From NCBI RefSeq assembly GCF_028561275.1, contig NZ_JAQQTF010000019.1:62001-126000 (forward strand): a DNA stretch of 64,000 nucleotides. The letters are read 5' to 3'. Made by a program: the position numbers and the translations under genes. This DNA is from Aureisphaera galaxeae. Its GTDB lineage: Bacteria; Bacteroidota; Bacteroidia; Flavobacteriales; Flavobacteriaceae. Below the pieces are notes generated by a model that saw nothing but the letters and a program-made list of their open reading frames with translations, was not told the DNA's origin and did not search any database. Positions within the stretch are counted from its first letter, which is position 1. Each line of letters begins with the position of its first letter. Below, in pieces: positions 1 to 64,000 of the stretch.

Positions 1-65
1 TAAGTCCAATGTAGGATTAGGTGTCTTACTGTTTGTAAATGACGATCGCTTCTTTGTTATTTTAA

Positions 66-941
66 TTAGAGATTCTTCATTAGTTCAAAAAAGTGCTGCT
101 TCTTTTTGTGTGCTATTAGGAAATAATCCCTCTCAGGATATTCGCTCGATTCCCATATTAATTTAAGTGATTTATTCTTGAGAAATTCTTTGGCATTTTC
201 CAATAAGGTAACACAAATCCCTTCTGTTTTGGTCAGTTCTTGAAGCATGAAGTATTCATTGGGGATTATATAGTTTGTGAAAACTTTGGGTCTTCTCTTA
301 TTAAAGCAATGTAGCCAGAACAGCTTAATAAAAGGGTTGGTGGACATGTGTGAGAACCAGGTTTGTTGTTCTAGCCAATGTTGAACGTTACGTAGATCTT
401 CTTTTTTTATGTGCCTATCGAGTTCGGTTGTATCAATGTTGGGGTGTCCAACAATGACCAAAGGAGAACTTAGAATTTTATGGGAGAGGGTATCAAAGGT
501 TTCTATTTCTTGATGAATAATTGCAGCATCAATTTCTTGCTGATTTACAAGGTCAAAGAGTTTCTCGTTTATTTCTTCAAATCGGATACTTAAATGTTTA
601 AAGCGGGTTAGTTTGTTAGATAGGAAACTTTTATACAAATGTTCGCTTATTCCCAAGACATATAGTTTTTCTTCTTTCTTCACACTCCGACTGTACATGG
701 ATTCCACTTCCTCTAGGGTGTCAAGGGATTCAATGATAAGGTTATTCAAAAATTTGGCATTCTCTGTAGCTTCTACACCCTTGGATTTCCTTATGAACAG
801 TTTGTGGCCGACATAGGCCTCGAGCATACTCATTTGATTGCTTACGGCTGGTTGACTCATGAATAACTCTTCTGCGGCTTTTGAATAATTTCGATGCTTA
901 TATACGGCTTTAAAAGTCCTGTACCATTCTAGATTCACCAT
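66..941 (-). CDS. LysR-family transcriptional regulator
   Basis: A 291-residue DNA-binding regulator of the LysR type. The N-terminal winged helix is clear: residues about 19-38 (NYSKAAEELFMSQPAVSNQ) form the helix-turn-helix, followed by the usual linker helix and a substrate-binding-like effector domain. The frame is open for ten more codons upstream, but ATG at 941 gives the normal LysR start MVNLEWYRTF. It is divergent from the SDR gene at 1040 with 98 bp between them, the classic arrangement for a LysR regulator and its target. The effector is unknown. Confidence 0.9.
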   Translation of the reverse strand: MVNLEWYRTFKAVYKHRNYSKAAEELFMSQPAVSNQMSMLEAYVGHKLFIRKSKGVEATENAKFLNNLIIESLDTLEEVESMYSRSVKKEEKLYVLGISEHLYKSFLSNKLTRFKHLSIRFEEINEKLFDLVNQQEIDAAIIHQEIETFDTLSHKILSSPLVIVGHPNIDTTELDRHIKKEDLRNVQHWLEQQTWFSHMSTNPFIKLFWLHCFNKRRPKVFTNYIIPNEYFMLQELTKTEGICVTLLENAKEFLKNKSLKLIWESSEYPERDYFLIAHKKKQHFFELMKNL

Positions 942-1003
942 AGATATTAATTTTTTTATATCACAATGCAAATTAAGCTATTTCATTTAATATCACTTAT
1001 TGC

Positions 1004-1022
1004 TTACACTTGCAAAGTGAAA
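1004..1022. promoter_or_regulatory. candidate LysR operator
   Basis: The 98-bp divergent region contains the dyad CACTT-GCA-AAGTG (1007-1019), flanked by TTA and AAA, so that T-N11-A, the LysR consensus spacing, is satisfied. It lies about 20 bp before the SDR start and about 65 bp before the regulator start. This is a motif match only. Confidence 0.35.
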
Positions 1023-1039
1023 CTTAAAATCGTGATCAA

Positions 1040-1765
1040 ATGAAAAGAATCGTATTGGTAACGGGAGCAAACAAAGGCTTAGGCCTGGAAACTGCCCGAC
1101 AGTTGGCAAGAGAGGGTGCACGGGTGTTGATGGCTTCTCGGAATAAGGAAAGAGGTACGGTAGCCGTTCAAAAATTGAAAGATGAAGGGCTGGATGTAGC
1201 ATTCGTACAATTAGAAGTTACAGATGACACCGAAGTAGATGAGTTGGTCGAACACATTTCGACCGATTATGGCAAATTGGATGTATTAGTCAACAATGCG
1301 GGAATCATGCATAATGGAGAGCCTGGGGGTGTAAATACCGCGGAAATTGTAGAAGCAGAAGTATTAAAGGAAACATTTGATGTGAACTTCTTCAGTCTGG
1401 TACATCTTACACAAAAATTGTTGCCTCTTCTTAAGAAAAGCGAATCCGGAAGGATTATTAATGTTTCGAGCATTTTGGGATCTAATACCGTACAAAGCGA
1501 CGAGAGCTCTCCTTGGAGCGGAATTAAACCATTTGCCTACAATGCATCTAAAGCGGCCTTGAATTCATTTACAGTGCATTTGGCGGCTGCCTTAAAGGAC
1601 ACAAATATCAAAGTAAATTCGGCACATCCTGGATGGGTAAAAACCGATTTGGGAGGTAAGAATGCTCCATTAGAAGCAACGGACGGTGCCAAGACCTCCG
1701 TGAGCTTGTCCTCCGCAGATTTCACAGGCAAATTCGTACACAATGGTGAGGAAATAGCTTGGTAA
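1040..1765 (+). CDS. SDR family NAD(P)-dependent oxidoreductase
   Basis: Classical short-chain dehydrogenase/reductase of 241 residues, probably cytoplasmic. It has the Rossmann motif TGANKGLG (8-15), the NNAG structural motif (85-88), and the catalytic Ser (143/144), Tyr167 and Lys171 within YNASK. The length is close to the family norm of about 250. It resembles carbonyl-reductase-type SDRs (the TGANKGLG variant and the HPGWVKTD segment), but the substrate cannot be read from sequence. It is divergent from the LysR gene, which probably controls it, and is followed 71 bp later by a DJ-1/PfpI protein in the same direction. Confidence 0.9.
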   Translation: MKRIVLVTGANKGLGLETARQLAREGARVLMASRNKERGTVAVQKLKDEGLDVAFVQLEVTDDTEVDELVEHISTDYGKLDVLVNNAGIMHNGEPGGVNTAEIVEAEVLKETFDVNFFSLVHLTQKLLPLLKKSESGRIINVSSILGSNTVQSDESSPWSGIKPFAYNASKAALNSFTVHLAAALKDTNIKVNSAHPGWVKTDLGGKNAPLEATDGAKTSVSLSSADFTGKFVHNGEEIAW

Positions 1766-1773
1766 GATTTTCA

Positions 1774-1799
1774 ACCCCTTTAGAACAATCGCTAGGGGT
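1774..1799 (+). terminator. weak hairpin after the SDR gene
   Basis: ACCCCT (1774-1779) pairs with AGGGGT (1794-1799) across a 14-nt loop, followed by CATTTTAAAATT. It has the position of a terminator, but the T tract is interrupted, so it may be leaky and allow read-through into the DJ-1 gene. Confidence 0.35.
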
Positions 1800-1836
1800 C
1801 ATTTTAAAATTAATTTATTGAACAAAGTTTATAGTT

Positions 1837-2688
1837 ATGAAAAAAGTAACATTTCTTTTCGTATTAACCGCTCTTATAAATTTTCAAGCGGTTTTTGCAG
1901 CGAATATCTTGGTCGTTATCTCCGAAGTTTCGGAAATGAAACTGAAAGGTGGATACGACTACAAGACAGGTTTTTATCTGAATGAACTTATGGAACCAGT
2001 AAGAATATTTATGGATGCAGGTCATACGTTGACTTTTGCCACACCAACTGGTCTAGCCCCAACATTGGATCCCGTATCGGATACACCGGATCATTTTCTA
2101 AATACGAGTCAGGAAAACTACAATGAACACAAGGCTTTATTTAATCGCTTAATGCTAACCGATAAAGCACATAGTCCAGTCGTAAGTTTCGCTCGTATAG
2201 AGCAAATGGGTATTGAAAATTTTGATGCCATATTTATGCCTGGGGGGCATGCCCCTTTAGGCGACTTGGTCGCAAACGAATTATTGGGTAAGTTTTTGAA
2301 TCATTTCCATTCCGAATCAAAACCAACGGGTTTGGTATGCCATGGCCCGGTAGCACTTTTATCTTCCCTGCCAAATAGCAAGGAATTTGAGGCTGAGTTG
2401 AAAGCAGGAAAAAAAGCAAAGCCCGGAAAAGGTTGGATTTACGAAGGCTATAACATGACCGTATTTAGCAATTCGGAAGAGACGATTGCCACCCAATATT
2501 ACTTAGGTGGTGACCAGTTGTTCTACTGGCCAGAGAACGCGATGACCTATGCAGGAGGCCAGTATTCTAAAGGCACACAAGACTGGGCTCCGCATCTTGT
2601 TGTGGATAGAGAGCTTATAACAGGCCAGAATAATAAGTCGTCTACAGCAGTGGGAGAGGCCGTAATCAAACTGCTTTTGAACAATTAA
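1837..2688 (+). CDS. DJ-1/PfpI family protein, exported
   Basis: A 283-residue type-1 glutamine-amidotransferase-fold protein with an N-terminal signal peptide (about residues 1-22, ending VFAA), so it is probably periplasmic. The nucleophile elbow is visible as GLVCHGPVALL with Cys168-His169, preceded by the FMPGGHAPLGDL loop typical of Hsp31/YhbO-like members. These proteins act as glyoxalases, deglycases or chaperones; which one applies here is unknown. It lies downstream of the SDR gene and may share its transcript. Confidence 0.85.
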   Translation: MKKVTFLFVLTALINFQAVFAANILVVISEVSEMKLKGGYDYKTGFYLNELMEPVRIFMDAGHTLTFATPTGLAPTLDPVSDTPDHFLNTSQENYNEHKALFNRLMLTDKAHSPVVSFARIEQMGIENFDAIFMPGGHAPLGDLVANELLGKFLNHFHSESKPTGLVCHGPVALLSSLPNSKEFEAELKAGKKAKPGKGWIYEGYNMTVFSNSEETIATQYYLGGDQLFYWPENAMTYAGGQYSKGTQDWAPHLVVDRELITGQNNKSSTAVGEAVIKLLLNN

Positions 2689-2732
2689 ATTAGGCCTTGC
2701 AACAAGAATAGTCCTTTCCAATTAATTAAAAT

Positions 2733-2786
2733 AGAATCCAGCTTTGATTGTCACCCCGATATCAGCAACGCTGGATTCTGTTTTTT
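2733..2786 (+). terminator. intrinsic terminator after the DJ-1 gene
   Basis: A perfect 10-bp stem, AGAATCCAGC (2733-2742) with GCTGGATTCT (2770-2779), encloses a 27-nt loop and is followed by GTTTTTTG. It sits between the ends of two convergent genes. Confidence 0.55.
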
Positions 2787-2820
2787 GAATCTTTACCTTG
2801 CCGTACTGGAAAACTAAGGA

Positions 2821-4551
2821 CTATTCCATTTTCGAACTTTCGAGTTCAATATCGGCTGTGGCCCAAATGGTTTCCAGTTTTTCCGAAGTTTCGCTAAATT
2901 TTTCCGTGTCATTTAATTGTTGGTAGGCCTGTTGTAATCCATGCAAGGACCAGCCATTTTTGGGATAGGTTTTTAGGTCCTCTTCATAGGTTGCAATGGC
3001 ATCTTCATAATTTCCTGCTTTTAGCTGAATGGCTCCTAAATTATGTCGTACCGAAAAGAACCAATCGGGCGGTTCCTGATATACCAAAGCGTCTTCTAGG
3101 GCAACCGCCTCTTTCAATAAGTTAATACTTTCGCCGTAGTTGCCTTCGCTGGCCAAAATATCAGCCTCCAAAACCCGTGAGGCAATTTGCAATAATTGGT
3201 GGACATTGTTGAAATCCCAAATGGTGACTGTTTCCAAGCCTTTGTCTTCCGCATACCCCTGTAGTGCCACTAATTCTTGCTTCGCTTTGTCTAAGTCCTT
3301 TAATCCAACATAGGCCATGCCATGTGCATAATGACGAATGGCATCCGGATATTTCAGGGAAACCCCTTTATTTTCCATGGCCAGGATTTCTTCCCACTTT
3401 CCAAATTTCACCATGACGTAGTAAGGGATGGTATAATAATGCTGAATGGTACCCCATCCGTCCATTTTCATTAATGCCTTATTCGCGTTTTCTGCTACTT
3501 TCTGAGCAGCCATGATACCTAATTCACTATTTCCTTCTAAGGTAGCTGTCGCGGCAAGAAAATGATAGTTATGCGGATACAGGGTTAATGGATAGGTCCC
3601 TTGAGCATGACAGGTAGTTAGGTAAGAACTATCCACCGCCACGGACCGTATATTGGCCAAGGTGCCTTTATGATAGTCACCCGTTCGTATGTAAATGTGG
3701 GAGGGCATATGGACTAGATGTCCAGCCCCTGGAACTAGATCATCGTCGTACAATTGGGCACTTCGTAATCCTCGTTCTGGGCTCGCAGATGCCTCTACAG
3801 CATGTATGTAGAAATGATGCGCACCTGGGTGAAGGGAGTCGATGGTAAACAAGTTATCGAACTCGGATATAATTTTTGGTGTCCATGCCTTGGGAGCACC
3901 TTCTATGTCCCATAGATCCCAGGGATGAAGATTCATTAGCGATTCTACGTAAAGACAGCCTACATCAGCATCTTCTGGATAAGCTTCAAAAACTCCTTTC
4001 ATCGCTTTCGAATAGGCTTTATCCAAAGGCATTCTATCCGCTACTGGTTCCTTGACATAGCGTTTTGCCAGAGCTTCTATCAACTTTTTTTCCTTGAGGG
4101 TGGCGTTGTCTTTTGATAATTCTAGGGCCTTCTGAATGGCGTCATAGGCCCTTTCATAATTATCACTTTCCATCCCAGCATTGTAATTGGGCCCCAACAC
4201 ATAGGCATATCCCCAATAGGCCATGGCGCAATTGGGATCCAGTTTTGTGGCGTAGTAAAAGGAACGCGCTGCTTCGGCATGATTGAACCCATAGGCCAGG
4301 ATTAGTCCTTGGTTAAAGTAGCGTTGTACTAAAGTGTCCTGGGTAGTGACGGGAAAGTGAAGTACATCGAGCCCTTCAATGATGGGTGCAGCATTATCAA
4401 TTTTGTACCAATCTTTATCAGACAGCACCGGAGGGGCACAACCCAAAGAGATGCGTTCGGCTATAACGACTGTCTCGGTTTCTTGTGCTCGTTCTTTGCA
4501 TCCAAAAAGTAATAGCAATACAATTAGGGGAAGATAGGTTTGTATTTTCAT
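2821..4551 (-). CDS. TPR-repeat lipoprotein
   Basis: A 576-residue envelope lipoprotein. The chosen start (ATG at 4551; the frame is open 13 codons further) gives a signal peptide ending in LLLLFGC, with the lipobox cysteine at residue 18. The rest is built of tetratricopeptide repeats (for example NHAEAARSFYYATKLDPN, and GNYEDAIATYEEDLKTYPKN near the C terminus). A conserved-looking His-rich patch (GAHHFYIHAVEAS, GAGHLVHMPSHIYIRTGDY) lies in the middle and could bind metal or haem, which is speculative. It follows the MarR gene on the same strand after 128 bp. Confidence 0.85.
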   Translation of the reverse strand: MKIQTYLPLIVLLLLFGCKERAQETETVVIAERISLGCAPPVLSDKDWYKIDNAAPIIEGLDVLHFPVTTQDTLVQRYFNQGLILAYGFNHAEAARSFYYATKLDPNCAMAYWGYAYVLGPNYNAGMESDNYERAYDAIQKALELSKDNATLKEKKLIEALAKRYVKEPVADRMPLDKAYSKAMKGVFEAYPEDADVGCLYVESLMNLHPWDLWDIEGAPKAWTPKIISEFDNLFTIDSLHPGAHHFYIHAVEASASPERGLRSAQLYDDDLVPGAGHLVHMPSHIYIRTGDYHKGTLANIRSVAVDSSYLTTCHAQGTYPLTLYPHNYHFLAATATLEGNSELGIMAAQKVAENANKALMKMDGWGTIQHYYTIPYYVMVKFGKWEEILAMENKGVSLKYPDAIRHYAHGMAYVGLKDLDKAKQELVALQGYAEDKGLETVTIWDFNNVHQLLQIASRVLEADILASEGNYGESINLLKEAVALEDALVYQEPPDWFFSVRHNLGAIQLKAGNYEDAIATYEEDLKTYPKNGWSLHGLQQAYQQLNDTEKFSETSEKLETIWATADIELESSKME

Positions 4552-4628
4552 ATATACGACTTTTGAACTGACGGTAGGGCAGGGAATCAAAATGTCAGTG
4601 GTTAGGTTTCAATAAAGATAAGAAGATT

Positions 4629-4649
4629 TAGATAAATTAAGTTTATCTA
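4629..4649. promoter_or_regulatory. perfect palindrome upstream of the TPR lipoprotein
   Basis: TAGATAAA-N5-TTTATCTA, two perfect 8-bp arms with a 5-bp centre, lies 78-98 bp upstream of the TPR lipoprotein start and just after the marR stop. Its size and geometry fit an operator for a dimeric regulator. The sequence differs from the palindromes shared by the marR, lipoprotein and thioredoxin genes. Confidence 0.35.
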
Positions 4650-4679
4650 TCTTGTAATCAGTCGATTGCTCTCTAATGG

Positions 4680-5282
4680 CTACTTGTCTTGATATTCCGG
4701 ACAGTCCAATCGAATATCCTTACTCGCCAAGGGCTTTTCCAATAAATTGCAATAATCCCCATTGCCATTTTTTTCGTAGAACCTGCACTTAAAGCAAGTG
4801 CGCTGTACGGCCAATATCCCTTTTTGGTTCAGTTGAAAGATCAACTTACTTAGGGTTTGGAAGATAGCTTCTTGGTCCGCTGGATCGAGGGTGTCGATTT
4901 GTGCCTTTAATGGCCCAGCAAAATCCTGACTTTCGGAAACGATCTTTTCACCAGCTGCAGATAGCAGGATGGTGTAGCTTCGACTATCCGGAGAAGAAAA
5001 ATCCTTGATGATGAGTCCCTTTCTATCCAATACCTTCACCGCGTCGCTAATGGTAGGTTTAGTCACGTTGAATTCTTTAGACAGATGACTCACATTGCAA
5101 AGTGCTTCTTTGTGAAAGGCAACGAAAATGAGAATCCGAATCTGAATGGGACTAAGGCCCATGGCCTTTGCTTTTTCCCAAAGTAAGACCTTGAAAACTT
5201 CCGAAATACGATCGAAACCTGCAATGATCTTGCTGGAAATATCCACCTGCTGTTGCTCTGGGTTAAAACTGTTGTCTTTCAT
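4680..5282 (-). CDS. MarR-family regulator with C-terminal four-cysteine motif
   Basis: A 200-residue protein. Residues about 30-115 carry a MarR winged helix (recognition-helix region HLSKEFNVTKPTISDAVKVL, wing DFSSPDSRSYTILLS). After the dimerisation helix the tail holds four cysteines at 163, 166, 178 and 194 (CFKC, DYC, LDCPEY), a pattern suited to a metal or Fe-S site. Most MarR proteins are about 150 residues, so the tail is an added module. It is the third gene of a same-strand run (lipoprotein, DUF2024, marR). A palindrome 38 bp upstream resembles two others in the locus, which suggests autoregulation. Confidence 0.88.
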   Translation of the reverse strand: MKDNSFNPEQQQVDISSKIIAGFDRISEVFKVLLWEKAKAMGLSPIQIRILIFVAFHKEALCNVSHLSKEFNVTKPTISDAVKVLDRKGLIIKDFSSPDSRSYTILLSAAGEKIVSESQDFAGPLKAQIDTLDPADQEAIFQTLSKLIFQLNQKGILAVQRTCFKCRFYEKNGNGDYCNLLEKPLASKDIRLDCPEYQDK

Positions 5283-5319
5283 AGTAGAAGCCCACCGTTA
5301 CATGGGAAACGGCAGGCTA

Positions 5320-5336
5320 AGTTAGTAATCCTAATT
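5320..5336. promoter_or_regulatory. MarR-type operator candidate, site 1 (marR)
   Basis: AGTTAG-TAATC-CTAATT, an imperfect dyad in the 57-bp gap between DUF2024 and marR. It shares 13-14 of 17 positions with the core of the palindrome at 6364-6380. Confidence 0.5.
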
Positions 5337-5339
5337 AAA

Positions 5340-5603
5340 CTAATCGCAATTTTCCATTTCGATAATATCATATCCTTTGGATTCAATTTCGTGGGCGATG
5401 GCAGGTAGTGCTTCTTCCATGTGACAGAAGCGACACTCCTTGGTGCTCAGCTTTTGTGAAGAAACAGACTTCCGCTTCAAGTAATCCATTCCATATTCAA
5501 AAACAGTGTGTTCGTCGGTAACCTCGTGCGGTACCAAAATGTCGAAATGCATGACACGACCATCATTTCGCGTTACATAGGTGTCCCAAACAGCTACTCT
5601 CAT
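5340..5603 (-). CDS. DUF2024 family protein
   Basis: A small 87-residue soluble protein that I recognise as DUF2024 (start MRVAVWDTYV, then MHFDILVP and the C-rich segment ECRFCHMEEA). Its function is not established. The CxxCH-like CRFC pair may be redox-active or bind metal. It begins 3 bp after the lipoprotein stop, so the two are almost certainly co-transcribed, with marR downstream. Confidence 0.85.
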   Translation of the reverse strand: MRVAVWDTYVTRNDGRVMHFDILVPHEVTDEHTVFEYGMDYLKRKSVSSQKLSTKECRFCHMEEALPAIAHEIESKGYDIIEMENCD

Positions 5604-5606
5604 AAT

Positions 5607-6335
5607 CTATTGCTTTACTTTATAAGGTAGGGACAGATCCCCACTTGCCACGCCGAATACTGCATATACGCCTAACATGGGAAGGTCTTCTTTACTGGTG
5701 TTTACTTGCATAAAGGCGGTAACTCCATCAAAACTGAAGTCGATTTTGCGATTCATGCGGTAATCGGGTACTACCACTCTTATGGTGTTGTTCTTTGCCG
5801 TTACTGGATATCCAGGGGAGTCCATGTACATGGGCATACCGGGATTGGTAGGAGGGAGTACAACGGTTTCGTCGGCCTTTTTAAATTGTTTTACCGAAAG
5901 ACCTCCGGCAACCCGTTCGTCCGTTACCAAAACGACCCAGTGGGGATGCCAAATAACACCGTCATTGGCGTAATCTGCATCATTGTTCTCATCCCATAAA
6001 GGAGTGTCGTCGAAATCCGGGTGAGAGGTAAGGGCCAAAGCAACGATTCCCTCGGTTTGGCTGAATCCCACATCGGTAGCAGCTAATGTGGTGGGAAATA
6101 CATAGCCTAAAACAGGAGCGCCATCTAATTGCCCATTTTTAACAGGAATTGTATTTCCGGCACTGCCTGTAACGGTCATTTCCCAAACCGTTATGGAAAA
6201 GTCGGGATGGTGAGTCACACTGACTTCAGTAATTTGAAAGTCGTCAGTATTGTAGGGGCTCTCCTGAGCGCAAGACGAAAGCGTTGCGCTCAAGATAAGT
6301 AGCATACTTGCTATGATTGTGTTTAATTTCATCAT
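5607..6335 (-). CDS. lipoprotein of unknown function
   Basis: A 242-residue protein with a lipoprotein signal peptide (LILSATLSSC, acylated Cys about residue 22). The mature part is rich in beta-strand-like segments and has no motif I can assign to a function. It contains a conserved-looking HPHWVVLVTDERV segment and several His-Pro pairs (HHPDF, SHPDF, WHPHW) that could bind metal. It is the first gene of the lipoprotein-DUF2024-marR run, and a 31-bp palindrome lies just upstream. Confidence 0.75.
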   Translation of the reverse strand: MMKLNTIIASMLLILSATLSSCAQESPYNTDDFQITEVSVTHHPDFSITVWEMTVTGSAGNTIPVKNGQLDGAPVLGYVFPTTLAATDVGFSQTEGIVALALTSHPDFDDTPLWDENNDADYANDGVIWHPHWVVLVTDERVAGGLSVKQFKKADETVVLPPTNPGMPMYMDSPGYPVTAKNNTIRVVVPDYRMNRKIDFSFDGVTAFMQVNTSKEDLPMLGVYAVFGVASGDLSLPYKVKQ

Positions 6336-6356
6336 TTAGGAATTTAAAGGTTATCA

Positions 6357-6387
6357 CCCTAAAAGTTAGGATTCCTAACTTTTAGGG
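6357..6387. promoter_or_regulatory. 31-bp palindrome, operator candidate, site 2 (lipoprotein operon)
   Basis: Two perfect 14-bp arms (CCCTAAAAGTTAGG and its complement) flank ATT. The core, AGTTAG-GATTC-CTAACT (6364-6380), starts 29 bp upstream of the lipoprotein gene. As a terminator for the thioredoxin-like gene it would lack a T tract on the correct side, so an operator is the better reading. Confidence 0.55.
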
Positions 6388-6396
6388 TTAAAAAAA

Positions 6397-6630
6397 TTAA
6401 GCTTTCAAGTCGGCCATGGAAGCACCGAAATTGATGTGCAGGGCGTTACCGTTAGGGGTTACCAACGCTGGAACGGATTGTACTCCCGTGGTCTCTGCTT
6501 CGGGGATTCGAGATGTATCTTCTCCAAGGTGTACAACTTCTACGTTTTCGGATCCGACAAGTTCGAGGATGTCATGTTCTGCGCTTACGCATACAGGACA
6601 ACCGGCGTGATAAAAAATGGATTTGCTCAT
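6397..6630 (-). CDS. thioredoxin/glutaredoxin-like protein (CPVC)
   Basis: A 77-residue thioredoxin-fold protein of minimal size. Residues 11-14 (CPVC, in YHAGCPVCVSAEHDIL) form the dithiol active site, and VQSVPALV supplies the cis-Pro loop. It is cytoplasmic, without a signal peptide. It is probably a dithiol oxidoreductase; the partner is unknown. It lies upstream of the lipoprotein-DUF2024-marR run, and a third copy of the palindromic motif lies 44-60 bp before its start. Confidence 0.85.
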   Translation of the reverse strand: MSKSIFYHAGCPVCVSAEHDILELVGSENVEVVHLGEDTSRIPEAETTGVQSVPALVTPNGNALHINFGASMADLKA

Positions 6631-6673
6631 TGTATTATTTATTTTGGTTAATGCATTATTGCGGTGTAAATAT

Positions 6674-6690
6674 AGTAAGGAATCATAACT
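6674..6690. promoter_or_regulatory. MarR-type operator candidate, site 3 (thioredoxin-like gene)
   Basis: AGTAAG-GAATC-ATAACT matches the core at 6364-6380 at 14 of 17 positions. On the minus strand it directly abuts TATATTTA (6667-6674), one mismatch from the Bacteroidota -7 box TAnnTTTG. Bound protein would therefore block the promoter. Confidence 0.45.
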
Positions 6691-6746
6691 AAAAAAACGT
6701 TTTAAGATTTTTTTAGCTCTTGGATGTCTGTTTGAGTAAAAGACGC

Positions 6747-7553
6747 CTAGGTGTTGTAACGCTCCATCAGGGATTTTCGATCGATTTTTGGAAGCTGTTT
6801 AAGCATATAAAAGAAGAAGGGTAGTACGATGAGCACACTTACAATGGCCTCGTAGGTTCTGAAGTTGGCAATTTCCTTAGTGATCACAGTGCCTGGTAAA
6901 TCATCCCAGTTGGAAGCGAAATTGATAATACCATGCAAAAATCCGATGGGATAAATACTGCCTGTTCGCAATAGCATAATGGCGAATCCCACCCCGAACA
7001 TGGTTGCATAAATCACTTGGGCCAGTACTGTGACAAAATGCGAGTCGGTTTGGAATAGATTGAAAAAATGCAATACCCCAAACATGAAGGCAGAAAGTAC
7101 AATGGGCGCAAGTAATGACTGCTCCGAATGCGCTCCCTTAATGAGATGGGGTAAAACAAACCCACGAAAAATGATCTCTTCCGAAAAACCTACCGACATC
7201 ATGGCCAGAAATAGGATCAGAACATTGATAGGATTTACATTATCAAATTGATACCCCAATACGATATATTCGGCTGGGCCCGCAAGAATGAAATAGAGAG
7301 GGATGAGAACCAGAATAGTATGTTTGGGCTTAAACTGGGTAAGTCCGGAAATCTTGGTGTATCCAAATTGGATAATGAGAAAAATTCCCCCAATAATAAT
7401 GACCGAATTCTTCAAAATGTCCCCAATGTATTGCATTTTGAATTCGTTCAATCCAAAGGGCGTCAATAACTGATCGAAAGGTAATAGCAATAAAAACAGA
7501 AAGCCTCCGACCACGGCTATGCTGGAACCTAGATTGGGATTGGATGGAATCAT
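6747..7553 (-). CDS. CPBP family intramembrane metalloprotease
   Basis: A 268-residue protein with about seven hydrophobic helices. The CPBP (CAAX protease/bacteriocin-processing, Abi) motifs are all present: EEIIFR (125-130), a membrane histidine at 162 (GVLHFFNLF), and H207 with N211 in FLHGIINFA. It probably cleaves within the inner membrane. The substrate is unknown. It follows the 276-residue exported protein gene after 9 bp on the same strand and is likely co-transcribed with it. Confidence 0.88.
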   Translation of the reverse strand: MIPSNPNLGSSIAVVGGFLFLLLLPFDQLLTPFGLNEFKMQYIGDILKNSVIIIGGIFLIIQFGYTKISGLTQFKPKHTILVLIPLYFILAGPAEYIVLGYQFDNVNPINVLILFLAMMSVGFSEEIIFRGFVLPHLIKGAHSEQSLLAPIVLSAFMFGVLHFFNLFQTDSHFVTVLAQVIYATMFGVGFAIMLLRTGSIYPIGFLHGIINFASNWDDLPGTVITKEIANFRTYEAIVSVLIVLPFFFYMLKQLPKIDRKSLMERYNT

Positions 7554-7562
7554 GGTGGGGAA

Positions 7563-8393
7563 TTATTCAGGAATCAGTTCAAAAACAGTGGTTCTTACAC
7601 CTCCACTTCCCAAAAGGGAGAAATTGGTGTCAATCTCCGTATTTCCTTTGTATTCTAACCATCTTCCTTTTTCAATGGAAAATAGAGCGGTCGCTTTATG
7701 CGTCATTTTCATGTAGATGTTCTGTTCCTTGGCTTCGCCAAATAAGCTCATTGCGGCATTTCCAAAAGTGCCAGATACATATTCTGCGATATTGTATTTT
7801 ATCACTGCTACAGTATCACCATTTTTTTCTCTAATCTCCTCTATGAACACCTCGTTTTCTTTTGAAAACTCTTCTCCCACAAAATTCTGATCCATAGCGA
7901 TTAAATCTACCTGAAGATGCCATTTCTCACCTATGGCAACGGGTTTCGAAGGTAATTCGAATAACAACGCAATGAGATTACTTTGGGAAGTATTGTAGTA
8001 ATGGCTCAGTAATTCACCGGCAGGACTTATCTTTCCCCTAAGCATCACATTTCCATTCATTGAAACCATACTAGTAAACATATTGTCGGTAGTATCTTCT
8101 TCCTCCCGAACCACTTCCATTACGATGTCTATATTTCCACGGCAGTCATTAAATAGTTTTGATGCATATTTTAGTTTGGATGCTTGAGATCGCATTTTAT
8201 CAAAAGACTTACCCAATTCCCCGAACAAGGAATCCATTTTCATTTCTTTGCCTTCTGTAGGTACATGCTTCTCATCCATAATCGTTTTATAAGTAAGCGT
8301 GTCTGTTACCTTCCATTGTAGATCGTACTTTTCGGATTGTTGCGCTGAGGCTATGGAGACCAGAAACAGAAGTGGTAGTATGATATATTTCAT
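7563..8393 (-). CDS. exported protein, possibly DUF6263-like
   Basis: A 276-residue protein with a cleavable signal peptide (MKYIILPLLFLVSIASAQQ). The mature protein alternates predicted beta strands with charged loops and resembles exported Bacteroidota proteins that I tentatively place near DUF6263 (segments GEKWHLQVD and KATALFSIEKGRWLEYKG). No catalytic motif is visible. It is co-directional with the CPBP protease gene, 9 bp apart. Confidence 0.65.
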   Translation of the reverse strand: MKYIILPLLFLVSIASAQQSEKYDLQWKVTDTLTYKTIMDEKHVPTEGKEMKMDSLFGELGKSFDKMRSQASKLKYASKLFNDCRGNIDIVMEVVREEEDTTDNMFTSMVSMNGNVMLRGKISPAGELLSHYYNTSQSNLIALLFELPSKPVAIGEKWHLQVDLIAMDQNFVGEEFSKENEVFIEEIREKNGDTVAVIKYNIAEYVSGTFGNAAMSLFGEAKEQNIYMKMTHKATALFSIEKGRWLEYKGNTEIDTNFSLLGSGGVRTTVFELIPE

Positions 8394-8447
8394 TAAGAGC
8401 GTTTAGTTAGATAGGTGTTGTTTTCTTTCCAAAAGTTACGTTCGCCA

Positions 8448-9461
8448 TTAATTACCCTGCAACCAATTGTCGAAGGCAATTAATTTCGCTTCATTTTCAC
8501 CAAGCCATTGAAAAGAATTTTCATTCACGCCACTGGTAATGTATTTGCAATACGTCTCCATGTGATCACTTTTTGCCAGTTCGTAGAAATAGGGGATATA
8601 GAAGCCCCACCAAATACCTTCCTTTTTATCCTTTTCAGAAAGTTCTCCAAGAATCTTAAAGAAAGACTCTGTGTTTTGCACAAACATTTCGTCTTCGGTT
8701 TTACCCTTGTTTTCTTCTAGGGTTTTGGAGGCTTCCAACAGGGAGATCATTAATTCGGCAGCGCCAAATTCACTATCACCACCCGGATTAAGCAAGATAT
8801 TTATATTGTTGGGATCTTCCTTGTCCTCACTAACATTGCCGCCCAAATTTTCCTGTAGCATGGAAAATACGGCTGGAGAACGTTTCGAGTCGGGTTCCAG
8901 AAACAAAAAGTAGTAGGAAGTTAATAAGGTCTGTACTTTGTTTCCCCTCCCGTTATGAATCGTGGCCAACATTAAATGGCTGCTCGCATGATTGGGGTTA
9001 AACTGAATACCTCCCATGACGTTAGATTCGGCATTGTCTAAATCGCCCAGCTTGTAATAATTTATGGCCAGGTTGTAATACAGCAGATAATGCCCCTCCG
9101 TCTTCTGAATGGCCTCTTCAAAAAATTTGATGGAGGCATCGGTATTGCCCATGACGTCCAAAGCAGATCCTTTGGTAAGGTAGGCTTGTATCATATAATC
9201 CCCATTTTGTTCCAGTACGTTATCCGAATGTTCTATTACTTTTTCATAATCTGCCTTCGAAAAATAACTCAGCGCCAATTCGTAGTGCACCAAAGCCGAA
9301 TTGGGATCTATTTCCAAGGCTTTTTGATAGGTAGCAATGGCTTTGTCGAATTCACCACCGTCGTGGTATTGAATCCCTTCTTTTACAAAATCTTCAATAG
9401 TCTGTGCTAGGGCAGTAGTGCTAATAAATAATAGAGAAAGTACAATGTGAAATGATCTCAT
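8448..9461 (-). CDS. exported TPR-repeat protein
   Basis: A 337-residue periplasmic or surface protein. The start is ATG at 9461, giving the signal peptide MRSFHIVLSLLFISTTALAQ; ten upstream in-frame codons would spoil it. Four or more tetratricopeptide repeats follow (for example GGEFDKAIATYQKALEIDPN), which usually serve as scaffolds for protein contacts. The C-terminal 150 residues are not clearly TPR. Its function is unknown. Confidence 0.82.
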   Translation of the reverse strand: MRSFHIVLSLLFISTTALAQTIEDFVKEGIQYHDGGEFDKAIATYQKALEIDPNSALVHYELALSYFSKADYEKVIEHSDNVLEQNGDYMIQAYLTKGSALDVMGNTDASIKFFEEAIQKTEGHYLLYYNLAINYYKLGDLDNAESNVMGGIQFNPNHASSHLMLATIHNGRGNKVQTLLTSYYFLFLEPDSKRSPAVFSMLQENLGGNVSEDKEDPNNINILLNPGGDSEFGAAELMISLLEASKTLEENKGKTEDEMFVQNTESFFKILGELSEKDKKEGIWWGFYIPYFYELAKSDHMETYCKYITSGVNENSFQWLGENEAKLIAFDNWLQGN

Positions 9462-9547
9462 GGTAGTGCTAATGAAAGTTACTTTTACCAAGATACGTTT
9501 TTAGGGAGTGCTAAATGGAAAAGCTTCCTGTTATTGATGAATTTAGA

Positions 9548-9814
9548 CTACTTCCTGTACAAGAAATAATGATTCACTGTTTCTACATAGAGCCTCTTGG
9601 CTTCTTCTGCCGTGAGTCCCTGGGTTTGGAACAGGGCATTGGTTTTAAAGGCATTTATAAGAGGATTGCTACTGCCAGGGGAGGATTGGTCGTTGGTGGC
9701 ATGCTTGTAATAGGCATATAGTTTCAATAAGACATCGGCCGGGAAAGGATCGATGTGTTTGTTAATACTTTCCACGGCATTGGTAAAGGCGATATCCAAT
9801 TCTTCGGAGGTCAT
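9548..9814 (-). CDS. acyl-CoA-binding protein (ACBP family)
   Basis: An 88-residue four-helix protein. It has the family pattern LLKLYAYYKHAT (ligand-binding Tyr and Lys) and a C-terminal VETVNHYF helix. It would bind long-chain acyl-CoA in the cytoplasm. Its stop-to-start neighbour is psd (3 bp upstream), followed by cdsA, so the operon links acyl-CoA handling with phospholipid synthesis. Confidence 0.85.
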   Translation of the reverse strand: MTSEELDIAFTNAVESINKHIDPFPADVLLKLYAYYKHATNDQSSPGSSNPLINAFKTNALFQTQGLTAEEAKRLYVETVNHYFLYRK

Positions 9815-9817
9815 GCA

Positions 9818-10468
9818 TTAAGTAGTTGCAAGGACGCTGAGTCCTCCTTTAACTTTTTCATTCAATGAAACTTGTACGTTGGCATCTAAGGGGAGGAATA
9901 CATCTACCCGTGAACCAAATTTTATAAAACCGCTGTCATTGGTTTGTGTTACGTTCTGTCCTTCTTCGGCATAATTTACGATTCGTTTGGCGAGAGCACC
10001 GGCTATTTGTCGATGCAACACTTCACCAAACTCTTCGCTTTTTACTACCACAGTGGTTCGTTCGTTTTCCTCACTGGCTTTTGGGTGCCATGCCACAAGG
10101 TATTTTCCGGGATGGTATTTGCTGAAGGTAACGTCGCCTCCTACCGGATATCGCGTTACGTGCACATTCAGCGGATTCATAAACACTGAAATCTGAAGGC
10201 GTTTATCTTTGAAATATTCTTTCTCGAATACTTCTTCAATCACCACCACTTTTCCATCTACGGGAGACAGTACCTGATTTTTGTCCGTACTGAAATTTCG
10301 TTTCGGGTTTCGGAAAAACTGAAGCACCAGTACCAAAAGTACGATTAACGTAATGAGCAACAGCATTCGGAGCCATTCTAACGTTACAAATTGATTCACG
10401 GCCAATGCGGCACCAATCACAATAAAAAAGGTGATGATAATGATCTTGTGTCCTTCCTTATGAAACAT
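9818..10468 (-). CDS. psd: phosphatidylserine decarboxylase family protein
   Basis: A 216-residue enzyme that makes phosphatidylethanolamine from phosphatidylserine. Two N-terminal hydrophobic segments anchor it in the inner membrane. The self-cleavage site that produces the pyruvoyl group is FGSRVDVF (Gly185-Ser186), as in the short PSD subclass, and HVTRYPVGG carries the conserved His. It overlaps the end of cdsA by 11 bp and precedes the ACBP gene, which indicates one lipid-synthesis operon. Confidence 0.92.
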   Translation of the reverse strand: MFHKEGHKIIIITFFIVIGAALAVNQFVTLEWLRMLLLITLIVLLVLVLQFFRNPKRNFSTDKNQVLSPVDGKVVVIEEVFEKEYFKDKRLQISVFMNPLNVHVTRYPVGGDVTFSKYHPGKYLVAWHPKASEENERTTVVVKSEEFGEVLHRQIAGALAKRIVNYAEEGQNVTQTNDSGFIKFGSRVDVFLPLDANVQVSLNEKVKGGLSVLATT

Positions 10469-11264
10469 AATCCACGATTTCTAAAAATGCATAAATAAAT
10501 GGGCTAACATAGATAACGCTATCCAATCGGTCGTAGATGCCACCATGTCCGGGCATAAGAGAACCGCTGTCCTTAACGCCAGCCTGTCGTTTAAATTTGG
10601 ACTGTATAAGATCGCCCAAAGTCCCTAAAACGGTGACCATAACTGCCATCGCAAACCAAGCGCCCAAGCTGAGCAATTGGGTATAGTTAAAGATAAGAAA
10701 TCCTGCCAAGAAAGTCCCGGCAAAACCTCCAATAAACCCTTCTACGGTTTTTTTGGGAGATACCCGCTCCAATAGCTTGCGTTTCCCGAAATTCTTACCA
10801 ATCAAATAAGCAAAACTGTCATTGGCCCAGATAAGGATAAAGATACCGATGATAAGCCATACTTGATACGTTCCATTATGGTAGGGAATCAAGGTGAGAA
10901 ACGTAAAACCGGCGATGAGGTAAAAGATAAGGGCAATGTATTTTTTCCTGCCGAACATGGGGATGATCTTACCCACCACCAATAGATCTTTCAGCAAGAA
11001 AAGATTCACGAATATGGCGAGGATACAGTAAAGGTAAATGGCATTTTCATCCCATACGGTATAACTTAGGAAATACAACAATACTCCTAGGATGACATAG
11101 GAGATAAAACTCTTTAAATGAACCAGTTTTTGAAACTCGTAGACCGTGATGGCCCCTAAAAGAAAGAAAAGAACCAAGAACCACTCTCGTGAAGCAAACA
11201 TGGAAAATAGGATGATCGAGATATAGAGCAATCCCGAAATGCTGCGAACGATGAGTTCCTTCAT
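10458..11264 (-). CDS. cdsA: phosphatidate cytidylyltransferase
   Basis: A 268-residue polytopic membrane enzyme that converts phosphatidic acid and CTP to CDP-diacylglycerol. It has about seven membrane helices. The family signature is at residues about 217-249 (GDLIQSKFKRQAGVKDSG, then MPGHGGIYDRLDS), and SPKKTVEGFIGG (169-180) is also conserved. It begins 3 bp after the LUD-domain gene and overlaps psd, which acts two steps later in the same pathway. Confidence 0.95.
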   Translation of the reverse strand: MKELIVRSISGLLYISIILFSMFASREWFLVLFFLLGAITVYEFQKLVHLKSFISYVILGVLLYFLSYTVWDENAIYLYCILAIFVNLFLLKDLLVVGKIIPMFGRKKYIALIFYLIAGFTFLTLIPYHNGTYQVWLIIGIFILIWANDSFAYLIGKNFGKRKLLERVSPKKTVEGFIGGFAGTFLAGFLIFNYTQLLSLGAWFAMAVMVTVLGTLGDLIQSKFKRQAGVKDSGSLMPGHGGIYDRLDSVIYVSPFIYAFLEIVDYVS

Positions 11265-11267
11265 AAA

Positions 11268-11870
11268 CTATAGGTCTTCGAGTAGCAGCAAATATAGGTT
11301 TTTTGTGCTACTTCCATAACTCATAAAGTCTTTTTCCTTATCGTTCTCGAAGTCTTGAATTGTAGTAATATTACTGGGAATGTACTGCCTGCTTTGGTTT
11401 TTAATAATGCGCAATCCTTCGCTAATGCTTTCCACCAATTGACTCGTGGTTGCGAAAATGACAAAATTCGTTGGCAGTTCGTGCAACTTCTTTTCTTTTA
11501 TCTGATTTGAGGATAGCAAAATAGAACCGTTATTGGCTACGAGCGATTCGCAATCGGACAAAAAGAAGGAGGATTGGGAGCCTTTGCCAAAATTGAGGTT
11601 GTACCCATCGAACTTATCGCACAGCTGGTCATTGATACAAAAAACATCCTTCTCGTACCAGTCATTTTCCAAGAGGATGTTATCAAAAGCTTCGGAGATT
11701 TCGTCCCAGTTTTCGCAGTAGAGAAACTTGCCCCCGTTTTTGTTAAAGTTGTAAGTAAACTTCTCATCCACAGGAAGTTTCTCTTCCGGGAAGTACTTGC
11801 TATGGTCAGAATTCTTGGTCTTGGGTTCCGACTTCGCACTCGATTTTAAAAGTCTCTTAAACAGACTCAT
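11268..11870 (-). CDS. LUD-domain (LutC/YkgG-like) protein
   Basis: A 200-residue cytoplasmic protein that I recognise as a lactate-utilisation (LUD) domain member (CESLVANNGSILLSSNQI, then LPTNFVIFATTSQLV). It is a stand-alone copy without the LutA/LutB partners. In flavobacteria such a copy commonly sits between ftsH and cdsA, so a role in lactate oxidation is not implied. It lies 3 bp before cdsA on the same strand. Confidence 0.75.
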   Translation of the reverse strand: MSLFKRLLKSSAKSEPKTKNSDHSKYFPEEKLPVDEKFTYNFNKNGGKFLYCENWDEISEAFDNILLENDWYEKDVFCINDQLCDKFDGYNLNFGKGSQSSFFLSDCESLVANNGSILLSSNQIKEKKLHELPTNFVIFATTSQLVESISEGLRIIKNQSRQYIPSNITTIQDFENDKEKDFMSYGSSTKNLYLLLLEDL

Positions 11871-11984
11871 AAAGGCCTAAATTGAGGAGTTTCTATACGT
11901 TAATCTTCAAATATATAAAATCTGAGGGTAAGTTTTGTAAGAAAAAATCAAACATTCCTACCCCAAAAAGTTAAAATTGAAGCA

Positions 11985-13937
11985 CTACGTGGTAGCGATT
12001 TTCTGTTCTGGTGCCTCTTCTTCTTTTTCGAAGGGACGCTTTCCAAAAATTCGCTCCAAACTTTCCTTGAAAATAACTTCTTTCTCAAGGAGTTCATTGG
12101 CCAGTTCGGTGAGTTTATCTTTATGTTTGAGCAAAAGATCGATGGCTCTTTGGTACTGCGCTTCGATAATGTTCGATATTTCCTTATCGATCATTTCGGC
12201 TGTTTTCTCACTATACGGTTTACTGAAATTGTAATCCGTTTGACCCGACGAATCGTAATAAGTGAGGTTTCCGATCTTATCGTTCAATCCATAAATAGTA
12301 ACCATAGCTCTTGCCTGCTTGGTTACCTTTTCTAGGTCGCTCAAGGCTCCTGTTGATATTTTGTCGAAAATTACTTTCTCTGCTGCACGACCTCCCATAG
12401 TGGCACACATTTCATCCAGCATTTGCTCAGGGCGCACAATTAGGCGCTCTTCTGGCAAGTACCAAGCAGCTCCCAAAGATTGTCCTCTGGGGACAATGGT
12501 CACTTTTACCAATGGAGCGGCATGTTCTAACATCCAGCTTACCGTGGCATGACCCGCTTCGTGGAAAGCGATTGCTTTTTTCTCTTCGGGGGTAATGATC
12601 TTATTTTTCTTTTCCAATCCACCCACGATTCTATCTACCGCATCCAAGAAGTCCTGCTTCCCAACCGCTTTCTTATCATTCCGCGCTGCAATAAGTGCCG
12701 CTTCGTTACATACGTTGGCAATATCGGCTCCGGAGAATCCAGGAGTTTGTTTTGCTAGGAAATCGGTGTCTAAGGAGTCGTCTTTCTTCAAAGGACGTAG
12801 GTGTACTTCAAAAATCTCTTTTCGCTCACGTACATCGGGAAGGTCCACATAAATCTGACGGTCGAAACGTCCAGCACGCATTAAAGCCTTGTCCAAAATA
12901 TCCGCTCGGTTCGTAGCTGCCAATACAATGACGTTGGTATTGGTTCCGAAACCATCCATTTCGGTCAATAACTGGTTCAAGGTATTTTCACGCTCGTCGT
13001 TAGAACCGGAGAAATTATTTTTTCCTCGGGCACGACCAATGGCGTCGATCTCATCGATAAAAATAATTGAAGGCGATTTCTCTTTGGCTTGCTTAAACAA
13101 GTCACGTACACGGGAAGCTCCCACCCCTACAAACATCTCTACGAAGTCTGATCCAGACAGTGAGAAGAAAGGTACTTTGGCTTCTCCAGCTACGGCTTTA
13201 GCCAATAAGGTCTTACCCGTTCCCGGAGGTCCTACCAAAAGGGCTCCTTTCGGGATTTTTCCTCCCAAGGAAGTATATTTTGTCGGATTCTTAAGGAAGT
13301 CCACAATTTCTTGTACTTCTTCTTTTGCACCTTCCAAACCGGCAACATCCTTAAAAGAAGTTTTTACGTCGGTCTTTTCATCAAATAGTTTGGCTTTGGA
13401 TTTTCCGATATTGAAAATCTGACCACCGGCACCGCCACCGCCACCGGCAGACATGCGTCTCATGATGAAAATCCAAATTCCTATAATGACAATAAAGGGT
13501 AGAAGCGTGAGCAATAGTTCCCCCCACATATTGGAGTCTGTCTTCCATTCTACATAGGTAGCCAGACCACTGTCTTCCTTAATTCCGTTAAAATTGTTCT
13601 CGAAGTTTTGAAGGTCACCAATTTCGAATTCGTATACCGGATCGTTTGGTCCGGGAGCGAACATAGTGCTGCCCGATTTGGGCTTGTGTTCTTCTTTCTG
13701 TCGCGCTTCGGGCGTAAGATAGACTTGCGCCTTGGTCTTATTTATGATTAAGATGCGCTCTACATCACCAGCCCTTAGGTATTCTTCAAATTCTCTTTGG
13801 GTCGTATCCTTGGGGCGTGTTAAGCTTCCGCCTCCAAAAAATTGGATTCCTACAAAAAGTGCAAAGATGCCAATGTAGATCCACCAGGCGTTAAACTTCG
13901 GTTTTTTAGCTTCAGGTTTTTTATTTTCTTCGGCCAT
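11985..13937 (-). CDS. ftsH: ATP-dependent zinc metalloprotease FtsH
   Basis: A 650-residue membrane AAA+ protease that extracts and degrades membrane and regulatory proteins. It has two N-terminal helices (about 17-35 and 139-159) around a periplasmic domain. Then come a Gly-rich linker, Walker A GPPGTGKT (236-243), Walker B IIFIDEID (291-298), the SRH region with arginine fingers (343-362), and the zinc site HEAGH (459-463) with a downstream acidic ligand. It is full length. It follows rsfS by 16 bp on the same strand. Confidence 0.97.
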
Positions 13938-13953
13938 AGGGCTTTTTTCTGTT

Positions 13954-14325
13954 TTAATAAGTAGTTTCTATCGTCACCGTCTTGGCATCTCCCCAAAGAC
14001 CTTCAATATCGTAAAATTCGCGTATATGTCTTTGGAAAACATGTACTACCACGTGCACAAAGTCCATCAATACCCATTCTGCATTGTCGCGTCCTTCAAT
14101 GTGCCAGGGTTTTTCTTTAAGTGCTTTGCTAACGGTTTTTTGAATTGAGTTTACAATGGCATTCACCTGTGTGTTAGAAGTACCATTACAGATAATAAAA
14201 TAATCACATACTGTATTTTCTATCTCCCGAAGGTCCAAAATCTGAATATCCTGTCCCTTTACCTCTTCAATTCCTTTAATTATTTGTGTTACAAGTTGAT
14301 CTGTGCTTGCTTCTTTTTTTGCCAT
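13954..14325 (-). CDS. rsfS: ribosome silencing factor RsfS
   Basis: A 123-residue protein of the RsfS/Iojap family that binds ribosomal protein L14 and blocks subunit joining when nutrients are short. It shows the family core (FIICNGTSNTQVNAIV, PWHIEGRDNAEWVLMDF, VVHVFQRHIREFYDIEGLW). It is co-directional with ftsH and divergent from birA, a common flavobacterial arrangement. Confidence 0.95.
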   Translation of the reverse strand: MAKKEASTDQLVTQIIKGIEEVKGQDIQILDLREIENTVCDYFIICNGTSNTQVNAIVNSIQKTVSKALKEKPWHIEGRDNAEWVLMDFVHVVVHVFQRHIREFYDIEGLWGDAKTVTIETTY

Positions 14326-14410
14326 TCAAACGTTTTAATACAACAAATTTATTACTTTTTTGTTTCTTGCTGCCGATTTCCGCGGCAACATTAACACAAT
14401 ATTAATTCCA

Positions 14411-15136
14411 GTGAATATAATCAAACTTAATGCCATTGGCTCTACAAATGAGTACTTAAAAAATCTGAGCAAGGAAACCAACTTGGCAGATGGTACTGTA
14501 GTGATGGCCAAAGACCAGACCAAAGGCCGTGGACAAATGGGCACTTCCTGGTGGTCCGAATCGGGGAAAAGCCTAGCATTTAGTGTGTTTAAGAGCTTCG
14601 AAGGTATTGCATTGGACCAACAATTTACGATAACAATTCAGGTGTCATTGAGTTTGATAAAATGCCTGCAACAATTTGGCATACCCAACCTATCTGTAAA
14701 GTGGCCTAACGACATTATGTCAGACGGAAAGAAATTATGCGGGATTTTAATTGAAAATCAGGTGCAGGGAAATCGTGTTACAGCAACAGTTGTTGGGATT
14801 GGGTTGAATGTAAACAATAATGCGTTCCCAAAACTTCCGAAAGCTACCTCTATGCTATTGTCGAGCGGTCATACTTTCCCTGTGGAAGGGGTGTTTCAAA
14901 CCATTATCCAAGAAATTATAGGGGGATTAACCCATTTTTATGCCGATCATCACCATTTATTTGGCATGTACGAAGAATCCTTGTTCCGAAAGGATCAAGT
15001 TTCCGTTTTTTCAGCCAATGAAAAACAGTTCAATGGTATTATCAGGGGCATTAGCCCCATGGGTGAATTGAAAGTGGAATTGGAAGATGAAGCGGTACAA
15101 ACGTATCGCCTCAAAGAAATTCAATTGCTTAATTAA
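14411..15136 (+). CDS. birA: biotin--[acetyl-CoA-carboxylase] ligase
   Basis: A 241-residue enzyme that activates biotin as biotinyl-AMP and attaches it to the carboxylase carrier protein. It has the biotin/ATP-binding motif GRGQMG (39-44), the KWPNDI motif, and a C-terminal SH3-like domain. There is no N-terminal DNA-binding domain, so it is not a repressor. I chose GTG at 14411 because family members start at NIIKLNAIGSTN; the frame also opens at an ATG 17 codons earlier. The 3' end overlaps the convergent SRPBCC gene by 4 bp. Confidence 0.92.
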   Translation: MNIIKLNAIGSTNEYLKNLSKETNLADGTVVMAKDQTKGRGQMGTSWWSESGKSLAFSVFKSFEGIALDQQFTITIQVSLSLIKCLQQFGIPNLSVKWPNDIMSDGKKLCGILIENQVQGNRVTATVVGIGLNVNNNAFPKLPKATSMLLSSGHTFPVEGVFQTIIQEIIGGLTHFYADHHHLFGMYEESLFRKDQVSVFSANEKQFNGIIRGISPMGELKVELEDEAVQTYRLKEIQLLN

Positions 15137-15525
15137 AGCTCGCTCAATTTGGTAGAAAGGGTCTCTAAAAACTTGGTGATAGGACCTTTTACCATCATGG
15201 CCATCATGGGATTGAATTTCCCTTCGAATAACAATTCAACTTCAGAGGAAGTATCGGAAACTTCAGTAATATTACCTGTTAGGGTAAATGGAATTTTATC
15301 GCTAATAGCTCCCAGAACAACTTTGGTAGGGGCCACAACTTCTTTTAATTCTAAAGCGATTTCTGGCATTCCACTCAATGCGAATACAAAAGCGTCTTCA
15401 CGGATTACTTCAAACTTTGCGATATTATCTGGCATAAGATGTTCGAAGTTTTTTACATCGCTTAGATACTCATAAAGACCTTGCGCAGATTTCTGTACGC
15501 TTACTTTTTTACTTTTTATTTCCAT
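15133..15525 (-). CDS. SRPBCC (START-like) family protein
   Basis: A 130-residue START-like fold protein (YLSDVKNFEHLMPDNIAKFEV, with later strands ending in a long C-terminal helix). Such proteins bind hydrophobic ligands or act as polyketide-cyclase-like folds; the ligand here is unknown. It lies 40 bp downstream of pyrE on the same strand. Confidence 0.8.
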   Translation of the reverse strand: MEIKSKKVSVQKSAQGLYEYLSDVKNFEHLMPDNIAKFEVIREDAFVFALSGMPEIALELKEVVAPTKVVLGAISDKIPFTLTGNITEVSDTSSEVELLFEGKFNPMMAMMVKGPITKFLETLSTKLSEL

Positions 15526-15565
15526 AAGGGGTATTTCGTTTGTGGGAGTATGACAAATAGTGTGC

Positions 15566-16204
15566 CTATTTCCAATTGGCAGGATCGACTCGCCATTCTG
15601 CCAGTGTGGTGGCTTCTTCGGCAGTGATATAATGCGATTTTTCCGCTTGTTCCAGCAAGTTGTCGTAGTTACTTAAGGTGTTTAAAGAAAGGCCTGATTT
15701 TTCAAAATTTTCTTCAGATATATCGAACCCATACGAAAATATGGCGACCATTCCTTTTACTTGGGCATTCGCTTCGCGCAAAGCATCTACGGCCAAAAGG
15801 CTACTTTTACCTGTACTGATAAGGTCCTCGACCACTACTACCGTTTGGTTTTCTTGAAGGTTGCCTTCAATCTGGTTTTGCCTACCGTGTTTTTTGGCCT
15901 CTGGCCGTACATAGCAGAAGGGCAGATTCATATAATCGGCTACCAACATCCCAATTCCGATGGCACCTGTTGCTACACCAGCGATGATATCGGGTTTTCC
16001 GTACAATTCTTCTATTTGATTGGCCAAATGTTCCCTTAGGTAATTCCGAATGGGAGGGTACGATAGGGTAATTCTGTTGTCGCAATAGATGGGAGACTTC
16101 CATCCAGATGCCCATGTAAATGGGTTTTGCGGTTGCAATTTAATTGCATTAATTTGCAAAAGTAATTCGGCTGTTTTCTGAGCAGTTTCCTTATTTAGAA
16201 CCAT
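15566..16204 (-). CDS. pyrE: orotate phosphoribosyltransferase
   Basis: A 212-residue enzyme of pyrimidine synthesis: orotate + PRPP gives OMP. It has the PRPP-binding loop VVVVEDLISTGKSS, and PFTWASGWKSPIYCDNR near the N terminus binds orotate. The ATG at 16204 gives the family start MVLNKETAQKTAELL; the frame runs 43 codons further upstream but into the divergent NUDIX gene. Only 7 bp separate the two start codons. Confidence 0.95.
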   Translation of the reverse strand: MVLNKETAQKTAELLLQINAIKLQPQNPFTWASGWKSPIYCDNRITLSYPPIRNYLREHLANQIEELYGKPDIIAGVATGAIGIGMLVADYMNLPFCYVRPEAKKHGRQNQIEGNLQENQTVVVVEDLISTGKSSLLAVDALREANAQVKGMVAIFSYGFDISEENFEKSGLSLNTLSNYDNLLEQAEKSHYITAEEATTLAEWRVDPANWK

Positions 16205-16211
16205 TGTGCAA

Positions 16212-16841
16212 ATGTATAAAGTTTTTGTGAAAGACATCCCCATAATTCTTTCCACACAGAAAAATATAGGGAAGCAGTATACCGCCATTCCGCTTAAGTT
16301 TGCCCGTTTTAAGAAGATCATTAAGAAGATCAATAATGGGAAGCTCGTTTATGTAAATCTTTACCATAAAAACGAGGAAAAAATTGAGAAATTCCTAAGA
16401 GAAAAACTTCCACTGGTAGAAGCTGCCGGAGGTTTGGTTTATAACAATAAAAAGGAAATCCTTTTTATACACCGGAATGAAAAATGGGATTTACCCAAAG
16501 GACATTTGGATAGGGGAGAGACGTATGAAGACGCAGCCAAGCGTGAAGTAGAAGAAGAAACAGGGGTGAAGGATTTGGAGGTAAAACGATTCCTTCAGAA
16601 AACCTACCATGTTTTTAGAAGGAATGGTGAGTTTCTATTAAAGGTAACCTATTGGTATGAAATGTATACCGAATATGATGGAGATTTGAAACCTCAAAAG
16701 AACGAGGGTATCAAAAAAGTGAAATGGAAGAATTTTGAAAAAACCCAAAAGGCCCTTCAGAACTCCTATGAAAACATAAAACTGCTATTTCCGAAGGAAT
16801 ACTTAACCACCCACCCGAACGATAGGGTACCGCAGGTGTGA
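16212..16841 (+). CDS. NUDIX hydrolase
   Basis: A 209-residue protein. Residues about 70-200 form a NUDIX domain with an intact box (GHLDRGE, then KREVEEETGV, fitting Gx5Ex7REUxEExGU). It hydrolyses a nucleoside-diphosphate-linked substrate that cannot be specified. The N-terminal 65 residues are a lysine-rich extension. ATG at 16212 is preferred; a GTG two codons upstream is possible. The 3' end overlaps the convergent peptidase gene by 39 bp. Confidence 0.88.
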   Translation: MYKVFVKDIPIILSTQKNIGKQYTAIPLKFARFKKIIKKINNGKLVYVNLYHKNEEKIEKFLREKLPLVEAAGGLVYNNKKEILFIHRNEKWDLPKGHLDRGETYEDAAKREVEEETGVKDLEVKRFLQKTYHVFRRNGEFLLKVTYWYEMYTEYDGDLKPQKNEGIKKVKWKNFEKTQKALQNSYENIKLLFPKEYLTTHPNDRVPQV

Positions 16842-18551
16842 TTTTTCATAATGCTCGGATTGCTTGTGAAGCCAATCCAATTGTGCCCACCAATTACTGG
16901 CAAAACTTTCGTCACTCGCTTTCTTGGCTTCAAACTCTGCTTTTATATCTGGATTCTCAGCCAATAATGCCAATGCTTTGTCTTCCCAAACATACGGGGA
17001 GAAACCTTCTTTTTGCTGAAGAATGGTATCGAAATAGTTCCAATTGAAAAAGGAATCGGGTGCCGTAGGCTCTAGGGTTTCCAAAATATATCGAATACCG
17101 GGTTGCTGTGTGTTTAAGATGTAATCCCCCTTGGTTACTTGCATTTCTTCCTCGAACATCTCCACTTCGGTGTTGTAATGTTGGTAGTGGCCTTCATAAG
17201 GACTTCTTCGCGATTCATAATTTTTGATACGATATACCTGCACCCTGTAGGTAGTATCCTTTTGAATCTTTGAATATTTAATGTTGTTATTTTTAAGTTG
17301 TTCTACGACGTTCCAATACCCCTTCGGAATGATATACTTCTCGGGAATAGTTACCGTAGTGGTTGGGGTAAAGTAATTGTAGTAGGTAACATCCTTTGTA
17401 AATGGTTGATTTCTGTCGTATTTCAATCGGTCGGCACCCGTAATCTCGCTAGGGACCATTTCCCCTTCATATCCTTTAAACGATAGGGTAGTAGTCTGGC
17501 TGCTGTCCACTTTCCAATTCAATGGGTATTCATCTCCAACTTTGAAGCGGGTTTTGGCATTTTTTCGAAGTTCCTTAATGACTTCTGCTTCATTATCGGC
17601 AATAGCAATAAAGCTGGTCATAAGCTCGTATGTCCCTTCTACCCGGTCTTTGTAAGGTTTCAGCATATGGGTTTCTACCATCATTCCTAATGTATTGAAC
17701 AAGGTGGTATAACCCGTAGAATATCTGGGGGAATCCATAAACTGGGAAAATCCACTTTCTGGGGTCCTTCCCCAAACGTTTACATAAGGCGTTATATCCC
17801 ACTTTTTAACTGCCAAGGAATCCTCCAGTTGCGGCATGAAGCTGGTGTGCAGGTAATTGCCCAAAGGGCCTCCCAATTTATTGTGTTGCGTGAATAGGTG
17901 GGTGAGGACATACTGGTAATCGGCTCCGTTACTCACGTGATTGTCGATGAATAGGTCGGGATCGAGCGCCTGAAAAATATCGGCAAAGGCGCGGGCATTT
18001 CGGGTATCAGCCTTGATGAAATCCCGGTTTAGGTCGTAATTCCGGGCATTGCCGCGAAATCCGTATTCCTTAGGCCCATTTTGATTGGTTCGGGAGCTTG
18101 AATTTCTATTGAGTGCCCCTCCAATATTGTACACAGGAATAACAGCGACAATGGTATTCTCTGGGGCTTTTAATGTTCCGTTTGCAAAATCCCGGATGAG
18201 CATCATGGAAGCGTCGATCCCATCGCTCTCGCCCGGATGTATTCCATTATTGATAAGAATGCTATTTTCCCGCTTGTCATCGGAGAATTCAGATTCGAAC
18301 GATCTATTGGGGTTGAAGGTCACCAGATGTAAGGGTTCGCCACTATCGGTGCGCCCCATTTTATACATGGATACACTGGTATATGCCTCGGAAAGATTTT
18401 CGTAAAAGGTAATAACTTCTTCATAGGTGGCAGTTTCGGTACCTTCGGTTTTTTCGAATCGGGTGGTGAAATCGAAATCGGAAGGGCTTTCGTTAGAACC
18501 GCAGTTGGTAAGTAATAAAGCGCCCAAAAGAAGAACGAAGATTTTTTTCAT
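16803..18551 (-). CDS. M14 family zinc carboxypeptidase, lipoprotein
   Basis: A 582-residue exported peptidase. The start at 18551 gives a lipoprotein signal (MKKIFVLLLGALLLTNC, Cys17). The zinc ligands are HPGES (His, Glu) and the His in LFIDNHVSNG. The catalytic glutamate is probably in GMMVETHML. A C-terminal all-beta extension of about 200 residues follows the catalytic domain. It would remove C-terminal residues from peptides at the cell surface or in the periplasm. Confidence 0.88.
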   Translation of the reverse strand: MKKIFVLLLGALLLTNCGSNESPSDFDFTTRFEKTEGTETATYEEVITFYENLSEAYTSVSMYKMGRTDSGEPLHLVTFNPNRSFESEFSDDKRENSILINNGIHPGESDGIDASMMLIRDFANGTLKAPENTIVAVIPVYNIGGALNRNSSSRTNQNGPKEYGFRGNARNYDLNRDFIKADTRNARAFADIFQALDPDLFIDNHVSNGADYQYVLTHLFTQHNKLGGPLGNYLHTSFMPQLEDSLAVKKWDITPYVNVWGRTPESGFSQFMDSPRYSTGYTTLFNTLGMMVETHMLKPYKDRVEGTYELMTSFIAIADNEAEVIKELRKNAKTRFKVGDEYPLNWKVDSSQTTTLSFKGYEGEMVPSEITGADRLKYDRNQPFTKDVTYYNYFTPTTTVTIPEKYIIPKGYWNVVEQLKNNNIKYSKIQKDTTYRVQVYRIKNYESRRSPYEGHYQHYNTEVEMFEEEMQVTKGDYILNTQQPGIRYILETLEPTAPDSFFNWNYFDTILQQKEGFSPYVWEDKALALLAENPDIKAEFEAKKASDESFASNWWAQLDWLHKQSEHYEKSHLRYPIVRVGG

Positions 18552-18689
18552 GGGAAATTGACTTTGCTCAAAGATAGATAAGTATGCAAAATAAAGGAAG
18601 GGATACACATTTAAGTTTAAAGGAGTCGTAATTTATGTATCTAGAGTAAGGGGGCAAGATCTATCTTAAGAAGTAAGGAATCTATTTTT

Positions 18690-18697
18690 TATCTTTG
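18690..18697 (+). promoter_or_regulatory. -7 promoter box upstream of first T9SS gene
   Basis: TATCTTTG matches the Bacteroidota -7 consensus TAnnTTTG and lies 24 bp before the start codon. The expected TTG at -33 is only TTA here, at a spacing of about 21. Confidence 0.4.
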
Positions 18698-18720
18698 GGT
18701 AAACACATAACAAAACCAAT

Positions 18721-19905
18721 ATGAAAAAGAAAATTACCCTACTAGCCCTTCTTCTGGCGACGACCTTCGCTTGGGCCCAAGATAGTGCTGCCTTGGAGAG
18801 CCTATTGCAGCGTTACGAAAACTTACCAGATTCTCCCCTTAGTTTCGATCATGTAATGAATGCAAATTTCTCGGTAGAAGAACAGCAAGTACTGTTGGCT
18901 CATTTTAAGGAGATAAGAGAAATTCCTGCGGCCAACAGGGCTTCTTCCCTTCCCGAACTATTCTATGTACAGAACATACGAGGGGATGCCGATTCTTTCG
19001 GAACCATTAACGGAGCTCCACCATACGATACCTTCAACCTGATCAATGCGAATGGGCTCAATACTTTCGCTGATGATTTTGACGGGAATGATGTCCTTTA
19101 TGCACTTGATTACGATTCGGATAATATGACAGCTGCCCTTGTGTCCATAAATACGGATACGGGAACCTTTGCAGTTGTAGATGCGGTTGCGGGGTTGTCT
19201 ACGGGGCATGCACCTTCGGGATTGAGTTATAATTTCGACGATGGTGTAATGTACGCCCTTTCTACCGATGGAAATGGAACCCAATTGTACAGTATGAACT
19301 TACTTACGGCAGTGGTAACTCCTATCGGAACCGGAACGGGAACCAATGTGGGAATCTGGTTGGAAATAGATAATGACGGAAATGCTTGGATGGCAGATGC
19401 ATTTAGTGACCAATTGTATTCGGTGAATCTTTCTACAGGAGTTGCTACCCCCATAGGTCCTTTGGATATCAATATCAATTTTGCTCAGGATGCGAGCTAT
19501 GACCATGAGAACGGGGAACTGTTTATGGCTGCTTATTTCGGATCTGGGACCGGAGGAATTTATTCGGTAAATACAAATACGGGATTGACTACGTTTATTG
19601 GCGAAACAGATGCAATGGACGCAGAGTTTGGTGGCTTTTCTGTTCCACCACCTTCTTTAGGGGTTGAAGACATTTTGGAGCAAAAAGTTTCAGTATACCC
19701 TAACCCGATGCAGAATGAATTGAATTTCGACATCCACTCTGGAATTGAAATCACTCAAGCCAGATTGTACAATGTTCTCGGTGAAGACATGGGGATTGGG
19801 TATAGCAATGGATTTATGAATGTGTCTGCCTTACCAAGAGGTGTTTACATCCTGATTATGGAAACTACAGAAGGAAAGCTGAGTCAGAAACTAGTGAAGC
19901 AATAG
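18721..19905 (+). CDS. T9SS-sorted secreted protein, copy A
   Basis: A 394-residue secreted protein. It has a signal peptide (MKKKITLLALLLATTFAWAQ). Repeated strands of propeller type follow, with Asp/Asn-rich loops (DFDGNDVLYALDYDSDN, WLEIDNDGNAWMADAFSDQ). The C-terminal type IX sorting domain covers about the last 80 residues (VSVYPNPMQNELNF, ARLYNVLGEDMGI, ALPRGVYIL, KLVKQ). Its function is unknown. It is a close paralogue of the next gene, including the terminator. Confidence 0.88.
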   Translation: MKKKITLLALLLATTFAWAQDSAALESLLQRYENLPDSPLSFDHVMNANFSVEEQQVLLAHFKEIREIPAANRASSLPELFYVQNIRGDADSFGTINGAPPYDTFNLINANGLNTFADDFDGNDVLYALDYDSDNMTAALVSINTDTGTFAVVDAVAGLSTGHAPSGLSYNFDDGVMYALSTDGNGTQLYSMNLLTAVVTPIGTGTGTNVGIWLEIDNDGNAWMADAFSDQLYSVNLSTGVATPIGPLDININFAQDASYDHENGELFMAAYFGSGTGGIYSVNTNTGLTTFIGETDAMDAEFGGFSVPPPSLGVEDILEQKVSVYPNPMQNELNFDIHSGIEITQARLYNVLGEDMGIGYSNGFMNVSALPRGVYILIMETTEGKLSQKLVKQ

Positions 19906-19928
19906 ATTTCACCACATAAAACTAAAAA

Positions 19929-19957
19929 GGGCCCCGCAATGCGGGGCTTTTTCTTTT
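19929..19957 (+). terminator. intrinsic terminator after T9SS copy A
   Basis: GCCCCGC (19931-19937) pairs with GCGGGGC (19941-19947) across AAT, followed by TTTTTCTTTTT. The hairpin is identical to the one after copy B. Confidence 0.85.
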
Positions 19958-20099
19958 TCATATTTGAATTCAATGAACACAGATATGAAATTTGTCAGTA
20001 CGCATATGCAGACTCTATTTTATATGCGCACCGGAGTATTTAGTTTTATCTGAAGAAAGATCGAAAATGATCTCTCGTGATCATCTAAAAAACATTGAC

Positions 20100-21314
20100 A
20101 TGAAAAAAACTACAATTAGCTTAGCGGTACTTATTTCAACATGTATGTTCTTCCAAGGATATGGACAAGAAGTAAATCTGGAGGATTGCATACAACGTTA
20201 TGAAGACCTTTCCGGTACAGCATTGAGTGAGCACGACGTGCTTCAAAATTATTTTAATTCAGAAGAAAGGGAACTATTATCCCATTACCTTGAACAACAG
20301 CGATTGGAAGCGATCACGCAAAGTCCTATGCATGAAGGCCAACTTAGCCATACGTTCTATGTTCATGATATTAGGTCTACCGGGAATCTTACATTTGGTA
20401 CGCTCGATGGAGAAGCTCCTTTCGATGCCATAAATACTATTATCGAACCTTTGTCGGCAACTTGTTTTGCTGGGGATTTTGATAATACAGGAACTTTATA
20501 TGCCTTAACCACAGAACCCGATCCTGTAAATGGATTTCCCTATGTCAAGGATTTAGTAACTATAGATACAACTGATGGGTCTGTAACGGTTATTGGAGAT
20601 ATGAGCACTTATATGGGGCAAGATGTTCCTACGGGACTTACATTCGATTTTACTACCAACACGATGTACGCAACAACAGGAGATGTTTTATTTGAAGTCG
20701 ATTATGTTAACGGAACGGCAGCGCCAATAGGTAGTTTTGACACTGCAGGAGGCGTAGTGATTTGGTTGGAAATTGATAACAATGGAAATGCGTTTGCTGC
20801 AGATATTCAGGACGATTCATTTTATTCTGTCGATTTGGATACAGGAAATGCAACCTTAATCGGTCCTTTGGGGGTGGATATTTCCTTTGCCCAAGGAGCC
20901 GCAATAGACCCTGTTACGAACACTCTATACATGGCAGGCTATCAAGGAGGGGGTGTTGGAGCGATTCATTCCATAGATAAAGTAACGGGAGTTGCTACTT
21001 TAATTGGTGAAACTACTCCATTGGATGTAGAATTAGCGGTTATGTCCATTGAAGGAATCCCAGATCTGGGTGTGGAAGACAATAGTAGGTTCTATATTAA
21101 AACTTACCCCAATCCTGTAACTACAGAGCTCACCCTAGAAGGTCTTGCTGGAATTGCAATTGAAGAAGTGTCTGTTTTCGATGTTCTTGGAAGAAATATG
21201 GGAATAGAAATGATAAACAGTAAAATCAATTTTTCTCAATTACCAAGAGGTATTTACATACTTAAAATTAATACTTCTGAAGGGGTTTTAAGTCAGAAGG
21301 TAGTTAAACAATAG
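20100..21314 (+). CDS. T9SS-sorted secreted protein, copy B
   Basis: A 404-residue paralogue of the preceding gene. ATG at 20100 gives the signal peptide MKKTTISLAVLISTCMFFQG; the frame extends 36 codons upstream without resembling a signal. The architecture is the same: VNLEDCIQRYEDLSGTALS aligns with the start of copy A, then propeller-type repeats (IWLEIDNNGNAFAADIQDDS) and a C-terminal sorting domain (KTYPNPVTTELTLEGLAG, LPRGIYILK, KVVKQ). The copies have diverged substantially, so the duplication is not recent. Confidence 0.88.
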   Translation: MKKTTISLAVLISTCMFFQGYGQEVNLEDCIQRYEDLSGTALSEHDVLQNYFNSEERELLSHYLEQQRLEAITQSPMHEGQLSHTFYVHDIRSTGNLTFGTLDGEAPFDAINTIIEPLSATCFAGDFDNTGTLYALTTEPDPVNGFPYVKDLVTIDTTDGSVTVIGDMSTYMGQDVPTGLTFDFTTNTMYATTGDVLFEVDYVNGTAAPIGSFDTAGGVVIWLEIDNNGNAFAADIQDDSFYSVDLDTGNATLIGPLGVDISFAQGAAIDPVTNTLYMAGYQGGGVGAIHSIDKVTGVATLIGETTPLDVELAVMSIEGIPDLGVEDNSRFYIKTYPNPVTTELTLEGLAGIAIEEVSVFDVLGRNMGIEMINSKINFSQLPRGIYILKINTSEGVLSQKVVKQ

Positions 21315-21340
21315 ATAGGTTTTTTAGGTTTAAAAAGAAA

Positions 21341-21364
21341 AGCCCCGCAATGCGGGGCTTTTTT
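21341..21364 (+). terminator. intrinsic terminator after T9SS copy B
   Basis: AGCCCCGC (21341-21348) pairs with GCGGGGCT (21352-21359) across AAT, followed by TTTTT. It uses the same stem as the terminator of copy A, and the A-rich left flank would also let it serve the convergent rho gene. Confidence 0.85.
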
Positions 21365-21383
21365 ATGGAATGTATCCAGAACA

Positions 21384-23003
21384 TTAGCTGTTCATGGATA
21401 TTAAGAATTCTTCGTTGTTTCGGGTACGTTTAATTCGGTCGTTAATAAACTCCATAGCTTCTACAGGATTCATATCGGCCAAGTACTTTCGCATTACCCA
21501 CATTCTTTGAATGGTATTTTCATCCAATAATAGATCGTCTCTACGCGTACTGGATGAGGTAAGGTCGATTGCAGGGAAGATTCTACGGTTGGAAATTTTT
21601 CTATCCAACTGCAGTTCCATGTTACCGGTTCCTTTAAATTCTTCAAAGATTACTTCGTCCATCTTAGATCCCGTTTCGGTCAGTGCCGTAGCAATGATAC
21701 TCAAGGAACCTCCGTTTTCGATGTTACGTGCTGCTCCAAAGAAACGTTTTGGTTTGTGAAGTGCATTTGCATCCACACCACCACTCAAGATCTTACCACT
21801 AGCAGGCTGTACTGTATTGTATGCACGTGCTAGACGTGTAATGGAATCGAGAAGGATTACCACATCGTGTCCACATTCTACAAGACGCTTTGCTTTTTCA
21901 ATCACCAAATTGGCAATACGAACGTGCTCGGACGCTTCTTTATCGAACGTAGAAGCTACTACTTCCCCGCTTACATTTCGCTGCATGTCGGTTACCTCTT
22001 CAGGACGTTCGTCGATTAGCAAAATGATCTGATAAACTTCTGGGTGGTTTGCCGCGATACCATTGGCGATGTCTTTCAATAACATGGTCTTACCCGTCTT
22101 TGGCTGGGCCACGATCATTCCCCTTTGTCCTTTTCCAATAGGAGAGAAGAGATCGATAATTCGGGTAGAGACATTGCCTTGTCGCTCGGCGATTTTAAAT
22201 CGCTCCTCCGGGAAAAGGGGAGTAAGGTGTTCAAAAGAAACACGGTCTCTCACCACATTGGGCGAAAGTCCATTAATCTGGTTTACCTTAATAAGCGGAA
22301 AGTACTTTTCACCTTCTTTGGGTGGACGAACTTCCCCTAATACGGTATCTCCTGTTTTCAGACCAAAAAGGCGGATTTGCGATTGGGAAACGTAAATGTC
22401 GTCCGGTGAAGACAGGTAATTGTAATCACTGGAACGCAAGAATCCATAACCATCCTGCATGATGTCCAAGACACCTTCGCTTTCAATGATTCCTTCGAAT
22501 TCGAAGTCAGGCTCGCGGTAGCGGTTTCGGGTATCTTTATTCCCGTTTTTGTCGCTTTTGCCTTTGTTAGCCTGTTGTTTTTGCTGGTTGTTTTTGGGTT
22601 GTTGCTTAGGTTTTTGCTCAGCACTTTCCTTTACCTCACCATTGTTTTGGTGCTTTTCTTCCTCAGCTTGTTTTTTGGGAGCGTTGTCCTGTTTGTTTTG
22701 CTGATTTTGCTGATTTTTTTGGTTTCGCTGGTTGTTGCGATTGTCATTGCGTGGGGTACGCGGTCTGCGTTCCCTTGAATCACTTTTTTGGCGAGGTTGT
22801 TTTTTCTCTTGTTTTGCTTCTGCAGGTTTTTCTTCCACAGCTACTGCCGCTTTTACAGCCGAAGGATTGGCCGCTTGGTAATCTAAGATCTGATATACCA
22901 AATCGAGCTTTTTTAAGCTACGATATTTTGGGACACTCAAGGTCTTTGCAAGCTCTTGAAGTTCGGGCAGCTTTTTCGATTTTAATTCTGAAATTTCGAA
23001 CAT
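21384..23003 (-). CDS. rho: transcription termination factor Rho
   Basis: A 539-residue hexameric RNA helicase that ends transcription. The N-terminal Rho_N helices are at 1-45. A very hydrophilic, disordered insert of about 110 residues follows (about 55-165, rich in Lys, Gln, Asn and Arg). Then come the cold-shock RNA-binding domain (about 168-245, GYGFLRS) and the ATPase (Walker A AQPKTGKT, ending at 306; Walker B VVILLDS). E. coli Rho is 419 residues; the extra length is the insert, seen in many Bacteroidota. Confidence 0.96.
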
Positions 23004-23155
23004 TTAAAAAATGAATAAATAAAATTAATTGCGATAAAGAATATCTTACTTGATGTAGGTAAATTAGTTGAAAATAAGTCGAAGACTAAGTAACCTTATT
23101 TGAAATGGTTACGAACTGTTAGTGCAAGTATACAACAATAATTTAAAACAAGTAG

Positions 23156-23185
23156 TTAATTTCTTCAAAAGAAACCCTATTTTTG
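23156..23185 (+). promoter_or_regulatory. promoter of the DUF4293 gene
   Basis: TATTTTTG (23178-23185) fits the -7 box TAnnTTTG. TTA (23156-23158) lies 19 bp upstream, where TTG is expected. The box is 21 bp before the start codon. Confidence 0.45.
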
Positions 23186-23206
23186 CCCTCGGTATATAAA
23201 AAAGCA

Positions 23207-23617
23207 ATGTTACAACGCATACAAACCATATATATGATTCTAGCTGCCCTATCCATGGGGGCTTTGTATCAATGGTTTCCATCCCTAACGGACGATTCTG
23301 GGGCCGTGGTGATGGCCAAAAATAACCCCTTATTATTGGGTCTTATGGGCGGTGTGGTATTGTTGTGTATCCTTTCAATTTTAAACTTCAAAAAGCGGCA
23401 ATTACAATTTGTGTTGAACCGCTTGGCAATCATATTAAACTTTGTATTACTGGGAGTTTTCGTATATCGATCTCTAACCGTATCCGGAGAAACCTTGGTT
23501 TCTGAGAAGGGTATTGGGATGCTACTTCCCATCATTTCTATCGTTTTTTTAGTGCTGGCCAATAAGGCCATTAAAAGGGACGAGGATCTCGTAAAATCTG
23601 TAGATCGTTTACGTTAA
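23207..23617 (+). CDS. DUF4293 family membrane protein
   Basis: A 136-residue protein with four hydrophobic helices, which I recognise as DUF4293 (start MLQRIQTIYMILAALSMGAL). It is an integral inner-membrane protein of unknown function found in Bacteroidota, often divergent from rho as here. ATG at 23207 is preferred over the upstream in-frame start because it gives the family N terminus. Confidence 0.85.
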   Translation: MLQRIQTIYMILAALSMGALYQWFPSLTDDSGAVVMAKNNPLLLGLMGGVVLLCILSILNFKKRQLQFVLNRLAIILNFVLLGVFVYRSLTVSGETLVSEKGIGMLLPIISIVFLVLANKAIKRDEDLVKSVDRLR

Positions 23618-23644
23618 AACTATTGCTTAGTATTATTAGTGCGA

Positions 23645-23676
23645 AACCCCCAAAGTATGCCAGCTTTGGGGGTTTT
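23645..23676 (+). terminator. intrinsic terminator after DUF4293 gene
   Basis: An 11-bp stem, AACCCCCAAAG (23645-23655) with CTTTGGGGGTT (23664-23674), has an 8-nt loop and is followed by TT. It overlaps the stop of the convergent phosphoesterase gene and could work in both directions. Confidence 0.75.
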
Positions 23677-24166
23677 ATCTTTTAAACTCGATCACTTCCA
23701 GATTCTTTATTTCCTTTCCGTCTATTTCGAAACGCAACATCGTTCGTACTTTCTGAAAGCCATGTTTACCAATGGCACCGGGATTCATGTGTAGCAATTT
23801 CAGCTTAGGATCGGGCATTACCTTGAGAATATGCGAATGTCCCGTAATGAACAATCGTGGTGGATGCTCCCTTATTTCCTCGCGGATTCGAGCATTGTAT
23901 CGCCCTGGGTAGCCGCCAATATGGGTAATCCAAACATCCACGCCCTCGCACATAAAACGGTTGTCCAGAGGAAATTCGGTTCGTGCCTTGGCATCGTCTA
24001 TATTTCCATATACAGCACGAATTGGTTTTAGCTTTTTTAAGGCATCGGTTACCTTGAGGTCGCCAATATCGCCTGCATGCCAGATTTCATCGGCTTCCGA
24101 AGCGTACTTCAGTATTTTGGTGTCTATATAACTATGGGTGTCGCTAAGTAATAAGATTTTGGTCAT
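23675..24166 (-). CDS. YfcE/MJ0936-like metallophosphoesterase
   Basis: A 163-residue cytoplasmic phosphoesterase with the complete dinuclear-metal motif set: SDTH (7-10), HAGDIGD, YGNID, THIGG and TGHSH. This subclass hydrolyses phosphodiesters in vitro; the natural substrate is unknown. It is convergent with the DUF4293 gene and divergent from truA. Confidence 0.9.
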   Translation of the reverse strand: MTKILLLSDTHSYIDTKILKYASEADEIWHAGDIGDLKVTDALKKLKPIRAVYGNIDDAKARTEFPLDNRFMCEGVDVWITHIGGYPGRYNARIREEIREHPPRLFITGHSHILKVMPDPKLKLLHMNPGAIGKHGFQKVRTMLRFEIDGKEIKNLEVIEFKR

Positions 24167-24271
24167 GCTACACGGGCTATGGCTTTTACAAATGTAATTT
24201 ATTAAGAAAGGATTAACCTTTTTGCCGAGGGTGTATTTTGTATTTTTACTGAAATTTTTGAAAGCATTCCC

Positions 24272-25015
24272 TTGCGGTATTTTATTGAATTATCATACAA
24301 CGGAAAAAACTATCACGGCTGGCAGATTCAACCCGATGCCGTTAGTGTACAAGAGGTTTTGGAAAAGGCCATTTCTACCTTGCTCCGTTCCGAGATAAAG
24401 ATTACAGGAGCGGGAAGGACCGATACTGGAGTACATGCCAAACAAATTTTTGCCCATTTCGACGCAGAAGGGATCGAGGATTTGAATCACTTTCGGTTTC
24501 GATTGAATGCTTTCCTCCCAAAAGATATTGCGATACATCGTATTTTTAGAGTTAAGGAAGAGGCACATGCACGATTTCACGCTACCGAGAGGGAGTATAA
24601 ATATTACCTGGCACTTCAAAAAGATCCCTTTTGGGAAGGCTTTGCCTATTTCGTGCATCAGAAGCCCGATGTTGATCTTATGAATGAGGCAGCTCAGGTT
24701 CTATTGGACTATCGAGATTTTCAATGCTTTTCTAGATCAAAAACCGATGTAAAAACGTATCATTGTGATATCATAATGGCATCTTGGGAATCTAACGAAG
24801 ATCAATTGATTTTTACCATTAGGGCAGATCGATTTCTTCGTAATATGGTAAGGGCCATTGTAGGAACCCTATTGGAAGTGGGTTATGGAAAAATGACGTT
24901 GGAAGAATTCCATGAAGTAATACAGAGCAAAGATCGTGGAAAGGCTGGTGCCTCGGCTCCCGCTACCGGATTGTACCTAACACAAGTGGTCTATCCAGAA
25001 GATATTAAATTGTAA
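24272..25015 (+). CDS. truA: tRNA pseudouridine(38-40) synthase
   Basis: A 247-residue enzyme that makes pseudouridine at positions 38-40 of the tRNA anticodon arm. The catalytic aspartate is Asp51 in GAGRTDTGVHA; the N terminus MRYFIELSYNGKNYHGWQ is typical. The only start consistent with this N terminus is TTG at 24272; no in-frame ATG lies just upstream. The ABC exporter gene begins 8 bp after it. Confidence 0.95.
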   Translation: MRYFIELSYNGKNYHGWQIQPDAVSVQEVLEKAISTLLRSEIKITGAGRTDTGVHAKQIFAHFDAEGIEDLNHFRFRLNAFLPKDIAIHRIFRVKEEAHARFHATEREYKYYLALQKDPFWEGFAYFVHQKPDVDLMNEAAQVLLDYRDFQCFSRSKTDVKTYHCDIIMASWESNEDQLIFTIRADRFLRNMVRAIVGTLLEVGYGKMTLEEFHEVIQSKDRGKAGASAPATGLYLTQVVYPEDIKL

Positions 25016-25023
25016 GAAGCAAC

Positions 25024-26805
25024 ATGGCAGACGCAAAAGGAAAAGCGTTCGATTTTAAACTTTTTAAGCGGCTAATGGGATACACCCGTAAGTACCGCTT
25101 AACTTTTTATTTCACTGCCTTCGCTGCCATCGCTATGGCAGGCTTGGCCGTTTTAAGTCCGGCCATTCTCCGAAGGGTGATCGATGAAGCCATTTTAAAA
25201 TACGATTACTCCTTAATGGTGACGCTGGTATCCCTTATGCTAGCGATATTGATTATTGAGGTACTCTTTCAGTTTGCTTTTATCTACTATGCGAACTGGC
25301 TGGGACAAAATGTAATTAAGGACATTCGGGTGAAACTCTTCAAATTAATGTTGAGTTTCAGAATGAAGTACTACGATAAAAGTGCGGTGGGAAGATTAAC
25401 CACACGAGCTGTAAATGATATTGAAACGATTTCCAGCATCTTCAGTCAGGGATTGTTCATGATTGTAAGCGACTTATTGAAGATGTTAACCGTTGCCGCC
25501 TACATGCTCTACGAAAGCTGGATACTAGCGCTCATTGTCTTTTCTATTCTACCTTTTATTGTATATGCTACGCGCGTTTTCCAAAGAGCCATGAAAAGTG
25601 CGTTCGAAGAAGTGCGTACCCAAGTGGCCAACCTCAATTCCTTTGTACAGGAACGTATTACAGGAATGAAGATCGTACAGGTGTTTGCAAGGGAGGCCAA
25701 GGATTATACGGAGTTTAAGGAGATCAATAGAAAGCACAGAAAGGCATGGATAAAAACCGTGTGGTACAACTCTATTTTCTTCCCTATTGCTGAAATGTCC
25801 GGTTCCATTGCCATCGGTCTTTTGGTCTGGTATGGAGGTCTAAATGCGGTGGCAGAAAATATAGCTGGAGTAGGGGATATTACCCTCGGGCTCATCACGA
25901 TTTTCATTACCCTTACCCAGATGTTGTTCCGTCCTTTACGGCAGATCGCCGATAAATTCAATACCCTCCAAATGGGAATGGTAGCCGCCAATCGCGTGTT
26001 CGAAGTGTTGGATACGGAATCCCATATTACCGACGAAGGGAACATAGAACTGAATCAGGTGAACGGGCATATCGATTTTAAGGACGTGCGATTCGGATAT
26101 AACGAAGATGAAGAAGTAATTAAAGGAATTTCTTTCTCCGTTTCCCCAGGGCAGACCATTGCTTTGGTGGGCGCGACAGGAGCAGGGAAGTCGACCATCA
26201 TTAATTTGCTTTCCCGTTTTTATGAAATTAATGGAGGGGAAATTAGTATCGATGGCGTCTCCATAGAAGACTATACCCTAAAATCCCTTCGTAACCATAT
26301 CGCTGTGGTGTTGCAAGATGTATTCTTGTTCGCGGATACGATTTTCAATAACATCACTTTGGGCGATCCAGACATTACTGAAGAAGAGGTCATTGCCGCA
26401 GCCAAGGAAATTGGGGTGCATAAATTCATTTCTTCTTTGCCAGAAGGCTATCAATACAACGTAAAAGAAAGAGGTAGCATGCTTTCTTCAGGACAGCGCC
26501 AATTGATTGCCTTCCTTAGAGCCTATGTAAGCAAGCCTAGCGTTTTGGTGTTGGATGAGGCGACTTCTTCCGTAGATAGTTATTCCGAAGAGTTGATTCA
26601 GAATGCTACCGATAAGATTACCCAAGGAAGAACCTCTATTGTGATTGCCCACAGATTAGCGACTATTAAGAAAGCCGATCAGATTCTGGTAATGGACGCG
26701 GGTAAAATTGTGGAAAAAGGAACCCACAAGGAATTACTGAAAAAAGAAGAAGGTTTCTACAAAAATCTTTACGAGGTCCAGTTTATGATCGAGGAGGCGA
26801 TATAG
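25024..26805 (+). CDS. ABC exporter, MsbA-like (fused permease-ATPase)
   Basis: A 593-residue half-transporter that works as a homodimer in the inner membrane. Six membrane helices lie in residues 1-320. The nucleotide-binding domain has Walker A GATGAGKS (383-390), signature LSSGQRQLI, Walker B VLVLDEATS and H-loop IAHRL. Its architecture matches MsbA or multidrug exporters; the substrate is not evident. It follows truA by 8 bp. Its last 37 bp overlap the convergent DUF3667 gene. Confidence 0.93.
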   Translation: MADAKGKAFDFKLFKRLMGYTRKYRLTFYFTAFAAIAMAGLAVLSPAILRRVIDEAILKYDYSLMVTLVSLMLAILIIEVLFQFAFIYYANWLGQNVIKDIRVKLFKLMLSFRMKYYDKSAVGRLTTRAVNDIETISSIFSQGLFMIVSDLLKMLTVAAYMLYESWILALIVFSILPFIVYATRVFQRAMKSAFEEVRTQVANLNSFVQERITGMKIVQVFAREAKDYTEFKEINRKHRKAWIKTVWYNSIFFPIAEMSGSIAIGLLVWYGGLNAVAENIAGVGDITLGLITIFITLTQMLFRPLRQIADKFNTLQMGMVAANRVFEVLDTESHITDEGNIELNQVNGHIDFKDVRFGYNEDEEVIKGISFSVSPGQTIALVGATGAGKSTIINLLSRFYEINGGEISIDGVSIEDYTLKSLRNHIAVVLQDVFLFADTIFNNITLGDPDITEEEVIAAAKEIGVHKFISSLPEGYQYNVKERGSMLSSGQRQLIAFLRAYVSKPSVLVLDEATSSVDSYSEELIQNATDKITQGRTSIVIAHRLATIKKADQILVMDAGKIVEKGTHKELLKKEEGFYKNLYEVQFMIEEAI

Positions 26806-27590
26806 GAAATACCCCGTTTTTCCTTTTCTGCTTGGATCATTTCTTCCAAGCCTCCATTAAACACCAGAATTACGAACTGTATAATACTTACTATGATAAG
26901 CATGATAAGCATGACACCGAAGAATAGAAGTGTTCGCAACAGAATTTGCCCTAAGCTCAGCGAATATAATTTCTTGTATAGGTATCCTATGTAAAACATC
27001 ATGATGATATTCATTACATTCCCCATGATATAATAATTCACACCCAGTCCCACCCCAATGGAAAGGACAAAGAAATTCGTAATCGAAAATTGAGCAACAG
27101 CATAGGTAATAATCACTAGATGCTCGGTATAGTTGAACTTCTTGAGCCCGATGAACGAAAGTTTTCCCATGACAGCATAGATCGGTAAATTGATTAGGGC
27201 TACGATACTGTAGTAATCATAAATCCAATCCACATTTACAGAAGCATTTGGCTGATTTGGCACAATAGCACTTAAGTCCATCGCTTCGGGAAAGAACTTA
27301 CGTAGTATGAACAACTGAAAACCCGAAAGGGTAATTGCAATAGCAAAGTAACTCAAGGGATTGGAATATCTTTTCCGTATCCCATCTATGTAGGCTGTAA
27401 TAACATCGAATGGATTCCTAAACATAGTTAGGTATGTCTTCAGGAATCGATTGTCATAATTGAGAAACTGCTCACTAAAATTTTCCCATACATTTCGCAT
27501 GGTGAGTCGATTGCGGATGACCTTGGCTCCGCAAGCCGAGCAATAGTTATTTTCGGAAGTAAGGGTAGCAGTACAGTTTTTACATTCCAT
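26769..27590 (-). CDS. DUF3667 membrane protein with zinc ribbon
   Basis: A 273-residue protein. An N-terminal zinc ribbon (CKNC at 3-6 and CSAC at 18-21) is followed by the conserved MFRNPFDVITAYIDGIRKRY segment of DUF3667 and about five membrane helices. The function is unknown. It lies 3 bp downstream of cdaA on the same strand, so it may be linked to c-di-AMP physiology, which is inference. Confidence 0.85.
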   Translation of the reverse strand: MECKNCTATLTSENNYCSACGAKVIRNRLTMRNVWENFSEQFLNYDNRFLKTYLTMFRNPFDVITAYIDGIRKRYSNPLSYFAIAITLSGFQLFILRKFFPEAMDLSAIVPNQPNASVNVDWIYDYYSIVALINLPIYAVMGKLSFIGLKKFNYTEHLVIITYAVAQFSITNFFVLSIGVGLGVNYYIMGNVMNIIMMFYIGYLYKKLYSLSLGQILLRTLLFFGVMLIMLIIVSIIQFVILVFNGGLEEMIQAEKEKRGISYIASSIINWTS

Positions 27591-27593
27591 GAG

Positions 27594-28376
27594 CTAGAGG
27601 CTGAGGTCTTTTTCCAAGAGTCTTTGAAGCTCGTCCAAACCTTCAAAAAGCACAAAATCCCCTTCCTTTAAATAGGATATCTGACCGTTTTCTTCGGAAA
27701 CCACAATACACACCGCATCGCTCTTTTCGGTAATGCCCAATGCTGCGCGATGGCGTAAGCCAAAACGTTGCGGAATTTTCTTTTCGTTGGAAACGGGCAG
27801 GATAACACGGGTGGCGGTGATCATATTGTCTTCAATAAGAATGGCACCATCGTGCAAGGGACTGTTCTTGTAAAAAATACTCTCTATAATGGGTTGGTTA
27901 ACTTCTGCATTCATTCGGTCACCGGAGGTCTTCACGAATTCCAGACTGTTATTGCGTTTCAACACAATAATGGCTCCAGTCTGACTCCGACTCATTTTTC
28001 CACAAGCTCCGATAATAGCCGGAATATTGGTTTGCAGTTCTTCGTCTGCAAACAGGTTAAAACGTTGTAGCATCCGCTTTCGGGCCGAGAAGTTCGTAGA
28101 CCCGATCATAAGAAGGAACTTACGTATTTCCTGCTGAAATACAATCACCAAAGCAACCATCCCAACCCCCAGGAAACCTCCAAGGATTCTACTGAGTAGA
28201 AGCATGTCCAAAAACACGGTGAGACGCCAAATACCATACATGATCACAATCCCTACGAAGATATTGATAGCTACGGTACCCTTTACCAGTTTGTAGAGGT
28301 AGTACATGAGGGCCGCCACAAGGACGACGTCGATTATATCTATGATTCGTATTTCCTGGAGATCAAAAAATTCCAA
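27594..28376 (-). CDS. cdaA: diadenylate cyclase CdaA
   Basis: A 260-residue membrane enzyme that makes the second messenger c-di-AMP from two ATP. Three N-terminal hydrophobic helices precede the DisA_N domain, whose active-site motifs are DGAILI and RHRAALG. The best start is TTG at 28376 (MEFFDLQEIRIIDIIDVV). In flavobacteria cdaA normally follows folP directly. Here a decayed folP 3' end lies 42 bp upstream, while the intact folP is 2 kb away. Confidence 0.94.
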   Translation of the reverse strand: MEFFDLQEIRIIDIIDVVLVAALMYYLYKLVKGTVAINIFVGIVIMYGIWRLTVFLDMLLLSRILGGFLGVGMVALVIVFQQEIRKFLLMIGSTNFSARKRMLQRFNLFADEELQTNIPAIIGACGKMSRSQTGAIIVLKRNNSLEFVKTSGDRMNAEVNQPIIESIFYKNSPLHDGAILIEDNMITATRVILPVSNEKKIPQRFGLRHRAALGITEKSDAVCIVVSEENGQISYLKEGDFVLFEGLDELQRLLEKDLSL

Positions 28377-28418
28377 TGCAACTGGGCTTTTTGTAAAAGT
28401 AGGTTAATTTTTGAAATG

Positions 28419-28526
28419 TTAAGAATGCCGTTTCAGGTTTTCCCAAAAGTTAATGCATTCTGGCGTTTCTTTCACGTCATGAGCAAGAGTAAAGAAGCCC
28501 TTTTCTAAAGCAATGGCATGTAGAGC
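28419..28526 (-). pseudogene. decayed duplicate of the folP 3' end
   Basis: On the minus strand this segment reads ALHAIALEKG, AHDVKETPECINFWENLK, RHS, stop. The intact FolP C terminus reads ALHSIALEKG, AHDVKEAVECITLWKNLK, QHSF, stop. The match covers about 36 codons with one codon net lost and starts abruptly. It has no start codon of its own. The spacing to cdaA (42 bp) looks like the ancestral folP-cdaA junction, so the 1.9 kb between this remnant and folP is probably inserted DNA. Confidence 0.85.
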
Positions 28527-28555
28527 TTGGTGGATAGACGGCGACACCCGTTCCG

Positions 28556-28951
28556 CTACTTGAAAGTTTGCGTTTTCTGGAGCTCACCAGCCTCATTATA
28601 GACTTTCCAAGTACCCTTCTTCTTACCATGTTCGAAGCGGCCTTCGTCCCAGAGTTGTCCATTGGTATGGTATCGCTTCCATACACCGTGCTTTTGGCCT
28701 TCATCGTCGAAGCTGCCCGTCCCACGCGTTTCACCATTCTTGAAGAACCATTTCCATCGACCAACGATCTTTCCGTCCTTGAAGCTTCCGGAGGATTGCA
28801 TTTGGCCATTATTGAGAAAGTACTTCCACTTTCCTGATTTCTTTCCGTTGGTGAATTCGCCTTGGCAAGAGACAAGGCCATTTTTGAAGAACAGCTTAAA
28901 AGGGCCATTTTTAGGATTGCCGTTTTCATCGATTCCAGGAATGTCTTTCAT
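28556..28951 (-). CDS. MORN-like repeat protein (YwqK family)
   Basis: A 131-residue protein of about five repeats of the type GKKSGKWKYFLNNGQMQSSG and FKDGKIVGRWKWFFKNGE, the pattern of MORN/YwqK proteins. Some members are annotated as antitoxins, but no toxin gene is next to it. It has no signal peptide. It is the last gene of the inserted segment and lies 23 bp after repeat copy 1 on the minus strand. Confidence 0.8.
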   Translation of the reverse strand: MKDIPGIDENGNPKNGPFKLFFKNGLVSCQGEFTNGKKSGKWKYFLNNGQMQSSGSFKDGKIVGRWKWFFKNGETRGTGSFDDEGQKHGVWKRYHTNGQLWDEGRFEHGKKKGTWKVYNEAGELQKTQTFK

Positions 28952-28974
28952 GGGTATTCTTTTTTATTGCTTAC

Positions 28975-29030
28975 GGTCTCGGCTATGTGTAGTTGGGTGC
29001 AATTACGGAAAGCTATTGTTGGCAGTAGTA
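28975..29030. repeat. 56-bp direct repeat, copy 1
   Basis: It matches positions 29779-29834 at 54 of 56 bases (differences at the 7th and 14th base). The conserved core begins GTAGTTGGGTGCAATTACGG. In transcription direction it begins 4 bp after the stop of the SH3-like gene and ends 23 bp before the MORN-like gene. Confidence 0.95.
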
Positions 29031-29034
29031 TGTT

Positions 29035-29772
29035 TTAACATCCACAATATAATTCCACCAATGTAGCTTGCCCTTTTTCTTCGATTTTGAAATAACACCC
29101 AGGGTTTGTTTTTTTTGGTTCGAACTTGGTATTATTCTCTTTCCATACGTTTTGGTCTATGTCCATTTTGCCCACTTCGTAAATTTGTTCAACCCACTTC
29201 ATCAGTTTTTTTCTGTTGATTCTAGGTAATTTCAGCTCGACTGTTGTTCCTCCAGCTTCCTTACATTCAAAGATGGAATATTTTATTCCAGGCTCGAACT
29301 CTTGAGAAAATGAACAAAGCATTTTATTGTCCCATTCATAATACTCCAACTCGGATTTTTCACCAAGTGGTTTGTAGTTATTAATGAGGTAATTATAAAT
29401 AACTTCAGTGTTTTGGTCAGAAATGGCAATCTGCTTTTTCAATTTTTCGATATCTGGGTCGTCTAAAGTAAATAATTTATCATCCACCAGGTACGCACTA
29501 AAAACATACCCTTTATTTATTCCGTCAACTTCTTTTATTTTGAACCATTCACCTTTTATGCTTTTTTCCCCGTCTCTGATTTGTAATTCAATTCCAGTTT
29601 CATCTAGTATTTCAACTTCTGCTCCATAAAGTAATTTTCCGATTCTTTCCGATTTTTGGTCCGGGCTTTTTCGAACAATGAGTCCATTTTCGGCTAGTAC
29701 AAAACTTGTGTCTTGTCCAAAAAGAAAAGTGGATGACAATAATAGAAGTAAAATTGAAGTTGTTGCTTTCAT
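29035..29772 (-). CDS. exported protein with SH3-like domain
   Basis: A 245-residue protein with a signal peptide (MKATTSILLLLLSSTFLFGQ). Residues about 25-95 look like a bacterial SH3 domain (NGLIVRKSPDQKSERIGKL, then EWFKIKEVDGINKGYVFSAYL), which usually binds peptidoglycan or proline-rich peptides. The C-terminal half is unassigned. The gene is bounded on each side by a copy of the 56-bp repeat, with 4 bp (3' side) and 6 bp (5' side) to spare, so it looks like a discrete cassette. Confidence 0.8.
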   Translation of the reverse strand: MKATTSILLLLLSSTFLFGQDTSFVLAENGLIVRKSPDQKSERIGKLLYGAEVEILDETGIELQIRDGEKSIKGEWFKIKEVDGINKGYVFSAYLVDDKLFTLDDPDIEKLKKQIAISDQNTEVIYNYLINNYKPLGEKSELEYYEWDNKMLCSFSQEFEPGIKYSIFECKEAGGTTVELKLPRINRKKLMKWVEQIYEVGKMDIDQNVWKENNTKFEPKKTNPGCYFKIEEKGQATLVELYCGC

Positions 29773-29778
29773 ATTAAA

Positions 29779-29834
29779 GGTCTCTGCTATGCGTAGTTGG
29801 GTGCAATTACGGAAAGCTATTGTTGGCAGTAGTA
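29779..29834. repeat. 56-bp direct repeat, copy 2
   Basis: Second copy of the repeat at 28975-29030, in the same orientation. In transcription direction it begins 4 bp after the stop of the VOC gene and ends 6 bp before the SH3-like gene. No recombinase gene or recognisable integron site pair accompanies it in this window. Confidence 0.95.
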
Positions 29835-29838
29835 ATTT

Positions 29839-30267
29839 CTATTTTGTAACAACAAATTGCCATGATATGCCATATTTGTCCGCACACCATCCAAATTTTT
29901 CGCCAAATCCGTAATCGCCTTCACCATTGTAACTATCAAGAGGAACCATTACTTGGCCGCCATTTGAAGAAAGTTTGTCAAAAAGTTCTTGTATCATTTC
30001 TTCAGAGCTATCACTTATGAAAATTGAAACTGCAGGTGAAAATGTCCAAGCATGGTTATAATTACTTTCTGAAACCATATACTCGGTTCCATTTAATATA
30101 AATTCTCCATATTTAATAAGTTTAGGTGTTCCTCCCGGCTCTCCTTCCGCATATTTTATTACGTTTTTAATTTCCGAATTCGGAAATATAGAAGTGTAAA
30201 AGTTAATGGCTTCTTCCCCTTTTCCGCATTGGTCACCTACAAATGTTAGAAATGTCGTTGTTTTCAT
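29839..30267 (-). CDS. VOC family protein (PhnB/glyoxalase-like)
   Basis: A 142-residue protein of the vicinal-oxygen-chelate fold, PhnB-like subgroup (EAINFYTSIFPNSEI, GGQVMVPLDSYNGEG, FGWCADKYGISWQ). ATG at 30267 gives the family start MKTTTFLTFVGD. Members include metal-dependent glyoxalase- or resistance-type proteins; the substrate is unknown. It is the first gene of the inserted segment, on the same strand as folP. Confidence 0.85.
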   Translation of the reverse strand: MKTTTFLTFVGDQCGKGEEAINFYTSIFPNSEIKNVIKYAEGEPGGTPKLIKYGEFILNGTEYMVSESNYNHAWTFSPAVSIFISDSSEEMIQELFDKLSSNGGQVMVPLDSYNGEGDYGFGEKFGWCADKYGISWQFVVTK

Positions 30268-30399
30268 GCTTGTTTTAATTACTGTCAACCATTCAATATG
30301 TAGAAAACTACTTATATCCAGTCAATTATGAAATAAATGTAATGATGTATTATTTAGAAAACCAACTAGTCCTCATTAATTTTCTACATTCTTGAATTT

Positions 30400-31236
30400 T
30401 CAGAAGGAATGCTGCTTCAAATTTTTCCATAAAGTAATACATTCTACCGCTTCCTTTACATCGTGGGCGCGTAAGATAGAAGCCCCTTTTTCCAACGCAA
30501 TGCTGTGCAAGGCAGTGGTTCCGTTAAGTGCATCGAATGCCGTACTCTTAAGGGTTTTATAGATCATCGATTTTCTTGAGATGCCCACCAGTAAAGGTGC
30601 GTCTATATGTTGAAATTGCTCCAAATGATCGAACAGTTCGAAATTCTGGGCCAAGGTTTTCGAAAAACCAAAACCGGGATCTACAATCACATCATTAATT
30701 CCCGCTGCACGTGCCGCCGCCAAGCGTTCCGAAAAGTATAATAACACATCCGTTGTAATGTTGTCGTATTCGGTGTCATCCATCATGGTATGCGGCGTTC
30801 CCCGCATGTGCATCATGATGTAAGGAACCTGATGGCTGGCCGCCACCGATAACATGGCTTCGTCCATACCCCCTCCAGAAATGTCATTGATCATGGAAGC
30901 GCCTGCTTCTAGTGCAGATTGGGCCACTTTGCTTCGAAATGTATCTATGGAAACAATGGCTTCTGGAAATTCCTTGCAAATGGCTTCAATGGCCGGGATA
31001 ACCTTCTTCAATTCCTCATCAACGCTCACTTCCTGAGCTCCGGGACGGGTGCTGTATCCGCCAATGTCCAAAAAGGTGGCACCTTCTTCTAGCATGGTTG
31101 CTGCTTTCGAAAGAATTTTGGCCGAATCCGTGACCCGGCTTCCTTCAAAAAAGGAGTCTGTGGTTATGTTTAAGATCCCCATGGCCTTGGGTGTGGAGAG
31201 GTCCAAAAGGGAGCCTTTGCAATTGAGGGTGTACAA
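30400..31236 (-). CDS. folP: dihydropteroate synthase
   Basis: A 278-residue TIM-barrel enzyme of folate synthesis that joins p-aminobenzoate to the pterin diphosphate; it is the sulfonamide target. Motifs: MGILNITTDSFF, DIGGYSTRPGA, SIDTFRS, NDISGG, DPGFGFSKT and a C-terminal AHDVKE. The start appears to be TTG at 31236. The 3' end has a decayed duplicate at 28419-28526, so this locus was the site of an insertion. Confidence 0.95.
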   Translation of the reverse strand: MYTLNCKGSLLDLSTPKAMGILNITTDSFFEGSRVTDSAKILSKAATMLEEGATFLDIGGYSTRPGAQEVSVDEELKKVIPAIEAICKEFPEAIVSIDTFRSKVAQSALEAGASMINDISGGGMDEAMLSVAASHQVPYIMMHMRGTPHTMMDDTEYDNITTDVLLYFSERLAAARAAGINDVIVDPGFGFSKTLAQNFELFDHLEQFQHIDAPLLVGISRKSMIYKTLKSTAFDALNGTTALHSIALEKGASILRAHDVKEAVECITLWKNLKQHSF

Positions 31237-31289
31237 TTTTTTAAATTGATTTATTTAAGCGAAATTTACACAAATTCTTACACATATTT

Positions 31290-31835
31290 ATGTCAGACAC
31301 CTCCCTTCAGTATGATAGCGTTATAGCGACCTGTAGATCGTTGTTTATCAATAAAATGAAAGATTATGGAAGCGCTTGGCGCATCCTTAGATTGCCTTCC
31401 CTAACGGATCAGATTTTTATCAAGGCGCAGCGCATTAGAAGCCTTCAACAAAATGAGGTGCGAAAAGTAGACGAAGGGGAACGAAGTGAGTTCATAGGTA
31501 TTATCAATTATTCCATCATGGCCTTGGTACAGTTGCAGTTAGGTGTGGTGGAGCAACCCGATTTGGATTTGGACAAGGCTACCGAGCTGTATGATGAGCA
31601 GGTGGCTCTTACCAAGCAATTGATGATGGACAAAAACCATGATTACGGGGAAGCTTGGCGGGATATGCGGGTAAGTAGTTTAACCGATCTCATCCTTCAG
31701 AAATTATTGCGTGTAAAGCAAATTGAAGATAACCAAGGGAAAACCTTGGTGAGCGAAGGTATAGATGCTAATTATCAAGATATGATTAATTACAGTGTTT
31801 TTGCGATGATTCATTTGAGTGAATCTTTGGATTAA
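31290..31835 (+). CDS. DUF1599 protein with internal duplication
   Basis: A 181-residue protein of DUF1599, a family linked to nucleotide modification by domain name only. The unit is present twice: KMKDYGSAWRILRLPSLTDQ (first half) and KNHDYGEAWRDMRVSSLTDL (second half), each followed by a helix and an INYS segment. It is probably cytoplasmic. It is divergent from folP and 21 bp upstream of the DoxX-family gene, with which it is likely co-transcribed. Confidence 0.85.
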   Translation: MSDTSLQYDSVIATCRSLFINKMKDYGSAWRILRLPSLTDQIFIKAQRIRSLQQNEVRKVDEGERSEFIGIINYSIMALVQLQLGVVEQPDLDLDKATELYDEQVALTKQLMMDKNHDYGEAWRDMRVSSLTDLILQKLLRVKQIEDNQGKTLVSEGIDANYQDMINYSVFAMIHLSESLD

Positions 31836-31856
31836 TACTGCCATAACCCTTTACAT

Positions 31857-33569
31857 ATGAAATATATTGTTGGATTCCTCCGAATTTTTGTTGGGATATT
31901 CTTTATCATTAGTGGGCTTATAAAACTGAACGACCCCGTAGGATTTTCGTTCAAACTTCAGGATTATTTTGCTCCCGAGGTATTGAACTTAGAGTTTTTG
32001 GTTCCTTATTCTTTGGCAATTGCCCTTTTCGTGGTGGTATTTGAAGTAATGGTAGGGGTGATGATCATTATAGGTTATGCGAAGCGATTTACGTTGTTCA
32101 GTCTATTGGCAATGATCATATTCTTTACGTTCCTCACTTTTTATTCGGCCTATTTCAACAAAGTAACCGATTGTGGTTGTTTTGGGGACGCCATGAAATT
32201 GACCCCTTGGGAATCTTTTTGGAAAGATGTGGTGCTGCTAGCCATGATTCTGGTTTTATACTTCGGAAGAAAACACATAGAACCCTTTTTCTCCAAATTG
32301 ACACGAAGCATTATAGTAACGATTTCATTGGTGCTTTGCCTTTGGTTGGGATATCACGTATTGATGCACCTACCCGTAAAAGATTATAGGCCCTATAAGA
32401 TTGGAGCCAATATTGAAGAAGGCATGACCGTACCGGAAGATGCGCCGCCTCCAATCATTGAATATTTGTGGGAATATGAAATTAATGGAGAGAAAGAGGT
32501 CATTGCTAATACTACAGGAAGGGATCCCAAACCCGAAGGTGGCACCCGTATTGGAGTGGAAACGCGATTTATCCGAGAACCCTATGAGCCGCCTATCCAC
32601 GATTTCTCTATGGAACGGGATGATGAGGATTATACTTACGAATTCCTGGGGGAAGAGAACCTGTTGGTAGTAATTGCCTACAATTTGGACAATACCGAGC
32701 ACCAAGGATTCGGAAACATAAGAACGGTAACCAACGACGCCCTTAAGAAAGGATACAAGGTGATCGGACTTTCGGCTTCCAGTACTGCAGAAACAGAAGA
32801 GTTGGCCAAATTGCACAAACTGAATTTCAAATTCTACTTCTGCGATATGACTACCCTTAAAACCATTGTGCGTAGTAATCCTGGAGTCTTAGAATTACAA
32901 AGTGGAACCATCATGCAGAAACTGCATTGGAACGATGCTTTGGATATAGAACTGAGTGAACAGGAAGGTGCCATGCCCAATTTGGATTTCGAATTGAAGC
33001 ATACCTTGGACAGTGTAGCCGTATTGGATCAGAAATATCGTAACCTTATGTCTACCGATTCTGAAGAAGAACGTGCCAAAATGGCTGAGGCGGCTGGCTT
33101 TCAAGAAGATGATTATAGCATTGATGCACTTTGGGCGAAGCAGACTGCCATTGATGAGTCCAATATGGAATTGGTGGCCAAGATATTCGATGAAAAGGGC
33201 TATCCAGGTAAGTCGATGGTTGGTGAGGAAACACAGAGTGCCGCTTGGTATGTGCTGCAACATAGCAATAGAATTCCAGACTATATCTCGATCATAAAGA
33301 AGGCAGGAGAAGATGGAGAATTGTCCATGCGATTGGTAGCCATGATGGAAGACCGGTATCTTATGGGTAAAGGTGAGCCCCAAATTTACGGAACACAAGG
33401 GCAAAGTATGAATGGTAAAAGCTACATCTGGCCTATTGAAGATCCGGAAAATGTAAATACAAGAAGAACCGAAGTAGGCTTTACCGAAACCGTAGAGGAA
33501 TATGCCAAGCGTTTGTTTGGAGCCGATTTCGAGTACGAAGTGCTTACGTTGGATGATATAAAGAATTAG
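31857..33569 (+). CDS. DoxX-domain protein with thioredoxin-like and C-terminal extensions (BT_3928-like)
   Basis: A 570-residue protein. Residues 1-130 are a DoxX/MauE-type four-helix membrane domain (RIFVGIFFIISGLIKLNDPV, VTDCGCFGDAMKLTPWESF). Another membrane helix lies at about 145-165. Residues about 250-370 look thioredoxin-like (NLLVVIAYNLDN, KGYKVIGLSAS, FYFCD) but without a CxxC. The last 180 residues are an acidic soluble extension. MauE-like proteins with DCGCFG often serve redox relays at the membrane. The stop is 1 bp from the next gene. Confidence 0.8.
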   Translation: MKYIVGFLRIFVGIFFIISGLIKLNDPVGFSFKLQDYFAPEVLNLEFLVPYSLAIALFVVVFEVMVGVMIIIGYAKRFTLFSLLAMIIFFTFLTFYSAYFNKVTDCGCFGDAMKLTPWESFWKDVVLLAMILVLYFGRKHIEPFFSKLTRSIIVTISLVLCLWLGYHVLMHLPVKDYRPYKIGANIEEGMTVPEDAPPPIIEYLWEYEINGEKEVIANTTGRDPKPEGGTRIGVETRFIREPYEPPIHDFSMERDDEDYTYEFLGEENLLVVIAYNLDNTEHQGFGNIRTVTNDALKKGYKVIGLSASSTAETEELAKLHKLNFKFYFCDMTTLKTIVRSNPGVLELQSGTIMQKLHWNDALDIELSEQEGAMPNLDFELKHTLDSVAVLDQKYRNLMSTDSEEERAKMAEAAGFQEDDYSIDALWAKQTAIDESNMELVAKIFDEKGYPGKSMVGEETQSAAWYVLQHSNRIPDYISIIKKAGEDGELSMRLVAMMEDRYLMGKGEPQIYGTQGQSMNGKSYIWPIEDPENVNTRRTEVGFTETVEEYAKRLFGADFEYEVLTLDDIKN

Positions 33570-33570
33570 G

Positions 33571-34644
33571 ATGGCTGGGTACATACTTCAAAAATTGGGA
33601 TATGCATTACTCACTTTATTTGGGGTAGTTACCGTGATCTTTTTGTTATTTACCATTCTCCCTGGCGATCCCGCACGGATGATGCTGGGACAGAATGAAA
33701 GTGAGGAACAGCTTGCCATTGTTAAAAAGAAGTATGGGTTCGATAAGCCCGTTTATCAACAATATCTTTATTATTTAAATGATCTTTCGCCCTTGTCTTT
33801 TCATAGTAAGACCGAAGGTGATTATACCTTTTTGTTGAAGGGCAAGTACCAAGCGTCTTCCCTTTTTTCGATAGGAAATACCCAAGTCGTTCTTAAAAAG
33901 CCTTATTTGCGTGAGTCCTTTCAGAAGAATGGGAAGAAAGTGAGTAGTGTCATTCGAGAGACCTTGCCCAATACCTTTATTTTGGCCGTTTCGGCTATTG
34001 CCATTGCCATTTTTTTGGGAATAGGATTGGGAATCATTTCGGTGCTGTTCAAGGATCGATGGGTGGATAAAACGATACAATTGGTGAGCACCTTGGGAAT
34101 GAGTGTTCCCTCTTTCTTTAGTGCCATTGTCTTTGCATGGCTATTTGGTTATGTATTGCACGAATATACCAACCTGAATATGACTGGAAGTTGGTACGAG
34201 GTGGACGATTTCGGGGAAGGAAGTTACATTCAGTGGAAAAACTTATTACTACCGGCTGTTGTATTGGGAATAAGACCCTTGGCAGTGGTGAGTCAGCTCA
34301 TGCGGAATTCACTAATCGAGGTCTTGGCACAGGATTATATTAGAACTGCCAAGGCGAAGGGTTTGTCTTTCTTTACGATTATAAGGAAGCACGCCTTAAA
34401 GAATGCCCTTAACCCTGTGGTGACAGCGGTGTCTGGATGGTTCGCCTCTATGCTGGCCGGAGCGGTATTTGTAGAATATATATTTGGTTGGAATGGTTTG
34501 GGAAAGGAAATCGTAGATGCCCTAAATACCTTGGACCTACCCATAATTATGGGCGCCGTATTAATTATTGCGATATTATTTATCGTCATCAATATTGTGG
34601 TCGATATCCTGTACGGATGGTTGGACCCAAAAGTAAAAGCTTAA
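33571..34644 (+). CDS. ABC transporter permease, OppB/DppB type
   Basis: A 357-residue inner-membrane permease with six helices and the EAA-like motif (DYIRTAKAKGLSFFTIIRKH then NALNPVVTAVSG). It has the N-terminal ILPGDPARMMLGQ signature of peptide/nickel permeases. A periplasmic loop of about 60 extra residues lies after the first helix. No partner permease, ATPase or binding protein is encoded nearby, so partners must be elsewhere. Only 1 bp separates it from the DoxX-family gene. Confidence 0.88.
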   Translation: MAGYILQKLGYALLTLFGVVTVIFLLFTILPGDPARMMLGQNESEEQLAIVKKKYGFDKPVYQQYLYYLNDLSPLSFHSKTEGDYTFLLKGKYQASSLFSIGNTQVVLKKPYLRESFQKNGKKVSSVIRETLPNTFILAVSAIAIAIFLGIGLGIISVLFKDRWVDKTIQLVSTLGMSVPSFFSAIVFAWLFGYVLHEYTNLNMTGSWYEVDDFGEGSYIQWKNLLLPAVVLGIRPLAVVSQLMRNSLIEVLAQDYIRTAKAKGLSFFTIIRKHALKNALNPVVTAVSGWFASMLAGAVFVEYIFGWNGLGKEIVDALNTLDLPIIMGAVLIIAILFIVINIVVDILYGWLDPKVKA

Positions 34645-34667
34645 ACGTTGTTGAAAATATTTGAACT

Positions 34668-35417
34668 ATGAGAAAAAGAATCGTTGCAGGAAACTGGAAA
34701 ATGAATTGTGATCTTTCGGAAACAGATTATCTGTTGTCCCGATTAATGGAGCAGAAACTGAATCCAGAAGTGGAGGTAATCGTAACACCCCCCTTTCCTA
34801 ATTTATATACCGCTTTCAATTTGTTGAAAAATGCACCCATCGATGTTGCCGCTCAAAATATGCATCAAGAAGCAAACGGGGCGTATACAGGAGAAGTTTC
34901 AGCTACTATGCTAAAGAGCGTGGGCGTGGAAACCGTTATACTTGGGCATAGTGAAAGAAGGGCATATTTTGGGGAGGACAACGCACTCTTGGCCCAGAAA
35001 GTTTCTACGGCACTGTCTCAAGAAATGAGAACTATTTTTTGTTTCGGGGAAGAATTGCAGGAGCGAAAAGAGGGACGCCATTTCGATGTGGTAAAAGAAC
35101 AATTGCAAGAAGGATTGTTCCATATTTCCAATGACGATTGGAAGCAAGTAGTCCTGGCCTACGAACCCGTTTGGGCCATTGGTACCGGAGAGACCGCTTC
35201 TCCTGAGCAAGCACAAGAAATGCATCAATTTATTCGCGAAACTATTGCCGAAGCTTACAGTCAGGATATTGCGAATGAAGTTTCTATTTTATACGGTGGA
35301 AGTGTAAAACCCAATAATGCTTCAGAAATTTTCGGTAAACCCGATGTGGACGGAGGTCTTATTGGAGGTGCTTCATTAAAGGCAGATGATTTCGCTGCTA
35401 TCGTAAATGCTTTTTAA
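34668..35417 (+). CDS. tpiA: triose-phosphate isomerase
   Basis: A 249-residue glycolytic enzyme interconverting dihydroxyacetone phosphate and glyceraldehyde 3-phosphate. It is complete with GNWKMN (substrate Lys), ILGHSERR (catalytic His), YEPVWAIGTG (catalytic Glu) and YGGSVKPNN. It lies in a run of co-directional genes, 14 bp before prmA. Confidence 0.97.
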   Translation: MRKRIVAGNWKMNCDLSETDYLLSRLMEQKLNPEVEVIVTPPFPNLYTAFNLLKNAPIDVAAQNMHQEANGAYTGEVSATMLKSVGVETVILGHSERRAYFGEDNALLAQKVSTALSQEMRTIFCFGEELQERKEGRHFDVVKEQLQEGLFHISNDDWKQVVLAYEPVWAIGTGETASPEQAQEMHQFIRETIAEAYSQDIANEVSILYGGSVKPNNASEIFGKPDVDGGLIGGASLKADDFAAIVNAF

Positions 35418-35431
35418 TACTACTAGATACA

Positions 35432-36268
35432 GTGGCAGTTTATATTGAATACGATTTCAAAGTGTCTCCTTTGCAACCCGGAACAGAAATCCTGATTGCT
35501 GAGTTGGGGTATGCGGGTTTTGAAAGCTTCGTTGAAAATGAAGAAGGAGTTAAGGCTTACATTCAGAAAGAAGAATGGAATGCCGACCTATTGGAGGACA
35601 TCCAAATATTGAATTCCACCGAATTCGAAATCACCCATGAACATAAAGAAATTGAACAGGTGAATTGGAATGCCGAATGGGAGAGTAATTTCAAGCCCAT
35701 TGTGGTAAGTGAAGACTGCGCAGTTCGAGCGCCTTTCCATGAGCCTTACAATGTACCTTATGAGATCATTATAGAGCCCAAAATGTCTTTTGGTACTGGG
35801 CACCATGAAACTACCTATATGGTGTTGCAGTTTATCTTGGAAAATGATTTTGAAGGAAAAACGGTTTTGGATATGGGCTGCGGTACTGCGGTCCTCGCTA
35901 TACTTGCTGAAAAGCGGGGAGCGGTACGGTTGGATGCCATTGATATTGATGAATGGTGCGTGGAAAATAGTACTGAAAACTGCGAGCGCAATCAGTGTAA
36001 TGCCATTACTGTACAATTGGGGGATGCAGCTTTAATTCCGAAAGAGGCGACTTACGATACGCTCATTGCCAATATTAACAGAAACATCTTGTTGAATGAT
36101 ATGCCCATCTACGAAGCGGCATTAAAATCTTCGGGGGAACTCTACCTAAGCGGGTTTTATGAAGAAGATTTACCTATGATCAAGGAATGTTGTGAAGGGT
36201 TGGGAATGCGCTACCAAGAACACAAACAAAAGAACAGTTGGATCGCGGCTAAATTCGTGAAGTCATAA
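35432..36268 (+). CDS. prmA: ribosomal protein L11 methyltransferase
   Basis: A 278-residue SAM-dependent enzyme that trimethylates ribosomal protein L11. It has an N-terminal substrate-binding domain, then the SAM fold with VLDMGCGTAVLAILAEKRGA and the substrate loop FGTGHHETT. The start is GTG at 35432 (MAVYIEYDFKV). It is followed by clpS after 63 bp. Confidence 0.94.
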   Translation: MAVYIEYDFKVSPLQPGTEILIAELGYAGFESFVENEEGVKAYIQKEEWNADLLEDIQILNSTEFEITHEHKEIEQVNWNAEWESNFKPIVVSEDCAVRAPFHEPYNVPYEIIIEPKMSFGTGHHETTYMVLQFILENDFEGKTVLDMGCGTAVLAILAEKRGAVRLDAIDIDEWCVENSTENCERNQCNAITVQLGDAALIPKEATYDTLIANINRNILLNDMPIYEAALKSSGELYLSGFYEEDLPMIKECCEGLGMRYQEHKQKNSWIAAKFVKS

Positions 36269-36331
36269 TTTGCCTTTCTAAGGGTTTGATTTTATGGTTT
36301 TTGTGCGAAAATTTCTATTTTAGTTGTCGCT

Positions 36332-36607
36332 ATGGGTACACAGGAGAAATATCAAGAAGAGCTGCTCATTCTGGAAGATGAGCAAAAGGAAAATCAGATA
36401 GTTTTATACAATGATGATGTGAATACTTTCGACCATGTCATCAATATGTTGATCTATGCTTGCGACCATACTCCCGAGCAAGCAGAACAATGTTCCATTA
36501 TTGTTCATTACAAAGGAAAATGTACGGTAAAATCCGGTTCGTATGACGATTTGAAACCGCGTTGCAGTAAGTTGCTGGAAGCGGGCTTATCGGCCGAAAT
36601 CATCTGA
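36332..36607 (+). CDS. clpS: ATP-dependent Clp protease adaptor ClpS
   Basis: A 91-residue adaptor that delivers N-degron substrates to ClpA-type unfoldases. The core LYNDDVNTFDHVINML, HTPEQAEQCSIIVHYKGK and the tail AGLSAEII are standard. The prmA-clpS order is common in flavobacteria. Confidence 0.94.
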   Translation: MGTQEKYQEELLILEDEQKENQIVLYNDDVNTFDHVINMLIYACDHTPEQAEQCSIIVHYKGKCTVKSGSYDDLKPRCSKLLEAGLSAEII

Positions 36608-36700
36608 TTTTACGGTTTTTCCCTACCAGTTTTATGGGTTAATGATTATTCAGTGATATTTGATTTTTATTGAATTATGTTCAAAAAAAATCCCAAATGC

Positions 36701-36731
36701 TTGTGTTTTTTATAAAAAACTATTAGATTTG
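36701..36731 (+). promoter_or_regulatory. promoter of the M57-like protease gene
   Basis: TTG (36701-36703) and TAGATTTG (36724-36731), an exact TAnnTTTG, are 20 bp apart and 43 bp before the start codon. The fit to the Bacteroidota sigma-A consensus is good. Confidence 0.6.
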
Positions 36732-36773
36732 GGCCACAGACGTAATTTAGTAAAACCACTAATACCATCAACT

Positions 36774-37634
36774 ATGAGAAAATTCAAGTATGGACTTTTG
36801 GGCGTTCTAGCCCTGGGTCTCACCGTGGTTTCCTGTTCTAAAGATGAGGAAATCACAGACGAACAACAAACGGCTAATCTTACCAAAGAAGTTCCGCAAG
36901 AAGTCATCGATGCCGCAGGCACTTTAGGCCTCAACACCAACTTCGTGAAGTACGATACTTTCTACTTCCCGGATGGTACTTCAGAAGAGCGTTTATTCTT
37001 CGAAGAAGACATCGTTTTGAGTGAAGATGAACTGTTCACTTTATCAAAAGCCGTCGAAGAGCAGGCTGGTGACACCGATCGTCAGTATCGCACCTGGAAT
37101 TTAGTTAGCCAAGGAAGAAATATTTCCATTATCGGTTATACCGGTGGAGGCGGATTTGGGCTTTCCAATAAGGAGCGTACCGCACTGCAATGGGCAGTGA
37201 ACAATTACAACCGTCTAAGCGGGGTTTCTATTAGCTTTACGCTTACTTTTGGAACCAACTGGCAAACCAAGGATATGGTAGTATACCGTAATCCTAACCA
37301 GTCTGGATCTGGTGGAAGCGCTGGATTCCCAAGCAACGGTCTACCGTATCAGTTCGTTCAGATTTATGGACTATCTGGTTTCAGTACCAATGTGAATGAG
37401 CACGTAATTACCCACGAAATTGGACACTCCGTTGGATTCCGTCACACGGACTGGTTCAGCCGTCAAAGTTGCGGGCAGAATGTTAACGAAGGACAAGCCG
37501 GAGTTGGCGCTGTTCACGTAAGTGGAACACCTACCGGATACGATTCTACTTCCGTAATGCTAGCTTGTTTTAGCAGCAGTGAGGATGGAGAGTTTAACGG
37601 AAACGACATTACAGCTTTGCAAAATATGTATTAA
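36774..37634 (+). CDS. M57/HEIGH-type zinc metalloprotease lipoprotein
   Basis: A 286-residue exported protease. ATG at 36774 yields a lipoprotein signal (LGLTVVSC, Cys21). The catalytic zinc site is THEIGHSVGFRH, the extended HExxHxxGxxH of metzincin-type enzymes. An acidic N-terminal region of about 90 residues may be a propeptide. This family (dual-action HEIGH metallopeptidase) is frequent in Bacteroidota. It has its own promoter and terminator, so it is monocistronic. Confidence 0.87.
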   Translation: MRKFKYGLLGVLALGLTVVSCSKDEEITDEQQTANLTKEVPQEVIDAAGTLGLNTNFVKYDTFYFPDGTSEERLFFEEDIVLSEDELFTLSKAVEEQAGDTDRQYRTWNLVSQGRNISIIGYTGGGGFGLSNKERTALQWAVNNYNRLSGVSISFTLTFGTNWQTKDMVVYRNPNQSGSGGSAGFPSNGLPYQFVQIYGLSGFSTNVNEHVITHEIGHSVGFRHTDWFSRQSCGQNVNEGQAGVGAVHVSGTPTGYDSTSVMLACFSSSEDGEFNGNDITALQNMY

Positions 37635-37663
37635 CAAACCGACCTTAGTATTGCAACGCTATG

Positions 37664-37690
37664 CCGCCATCTAAAGATGGCGGTTTTTTT
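37664..37690 (+). terminator. intrinsic terminator after the M57-like protease
   Basis: An 8-bp stem, CCGCCATC with GATGGCGG, and a TAAA loop are followed by seven T residues. Confidence 0.88.
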
Positions 37691-37700
37691 AAATTTATAT

Positions 37701-37732
37701 TTGACGAAATAAATAAAAAAGTTTTATATTTG
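37701..37732 (+). promoter_or_regulatory. promoter of tRNA-Arg
   Basis: TTG (37701-37703), a 21-bp spacer and TATATTTG (37725-37732), an exact TAnnTTTG, lie 13 bp before the first base of the tRNA. Confidence 0.65.
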
Positions 37733-37745
37733 CAGCCCTTAAAAC

Positions 37746-37819
37746 GGCCTCGTGGCGCAACTGAATAGCGCATCTGATTACGGCTCAGAAGGTTGCAGGT
37801 TTGAATCCTGCCGAGGTCA
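37746..37819 (+). tRNA. tRNA-Arg (anticodon ACG)
   Basis: A 74-nt cloverleaf. The acceptor stem GGCCTCG pairs with CGAGGTC (one G-U pair), discriminator A. The D arm contains GGCGCAACTGAATAGCGC. The anticodon stem TCTGA/TCAGA encloses TTACGGC, giving anticodon ACG. The T arm is GCAGGTTTGAATCCTGC. CCA is not encoded. ACG would be edited to ICG and read CGU/CGC/CGA. Confidence 0.93.
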
Positions 37820-37831
37820 CTACAAGCAAGA

Positions 37832-37860
37832 AACCACGCCATTTGGCGTGGTTCTTTTTT
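37832..37860 (+). terminator. terminator of tRNA-Arg
   Basis: A 9-bp stem, AACCACGCC (37832-37840) with GGCGTGGTT (37845-37853), has an ATTT loop and is followed by CTTTTTT. Confidence 0.87.
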
Positions 37861-37978
37861 ATGGAAAAGCCAAACGAAGTTTGAAGCTTTGGAATAAAAC
37901 AAGAACCACGAGCGTAAGCTCGGGGTTTCTTATTTGCAAAGGGGAACTTTATCAGGATCACACGGTAATCCTGACATG

Positions 37979-38044
37979 TTGGTGCTCTCGATACATTTCG
38001 CCTTGCGGAACACCTGCCTGCCTACCGGCAGGCTCGATCACCAG
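37979..38044. repeat. composite palindromic intergenic element
   Basis: The outer ends are inverted (GGTG..TCGA at the left, TCGA.CACC at the right). Inside lies a 7-bp stem, GCCTGCC (38016-38022) with GGCAGGC (38027-38033). A further hairpin with CGAGC/GCTCG occurs just upstream at about 37909-37922. It looks like a dispersed non-coding repeat element between the tRNA and the GNAT gene; copy number cannot be judged from one window. Confidence 0.55.
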
Positions 38045-38059
38045 AAGTTACTAAATCTC

Positions 38060-38821
38060 CTAAGTAGCAATACCTAGCTCTTTCTTCAAAATGTTTCTAA
38101 ATCGCGTAGCACTTATGTAATGGTCTTCCAACAGTCTGCCATCGCGCAGGAGATTGAAAACCCCAAAACCGGAAGGAGCCATTTTCGCCTCTTTTACCGT
38201 GCTTATTTTAGAAACTTTCATATCTATGCCATGATCCATGGCAACATCAAGTATCGCCGCTACAGACTTTTCACTCCAAGGACATTGGTCTGCATAGCTT
38301 ATGTGCCAGCCCTTGTATTTTTTCTGTTGCTTGGTCCAGTCGTGAAACTTCGGGTTTTCGGCTTTGGCATTCCATTTCTTCGACAATAACTCAAACCGAT
38401 CTTTGGTTTCAATTTGTTCAAAGCCATTTCTTTCGAAAAGGGTCTTATTGGCCAACCATCCATCTTTGCTTGTTATTACACAAACACCATCCATTCCAAG
38501 GGACTTGGCTTCTTTTTCAGCATCTTCAATGAGCATGGTGCCATAGCCCTTACTTCTTTGTTTTTTGGAGTATATGTAAGTGCAATGAATGAACATATAA
38601 TTGTCGGCATCGATAGGTCGCCAAGCATATTTGGCAGGAACATATTCAATGAACCCGATCATTTTCTCTTCCTCATTTTTAAGGATCTTTATTCGTAATC
38701 CTTCTTTGTGGCGTTTTTCAAACCAATTGAGTTTGTCCTTAAATCCTTGCCTTTTGGTGTCTTTAATACAGAAGAAAGTTTCTTTCAGTGCATTTTCGGG
38801 GGTTACGGCTACGAGTTTCAT
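38060..38821 (-). CDS. GNAT acetyltransferase with YoaP-like C-terminal domain
   Basis: A 253-residue protein. Residues about 1-145 form a GNAT domain (acetyl-CoA loop KQRSKGYGTMLIEDAEKEA, then FERNGFEQIE). The C-terminal 100 residues (KGWHISYADQCPWSEKSV, FNLLRDGRLLEDHYIS) resemble the YoaP-like domain that is often fused to it. The acceptor substrate is unknown. It overlaps the upstream NTF2-like gene by 4 bp (ATGA), so the two are translationally coupled. Confidence 0.85.
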   Translation of the reverse strand: MKLVAVTPENALKETFFCIKDTKRQGFKDKLNWFEKRHKEGLRIKILKNEEEKMIGFIEYVPAKYAWRPIDADNYMFIHCTYIYSKKQRSKGYGTMLIEDAEKEAKSLGMDGVCVITSKDGWLANKTLFERNGFEQIETKDRFELLSKKWNAKAENPKFHDWTKQQKKYKGWHISYADQCPWSEKSVAAILDVAMDHGIDMKVSKISTVKEAKMAPSGFGVFNLLRDGRLLEDHYISATRFRNILKKELGIAT

Positions 38822-39213
38822 GGTTTTTGATTTAAAAATTTTACGGTATTCACCGCGGGCATATCCCAGGCTTCTTTAATCTTACCATCCACGATACGCC
38901 AAACTACAACTGCGTCTACCTCCATGGCATTGTCTTCCAGTATCATGGTGTCCTTCACATGGCCTACAACAAATTCATCTCCCATAGGGGTAATGGATAT
39001 GGGGTTCACCTTAAAACTTCCCTTGGAGTTCTGAGCCATTTTTCGGAAGAAGTCTGTTAGACCTTTAGAGCCCAGGTAGTCTCCTTCTAGCTCAGGTAAT
39101 TCGGGATTGAAATAGTGCCAAATGAAATCTTCTGCCAATACCTCTGCTGTGGCAGTCATATCGGTCGGATTAAAGCCCATTACTACGCTTAGATTGGGAT
39201 GTTCCTTATTCAT
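38818..39213 (-). CDS. NTF2/SnoaL-like protein
   Basis: A 131-residue alpha+beta cone-fold protein (AEVLAEDFIWHYFNPELPEL, KGLTDFFRKMA, VVWRIVDGKIKEAWDM), typical of SnoaL-like ketosteroid-isomerase relatives. The ATG at 39213, 4 bp after the upstream stop, is preferred over a TTG further up. Function is unknown. It is probably co-transcribed with the bactofilin-like gene before it and the GNAT gene after it. Confidence 0.8.
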   Translation of the reverse strand: MNKEHPNLSVVMGFNPTDMTATAEVLAEDFIWHYFNPELPELEGDYLGSKGLTDFFRKMAQNSKGSFKVNPISITPMGDEFVVGHVKDTMILEDNAMEVDAVVVWRIVDGKIKEAWDMPAVNTVKFLNQKP

Positions 39214-39217
39214 GGTT

Positions 39218-40345
39218 TTATGTTTTTGCAAGTTGTTTTTTAGACTGAAGCACCTTTAACGTCAATGCGCCATAGGTGATTGATAGTATGACTATAGAGA
39301 CTAATACGCCTGCGTAGGGAATAATCGTGAACAAACGCAATACAATGGCAATCAATAGCGCCAGAAATGTAATACTCCAAAAGCCCCAATTCTTTCCATT
39401 TCGTTCCTTCAAGTAATAAGTTACCAATAGGGACGCGACCAAATGACCGAACAAAAGACTAAATATAAATATGACAGTAGCGAAGAGCCCTAATGGGATC
39501 CCTATAAGCATTAGAAAGGCGAGGAGGATTAATAATGGAATACCGATAAGATAAATCAGCCCGAAACCAAAACTCTTTAACCAGTTGTCTTTTAGACCTT
39601 CAACCGCATTAGAAAATGCGTTTCTAAAGAGGGCGTGCAATACCAGAATGACTAAAAAGGCAGACAGTATATAGAATATCCATAATTTGATGGAAGCAGT
39701 TCCTAAGGTGGTTAGTGAGGATTGTGAATTTTCTTTACTAAGTTCTTCATTGAATTGCGCTTTGCCATTTACCAGGGAATTTTGGAAATCCATTTCGCCA
39801 TCGTCATTCCAGTATTCCACATTCCCATGGAATTTAGCATTAGATCCAATGGTGAGTTCTTCTCCGACGAGTTTTGCGGGACCGCGTACGGTTCCATTGA
39901 TCGAAACATCCCCTCCACGGACTTTTAGTCGCTCCATGACTTCCCCGTTCATGGTAATGTCCCCTGCGTAGCAGAGCAACTGGCCATGTATACGGGCATT
40001 TTCGGAAAGGAGGACTTCACCGCCAAAGACAACCAAATCGTCTCCGATTTCCGAATCTATGGTTACTTTTCCTCCCGCGATGCGAACATCATCCATGACG
40101 TATCCCTCTACTGAAAGTTCTCCACCAGCCGCAATAAGATCTCCGTGAATACTATCTTTTACAATCAGGTTTCCTCCAGCAATAACAAGGTCGCCTTGTA
40201 CGGCAGCATTCACTTGTATTTTTTCATCAGCAAGGTATTTATCGTCCTGCTGTATGTCGTTAATAATGATGCCTTCCTTGTTTTCAGACTGACTAAATGC
40301 CAGTATAGAGAATAACAAAAGACATAGGGTAGTTAGCTTTTTCAT
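39218..40345 (-). CDS. bactofilin-like (polymer-forming) membrane protein
   Basis: A 375-residue protein. A signal peptide (MKKLTTLCLLLFSILAFSQ) is followed by right-handed beta-helix repeats of bactofilin type (GDLVIAGGNLIVKDSIHGDL, IDSEIGDDLVVFGGEV). A C-terminal block of four membrane helices (about 215-370) completes it. The beta-helix part would face the periplasm, unlike cytoplasmic bactofilins. It may organise or sense the envelope; the function is not established. Confidence 0.82.
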   Translation of the reverse strand: MKKLTTLCLLLFSILAFSQSENKEGIIINDIQQDDKYLADEKIQVNAAVQGDLVIAGGNLIVKDSIHGDLIAAGGELSVEGYVMDDVRIAGGKVTIDSEIGDDLVVFGGEVLLSENARIHGQLLCYAGDITMNGEVMERLKVRGGDVSINGTVRGPAKLVGEELTIGSNAKFHGNVEYWNDDGEMDFQNSLVNGKAQFNEELSKENSQSSLTTLGTASIKLWIFYILSAFLVILVLHALFRNAFSNAVEGLKDNWLKSFGFGLIYLIGIPLLILLAFLMLIGIPLGLFATVIFIFSLLFGHLVASLLVTYYLKERNGKNWGFWSITFLALLIAIVLRLFTIIPYAGVLVSIVILSITYGALTLKVLQSKKQLAKT

Positions 40346-40874
40346 GGGTGTTAGGTTTTTTAAATGAACAGCAAACCTATTGATTGTCAATTATTTAAAA
40401 AATGATGAAAATCATATGAGGCCTTGGGATGCCCTAGTTGATGTGGATTAATCTGTAATAGGTATATCGAATATAGTGGTATCCCAGATCCAAGGCCATT
40501 AATCCGATTGGATTACATATAATTACGAGGGGAGGACGCCTAATTCGATAATCGATGAACACCTTGAAAAGGTTAATCGACTAATTTTGTATAAGGGCTA
40601 TAATTGGGGTTACATGGTAATTTTGCTATGCACTTCAAGGGTTTTATCAATACTTGCTGTAGCCAATTGAAGTTTGAAGTCATCTAAATAGAGACAGTCG
40701 TTATTCTATTCGAATTCATTACCTTTAAATTAACTCCCCTTAATTAATTATTAAATTATCCAGACACGTTTAGCGACTTAAAGTCCTAATCATATTGAGG
40801 AATCTCCATTTCGATTTTCTAAAGGCAAAACAGAATATTTGTACGAGAATTTGAGGGTTTATTAAATTAGATAG
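40346..40874. other. 529-bp AT-rich intergenic region without a gene
   Basis: I see no credible coding frame. It contains a dyad-rich block: GGCCTTGG (40420-40427) is inverted at 40490-40497, and GGATTAAT (40445-40452) is inverted just after that. TAATTTTG occurs at 40582 and 40618, exact -7 boxes but without a TTG at proper spacing. It separates the conserved minus-strand genes from the AT-rich orphan gene and may mark an insertion junction. Confidence 0.5.
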
Positions 40875-42416
40875 ATGAAACAAGAAGAATTGTTAGAAAT
40901 TATCCAGGGTGACGGTAATTCCATAAGGATGGAGCTTTCAAAGTATTACCGTATAAAAGACGATGTTGAACGTATTGTCATTGAAGGTGTTGATTTTGAA
41001 GAAGATATTCTTATTAGTTCATTGTCAAAGAAAGTCTCATTATCGGTAAAATTCGATTTATGCAATTTTAAAGGGCATTTTAGGTTAAGTGGAGTTGTTT
41101 TCAATAATAAGTTGATCTTTTCTAGGTGTTTATTTGCTAATGGAATAGATATTAATGGTCAATTTGATGAGATTTTTATAAACAATTCAGTAGTCCCAAA
41201 AAATGGCATACGTTTTAATGGTGGTAAATATGATCAGATTTATATTGATTCAAATGATGATATATCGTTGATCAAAGTAAATCAAGGAGTATTCAATGAA
41301 TTAATTATAACGGGGTGGAAAATTAAAAACATTTTGTTTGGCGGTTATAGGGTTTATATAAATCTCCTTAGCTTAGATCTAGAAGAGGCAAAATCAAATA
41401 TTGCGATACACAATGTTGTCGCAAATTATTTATTTGTAAGTGGTTCTTATATGGAAGGAACCCGAGTTTCTATTAGTAGATCAATGTTTAATAGTATTAA
41501 TTTAAATTCCTTAACCAATGAAGGCAAGATAGAATTCAATAATATTCAGATTTATGGCACCAAGGAGATTGATTTCGGGAATATCGATATTCATGAAATA
41601 ATGAGAAATATAAATTTGAAGAAATCCGAAATAGAATTTATTCATAATGAATCAAGGAGATTGACAGGATTGAATATGATTGGTTCTCAGATGCTTCCTT
41701 TATTACTGAAACATTACCCTGATAAACTTATCAAAATTTTACCAAACAATTTTAGTGACTCAACTCTCGAATTAAATAATGCCGAAATAGGCAACATGAG
41801 CTTCAAGAACATGGAGCTTCAAAACTTTTCAAGTGTAAGAGTTATAAATACCGAACTTACAAGTTTGAGCACCTTCAACGCTCCCTTCCCAATCCATAAA
41901 ATAAAAGGGAATAACCGTTCGCTTTATGAGATATTTAATAATCTTTATTCAATAGCCCAAAAGAAAAATAATAAAAGAGAGCAAATTGAATATTATAAAG
42001 CAAGCCAAACGGCGCTTTTTAAACACTTGATGGAAGAAAAGTGGTATAGAAATATTCCCTCCATCTTTAGTTTAGGGGTCTCCAAGATTTATAGCGACCA
42101 TGGTACCAAATGGCATAGATCAATGCTCTTAACGACTCCGATATTAGCTGGTATATTTTTTTCTCTGATGATCCTTCTAACTAATTACGATATTGAAATT
42201 TCAAAAGAAGGGTTAGATAAATTCAAGGAGATTTCTGTTTACTATTTGCAATTTCTTAACCCCACACACAAATTAAGTTTTATGGATAATAAAATAGATT
42301 CCTATATATACTCATCGAACTTCTTCTTTGTCCTTTTCGATTTCCTTGGTAGAATATTTGTAGCCATTGGTATATATGAAACAATTAGATCTTTCAGGAA
42401 ATTCGTTAGGAAATAA
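40875..42416 (+). CDS. orphan beta-helix protein with two C-terminal membrane helices
   Basis: A 513-residue protein. Residues about 30-330 show irregular short strands with repeated F/L/I-x-N/G turns (FKGHFRLSGVVFNNKLIFSR, KIEFNNIQIYGTKEIDFGN), suggesting a pentapeptide-like or beta-helix solenoid. Two membrane helices follow (about 417-440 and 478-503), separated by YYLQFLNPTHKLSF. This resembles pentapeptide-repeat proteins that end in an ion-channel-like two-helix unit. The gene is clearly more AT-rich than its neighbours, is monocistronic, and was probably acquired by transfer. No function can be assigned. Confidence 0.75.
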   Translation: MKQEELLEIIQGDGNSIRMELSKYYRIKDDVERIVIEGVDFEEDILISSLSKKVSLSVKFDLCNFKGHFRLSGVVFNNKLIFSRCLFANGIDINGQFDEIFINNSVVPKNGIRFNGGKYDQIYIDSNDDISLIKVNQGVFNELIITGWKIKNILFGGYRVYINLLSLDLEEAKSNIAIHNVVANYLFVSGSYMEGTRVSISRSMFNSINLNSLTNEGKIEFNNIQIYGTKEIDFGNIDIHEIMRNINLKKSEIEFIHNESRRLTGLNMIGSQMLPLLLKHYPDKLIKILPNNFSDSTLELNNAEIGNMSFKNMELQNFSSVRVINTELTSLSTFNAPFPIHKIKGNNRSLYEIFNNLYSIAQKKNNKREQIEYYKASQTALFKHLMEEKWYRNIPSIFSLGVSKIYSDHGTKWHRSMLLTTPILAGIFFSLMILLTNYDIEISKEGLDKFKEISVYYLQFLNPTHKLSFMDNKIDSYIYSSNFFFVLFDFLGRIFVAIGIYETIRSFRKFVRK

Positions 42417-42650
42417 CAATAATATATTTCAGTAACTTTTAGCTTAACTCCTCTTTCGCTGGTTGTCTTTTGACCCAGATGGGTATTAAATATTTCATTA
42501 GGAAAGTACTGCGGCCAGAAGATCCCAGATCGAGATTTTCTTATGTTCACATTGTGGTTCCCGAGGATTAGAAAATCTGGAAATTGATAGAAGGATTTTT
42601 CGTTGTCAAGCTCCAAATAACCCATCTTATCCTTACCTTTATATCACCCT

Positions 42651-43505
42651 ATGACCCGCGATTTTATTCATATCAATGACTTTATTATTCTAGTGGAAGA
42701 AGGCAACTCCAATACGGTCGAGGTGGACGCCTGTCGTTTCGAGGAACCACTTATCGCCGTGGCATTCTATGGTTCGGGGAATGTGGATCTGGACGTGAAA
42801 TACGGCTCCAATAAGAAGGCTTTCAATCATACCAAAGGACTGGCACTTTCCTTTTATGCCGATGATCAAGTGGAGTTTGTGCATACCATTTCTCCCGATA
42901 AACCCTTAGAATGCATTGTGGTAGCCACCGCTTTGCGGAATTTGGATCAACTACCCAACCAAGATGGGGAGATCTTTATGGAAATGCTACAAGAGCTGGT
43001 CAATCCCAAAGATCATTATGTGGAAGGTCCCAGTTTTTTCATGACGCCCGAAATGGAACGAATTGTAGATGCCATCTTTTCCAATCAATACGAAGGCAAA
43101 ACCAAAATGATGTTCTTCCGGAGTCAGATCACGGCCTTGCTCTCCCATTTTTTCGGACAGTTGGCCCTCATGCAAGAAAGGGCTTCCAAACCCGATTATC
43201 GGGATCAATTGAATGAGGTTCGGGAAATTCTATTGTCCCGATTGGACAATCCTCCTTCGCTATCTGAACTTTCCCTTCAAATTGGATTGAACACCACCAA
43301 GCTCAAAAAAGAATTCAAGGAAGTATTTGGTGTACCTGTATTCAAGTACCTTCAAAACGAACGTCTTTCTTCGGCCCATGCACTCATTAGCGAGAAGAGG
43401 GCCACCGTTCAGGAAGCTGCTTGGCAAGTGGGGTATGATAGCCTAAGTTCCTTCTCCAATGCCTTTGCCAAAAAATACGGCTATAGGCCCAGTCAAATCC
43501 GATAG
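42651..43505 (+). CDS. AraC-family transcriptional regulator
   Basis: A 284-residue regulator. The N-terminal 180 residues are a cupin-like sensing region. The C-terminal 100 residues carry two helix-turn-helix units (SLSELSLQIGLNTTKLKKEF and VQEAAWQVGYDSLSSFSNAF) ending in KKYGYRPSQIR. It precedes an NmrA-like gene by 103 bp on the same strand and may control it; the inducer is unknown. Confidence 0.9.
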   Translation: MTRDFIHINDFIILVEEGNSNTVEVDACRFEEPLIAVAFYGSGNVDLDVKYGSNKKAFNHTKGLALSFYADDQVEFVHTISPDKPLECIVVATALRNLDQLPNQDGEIFMEMLQELVNPKDHYVEGPSFFMTPEMERIVDAIFSNQYEGKTKMMFFRSQITALLSHFFGQLALMQERASKPDYRDQLNEVREILLSRLDNPPSLSELSLQIGLNTTKLKKEFKEVFGVPVFKYLQNERLSSAHALISEKRATVQEAAWQVGYDSLSSFSNAFAKKYGYRPSQIR

Positions 43506-43608
43506 CGCACTTTTCGAACAAATCAAACTTCTTTTCGAATAAATCATTCGATGGCTTTCTGCTGAATTTTGCTTCAGAAACAAATAGTAATCTTTAAAAC
43601 GAACAGAA

Positions 43609-44454
43609 ATGAAAGCAGAAAACATCTTAGTTATTGGAGGAACCGGAAAAACAGGAAGAAAAATTGTAAATCAACTGGAGCAAATGGGACACAATGTCCG
43701 AATAGGTTCAAGGTCGGCAACGCCTGCCTTCGATTGGCACCAACCCGAACAATGGGCAACGGCCTTGGAAGGAATGGAAAAAGTATACATTACCTATCAG
43801 CCAGACCTAGCTGTACCGGGAGCCTTGGAAGCCATTGAACGATTAGTGAAAGAAGCAAAAAAAGCTTCTGTAAAGAAATTGGTGCTTTTATCCGGAAAAG
43901 GAGAACGTGAAGCCGAATTGTGTGAGCAAGTGATCATTCACTCAGGATTGGACTACACTATTGTACGTGCCAGTTGGTTCAATCAGAATTTTAGTGAAAG
44001 CTTTATGTTGGAACCCATTCTCGATGGATTTGTAGCATTGCCACAAGCAGAGGTACAGGTTCCCTTTGTAGATACAGATGATATTGCAGAAGTTGCGGTG
44101 AAGGTCCTGTTAGATGCTACACATAACGGACAGATCTATCAACTCACTGGTCCTCGTACATTGAACTTTAAACAGGCTATTGAAACGGTTGCCCAAGCGA
44201 TTGACAGGCCGATCACTTTTGTGCCTATCACAGTAGAAGAATACGGCCAAGGAATGCGACAGGCTAACTTGCCAGAGGACTTCATTTGGCTCATCGAGTA
44301 TTTGTTTACGGAAGTATTGGGGAATCCGAACAATTCAGAAATCACCAACGATGTGGAGAAGGTACTCGGTAGAAAGCCCACCGACTTTTCGGACTATGTT
44401 CGAAGAACAGCGGCTACCGGAGTATGGGACGTTGCTGTAAAACAATCCATCTAA
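43609..44454 (+). CDS. NmrA-like NAD(P)-binding protein
   Basis: A 281-residue atypical SDR. The dinucleotide motif is GGTGKTG (10-16). It has LVLLSGKGERE and the YTIVRASWFNQNF segment in place of a classic YxxxK, as in NmrA/QOR2-type sensors and reductases. It may be a quinone reductase or a redox-sensing protein. It lies downstream of the AraC regulator and ends at a strong terminator. Confidence 0.87.
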   Translation: MKAENILVIGGTGKTGRKIVNQLEQMGHNVRIGSRSATPAFDWHQPEQWATALEGMEKVYITYQPDLAVPGALEAIERLVKEAKKASVKKLVLLSGKGEREAELCEQVIIHSGLDYTIVRASWFNQNFSESFMLEPILDGFVALPQAEVQVPFVDTDDIAEVAVKVLLDATHNGQIYQLTGPRTLNFKQAIETVAQAIDRPITFVPITVEEYGQGMRQANLPEDFIWLIEYLFTEVLGNPNNSEITNDVEKVLGRKPTDFSDYVRRTAATGVWDVAVKQSI

Positions 44455-44468
44455 ACCATCAACCATTG

Positions 44469-44496
44469 AGGCGGTTCTTTGGACCGCCTTTTTTTG
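44469..44496 (+). terminator. intrinsic terminator after the NmrA-like gene
   Basis: A 7-bp stem, AGGCGGT with ACCGCCT, has a TCTTTGG loop and is followed by TTTTTTTG. It separates the convergent cytochrome operon. Confidence 0.82.
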
Positions 44497-44504
44497 TCAT
44501 AGAA

Positions 44505-46634
44505 TTACCAAAAATAGATTTCATCCACAAACACCCAGGCAGGATTACCGGCACTGGGATGCCAGTCCGGTAGTTTGTCATGGTTTTTAATTTCAATTCT
44601 GAAGTAGCGCGCCTTGGTTTCAGGGATGTCCAAGGTCACTTTTTTAATGGCTGGTTCTGGACTTTCTCCTTCCCGAGCAATGGCTACTTCCCCCAATTTT
44701 CTGAAGTTACCCGTTGGACTATTGGAGGCATAGACCGTAAACCTTTTGGGAAATAAAATCCAACTGCCCACATCTTCCAAACAATTGAAGGAAATATGAT
44801 CCACCATTTTCGAAGCTCCCAAATCGAGGGTGGCGTTCACATCATAACCAAAATAACCTGTCCATTTCTCGTCCCTAAACGAAAGGGTGCCTTCTTCCAT
44901 GTCGAACAGCTTTTCGGCAGGTGCATAACGCTCATCGGGCCGTTTGCTCATCGTATAATTAGGAACTGTGTGCAGTATCTTGGTGTAATCCTGAGCGATG
45001 ATCTCGCTGGGTAGCCATCCTTTTTTAAAGGTGGCTACTTTCAGGGTTTTGGAGCGGTCCAGCATGATTTTTTCATCGTATACATTCGAAGTGGAATCGG
45101 GAGTCTCGCCATTTAGGGTATAGCGTATATCCACCCCTTTTAATTTACTTTCAATTTCTACGGAAAGCGTATCGGTAAAAAAGATACTCCGAGCAGCTAG
45201 GGTAGGGGGCTTCAGGTTACCGATGGCCACAAAGCCGTCCTGAATGTTATTATGAATGGTTACGTTATGATCGGTGGCCATTTTATAGGCAAAATCCCGA
45301 TCTACGTGAGTTTGCCAGGTGTAAATTTGTTGGGGTTGAATGGTCCCAAGCAAGGCTTCCAGTCCCTTATTGGTAATATTGGTGTTGTAGATATTCAATA
45401 CCTCCAATTGCTTCAGGTTTTTGAAGTTTTTTACCGAAGCATCGGTAATGCTATCACTGTTCAGCCGTAGTGTTTTTAGGTTTTGGAACTTTCGGAATAC
45501 CTGTGTCATGGGGTCGGTAATCGGGCTGGCTCCAAAATCCAACTCCACGATTTGTTCTTTTAGGTTCGAAAGTAGATCGATGGTTTCTTGTGAGGGAAGG
45601 GTATCGATGTATTTTATGTTCAAGGCAGCTTCTCCAGGGACAATTTCCAAGACTCTAAAACCTGCGGCCTGAATTTCTTCAATATCGCTTTTGGAAGCTT
45701 TTGGGATTTCAATTTTGTTGAAGACCAAATACTTTGAAAGCAATTTTTCTAACGTATCGTTTTCAGTGGGATTCACCACATAGTTTTTGAAATCCAAGCC
45801 ATGGTCTATCCAATGCTTTATCAACCATATTTCGTCCTTGGTCAATTGTTCTTTGCCTTCGGGTGGCATGTGGTCCTCATGGTGAATGGGCAGTAACAAC
45901 TGTTGATAGAGCAAGCTTTCTTCGGCATTACCTTTTAGAAAAATAGTACCCGTTTCCCCGCCTTTTAACATGGCTGCTTCAGAAGTGAGCGACAATTCTC
46001 CTTTCATTTTGGTGGCATTGTGGCATTGCAAACACTTATCATTGAAAATCTTTGCCACCACATCATCGTATATTTTTAGACTGTCGACCATCTCTATGGT
46101 CCGTTCCTTCTTAGCAGCTCCAGCATATTCGAATAAAAACTGATCGCCATGGGTGAGCACGCTTCCGAAATGTCCAGCAACACTGATACTGATTATGGAA
46201 ATGATGAATAAGATTAAAAAGGACTTTTCCGAGTGAAAGGATGCTTTCAAACTTCGGAAGAAAAGAACTGCTGTAAGCAATGCCGTGAGTATTCCGGTAT
46301 ATAAGTGCCAATCCAAGGTGTTCTCCTCATAACCACCTTCTAAGGACAGAAAATACCCCAAGAAGCAGGTGATAATGGCAAAAAAGGTGGTGAAACCCAA
46401 GATGTTCTTAATAGCGGCTGAAGGGTAGTTCTTTTGTATCCGCCCTAATATGTCAAGGAAGAAGGCCAAAACCAGTGCACCAATAGGAAGGTGCAAAAGT
46501 AGGGGATGGAACCTACCCAAAAACAGAATGAATCTTGGGGGTTCATCGGCTTGTAAAGCAAACAAGGCGGCAAGCACGAAAAGACCGAGAATCCCGATTA
46601 AAATGCGTTTGTATAGTGTGCCTTTTCCTTTCAT
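44505..46634 (-). CDS. membrane c-type cytochrome with LRR and chitobiase-C-terminal domains
   Basis: A 709-residue multidomain protein. Residues about 10-160 hold four to five membrane helices of DUF2231 type (RFHPLLLHLPIGALVLAFFL). A single haem c site is CLQCH (201-205) in a planctomycete-type cytochrome domain. Leucine-rich repeats span about 320-430 (LKTLRLNSDSITDASVKNFK). The C-terminal 220 residues are a chitobiase/hexosaminidase C-terminal-like unit (VDIRYTLNGETPDS) plus a discoidin-like module. It is the last gene of a five-gene operon and overlaps the previous gene by 1 bp. Confidence 0.85.
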   Translation of the reverse strand: MKGKGTLYKRILIGILGLFVLAALFALQADEPPRFILFLGRFHPLLLHLPIGALVLAFFLDILGRIQKNYPSAAIKNILGFTTFFAIITCFLGYFLSLEGGYEENTLDWHLYTGILTALLTAVLFFRSLKASFHSEKSFLILFIISIISISVAGHFGSVLTHGDQFLFEYAGAAKKERTIEMVDSLKIYDDVVAKIFNDKCLQCHNATKMKGELSLTSEAAMLKGGETGTIFLKGNAEESLLYQQLLLPIHHEDHMPPEGKEQLTKDEIWLIKHWIDHGLDFKNYVVNPTENDTLEKLLSKYLVFNKIEIPKASKSDIEEIQAAGFRVLEIVPGEAALNIKYIDTLPSQETIDLLSNLKEQIVELDFGASPITDPMTQVFRKFQNLKTLRLNSDSITDASVKNFKNLKQLEVLNIYNTNITNKGLEALLGTIQPQQIYTWQTHVDRDFAYKMATDHNVTIHNNIQDGFVAIGNLKPPTLAARSIFFTDTLSVEIESKLKGVDIRYTLNGETPDSTSNVYDEKIMLDRSKTLKVATFKKGWLPSEIIAQDYTKILHTVPNYTMSKRPDERYAPAEKLFDMEEGTLSFRDEKWTGYFGYDVNATLDLGASKMVDHISFNCLEDVGSWILFPKRFTVYASNSPTGNFRKLGEVAIAREGESPEPAIKKVTLDIPETKARYFRIEIKNHDKLPDWHPSAGNPAWVFVDEIYFW

Positions 46635-47419
46635 TAATTAAAAATCCATTCGTCCATAAATAACCATGCTTTATTCCCCTTTCCCGGATGCCATTCGGGA
46701 AGTTGGGCGGTAGGGTACAGCTGTATTTTGATGGATGAAACTTCTTGATTGATAGAAATTCCAATATCGCGTAGGCCCGCGGGATCAGTTTCCGATGCCA
46801 AAGGAATATCCATGGTAATGGTGTCTTTTTCATTTATAGAGACCATCACCTTTTCTGGAGGAAAAATCCATGATTTGGTATCAAACAGATAGCTTACAGT
46901 CATTTTTTTTATAAATGGTTTGTTTTCAAAATAAGCTGTGGCACTCGCTATGGTATCGAATCCTACCCATTGTTTGTCGCGAAAACTTAAAGATGCTTTT
47001 GTATTGTTTACCAACGTGCCCGTACCCATTCCAGGATATTGTGCATTGGCTTGGGTTTGCCATGCTGTTCGGGTAGGGATATGTCCTTTTTCATATACGG
47101 TTATTGAGGCAGTTTCACTGGGCTTCCAGTGAGGATGAAATGCACGGAAACTATAGGTTCCCGGGTGATCCGTAACAATAGGCGCGTAATATAAAGAAGA
47201 TGCCATCGTCGGTTCCGAACCATCGGATGTATACCGCAGTTCAACACCTTCCATACGTAAATCGGCTGTGATGGTCACGGTAGAATCGATCATCTGATTG
47301 GTGGTTTGAATGCGGGGTTGTGTCAAGGGAATGGCTTGCTCCTGCACAAAAGTTGATTCCTTTTTTTCGGAACAGCCTAGGCAAGCCACAAGCAAGGAAA
47401 AAATCAGTGCTGTTCTCAT
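46634..47419 (-). CDS. lipoprotein with chitobiase-C-terminal-like and discoidin-like module
   Basis: A 261-residue lipoprotein (SLLVACLGC, Cys about residue 16; start ATG at 47419). It contains VELRYTSDGSEPTMASSLYY (a chitobiase C-terminal/FN3-like domain) and a C-terminal carbohydrate-binding-like module. That module closely matches the C terminus of the neighbouring cytochrome (LPEWHPGKGNKAWLFMDEW against LPDWHPSAGNPAWVFVDEI). It overlaps the upstream gene by 4 bp and the downstream gene by 1 bp, so it is tightly coupled. Substrate or glycan binding is a reasonable guess. Confidence 0.82.
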   Translation of the reverse strand: MRTALIFSLLVACLGCSEKKESTFVQEQAIPLTQPRIQTTNQMIDSTVTITADLRMEGVELRYTSDGSEPTMASSLYYAPIVTDHPGTYSFRAFHPHWKPSETASITVYEKGHIPTRTAWQTQANAQYPGMGTGTLVNNTKASLSFRDKQWVGFDTIASATAYFENKPFIKKMTVSYLFDTKSWIFPPEKVMVSINEKDTITMDIPLASETDPAGLRDIGISINQEVSSIKIQLYPTAQLPEWHPGKGNKAWLFMDEWIFN

Positions 47420-48459
47420 ACTCGTACCAGTTTTATAGGATAGGTCTGTCCCGAATTCCATTGGGCCACATACATGTTTTCGTCATTATCGATACATACA
47501 TCATGGGGATGCCTGAAGAGTCGAATGGTTTGATACAGTTCCTGAAGTTCATTTCCCTCGTACGAAGGTCCTGTGGCACCGGGGCAGGAGACCACTTCGT
47601 TGTTTTCGTTCATAATCAGGATGAATCCCGAGTCTGACTGTGCAGCACTTTTCGAACGCAACACGGCAAAGTAAATATCATTTTTGTGAATTACTGGACG
47701 GCAAATCAAAGCACCGGGCACCGCTATGGATTCTAAAAATTCCCCATTCAAACTAAATCGTTTCAAGACATTCATTTCTCTTGCTGAAACCAATAACGAA
47801 GGGTTGTTGGAATCCCTGTTGTCATAACAGATTCCGTGAGCGTTCAGGAATTGTCCATTATCCGTTCCCCTTCCACCGAAATAATTCAACAGTTCCCCTT
47901 TATGGTTGTAATGAAGAATGTGCTGATTTCCATAGCCGTCGGCCACATAAATATCGCCATTTTCCGTAACGGTGGTTTCTGTGGGTTTAAATTCTTCTTT
48001 GGTCTTGTATTTACCCGTTTCTTCAGGGTAATCAATTGTCATTACCACTTTGCCATCTATGGTGGTTTTAATGATCTGATGACGTTCATAATCCGAAATC
48101 AATAAGAAATCGGTACCATTTTCCTTAACCAATGTCAATCCATGCGCTCCGGGATATTCTGTACCCCATGTTTCCAATAACTTTCCAGATTTGTCATACA
48201 CGATGACATTGTTCTTGGTGTGATTGGTCAACAAAACGATGCGCCCTTTGGAATCCTGTGCCATCTCATGGCAATCCTGAACGGGTGTTTGCAATGGATC
48301 TAGATTTCCCCAGTTAAGATCTACCTTATAACGATGCGAATTGTGTCCTATTATGACATCATTGGAAGCACTAAGGGAAAAGGCACGGCTGTAGGCAGGA
48401 TAGGTTAACAAACCCATGGCCAGATACGAAGATTGTTTCAGAAATTTTCTACGGCTCAT
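47416..48459 (-). CDS. Tat-exported NHL/6-bladed beta-propeller protein
   Basis: A 347-residue protein with a twin-arginine signal (MSRRKFLKQSSYLAMGLLTY). The mature part is built of NHL-type blades (QDSKGRIVLLTNHTKNNVIV, NGDIYVADGYGNQHILHYN, ending RHPDVCIDNDENMYVAQW with one residue inserted). Relatives include peptidyl-alpha-hydroxyglycine lyase-like propellers, but no enzyme activity can be assigned. It starts right after the DUF1501 stop. Confidence 0.83.
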   Translation of the reverse strand: MSRRKFLKQSSYLAMGLLTYPAYSRAFSLSASNDVIIGHNSHRYKVDLNWGNLDPLQTPVQDCHEMAQDSKGRIVLLTNHTKNNVIVYDKSGKLLETWGTEYPGAHGLTLVKENGTDFLLISDYERHQIIKTTIDGKVVMTIDYPEETGKYKTKEEFKPTETTVTENGDIYVADGYGNQHILHYNHKGELLNYFGGRGTDNGQFLNAHGICYDNRDSNNPSLLVSAREMNVLKRFSLNGEFLESIAVPGALICRPVIHKNDIYFAVLRSKSAAQSDSGFILIMNENNEVVSCPGATGPSYEGNELQELYQTIRLFRHPHDVCIDNDENMYVAQWNSGQTYPIKLVRV

Positions 48460-49917
48460 TTAGGTTAGGATATCATGAACAACATGGCCGGAAACATCGG
48501 TCAAACGGTACCTTCTTCCTTGGTGTTTAAATGTAAACTTGGTGTGATCTATTCCCATAAGGTGCATCATGGTAGCTTGTAAGTCATGCACATGCACGGG
48601 ATCTTTTTGAATGTTGTACCCGAAGTCGTCCGTCTCACCATACGAAAAGCCGGGTTTTACGCCGCCGCCAGCCATAAACATAGTAAAGCATTTAGGATGA
48701 TGATCCCTTCCGTAATTCGTTTTCGTCAAAGTTCCTTGGCTGTAATTGGTACGCCCAAATTCTCCTCCCCAAACAACCAAGGTGTCTTCCAACAATCCAC
48801 GTTGTTTCAGGTCTAAGATCAAAGCGGCCGTAGCTTGATCAATGTCTTTGGCTTGCTTTTCTATTTGGGTAGGTAAGTTTTCGTGCTGATCCCAACCCAT
48901 ATGATACAATTGAATAAACCGAACATCCTGTTCCGCCAATCGGCGGGCCAATAGACAATTAGCCGCATAGGTGCCAGGAATCGCGGCATCCGCACCATAC
49001 ATTTGCAGGATATAATCGGGTTCGTCTTCAATATTCATGGTAGTGGGTACCGATGTTTGCATGCGGTAGGCCATTTCGTATTGGGCAATTCTACTATTTA
49101 TTTCTGGGTCGCCAAATTCTTGTTCCTGTTTGGCATTCAGTTCGCTTATATGATCCAACATCTTCCTTCTTTCCGCACGCGTCATGCCTTCGGGATCCTT
49201 AAGATAGAGCACGGGGTCCTTCCCAGATCTGAATTGCACCCCTTGGTGTAGGGAACTTAGGAAGCCATTCCCCCAAAGTCGGGAATATAGGGGCTGAGCC
49301 ATAATCCTGCCCGTACCACGGGATAACAAGACCGTAAAAGTGGGTAAGTTTTCATTGAGACTTCCCAAGCCATAGCTCATCCAAGAACCGATACTAGGTC
49401 TTCCCGCCTGTTGCGAACCGGTCTGGAAAAAGGTGATGGCGGGATCGTGATTAATCGCCTCAGTATGCATGGACTTTATAAAGCATAATTCATCCACGAT
49501 TTTTGCGGTGTAAGGCATTAATTCACTCACCCATGCCCGGGATTCTCCATATTGATCGAATTTGTAGCTGCTTCCCACCAAAGGAAAACGATCCTGTCCG
49601 GAGGTCATTCCCGTCAAGCGCTGACCTTTCCTCACAGAATCGGGCAAATCCTCACCGCGAAGCTTGTGGAGTAAGGGTTTATAGTCGAATAGTTCTAATT
49701 GTGAGGGTCCTCCACTTTGGAAAAGATAAATAACCCGTTTCGCTTTGGGGGCGAAGTGAGGCAAGTTCATCCCAGCCAAAGGAGAGCCTTGAGCCTCCAC
49801 TATTGAGGAAAAAGGATCTAACATAGAGGCAACTGCCAGTCCACCAATACCCAGGCCCAATTTCTTCAAGAAATGCCGTCGGTTATTGTTTAGGAAATGG
49901 TTGGTGATCTCTTCCAT
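48460..49917 (-). CDS. DUF1501 protein, Tat signal
   Basis: A 485-residue protein with a twin-arginine signal (NNRRHFLKKLGLGIGGLAVA). DUF1501 belongs to the alkaline-phosphatase/sulfatase-like superfamily by fold; here one sees LFQSGGPSQLELFDYKP, LYHMGWDQHENLP, VVWGGEFGRTNYSQG and GRDHHPKCFTMFMAGGG with conserved His and Asp residues. DUF1501 genes almost always accompany DUF1549/DUF1553 cytochrome genes, as here (3 bp apart). The substrate is unknown. Confidence 0.9.
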   Translation of the reverse strand: MEEITNHFLNNNRRHFLKKLGLGIGGLAVASMLDPFSSIVEAQGSPLAGMNLPHFAPKAKRVIYLFQSGGPSQLELFDYKPLLHKLRGEDLPDSVRKGQRLTGMTSGQDRFPLVGSSYKFDQYGESRAWVSELMPYTAKIVDELCFIKSMHTEAINHDPAITFFQTGSQQAGRPSIGSWMSYGLGSLNENLPTFTVLLSRGTGRIMAQPLYSRLWGNGFLSSLHQGVQFRSGKDPVLYLKDPEGMTRAERRKMLDHISELNAKQEQEFGDPEINSRIAQYEMAYRMQTSVPTTMNIEDEPDYILQMYGADAAIPGTYAANCLLARRLAEQDVRFIQLYHMGWDQHENLPTQIEKQAKDIDQATAALILDLKQRGLLEDTLVVWGGEFGRTNYSQGTLTKTNYGRDHHPKCFTMFMAGGGVKPGFSYGETDDFGYNIQKDPVHVHDLQATMMHLMGIDHTKFTFKHQGRRYRLTDVSGHVVHDILT

Positions 49918-49920
49918 AGG

Positions 49921-52266
49921 TTATCCTTTTACAATGGCTTCATCCAAATTAAAAATAAGACTCGTAAGCCTACTAAAGGCCTGTGTTTTTTTATCCAGTT
50001 CGGTCATCACCTCATTTGTATCATCATCTTCGGCTAGTTCATTATAGCCTTGTATTTCTTCATCTAGAAACTGCATTAAATTTTCAATCTCTCCTTCATT
50101 GGGTCTTCGGGAGGTAATCATCCTAAAAATGGTCGCGATCCGCTCCTCATCTGAAAGGGTTTCGTTGGCTATCACTTTCTGGGCCAAGGTTTCTGCAGCT
50201 TTCAATAATTGTGGATCATTCAGCATGACAAGGGCTTGCAAGGGCGTACTTGTCTTCTGTCTTTTCACTTCGCAAAAGTCACGGGTAGCTGCATCGAAGG
50301 TGAGCATGGAAGGTGGTGGTACCGTTCTTTTCCAAAAGGTGTAGAGGCTTCGGCGGTATAGGTTCTCACCAGAATCCATAATGTATTTGGTAAGACCTTG
50401 TCCCGATGTGGTCTCTGCCCAAAGGCCTTCAGGTTGATGCGGCTTAACGCTGGGCCCGCCAATTTTGTCAACCAACAATCCGCTTACCAAAAGTGCATTG
50501 TCACGAATCATTTCGGCGGTCAATTTTTCACGGGAACTTCGGGCCAACCATTGGTTGTAAGGATCAATTTCTAGTAACTCAGGAGTGGTTTTCGAAGTTT
50601 GTTGGTAGGTATTGGACATGACCATGCGTTTTACCATTTTCTTCATATCCCATCCTTCTTCCCGAAAGGTAATGGCCAACCAATCCAACAATTCAGGATG
50701 GGTGGGTAGGGCGCCTTGATTTCCGAAATCTGAACTGGTAGAAACAATCCCTGTCCCGAAGATTTGTTGCCAAATCCGGTTCACTGCTACTCTTGCTGTC
50801 AGTGTATTTTTTTCATCGAACAACCAGTTTGCTAATCCCAATCTATTGGCTTCGTACTGTCTGGTGAAGGGCAATACCGACTCCGGTGTGCCCAATTGCA
50901 CTTCTTCTCCAGGCTTATCGTAAGCACCTCTTTCCAGAATGAATGTTTTTCGGGTAGGAGCGTCGTCTTTCATCACCATCAATTTTACTTCTGGAATGCT
51001 GTCCGGCATATTTATAAAAGTGAGCACTTCTTCAATCTCTTTGGGTGTAATCGTAACATTTGGCTCGGGTATTTCACCATATTCAATACGCCCTTTTTCA
51101 TTCACCTTGTTGAAGAATCCAAAGAACTCGAAATATTCTTTTTGTGAAATGGGGTCGTATTTGTGGTCATGGCATTGGGCACATTCCATGGTAAGGCCCA
51201 ACAAGGACTTAGAAACCGTATTGGTTCGGTCCAGTACATATTCCACACGGTATTCCTCGTCGATGACACCGCCTTCTTGAGTGATTTTATGATTTCGGTT
51301 GAAGCCCGTTGCTACAATTTGTTCCAAGGTGGCATTAGGCAATAAGTCTCCAGCCAATTGCCATTTTACGAATTCATCATAGGGAATATTTCTATTGAAG
51401 GCACTAATCACCCAATCCCGCCAAGGCCACATGACACGCTCCAAATCATCCTGATAGCCATGTGTGTCTGAGTATCTAGCAATATCCAACCAACTGGCGG
51501 CCATGTGTTCCCCGTAGCTTGGGGAATTCAATAGTTTGTCGACTACTTTTTCGAAGGCATTTGCATCTGAATCTTGCAAAAAGGCATCTATGGCTGCTAG
51601 GCTTGGAGGCAATCCGGTGAGGTCGAAATGCACCCGTCGGATAAGTTTTTCCTTACTAGCCCTTACGGAAGGATTCAAGCCTTTTTCTTCTAATTTCTGA
51701 ATAACGAAATGATCAATTTCATTTGCTGCAAGCTGATTGTTAGCAATTTCAGGCACTTCCTTTTTTTCCGGAGCGACAAAAGCCCAATGGTCTTTCCACT
51801 CGGCTCCCTGTGCGATCCATTGGGTCAGGACTTTTCGTTCATACTCACTTAGGCTGAGGTTAGAATCCTCTGGCGGCATTTTCTTTTCAGTATCAATATT
51901 GTTGATGCGCAACACCAATTGACTGGCAAGCGTATCGCCAGGTACTATGGCAAATCTATCCCTATCTTCACCTAAGGCGGCAAAGGCATCTTCCTTAATG
52001 TCAAAACGCAAGCCTGCCTCCCGAGTGCCTTCGTCGGGACCATGGCATAGATAACATCGATCGGAAAGGATGGGTTTTACATCGAAGATGTAATCCACAG
52101 TTTCAGGAACTTCTTTGGTGTTTGCCACTCCAAGAGCATTCTCTTCTTTTGGGACATAACTGTCTTTGCTGTCTCGGGTTACGTATTTATACGCCAAGAC
52201 AAGCACAAAAGGTATTACGAAGTATAATACCCATGAAAAGGGGCTATTTGGGCTCTTTTTTGCCAC
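49921..52266 (-). CDS. DUF1549/DUF1553 planctomycete-type cytochrome protein
   Basis: A 781-residue protein. A membrane helix (about 12-28) precedes a PSCyt1 domain with haem site CYLCH (71-75). DUF1549 follows (DHFVIQKLEEKGLNPSVRAS, HFDLTGLPPS, DRYSDTHGYQDD-like DIARYSDTHG) with a second haem site CAQCH. DUF1553 completes it (ARVAVNRIWQQIFGTGIV, RRSLYTFWKRTVPPPSML). The start is GTG at 52266. It is the first gene of the operon. Families of this kind are abundant in Planctomycetes and some Bacteroidota and are suspected in degradation of complex substrates. Confidence 0.92.
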   Translation of the reverse strand: MAKKSPNSPFSWVLYFVIPFVLVLAYKYVTRDSKDSYVPKEENALGVANTKEVPETVDYIFDVKPILSDRCYLCHGPDEGTREAGLRFDIKEDAFAALGEDRDRFAIVPGDTLASQLVLRINNIDTEKKMPPEDSNLSLSEYERKVLTQWIAQGAEWKDHWAFVAPEKKEVPEIANNQLAANEIDHFVIQKLEEKGLNPSVRASKEKLIRRVHFDLTGLPPSLAAIDAFLQDSDANAFEKVVDKLLNSPSYGEHMAASWLDIARYSDTHGYQDDLERVMWPWRDWVISAFNRNIPYDEFVKWQLAGDLLPNATLEQIVATGFNRNHKITQEGGVIDEEYRVEYVLDRTNTVSKSLLGLTMECAQCHDHKYDPISQKEYFEFFGFFNKVNEKGRIEYGEIPEPNVTITPKEIEEVLTFINMPDSIPEVKLMVMKDDAPTRKTFILERGAYDKPGEEVQLGTPESVLPFTRQYEANRLGLANWLFDEKNTLTARVAVNRIWQQIFGTGIVSTSSDFGNQGALPTHPELLDWLAITFREEGWDMKKMVKRMVMSNTYQQTSKTTPELLEIDPYNQWLARSSREKLTAEMIRDNALLVSGLLVDKIGGPSVKPHQPEGLWAETTSGQGLTKYIMDSGENLYRRSLYTFWKRTVPPPSMLTFDAATRDFCEVKRQKTSTPLQALVMLNDPQLLKAAETLAQKVIANETLSDEERIATIFRMITSRRPNEGEIENLMQFLDEEIQGYNELAEDDDTNEVMTELDKKTQAFSRLTSLIFNLDEAIVKG

Positions 52267-52551
52267 TATTCGGTAATGCTATACAGTTATGGAGTGAGTT
52301 ACACTCTTATTCATTTTGGATGTCCTGCTAATTTATGAATATATTGATTTAGAATGCAATAGATACCCCTAGTAAAAACTTACTAGAAACTTACCCCTCT
52401 TTGTAACCAATTAATTTTCAGTTTATCCGAATAAGGTTGGGTTTGTAGGTTTTTTCTAAAATTCTTATAAAATTCAATTCCAAACTGTTAAAAAAATGAG
52501 AAAGGCGCTCAATTTTGGCTAACTTGTAGGGGACTACTAAATCAATTTATT

Positions 52552-53010
52552 ATGCCTAGCTTTTCTCTAAAAATTAATGGAAATACCGTTACTATAACGG
52601 CAGATGCCGATACCCCGTTACTTTGGGTACTGCGCGATGAACTCAATATGGTTGGGACCAAATATGGCTGCGGAATTGGCCAATGTGGAGCTTGCACCGT
52701 ACATATTGATGGTACCGCCACTCGAAGCTGTTTGATCCCCGTTTCGGCCGTAGAAGGTAAAGTGACCACCATCGAAGGACTTTCTGAAGACGGTTCGCAC
52801 CCTGTGCAAGAAGCCTGGAAGGAAATCGACGTACCGCAATGCGGGTACTGCCAATCGGGTCAGATCATGACCGCTGCTTCTTTCTTGAAGGAAAATCCAA
52901 ATCCTTCACAAGCAGAAATACGCGAAGCCATGAACGGCAATATCTGCCGCTGTGCTTCCTATAATCGAATTGAAAAAGCCGTGGCTGTTGCCGCCCAAAA
53001 ATCCAACTAA
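52552..53010 (+). CDS. molybdenum hydroxylase small subunit, 2x[2Fe-2S]
   Basis: A 152-residue electron-transfer subunit. The plant-type [2Fe-2S] cluster ligands are in CGIGQCGACTVHIDG and a later Cys. The second cluster is CGYCQSGQ with CRC in GNICRCASY. It matches the alpha subunit of isoquinoline-1-oxidoreductase/aldehyde-oxidase type enzymes. It is 12 bp upstream of the catalytic subunit; no FAD subunit is encoded, so electrons probably pass to a membrane acceptor. Confidence 0.93.
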   Translation: MPSFSLKINGNTVTITADADTPLLWVLRDELNMVGTKYGCGIGQCGACTVHIDGTATRSCLIPVSAVEGKVTTIEGLSEDGSHPVQEAWKEIDVPQCGYCQSGQIMTAASFLKENPNPSQAEIREAMNGNICRCASYNRIEKAVAVAAQKSN

Positions 53011-53022
53011 TTACGAAGCACC

Positions 53023-55188
53023 ATGGAAACTCAAAATACAACGTTTACCTTCAGTAGAAGAAACTTTTTAAGGACCACGGCGCTTGCCAGTGGAGGGATG
53101 CTCATAGGGTTCAATCTGTTTACGGCCTGTAAGTCGGAGGTTGAAATGCCCGTAGATATTGCCAGTTTAAATTTCAATGATTTTAATGCCTTCATTAAAA
53201 TAGCCGACAACGGTATGGTAACCATCTTTTCTCCCAATCCTGAAATTGGACAGGGAGTAAAAACCTCCATGCCCATGATTATTGCCGAAGAGTTGGATGT
53301 GCCTTGGAAACACGTACACGTAGCCCAAGGAATTCTGGATAATAAAAATTACCAACGACAGGTAGCTGGGGGAAGTCAGTCCATCCGATTTGGATGGGAC
53401 GCCCTGCGACAAACAGGAGCCACGGCTAGACAAATGCTTGTGAACGCTGCCGCTGCCCGATGGGGAGTGGATGCTTCTACCTGTACTGCATCCGAAGGGG
53501 TTATCACCAATGAGAAAGGCGAAACCTTAGGATATGGAGATGTGGTGAAAGAAGCTGCTGTGTTGGAAGTTCCCGAAGATGTAACCCTGAAAGATCCGAA
53601 AGACTATAAAATCATCGGTACCGATGCGGTGAATGTGGACATCGACAAAATCATCACTGGAAAACCACTCTTTGGGTTGGATTATAGAGCCGACGGAATG
53701 AAATATGCTGTCGTTATGCGACCACCTGCATTCGGAAAGAAATTGGTGAGTTTTGACGATACGGCTGCCAAAGCTGTTACGGGTGTAGAAGAAGTGGTTC
53801 GATTTGGAGATAAAGTAGCGGTATTGGCTACAAGCACTTGGGCTGCTATGAAAGGGAAGAAAGCCTTAACGGCAGAATGGGAAGATGATTCTGAATTGGA
53901 AAGCACCGAAGACCATGATAAGAAACTTACTGAAATCCTGGACGGAAATAAATTTGATGAAAGAAGGAACGATGGAAATGTAGATGTGGCTTTTGCGAAT
54001 GCCGATAAGGTCATTGAACGTACCTATGAATCGCCATTTTTGCCTCACAACTGTATGGAACCTATGAATTTCTACGCAGATGTGAAGCCCGATAAGATAC
54101 ATTTGGTAGGTCCTATTCAGACACCTTCGGGAACAGCACGACGAGTAGCCGAGATGTTAGAAAGGAATGAAGATGAGGTCTATTTGGAAATGACCCGCAT
54201 GGGAGGTGGCTTTGGAAGACGCCTGTATGGTGATTTCGTAATGGAAGCTGCCGAGATTTCCAGTCTTACCAGCAAACCAGTAAAAGTGGTTTACACACGT
54301 GAAGACGATATGGCAGCAGGAATCTATCGCCCCGCTATTAAATATAGAATAGCTGCTTCTTTAAAGGACGGAAAGATTACCGGATATCACCTAAAGGAAG
54401 CTGCGATCAACAGAAATATGTACGGATTAATTCCACACTTTTTCCCAGCAGGTTGTATTGAAAACTACAAAGTGGAAACTGGCAATTACCAAAGTAATAT
54501 TACGGTAGGAGCGTGGCGCGCACCTTATACAAACTTCTTGGCTTTTGCGGAGCAGAGTTTCTTTGACGAACTGGCTACCGAATTGGGACAGGACCCTGTA
54601 CAATTGCGTATCGATCTCCTTCAAAATGTGAAAGGAAACACAGACGAACGCATTGAGTATTCTGGAGAACGTATGGAAGAAACCATTAAGCTGGTTGCTG
54701 AGAAATCCAATTGGGGTAAGATGCCCGAAGGTGTATACCAAGGATTTGCTGCCTATTACAGCCATAATACGCACGTAGCGGAAGTAGCTGATATAGAAAT
54801 GGATTCCTTCGGCAATCCAGTAGTGAAAAAGATAACAGTAGCTGTAGATTGTGGTATTGTTGTAAATCCTACCGGCGCCAAGAACCAAATTGAAGGTGGG
54901 GTAATCGACGGAATGGGTCACTCCATGTACAGTGATTTTGGCTTTGCCAATGGAGCACCGACAGCCACGAATTTTGATCGCTATCGACTCATCCGTATGA
55001 CGGAAACACCTCAGGTAGAAACGTATTTTGTTGAAAATGGACTATCGCCCACCGGTTTGGGTGAACCAGGATTACCACCTGCAGGAGGTGCCATCGCCAA
55101 CGCCATTAAGGCAGCAACAGGGGAACGTCTTACCCAACAACCCTTTGTGAAATACATGGGGAAAGAGGTGAAAGAAGTAGAAGGATAA
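53023..55188 (+). CDS. molybdopterin-binding catalytic subunit (IorB-like), Tat-exported
   Basis: A 721-residue catalytic subunit of a xanthine-oxidase-family hydroxylase. The N terminus has a twin-arginine signal (FSRRNFLRTTALASGGMLIG) followed by a Cys (TACKS), so the complex is periplasmic. It has GQGVKTSMPMIIAEEL, RMGGGFGRRLYGDF and the region of the catalytic glutamate (GLGEPGLPPAGGAIANA). The physiological substrate (an aldehyde or N-heterocycle) is unknown. Confidence 0.93.
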   Translation: METQNTTFTFSRRNFLRTTALASGGMLIGFNLFTACKSEVEMPVDIASLNFNDFNAFIKIADNGMVTIFSPNPEIGQGVKTSMPMIIAEELDVPWKHVHVAQGILDNKNYQRQVAGGSQSIRFGWDALRQTGATARQMLVNAAAARWGVDASTCTASEGVITNEKGETLGYGDVVKEAAVLEVPEDVTLKDPKDYKIIGTDAVNVDIDKIITGKPLFGLDYRADGMKYAVVMRPPAFGKKLVSFDDTAAKAVTGVEEVVRFGDKVAVLATSTWAAMKGKKALTAEWEDDSELESTEDHDKKLTEILDGNKFDERRNDGNVDVAFANADKVIERTYESPFLPHNCMEPMNFYADVKPDKIHLVGPIQTPSGTARRVAEMLERNEDEVYLEMTRMGGGFGRRLYGDFVMEAAEISSLTSKPVKVVYTREDDMAAGIYRPAIKYRIAASLKDGKITGYHLKEAAINRNMYGLIPHFFPAGCIENYKVETGNYQSNITVGAWRAPYTNFLAFAEQSFFDELATELGQDPVQLRIDLLQNVKGNTDERIEYSGERMEETIKLVAEKSNWGKMPEGVYQGFAAYYSHNTHVAEVADIEMDSFGNPVVKKITVAVDCGIVVNPTGAKNQIEGGVIDGMGHSMYSDFGFANGAPTATNFDRYRLIRMTETPQVETYFVENGLSPTGLGEPGLPPAGGAIANAIKAATGERLTQQPFVKYMGKEVKEVEG

Positions 55189-55192
55189 ATCC

Positions 55193-55789
55193 TTATTCGG
55201 AAGTTTTGAGTAAAAGCTTCTGATAGGATTCCATCGTATCAATATCAAAATAGGGTTCAGGCCATGAAAAGTCTGTAACCCTGTTTTTATGTTTTTGAAT
55301 CACGGTTTTCGCACCCTCATCTGAAATGAGCTGTTGTAATTCAGGGAAAAACTCTGTGTTGAAAATGACCGGAACTCCCTTTACATGCTGATAGGCAGTT
55401 CGTGTGATATCATTCTTGCCTGATTGATGAAAATGCAATAGGCTTTTATAGAAATTCTTTTCCAGTAAAGGAAGATCACAAAGCGTAACCAAAACATGCT
55501 CAAAGGAAGGTTGCTTGGTGATTTCCTGTATGGCTTTAGCAAGGCTATTTCCCATTCCTTCCACCCAGTCTGGATTAAAAATTGTGATGACACCTGGAGT
55601 TGTAATTTCCCTTTCAACAAATTTTACATACGCCCCTAAAACCACAAATATTTGCGAAGAGGGTATTTCATCAAGTTGGTTTAGGGTGTGTTGGATTAGG
55701 GAGGTATTCTTATAGGCCAGAAGTTGTTTAGGACTGCCCAATCGGGAAGAACTCCCTGCTGCTAAGACGACTATCGCGGTATGTGACAC
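55193..55789 (-). CDS. molybdenum cofactor nucleotidyltransferase (MocA-like)
   Basis: A 198-residue NTP-transferase with the N-terminal VLAAGSSSRLGSPKQLLAY loop and the metal-binding VTLCDLP. Such MobA-like proteins add CMP (MocA) or GMP to molybdopterin. Next to a xanthine-oxidase-type enzyme, the cytidylyl form is expected. The start is GTG at 55789, 2 bp after xdhC. It is convergent with the hydroxylase gene (4 bp apart). Confidence 0.9.
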   Translation of the reverse strand: MSHTAIVVLAAGSSSRLGSPKQLLAYKNTSLIQHTLNQLDEIPSSQIFVVLGAYVKFVEREITTPGVITIFNPDWVEGMGNSLAKAIQEITKQPSFEHVLVTLCDLPLLEKNFYKSLLHFHQSGKNDITRTAYQHVKGVPVIFNTEFFPELQQLISDEGAKTVIQKHKNRVTDFSWPEPYFDIDTMESYQKLLLKTSE

Positions 55790-55791
55790 GG

Positions 55792-56799
55792 TTAATGGAT
55801 GCTTCCGGATTTGTCTTTTAAAGATACGGGTTTTTCATTTCGGAAAACGGAAAGGATTTCTGCCATAATGGAAATGGCGATCTCTTGAGCGGTTTCGGCA
55901 CCGATATTGATGCCCGCCGGTCCGTGGATGGCTTCTAAAAAGACATCGCTCAAATCACCATATTTGTCTAGGAGCTCATTGAGAAGTCGTTCCCTTCTTT
56001 TGGCAGGCCCCAATAAGGCGATATAGGTAAGCTTTTTATCCCGTAAAGCCGATAAATACTTTAAATCCTTTACAAAACTATGGGCCATAAGGACTACTGC
56101 GGTTTGAGGATCGAAGGATAGTTGCCCGAATGCTTTTTCGTCAATGCCGAGGTAGGTCGATGCTCCAGGGAAATTCGATACGCTTTTAGGATCATCGGGT
56201 GGTGCAACTAAGGTAACTTCCCAACCAGCGGCAGCCGCAAATTTTGTGAGCTGCACTGCATCGTGTTCGCTTCCCACGATGATAAGGCGAAAAGCTTCCA
56301 ATACTTTTTGTGTAAAAACTTCCAGTTCATCCACTTCAGAAAAAAGGGAAACCTTGAAGGATGTTTGGTTAGAGAAATTGAATTGACTTCCCCCACTAAA
56401 TCTGTGTGTTTCTTCTTTGGAGAAATAACTATCGATGGAGAATGGGGTTCGCAGCTTTTTTTGTTCGTAAAAGGCTTCAAAGAAACCTTCCTCGGGCATA
56501 AAGGGTTCAATTAAAATGTAGAGAATACCCTCACAACCCAAACGTACACGACCATCGTACATCATGAGTTTAGGGCGGCCATCGGCAAAGACACTTTGCG
56601 CTTGCTTCAGCACTTCTTTTTCTACGCAGCCGCCGCTTACCGCACCGACCATTTTACCATCCTCCCGAACCAACATACGCACCCCCGGTCTTCGATAGGA
56701 AGAACCGTTAAGCGCTACAACTGAAACAAATGCGCTTTTCAGTCCCCTTTTTTGGGCTTCTCGGGCATTTTCTATGATTTCGTTCAGTTCGTGTAGCAT
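55792..56799 (-). CDS. XdhC family molybdenum-enzyme maturation protein
   Basis: A 335-residue protein. The N-terminal XdhC/CoxI domain has SSYRRPGVRMLVREDGKMVG and GAVSGGCVEKEV, with the conserved Cys. A C-terminal Rossmann domain follows (LIIVGSEHDAVQLTKFAAAAG; HGPAGINIGAETAQEIAISI). XdhC inserts the sulfurated cofactor into the hydroxylase. ATG at 56799 is chosen over an upstream frame extension without similarity. It is co-transcribed with the MocA-like gene. Confidence 0.92.
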   Translation of the reverse strand: MLHELNEIIENAREAQKRGLKSAFVSVVALNGSSYRRPGVRMLVREDGKMVGAVSGGCVEKEVLKQAQSVFADGRPKLMMYDGRVRLGCEGILYILIEPFMPEEGFFEAFYEQKKLRTPFSIDSYFSKEETHRFSGGSQFNFSNQTSFKVSLFSEVDELEVFTQKVLEAFRLIIVGSEHDAVQLTKFAAAAGWEVTLVAPPDDPKSVSNFPGASTYLGIDEKAFGQLSFDPQTAVVLMAHSFVKDLKYLSALRDKKLTYIALLGPAKRRERLLNELLDKYGDLSDVFLEAIHGPAGINIGAETAQEIAISIMAEILSVFRNEKPVSLKDKSGSIH

Positions 56800-56938
56800 A
56801 TAAGTGAGGTGAATAAAAGTGAATTGATCTTCGTTACAGCGATTGAAAATACAAGCAATAACGGGAACTAGCAAACACTTTTAGAAAGGTTTTAGAAAAC
56901 CCGTTGTACATTTTATATAAAGAAAGAAGGGATGAGTA

Positions 56939-57907
56939 TTAAGCAATATCGATCAATTCCTCATAGGCGATAGGAATACCCAATCCATTAAATAGGGCCA
57001 CGATTTTGTCCATGTATTGCTTTAAAAGAGCAGTTGCTTTTTCTTGGTATTCTATGGGTAGTTTTTCAATATCGGTAAGTGCTTCTTTGTAGATTTCAAT
57101 CATTTTATAAATGCAAAAGCTTACGGCTCCGCTTTCTATAAGCATCTGCTGTAGTTGAAGGATAACTTCTTTTGTTTTGGGTTGGATGAGCAACTTTTTA
57201 AATGGTCCTTTACTGGGATAATCTGCATGTAAACAATACAGCAAAGCAATGTTTTTGAATGGTTGTTCCCAGTCGGGTCCATCGTCCACTTGGAGCAAAT
57301 CGTGTAAATCGTCATTCACTTGAATCAATCGACCAACGGGTTTTCCCAGTTCGGATAGCTGCGTAGCCAATGTCACATCCGCTCCACCCAATAAGGCACC
57401 CACAAACAGGGAAGAGGAAAATAAGGGAGGCGTTTTTAAGTCCACAGCACGCCAATAGGCTTCCTCGCTTCCGTCCAGTTGAATGTCTTCATTCTGTCCA
57501 TAGGCCGTATGTAACATCATTTCATGATGGTTCCGTAAGACGTTCAGTTGAGTATCTGCTGGAATCGATGCATTTAGTATCATGTCATCTCCCAAGGCTT
57601 GAAACACCAAGGCTAAGTTGGCTGCGGTTCCTTCTCCCACTTTTATATGCAGTCCTTTGGGGTCTTCGTCCAATAGATCGTCCACCAAATGAATGCTTTG
57701 CAAAAGACAGTAATTTGCAGCTGTTGCTGGTAACGAATCTTCCTCTTTACCACCTACAAGGGTGCAGGCCCAAGTGGCATAATCCCAAGATGCGAAATCT
57801 TCTCGAGGGGAAATTTTGTTGATAATTGTGGCTATTTCCGGCCATTTATTTACAATAGGATGGTTTAATAGGAGGTCTTTAATTTGGGAAACATCGATCT
57901 TTTTCAT
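56939..57907 (-). CDS. divergent class I isoprenyl synthase-like protein (ComQ-like candidate)
   Basis: A 322-residue all-helical protein of the polyprenyl-synthetase superfamily. The first Asp-rich motif is DDLLDED (76-82) and the second NDDLHD (198-203); KTP lies at 158-160. The arginines that bind isopentenyl diphosphate in chain-elongating enzymes are missing: the usual GGKRxRP reads GGKEEDSLP, and no RRG follows the first motif. This suggests an enzyme that binds an allylic diphosphate but does not elongate it, as ComQ, which prenylates a Trp of ComX. ATG at 57907 is preferred to one 6 codons upstream. Three 47-residue peptide genes precede it. An orphan terpenoid enzyme is the alternative. 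Confidence 0.75.
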   Translation of the reverse strand: MKKIDVSQIKDLLLNHPIVNKWPEIATIINKISPREDFASWDYATWACTLVGGKEEDSLPATAANYCLLQSIHLVDDLLDEDPKGLHIKVGEGTAANLALVFQALGDDMILNASIPADTQLNVLRNHHEMMLHTAYGQNEDIQLDGSEEAYWRAVDLKTPPLFSSSLFVGALLGGADVTLATQLSELGKPVGRLIQVNDDLHDLLQVDDGPDWEQPFKNIALLYCLHADYPSKGPFKKLLIQPKTKEVILQLQQMLIESGAVSFCIYKMIEIYKEALTDIEKLPIEYQEKATALLKQYMDKIVALFNGLGIPIAYEELIDIA

Positions 57908-57931
57908 GGAAAAGGGTGGGTTCAAAGGAAG

Positions 57932-57962
57932 AAAAGCGAGCCTGAATCTAGTTAGACTCGCT
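57932..57962 (-). terminator. hairpin between peptide 3 and the prenyltransferase-like gene
   Basis: On the minus strand, AGCGAG and CTCGCT pair around a 16-nt loop and are followed by TTTCTT. Placed 15 bp after the peptide 3 stop and 28 bp before the enzyme start, it would terminate a share of transcripts and make peptides in excess over enzyme. Confidence 0.45.
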
Positions 57963-57976
57963 ATTTCATATCATTT

Positions 57977-58120
57977 TTATTCGTGCCAAACCGTCCAAGC
58001 TGCAAATTTTGCATGCTTTTTAAGCTGTTCGGTTTTTCTTTCTTTTAAATCGTAAAGTGCTTTAAGTACTTTTTGATCGTTATCGGTTAGCTTTTCCGAG
58101 AATTGATTAACTGTTGTCAT
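57977..58120 (-). CDS. 47-residue aromatic-tail peptide, copy 3
   Basis: A 47-residue peptide, MTTVNQFSEK at the N terminus and KHAKFAAWTVWHE at the C terminus. The start at 58120 gives exactly the same length as its two neighbours. All three share FS at 7-8, a charged helical middle, KK at 34-35, a basic residue at 38, Phe39, Trp42 and Trp45. There is no signal peptide and no double-glycine leader. It lies 69 bp before the prenyltransferase-like start. A ComX-like precursor with a prenylated Trp is my proposal, unproven. Confidence 0.8.
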   Translation of the reverse strand: MTTVNQFSEKLTDNDQKVLKALYDLKERKTEQLKKHAKFAAWTVWHE

Positions 58121-58161
58121 AATTATAATTTTAAATTGAATAGGTGATTTGTGAATAGGAG

Positions 58162-58305
58162 CTACACTCCCCAAGGATCCCAATTGGCAAATTTTTGCTG
58201 TTTTTTGAATTCAGAAACTTTGTGTTTCCGTATTTCATTTAAAACTTTGAAAGCTCCTTCGGGTTTATTTTCGAGCGCTTTCGAGAAAAGATGAACTGTA
58301 ATCAT
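58162..58305 (-). CDS. 47-residue aromatic-tail peptide, copy 2
   Basis: A 47-residue peptide read from ATG at 58305 to TAG at 58162. It begins MITVHLFSKALENK and ends KKQQKFANWDPWGV. FS (7-8), Lys34-Lys35, Lys38, Phe39, Trp42 and Trp45 fall at the same positions as in copies 1 and 3, while the middle has diverged. That is strong evidence for a real coding gene despite its size. Copy 3 starts 41 bp after it. Confidence 0.8.
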   Translation of the reverse strand: MITVHLFSKALENKPEGAFKVLNEIRKHKVSEFKKQQKFANWDPWGV

Positions 58306-58466
58306 AGTGTTTTCTTTTTTTGAGATTAAACATGATATGATCTTAAAGTTAATCCTTATATCCTCGGATTTTTCGAATTACCCATAAAGGAATGGATTCA
58401 TGAAGCCAAGCCTCATGATTTTGATATAAAGAGCAGCTTCGCTGTTCTAGTATCTACTTTCAGGGG

Positions 58467-58610
58467 TTAATTTGCCCACATATCCCAAGGGCTGAACCTT
58501 GAGTGTTTTTTAACTCGATGTATGGACTGTTCTTGAAGGTTTTTAAACGCGTCGAAAATAGCGTTCTCTTTTTGTACGGTTTGTTCTGAGAAATTTTGAA
58601 TGGTCGTCAT
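58467..58610 (-). CDS. 47-residue aromatic-tail peptide, copy 1
   Basis: A 47-residue peptide, MTTIQNFSEQTVQK at the N terminus and KKHSRFSPWDMWAN at the C terminus; the start ATG is at 58610 although the frame opens 15 codons earlier. It shares the FS, KK, basic-Phe-x2-Trp-x2-Trp-x2 framework with copies 2 and 3. A 161-bp gap to copy 2 contains a small hairpin (GCAGC-TTC-GCTGT, 58433-58445) that could attenuate transcription. It lies 108 bp downstream of the membrane-bound regulator gene. Confidence 0.8.
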   Translation of the reverse strand: MTTIQNFSEQTVQKENAIFDAFKNLQEQSIHRVKKHSRFSPWDMWAN

Positions 58611-58718
58611 GGTTTGCTTTTTAATAGGATTAAATTTTCCTTTTGAAGAATACATGCTTTGGGGAAACCGTATAGCGGATAAGCAACTCTATTTCAATAA
58701 GGTTAGATAAAAATACTA

Positions 58719-59276
58719 TTATTTTTTCAGTTCTACGAGGGTGTCATTAATAGTATCTATTTCATAGACTTTCAACTCCTCCGATCCTTCCAAAAATATA
58801 ACCGTGTCTTTTGAAGTATCATATCTAAGTAATTCGGGACTTTCAGAGTTTTTGTGCTTTTGTACTATTGGGACAAGAATAATAGGTAGAATCAATACCA
58901 GAAGGGCAGCATACCAGAGCAAAAGTTTGTTTCTGTTTTCTTTGTTTTCTTTCTTTTCTGAAGAAGAAAGCACCAGCCGATATCCTTTTTTTGGGATGGT
59001 CTCTATGGCGATTACTTCATGAATGCCATTTTGTTTGAAAATTTCCCTGAGTTTATAAATGTTTCGTGTAAGTGCTTGTTCTCCTGTATAGGAATTACCA
59101 CTCCAAATCTCTTCTATAAACTGTTCTTTAGATACAATAATTCCTTCTTTTTCCGCAAGGAGCTGAAGAATCTTCATAATCTGATTTTCTAACTTAACCA
59201 AACGCTCACCGTGTTTGGTTTTTAGCACCAGTTCGTTGGAGGATTCTCGTATTTCTATGGACTCTGTTAGTTTCAT
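58719..59276 (-). CDS. membrane-anchored winged-helix regulator
   Basis: A 185-residue protein. Residues about 5-103 form an OmpR/PhoB-type winged helix (GIIVSKEQFIEEIWSGNSYT, RNIYKLREIF, IETIPKKGYRLVL). A Lys/Asn-rich linker precedes one membrane helix (about 118-138), and about 45 residues remain outside. There is no receiver domain. The ToxR-like layout would let an envelope signal act directly on DNA. Start ATG at 59276; 21 further codons upstream are open but unlikely. It is upstream of the peptide genes on the same strand and divergent from a hydrolase gene. Confidence 0.85.
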   Translation of the reverse strand: MKLTESIEIRESSNELVLKTKHGERLVKLENQIMKILQLLAEKEGIIVSKEQFIEEIWSGNSYTGEQALTRNIYKLREIFKQNGIHEVIAIETIPKKGYRLVLSSSEKKENKENRNKLLLWYAALLVLILPIILVPIVQKHKNSESPELLRYDTSKDTVIFLEGSEELKVYEIDTINDTLVELKK

Positions 59277-59390
59277 GTATCGGCCATTATATGCGCGAAA
59301 GGATAAAAAAAGGATATAAAAAGGAGGGGCGCATCCCATTTAGATCCTATTTCTGAATCTAGCTTTACCAAAATAAAAAAACACACGATT

Positions 59391-60470
59391 ATGTCTGTAG
59401 TATTATTTAGATTTTTTTTCATTTTTCTACTATTGCTTTTCAGTGTATGTTATGCGCAACATACCATTAAAGAAGATTTTGTTCTTACGACCGAAGAAGG
59501 GATTCAATTGGCTGGTGAAATCGAGTATCCCAATGCCAAGGGGAAGTTTCCGGCAGCCATCCTCATTTGGGGCAGCGGTCCCCATACAAGGGATGAAGAA
59601 ATATCGGGAAGCCCCATCTTTAAACAAATAGCGAGCGAACTTATTAAAAATGGAATGGCAGTGCTCCGTTTCGACAAAAGGGGACAGGGTAAGTCTACCG
59701 GGGATTTTAAGTCGGAAGTGAACTACACTACGCACGACCTTGCCAACGATGTAGCGTATGCCTATGAATTTTTGAATGCTCACAAAGCGGTGGATACCTC
59801 CAAAGTTGGATTGATGGGCCACAGCGAAGGCTCCATAATAGCTTCCATGCTGGCTGCAGAAGATAAGAGCATTGATTGGGTTATCGTATTTGGCCCAGCT
59901 GGGGTTTCAGGAAAAGCGATAGAGTTGGATCAAGGGAGGCACAACAGGGAACGATTGAAAATGTCCGAGGAAGTGAGCGCCGATGTAGGGAAGGTTTGGG
60001 AGCAATATATTGAGTTCATTAAGGATGGTTATAAGAGCGATTCTATTTACTATAACATAGGGAAGGACTTCCTTTTGGCCCACGGATTGGAAGAAAATGA
60101 CGAAAGGATTACCCATGAGTTTATAGATCAATTACTGGATGGATATAAAACACCATGGCATCAGTATTTTTATACAAACGATCCCGCCGATTATTTGACT
60201 CAGATAAAAATCCCATTTCTTGCACTGTTTGGAGGTGCGGACCCCCAAACTTCTGTAGCTTTAAACTTCATGCCTATGTTCAACGCTTTGCAGCAGGCTG
60301 AAAACAGAAACTATAACTTGGTTGTGCTAGCGGACGAAGATCATTTCTTCTTTAGGCATAAGGGAAAGCGGGTGGAAAAGCACGTGTACGGCGAAATGGA
60401 AATGTCTCCTCAATTCCTAAGCGCTATTACCGATTGGCTCAGGGAGCAGCACATTATAGATGATGAGTAG
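59391..60470 (+). CDS. exported alpha/beta hydrolase
   Basis: A 359-residue enzyme with a signal peptide (FFFIFLLLLFSVCYAQH). It has the serine-hydrolase elbow GHSEG (in KVGLMGHSEGSIIASML), DKRGQGKSTG upstream, and a final His in DEDHFFF. It resembles acyl-peptide-hydrolase/dienelactone-hydrolase-like esterases or peptidases. It is divergent from the membrane-bound regulator (114 bp), so a regulatory link is possible. The substrate is unknown. Confidence 0.87.
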   Translation: MSVVLFRFFFIFLLLLFSVCYAQHTIKEDFVLTTEEGIQLAGEIEYPNAKGKFPAAILIWGSGPHTRDEEISGSPIFKQIASELIKNGMAVLRFDKRGQGKSTGDFKSEVNYTTHDLANDVAYAYEFLNAHKAVDTSKVGLMGHSEGSIIASMLAAEDKSIDWVIVFGPAGVSGKAIELDQGRHNRERLKMSEEVSADVGKVWEQYIEFIKDGYKSDSIYYNIGKDFLLAHGLEENDERITHEFIDQLLDGYKTPWHQYFYTNDPADYLTQIKIPFLALFGGADPQTSVALNFMPMFNALQQAENRNYNLVVLADEDHFFFRHKGKRVEKHVYGEMEMSPQFLSAITDWLREQHIIDDE

Positions 60471-60579
60471 GGATTGTATACTAAGCTTTTATATTTCACA
60501 TCAAAAAATAGAAGGTTCTTATCAATTAATGCCGAACTGAGGGCGATAGCGTTATTTTTCCATAATTATCTGAAAACCT

Positions 60580-61233
60580 ATGAAAACTGTGAAGATTTTA
60601 TGGATGGTAATCGCGCTCATTTCCTGTTCTACGGACGATTCTCAAGACCGATCTACAGGAGATAGTGTTGGAGCGGGCACGGGGAACTCTTCTCAAGTTT
60701 ATGATTATTCGGTGCTGTTTATTGGTAATAGTTTAACCTATTCCAATTCCCTGCCTTCATTGGTGGCAGATGAGGCTCGCAATCGGGGAGTAAATATCCA
60801 AACCAGAAGTGTAGCACTGCCCAATTATGCACTTATCGATCACTGGAACGATGGTACCATACAATCTTTAATCGGCACTGGTCAATATGACTTTGTAGTG
60901 ATTCAACAAGGCCCTTCCTCCCAACCCTATGGCAGATCGGTATTGATAGAATACGGCACAAGAATAAAGAACCTTTGCGAAGCGCAAGGTGCACAACTGG
61001 CTTTCTTTATGGTCTGGCCTTCCCTGTCTTACTACGAATCCTTCCCGGGGGTGATCCAAAACTATACCGATGCCGCCATCCAAACAGGATCGTTACTCTG
61101 TCCTGTGGGAAGGGACTGGAAATCCTATCAGGATAACACAGGTGATTACAGTTATTACGGTCCCGATGGCTTTCATCCTTCGGTAACGGGAAGCCGCTTT
61201 GCAGCTTCGGTAATTGCTTCGACCCTTTTTTAG
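60580..61233 (+). CDS. SGNH/GDSL hydrolase, lipoprotein
   Basis: A 217-residue exported esterase-type protein. The lipobox cysteine is in WMVIALISC. Block I is FIGNSLTYSNSLP (nucleophile Ser), and block V is DGFHPSVTGSRF with Asp and His; FVVIQQGPSSQP lies between. It probably removes acyl or acetyl groups from glycans or lipids. Its 3' end overlaps the convergent SDR gene by 4 bp. Confidence 0.87.
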   Translation: MKTVKILWMVIALISCSTDDSQDRSTGDSVGAGTGNSSQVYDYSVLFIGNSLTYSNSLPSLVADEARNRGVNIQTRSVALPNYALIDHWNDGTIQSLIGTGQYDFVVIQQGPSSQPYGRSVLIEYGTRIKNLCEAQGAQLAFFMVWPSLSYYESFPGVIQNYTDAAIQTGSLLCPVGRDWKSYQDNTGDYSYYGPDGFHPSVTGSRFAASVIASTLF

Positions 61234-61913
61234 TTTTTAATCGAAACGATCCCGCAATCCAATTCAAAAACCTGTCCGGACATGGAATTGCTTTTTTTCG
61301 ATAATAGGAATTCCGCCATGTAGGCTACATCGTCTGGGTTCAGGTATTTCTTTAAGGGATGACGCTCTACCATTTTTTCCCGCATGGCATCATTTCTCAA
61401 AATCTTCTCAGCTAGGCTGGTGTCGGTAACGGTAGGAGCAATGGCATTGATCCGAATAGTGGGTGCCAGTTCCGCTCCTAACGAACGTACCAATCCTTCT
61501 ACCCCCGATTTGGCTGTAGCGATACTGGCATGAAAAGGCATTCCTAATTTCGAAGCTACCGTACTAAAGAGCACAATGCTTGGTTGGTTGCCATTTTTCA
61601 ACGCTTTCAAGTAAAATTGAATGCATTTAACAGCACCCAATACATTGATTTCAAAATCGGATCTGAAATCTTCAATACTAAGGCGGTTAATTGGCTTTAG
61701 GTTAATGCTCCCCGGACAATACACAAGTCCGTCCAGATGTTCCATTTCAGGAAGATCATCCACTAAAACATCACACTCGTAATGGGTTAGGTTGGGGTGC
61801 GAAATTTCAGGGGCCGATCGACTTATATTTACGATTTCATGTGTTTCCAATAGCTGATGAATAATGGCATTTCCTATTCCTTTGCTTCCTCCAACGATGG
61901 CAATTTTTTTCAT
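61230..61913 (-). CDS. SDR family oxidoreductase
   Basis: A 227-residue protein. The dinucleotide motif is GGSKGIG (8-14). The catalytic-site lysine lies in ATAKSGVEGLVRSLG, where the usual Tyr of YxxxK is replaced by Thr (TAKS), so activity may be altered. The segment after INAIAPTVTDT is typical of SDRs. It is the last gene of a same-strand run with the TIGR03643 and photolyase genes, a neighbourhood seen in other marine bacteria. Confidence 0.85.
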   Translation of the reverse strand: MKKIAIVGGSKGIGNAIIHQLLETHEIVNISRSAPEISHPNLTHYECDVLVDDLPEMEHLDGLVYCPGSINLKPINRLSIEDFRSDFEINVLGAVKCIQFYLKALKNGNQPSIVLFSTVASKLGMPFHASIATAKSGVEGLVRSLGAELAPTIRINAIAPTVTDTSLAEKILRNDAMREKMVERHPLKKYLNPDDVAYMAEFLLSKKSNSMSGQVFELDCGIVSIKN

Positions 61914-61924
61914 TTTTCTTCTTT

Positions 61925-62203
61925 TTATCTATTTCGTTTTGTGATTTTATTATTTGATATGGATCGCTGACGCGTACATTTAAAGCGTCCCTTTTCGAAA
62001 TCCCTTTTCTTGGAATGCTTGGTCTTCCTTCCTTGAACACGGGCACGCCATAACCGAAAGCTGCTCGGTTTCATTTCCCGTCTCATGAGCTTTATGACCT
62101 CTTCCTCTTTCAGTCCAAATTGCAAGGTAATGGCATCGAAAGGGGTTCGGTCCTCCCAAGCCATTTCAATAATTCTATCTATATCCCTATCGGTCAATTC
62201 CAT
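61925..62203 (-). CDS. TIGR03643 family protein
   Basis: A 92-residue basic protein recognised as TIGR03643 (MAWEDRTPFDAITLQFGLKE, SSFRLWRARVQGRKTKH). The N terminus looks like a small helix-turn-helix; the tail is Lys/Arg-rich. Its function is unknown, but the family tends to co-occur with cryptochrome/photolyase genes, as here. It lies 5 bp after the 136-residue hypothetical gene. Confidence 0.85.
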   Translation of the reverse strand: MELTDRDIDRIIEMAWEDRTPFDAITLQFGLKEEEVIKLMRREMKPSSFRLWRARVQGRKTKHSKKRDFEKGRFKCTRQRSISNNKITKRNR

Positions 62204-62208
62204 GAATT

Positions 62209-62619
62209 TCAGATTTGATTGAATGTTATATTTTTGTCCATGAGTTTATCTATGAACGTCTTATTTTCTCGATAGGTTAGGTTCCCACGAAACCGAATAA
62301 ATTCGCCACTGGAGTGAATACTAAAACCATCGGTTTTAAAAATCACCAAGCGGTAATAGGGGATAGGCCATGTATAATTCTTTAGGCCCTTGATGAAATG
62401 TACCAATATGCCTTTAGGGCGTAACTCAATACTACCGTAATTGAGGTCATCTACGGCGTTGAGATAAGAAGTTAGGTTGGGGCTTACCTCGTCGATGATC
62501 ATACGTTTAGAACCTGTTCCACCTAGACGTATGGCTTGCCAAAAGGTATATGCCTTTCCTACCAACTCGTCTATAAGCTTTTTGTCCTCATCATTCCTAT
62601 GTGTGGTATTAAAAATCAT
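62209..62619 (-). CDS. hypothetical protein in the photolyase operon
   Basis: A 136-residue soluble protein that I do not recognise. It has no signal peptide or membrane helix. It contains a beta-rich segment (GSIELRPKGILVHFIKGLKN, YYRLVIFKTDGFSIHSSGEF) and a charged C-terminal helix. It lies between the TIGR03643 gene (5 bp) and the photolyase gene (13 bp) on the same strand, which argues for co-transcription. Confidence 0.75.
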   Translation of the reverse strand: MIFNTTHRNDEDKKLIDELVGKAYTFWQAIRLGGTGSKRMIIDEVSPNLTSYLNAVDDLNYGSIELRPKGILVHFIKGLKNYTWPIPYYRLVIFKTDGFSIHSSGEFIRFRGNLTYRENKTFIDKLMDKNITFNQI

Positions 62620-62632
62620 GGTGTCTTTGCTA

Positions 62633-64000
62633 TTATTCGTTGCGCAACATTCTATTCCTATTGGGGATGGTGTGTTTTTTCAGAATCCTAAGACTTTCCT
62701 TTTTCACTTCAGGGTCTTTTTTAATGCCCCATAGTACATCGCTTGCGCGCTTTCGGGTTTCTTTTATCTCTACAATGGGCTTGGGGTAGTCCCTGCCTAA
62801 CTTAAAATCATATAATTGTTGTTCCATGGGAGTCATTAAATAGGGTTCGTGGACGAATTGAATGTCCAAACGGGCCAATTCGGGAACCCACTTCTTAATA
62901 AAATCTCCTTCGGGATCATGGTCCTTGGCATTTTTAATGGGATTGTAAATACGAAGGTTGTTTATACCTGTTTCCCCAGCTTGCATCTGCAATTGGGGGA
63001 AGTGAATGCCGGGTTCGAAGTCCAGAAATTGCTGGGATAAGTGTTGTGTAGCATCTTGCCAGGGTTGCCAGAGTATATGGGTGAAAAAGGAAGCTAGCAT
63101 GGCGCGCATCCTGAAGTTGAGGTACCCCGTTGTATTTAGGCAACGCATACTGGCATCGACCAAAGGAAAACCAGTATTTCCTTCACGCCAAGCTTTTTGA
63201 TAAGCAAGAGAAATCTGTTTTTTCAATTTGTGATATCCCTTATTTACACTTGCTTGCTCCATGGTATGTTCCATTTCGAACTTCTGAATGAAATGGGCCT
63301 GCCATCGCAATCGGGAAAGAAAAGCACCAAGATGACGCTTGTCTGAAACATTCGATTTTACTTTCTTTCCATACTGATAGATTTCACGAACCGATAAATT
63401 TCCCCAAGCTAGATATGGAGATAGACGACTGCAGCTCTTTCGCGAAGCGCCGGGTTTGGAAATGTGGAACATGTATTCTCTATGTCTCCCCTGAAAAAAG
63501 GATTTAGCGTATTTCCAGCCTTGAGTGGTGCCTCCCTTCTGAAAAGGTGCCTCTAGCGTCTCTAGTGATGCTGTTGAAAAATGGGTGGCTAAATCTGTTA
63601 TTTCGGAACGGGTGAGTAATGAAGCCTCTGGTGGATCGAATACAATTTGAGGCTGTTCCATGAAGCTATTCCAACGTTCAAACCAATCTTCCCGGTTTTT
63701 CAATCCTCTTTCTACACCATTGTTGTTGTTTTCAATCCATGCTATAAGGTGATTTCTACAATAACGGGCAAACTTCTTATCCCGATCGAAGGTGACAAGC
63801 AATCCTGTTTCCCTGTGCGAGTACACACCGTCAATAACGTAGGTTTCTTGTAATCGGTTGAAGGTTCCGACAAGGTCGCCTTCAACAGTCAATACTTGTG
63901 TTTTGAAATGAGCCAACTTTTCATTCATATCCGCGATGGAATCCTTAATGAAATTCCAATGGCGCTCACTGTAGTGAGGGTCTTCCATTAGAATCTTTTC
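62633..64000 (-). CDS. cryptochrome/photolyase family protein, 5' end beyond window
   Basis: The last 455 codons of a DNA photolyase or cryptochrome. The frame stays open through the ATG at 63988 to the window edge (reading EKIL), and the N-terminal FWxRDLR-type segment is missing, so the start lies outside. The FAD-binding domain is clear: LSPYLAWGNLSVREIYQY, EGNTGFPLVDASMRCLNTTG, GYLNFRMRAMLASFFTHIL and the final IYNPIKNAKDHDPEGDFIKK. It is a probable light-dependent repair enzyme or blue-light receptor; a DASH or other class cannot be fixed without the N terminus. Confidence 0.92.
   Translation of the reverse strand, partial: EKILMEDPHYSERHWNFIKDSIADMNEKLAHFKTQVLTVEGDLVGTFNRLQETYVIDGVYSHRETGLLVTFDRDKKFARYCRNHLIAWIENNNNGVERGLKNREDWFERWNSFMEQPQIVFDPPEASLLTRSEITDLATHFSTASLETLEAPFQKGGTTQGWKYAKSFFQGRHREYMFHISKPGASRKSCSRLSPYLAWGNLSVREIYQYGKKVKSNVSDKRHLGAFLSRLRWQAHFIQKFEMEHTMEQASVNKGYHKLKKQISLAYQKAWREGNTGFPLVDASMRCLNTTGYLNFRMRAMLASFFTHILWQPWQDATQHLSQQFLDFEPGIHFPQLQMQAGETGINNLRIYNPIKNAKDHDPEGDFIKKWVPELARLDIQFVHEPYLMTPMEQQLYDFKLGRDYPKPIVEIKETRKRASDVLWGIKKDPEVKKESLRILKKHTIPNRNRMLRNE

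Follow-up and report, generated by a model that had tools for sequence, protein, structure and literature searches.

A candidate tryptophan prenyltransferase beside three W-x-x-W precursor peptides in a flavobacterium, with kinase-linked relatives in a second phylum

Tryptophan prenylation for signalling has been described from Bacillus and its relatives, and a census of the ComQXPA system found none outside Firmicutes (PMC4008528). The window analysed here, a stretch of 64,000 nucleotides from the flavobacterium Aureisphaera galaxeae, contains three very small genes next to a gene for an isoprenyl-synthase-like enzyme. A preliminary description of the sequence read this arrangement as a ComQX-like prenylated-peptide system. 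We asked whether the enzyme, here called Q, could prenylate the three peptides, X1 to X3, and whether such a pair recurs elsewhere. We found no paper on such systems in Bacteroidetes or Acidobacteria; the network clusters of Hubrich 2024 may include the Q family.

The X-Q module in the window

On the minus strand, X1, X2, X3 and then Q follow one another in a single direction between 58610 and 56939, separated by gaps of about 161, 41 and 69 bp (Table 1). Open reading frames and alignment agree with the preliminary description that the three adjacent genes are paralogues of exactly 47 codons from ATG, all with W-x-x-W, and that Q is the next gene on the same strand, 3' of X3. The paralogues of X1 are 26-32% identical to it in the alignment of the three window peptides, and X1 scores 61.7 bits against the X profile. 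Common to all three are M1, T3, F7-S8, K34-K35, F39, and the W-x-x-W; their cores are divergent. Each peptide ends in W-x-x-W plus two residues (WDMWAN, WDPWGV, and WTVWHE), which makes the second Trp the third residue from the C terminus in every case.

Table 1. Features of the X-Q module and its immediate neighbours (window coordinates)
Feature	Coordinates	Strand	Basis
X1 precursor, 47 aa, MTTIQNFSEQ...RFSPWDMWAN	58467..58610 (codons 58610-58470)	-	ORF, paralogue alignment, profile
X2 precursor, 47 aa, MITVHLFSKA...KFANWDPWGV	58162..58305 (codons 58305-58165)	-	ORF, paralogue alignment, profile
X3 precursor, 47 aa, MTTVNQFSEK...KFAAWTVWHE	57977..58120 (codons 58120-57980)	-	ORF, paralogue alignment, profile
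RNA hairpin (9 bp) then UUUUC, between X3 and Q	57927..57964	-	Fold -14.8 kcal/mol, z -3.4
Q, trans-IDS-fold putative Trp prenyltransferase, 322 aa	56939..57907	-	Pfam PF00348, residues, AlphaFold, VIA, tree
Winged-helix Trans_reg_C regulator, one TM helix	58719..59276	-	Pfam, hydropathy
XdhC/CoxI-type protein, unrelated neighbour	55792..56874	-	Pfam

The likely start of Q is the ATG at 57907; the TTG at 57925 given in the ORF list is less likely. The hairpin in front of Q is a possible partial terminator, which would yield more X than Q. It was missed by our terminator scan, which admits loops of 3-8 only. Sigma-70-like and terminator scans of the window gave chance-level results, and the Bacteroidota -33/-7 promoter pattern is neither enriched in the window nor present at the X-Q module.

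Residues, fold and distribution of Q

Q matches the Pfam polyprenyl_synt family (PF00348; 8e-13, 48.6 bits), and its closest PDB sequences are isoprenyl diphosphate synthases. AlphaFold2 modelling of Q with five relatives gave a pLDDT of 89. A structural comparison of the kind proposed in the preliminary description gave an isoprenyl-synthase fold: the Q model aligns with isoprenyl synthases over about 290 residues (VIA-align Z 25-30, up to 29.7). We aligned Q and 12 relatives with 32 canonical synthases. All 13 family members keep the FARM DDxxD (D76, D77, and D80 in Q), the SARM DDxxD (D199, D200, and D203), the KT lysine, and the Gln before the SARM. None of the 13 has GKxxR, the RR after the FARM, the IPP-side His, or the GK and KxT lysines after the SARM, whereas the IPP-binding GKxxR and RR are present in 31-32 of the 32 canonical synthases. 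The earlier observation that both Asp-rich motifs are kept and the IPP-binding arginines lost was thus right, and applies family-wide. The family also has invariants of its own (N97, A99, and W213). The Gln just before the SARM (Q196 in Q), said to be a mark of Trp prenyltransferases, occurs in 32/32 canonical synthases too and so does not discriminate. On these residues, one would not expect Q to bind IPP as canonical synthases do, and chain elongation is therefore unlikely. By sequence and model, Q combines an isoprenoid-synthase fold with the loss of the IPP site, as do the trans-IDS-like Trp prenyltransferases.

Other identities were considered for Q and rejected. The family 2 encapsulin cargo polyprenyl transferase model (NF041169) gives 46.8 bits against a curated cut-off of 450, the second motif is DDLHD and not the NSE triad of a terpene cyclase, and a canonical chain-elongating isoprenyl diphosphate synthase would have GKxxR and RR.

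In the tree, Q and its relatives form a clade of their own with 100/100 support, apart from the canonical synthases and not within the elongating ones, the placement that, by the preliminary description, would have spoken against its reading. The window Q groups with the enzyme of one distant locus (L079_Q) at 94/76 on a long branch, and its exact place is unsure. A Thermoanaerobaculia MAG supplied the first distant relative (32% identity, E 6e-52), and phylum and class searches from there yielded ten more genomes with Q, 11 in all. By contrast with this spread outside Bacteroidota, where Q and W-x-x-W peptides co-occur, the co-occurrence that the preliminary description envisaged within the phylum was not found: no other Q is present in about 790 Bacteroidota genomes (99 relatives, 397 family members, and 395 phylum members, partly overlapping). 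Weak matches across these genomes, up to 72 bits, are no higher than the background that canonical polyprenyl synthases give and were discarded. Viral contigs contain no Q relatives, and plasmids only canonical synthases of 26-32% identity. Because the flavobacterial singleton sits in a clade that otherwise belongs to another group, the X3Q module was probably acquired horizontally. Its composition bears no trace of recent transfer, the GC of Q (0.42) being like that of the surroundings.

Precursors and kinases of the relatives

A precursor with W-x-x-W or a C-terminal Trp lies within 1.3 kb of Q at nine of 11 readable loci from two phyla, the window included, which answers the earlier concern that Q homologues might never stand beside W-x-x-W peptides. 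The distant precursors start with M-x-I-x-E/D-F and contain W-x-x-W. L079 has one (PLAWAFWK), L096 has one beside Q, L097 and L099 have two each, L098 has two (TDWGQWP and PAWGEWP), and L101 has one with GRWGIWGE and another, RLWSAWLPG, after the kinase. The precursors of L078 and L081 have one Trp, only in YWF/YWY, and no W-x-x-W, and no X adjoins Q at L082 and L100. The second Trp lies 2 to 26 residues from the C terminus in the relatives versus third in the window.

The W-x-x-W occurs in 19 of 21 otherwise divergent precursors versus 3% of ORFs of matching length. When a profile built from X1-X3 was run on 1,529 ORFs, the L079 peptide, the neighbour of a Q homologue from another phylum, ranked first among non-self matches (E 0.064); among 4,431 control ORFs of 60 unrelated loci, the best score was 8.0 bits. 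Because of this frequency and this match, we do not regard the recurrence of W-x-x-W as chance. We also built a profile from the leader only, leaving out the Trp region. All eight new complete precursors that it retrieved, a count that excludes the training set and its near-copy, have W-x-x-W, against the same 3% background. The leader-only profile sees the window peptides weakly (3.7 bits), and its match to one window ORF (13.6 bits) is false. The sequence link between window and distant X is thus weak at full length and in the leader, and the connection therefore rests on Q adjacency and W-x-x-W. In the class of 149 genomes, X is found in six of the eight genomes with Q and in 0/141 others (Fisher p 2e-9, kinship ignored).

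Nine relatives (L078-L082, L097, L098, L099, and L101) have a histidine kinase directly 3' of Q or after one X. The kinase has one TM helix (TM1), a stretch of about 85 residues and then about eight further TM helices; where its sequence is complete, GAF, HisKA, HATPase, and receiver domains are present too. The membrane part was modelled poorly by AlphaFold (pLDDT 58), and only the ectodomain was used, whose model (pLDDT ~70-92) has a PDZ fold matching HtrA2, CtpB, and DegS; PDZ domains fill the VIA matches there at Z ~7-8.7, and Foldseek E-values are weak (0.1-0.5). Across the same class, the kinase is present in 8/8 genomes with Q versus 1/141 others (Fisher p 2e-12, again ignoring kinship). 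It stands beside Q in every relative with readable downstream sequence except L100, whose genome has kinases elsewhere. The kinase profile had no match on plasmids. We recognised no ComP-like kinase in the window or the flavobacterium genome, where the kinase-sensor profile gave only weak PDZ-region matches (E 0.0018). The flavobacterial module is either the sending half alone or serves another purpose.

Several relatives depart from the simple arrangement. L099 has a tandem X-Q-X-Q-kinase cluster (7,300-13,500 in reverse-complement coordinates), in which each of the two Q has its own W-x-x-W precursor. In L082 (G814), Q and kinase abut, with genes of FG-GAP/VCBS and multihaem-cytochrome-like type upstream of them, and no X is found nearby or in the genome. 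The cluster of G1178 is split between contigs, X plus kinase lying on a different one from the rest. In G1127, Q stands alone and two kinase copies on other contigs (L133 and L134) have W-x-x-W peptides adjoining, so X and kinase stay together at a distance from Q too; this is possibly a scattered signalling network in one genome. Two more W-x-x-W precursors about 1.2 kb apart are encoded in L131 of G1179 (6711-6884 and 7912-8094), on a contig with no detected ComP-like kinase. G1147, with no detected Q or X, has a ComP-like kinase (L132 4470-7706) and is possibly a listener only. A receiver-EAL gene, a possible c-di-GMP output, lies upstream of X in L096 (1999-3270) and likewise in L097 and L098, three related loci.

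Proposed function and rival readings

The arrangement resembles Bacillus ComQXPA in that a trans-IDS-fold enzyme is encoded next to a small precursor carrying a Trp close to the C terminus, and the distant kinases resemble ComP, whose ectodomain has been modelled as a PDZ fold in the same place with CtpB as its best match (PMC9620489), in having this domain between TM1 and TM2 and many TM helices thereafter. There are also differences. Both enzymes keep the FARM, but ComQ has a degenerate pseudo-SARM (PMC5331326), whereas the SARM of Q is intact in 13/13. ComX has no consensus (PMC5331326), whereas in X a W-x-x-W core recurs and the leader follows a pattern. The distant kinases, unlike ComP, are hybrids with their own receiver domain, and the window has no kinase. 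The Pfam ComX model (PF05952) finds nothing in the flavobacterium's own genome at E<=1 or among 14 X peptides at E<=10, with the proviso that its sensitivity is low and that it stays below its own cut-off in the B. subtilis control as well. Given the SARM of Q and the failure of X to match the ComX model, X-Q is a new variant and not a member of ComQX, though one that would work like it. The ComQX-like reading is supported, with corrections as to the phyla in which Q and X co-occur, ComX membership, the SARM, and a ComP partner, which the flavobacterium lacks.

According to a 2026 review, the trans-IDS-like peptide prenyltransferases are ComQ, PalQ, and the ChrPC P domain, all of which act on Trp (PMC13290415). 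PalQ of Paenibacillus alvei is, like Q, an isoprenoid-synthase-superfamily Trp prenyltransferase that keeps the SARM and is encoded beside a precursor (PalX) and a histidine kinase (PalP; PMC10853753). PalX carries an NHLP leader and ends in its Trp, and a C-terminal extension abolishes activity (PMC13290415). In X, unlike PalX, the leader is short, and the Trp is the third residue from the end in the window and as far as the 26th in relatives; X1-X3 (47 aa) have no NHLP match, and two residues follow their last Trp. The P domain of ChrPC (Hubrich 2024, as cited in PMC13290415) is trans-IDS-like and prenylates an internal Trp of its precursor but is fused to a cyclase domain; Q is single-domain, and no cyclase gene adjoins it.

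We therefore read X1-X3 as putative ribosomal precursor peptides and put the probability that Q prenylates a Trp of X at about 0.83. Q would bind an allylic diphosphate, geranyl or farnesyl, at the FARM with Mg2+, binding no IPP, and ionise it; indole C3 of the Trp would then attack C1 to give a prenylated tricyclic Trp, by analogy with ComQ and PalQ (PMC5331326, PMC10853753). A Trp of the W-x-x-W would receive the prenyl group, more likely the second, because this is the antepenultimate residue of X1, X2, and X3 and thus placed like the modified Trp of ComX, the third or fourth residue counted from its C-terminal end (PMC5331326). ComX of the natto strain has an internal Trp and undergoes C-terminal trimming (PMC5331326). 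The N-terminal part of X (M-x-I-x-x-F...L-x-x-L) would be a leader that is removed before the lipopeptide is released. In the Acidobacteriota-type relatives, the neighbouring histidine kinase with its TM-PDZ-multi-TM layout most likely senses the lipopeptide, in the way that ComP senses ComX, and an X-Q-P system is the best reading of the distant group.

Two rivals concern the chemistry, and both seem to us very improbable. Q could be a terpene or isoprenyl diphosphate enzyme of an isoprenoid pathway, with the X genes as unrelated neighbours, and the Pfam and NCBIfam models do put it, loosely, with the polyprenyl synthases; yet the IPP site is lost family-wide, Q forms its own clade, no isoprenoid genes adjoin it in the window, and X tracks Q across genomes. 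Q might instead prenylate free tryptophan or another small indole, with X as regulators of Q or bystanders. Ord1, a Trp farnesyltransferase (PDB 9v4h) with the same all-helical fold, acts on free tryptophan (PMC13290415) and is among the structural matches of Q (Z 25.6, VIA-align), but the W-x-x-W of the divergent peptides is what a peptide acceptor would need.

A third rival keeps the chemistry and differs in the use: the flavobacterial product could be a secreted lipopeptide weapon or a surface or envelope component and not a pheromone, the kinase never having been acquired or having been lost. This reading, which we hold to be less probable than not but well worth considering, draws on the absence of a recognisable kinase beside X3Q or elsewhere in the genome when nearly all relatives readable downstream of Q have one beside it, and on the three divergent X cores. 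Against it, the relatives combine at least two X per genome with a kinase, so several cores are no argument against signalling, and a diverged or unrelated receptor is possible. A signalling role can be extended, tentatively and at slightly under even odds, to a hitherto unrecognised diderm class of prenyl-Trp signalling that joins W-x-x-W X, SARM-retaining Q, and PDZ hybrid kinases, sometimes with scattered copies, in which the flavobacterium, having taken up X3Q alone, emits a lipopeptide and other cells may read it. A lipid-tailed peptide signal, known only from Gram-positives, probably exists more widely. If so, bacteria on either side of the Gram divide make prenyl-Trp lipopeptides, the recurrent W-x-x-W core would supply a recognition motif that ComX never offered and by which further systems could be searched for, and the module would provide a candidate peptide prenyltransferase that is compact and comes with three natural substrates.

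As for a receiver within the window, the membrane-anchored winged-helix regulator (58722-59276) is adjacent, on the same strand, and has one TM helix. It is an unlikely receiver of the X peptides, because a 45%-identical homologue in a congener pairs with the same divergent hydrolase without X or Q. It probably lies outside the X-Q module and belongs to an older pair. That divergent pair of regulator and alpha/beta hydrolase (58722-60467) recurs in the congeneric genome (L102 5844-7605); there an XRE-type regulator takes the place that X and Q have in the window. Directly 3' of the module (52552-56874) lie apparently unrelated molybdenum-hydroxylase (xanthine-dehydrogenase-type) genes with XdhC and a MobA-like gene.
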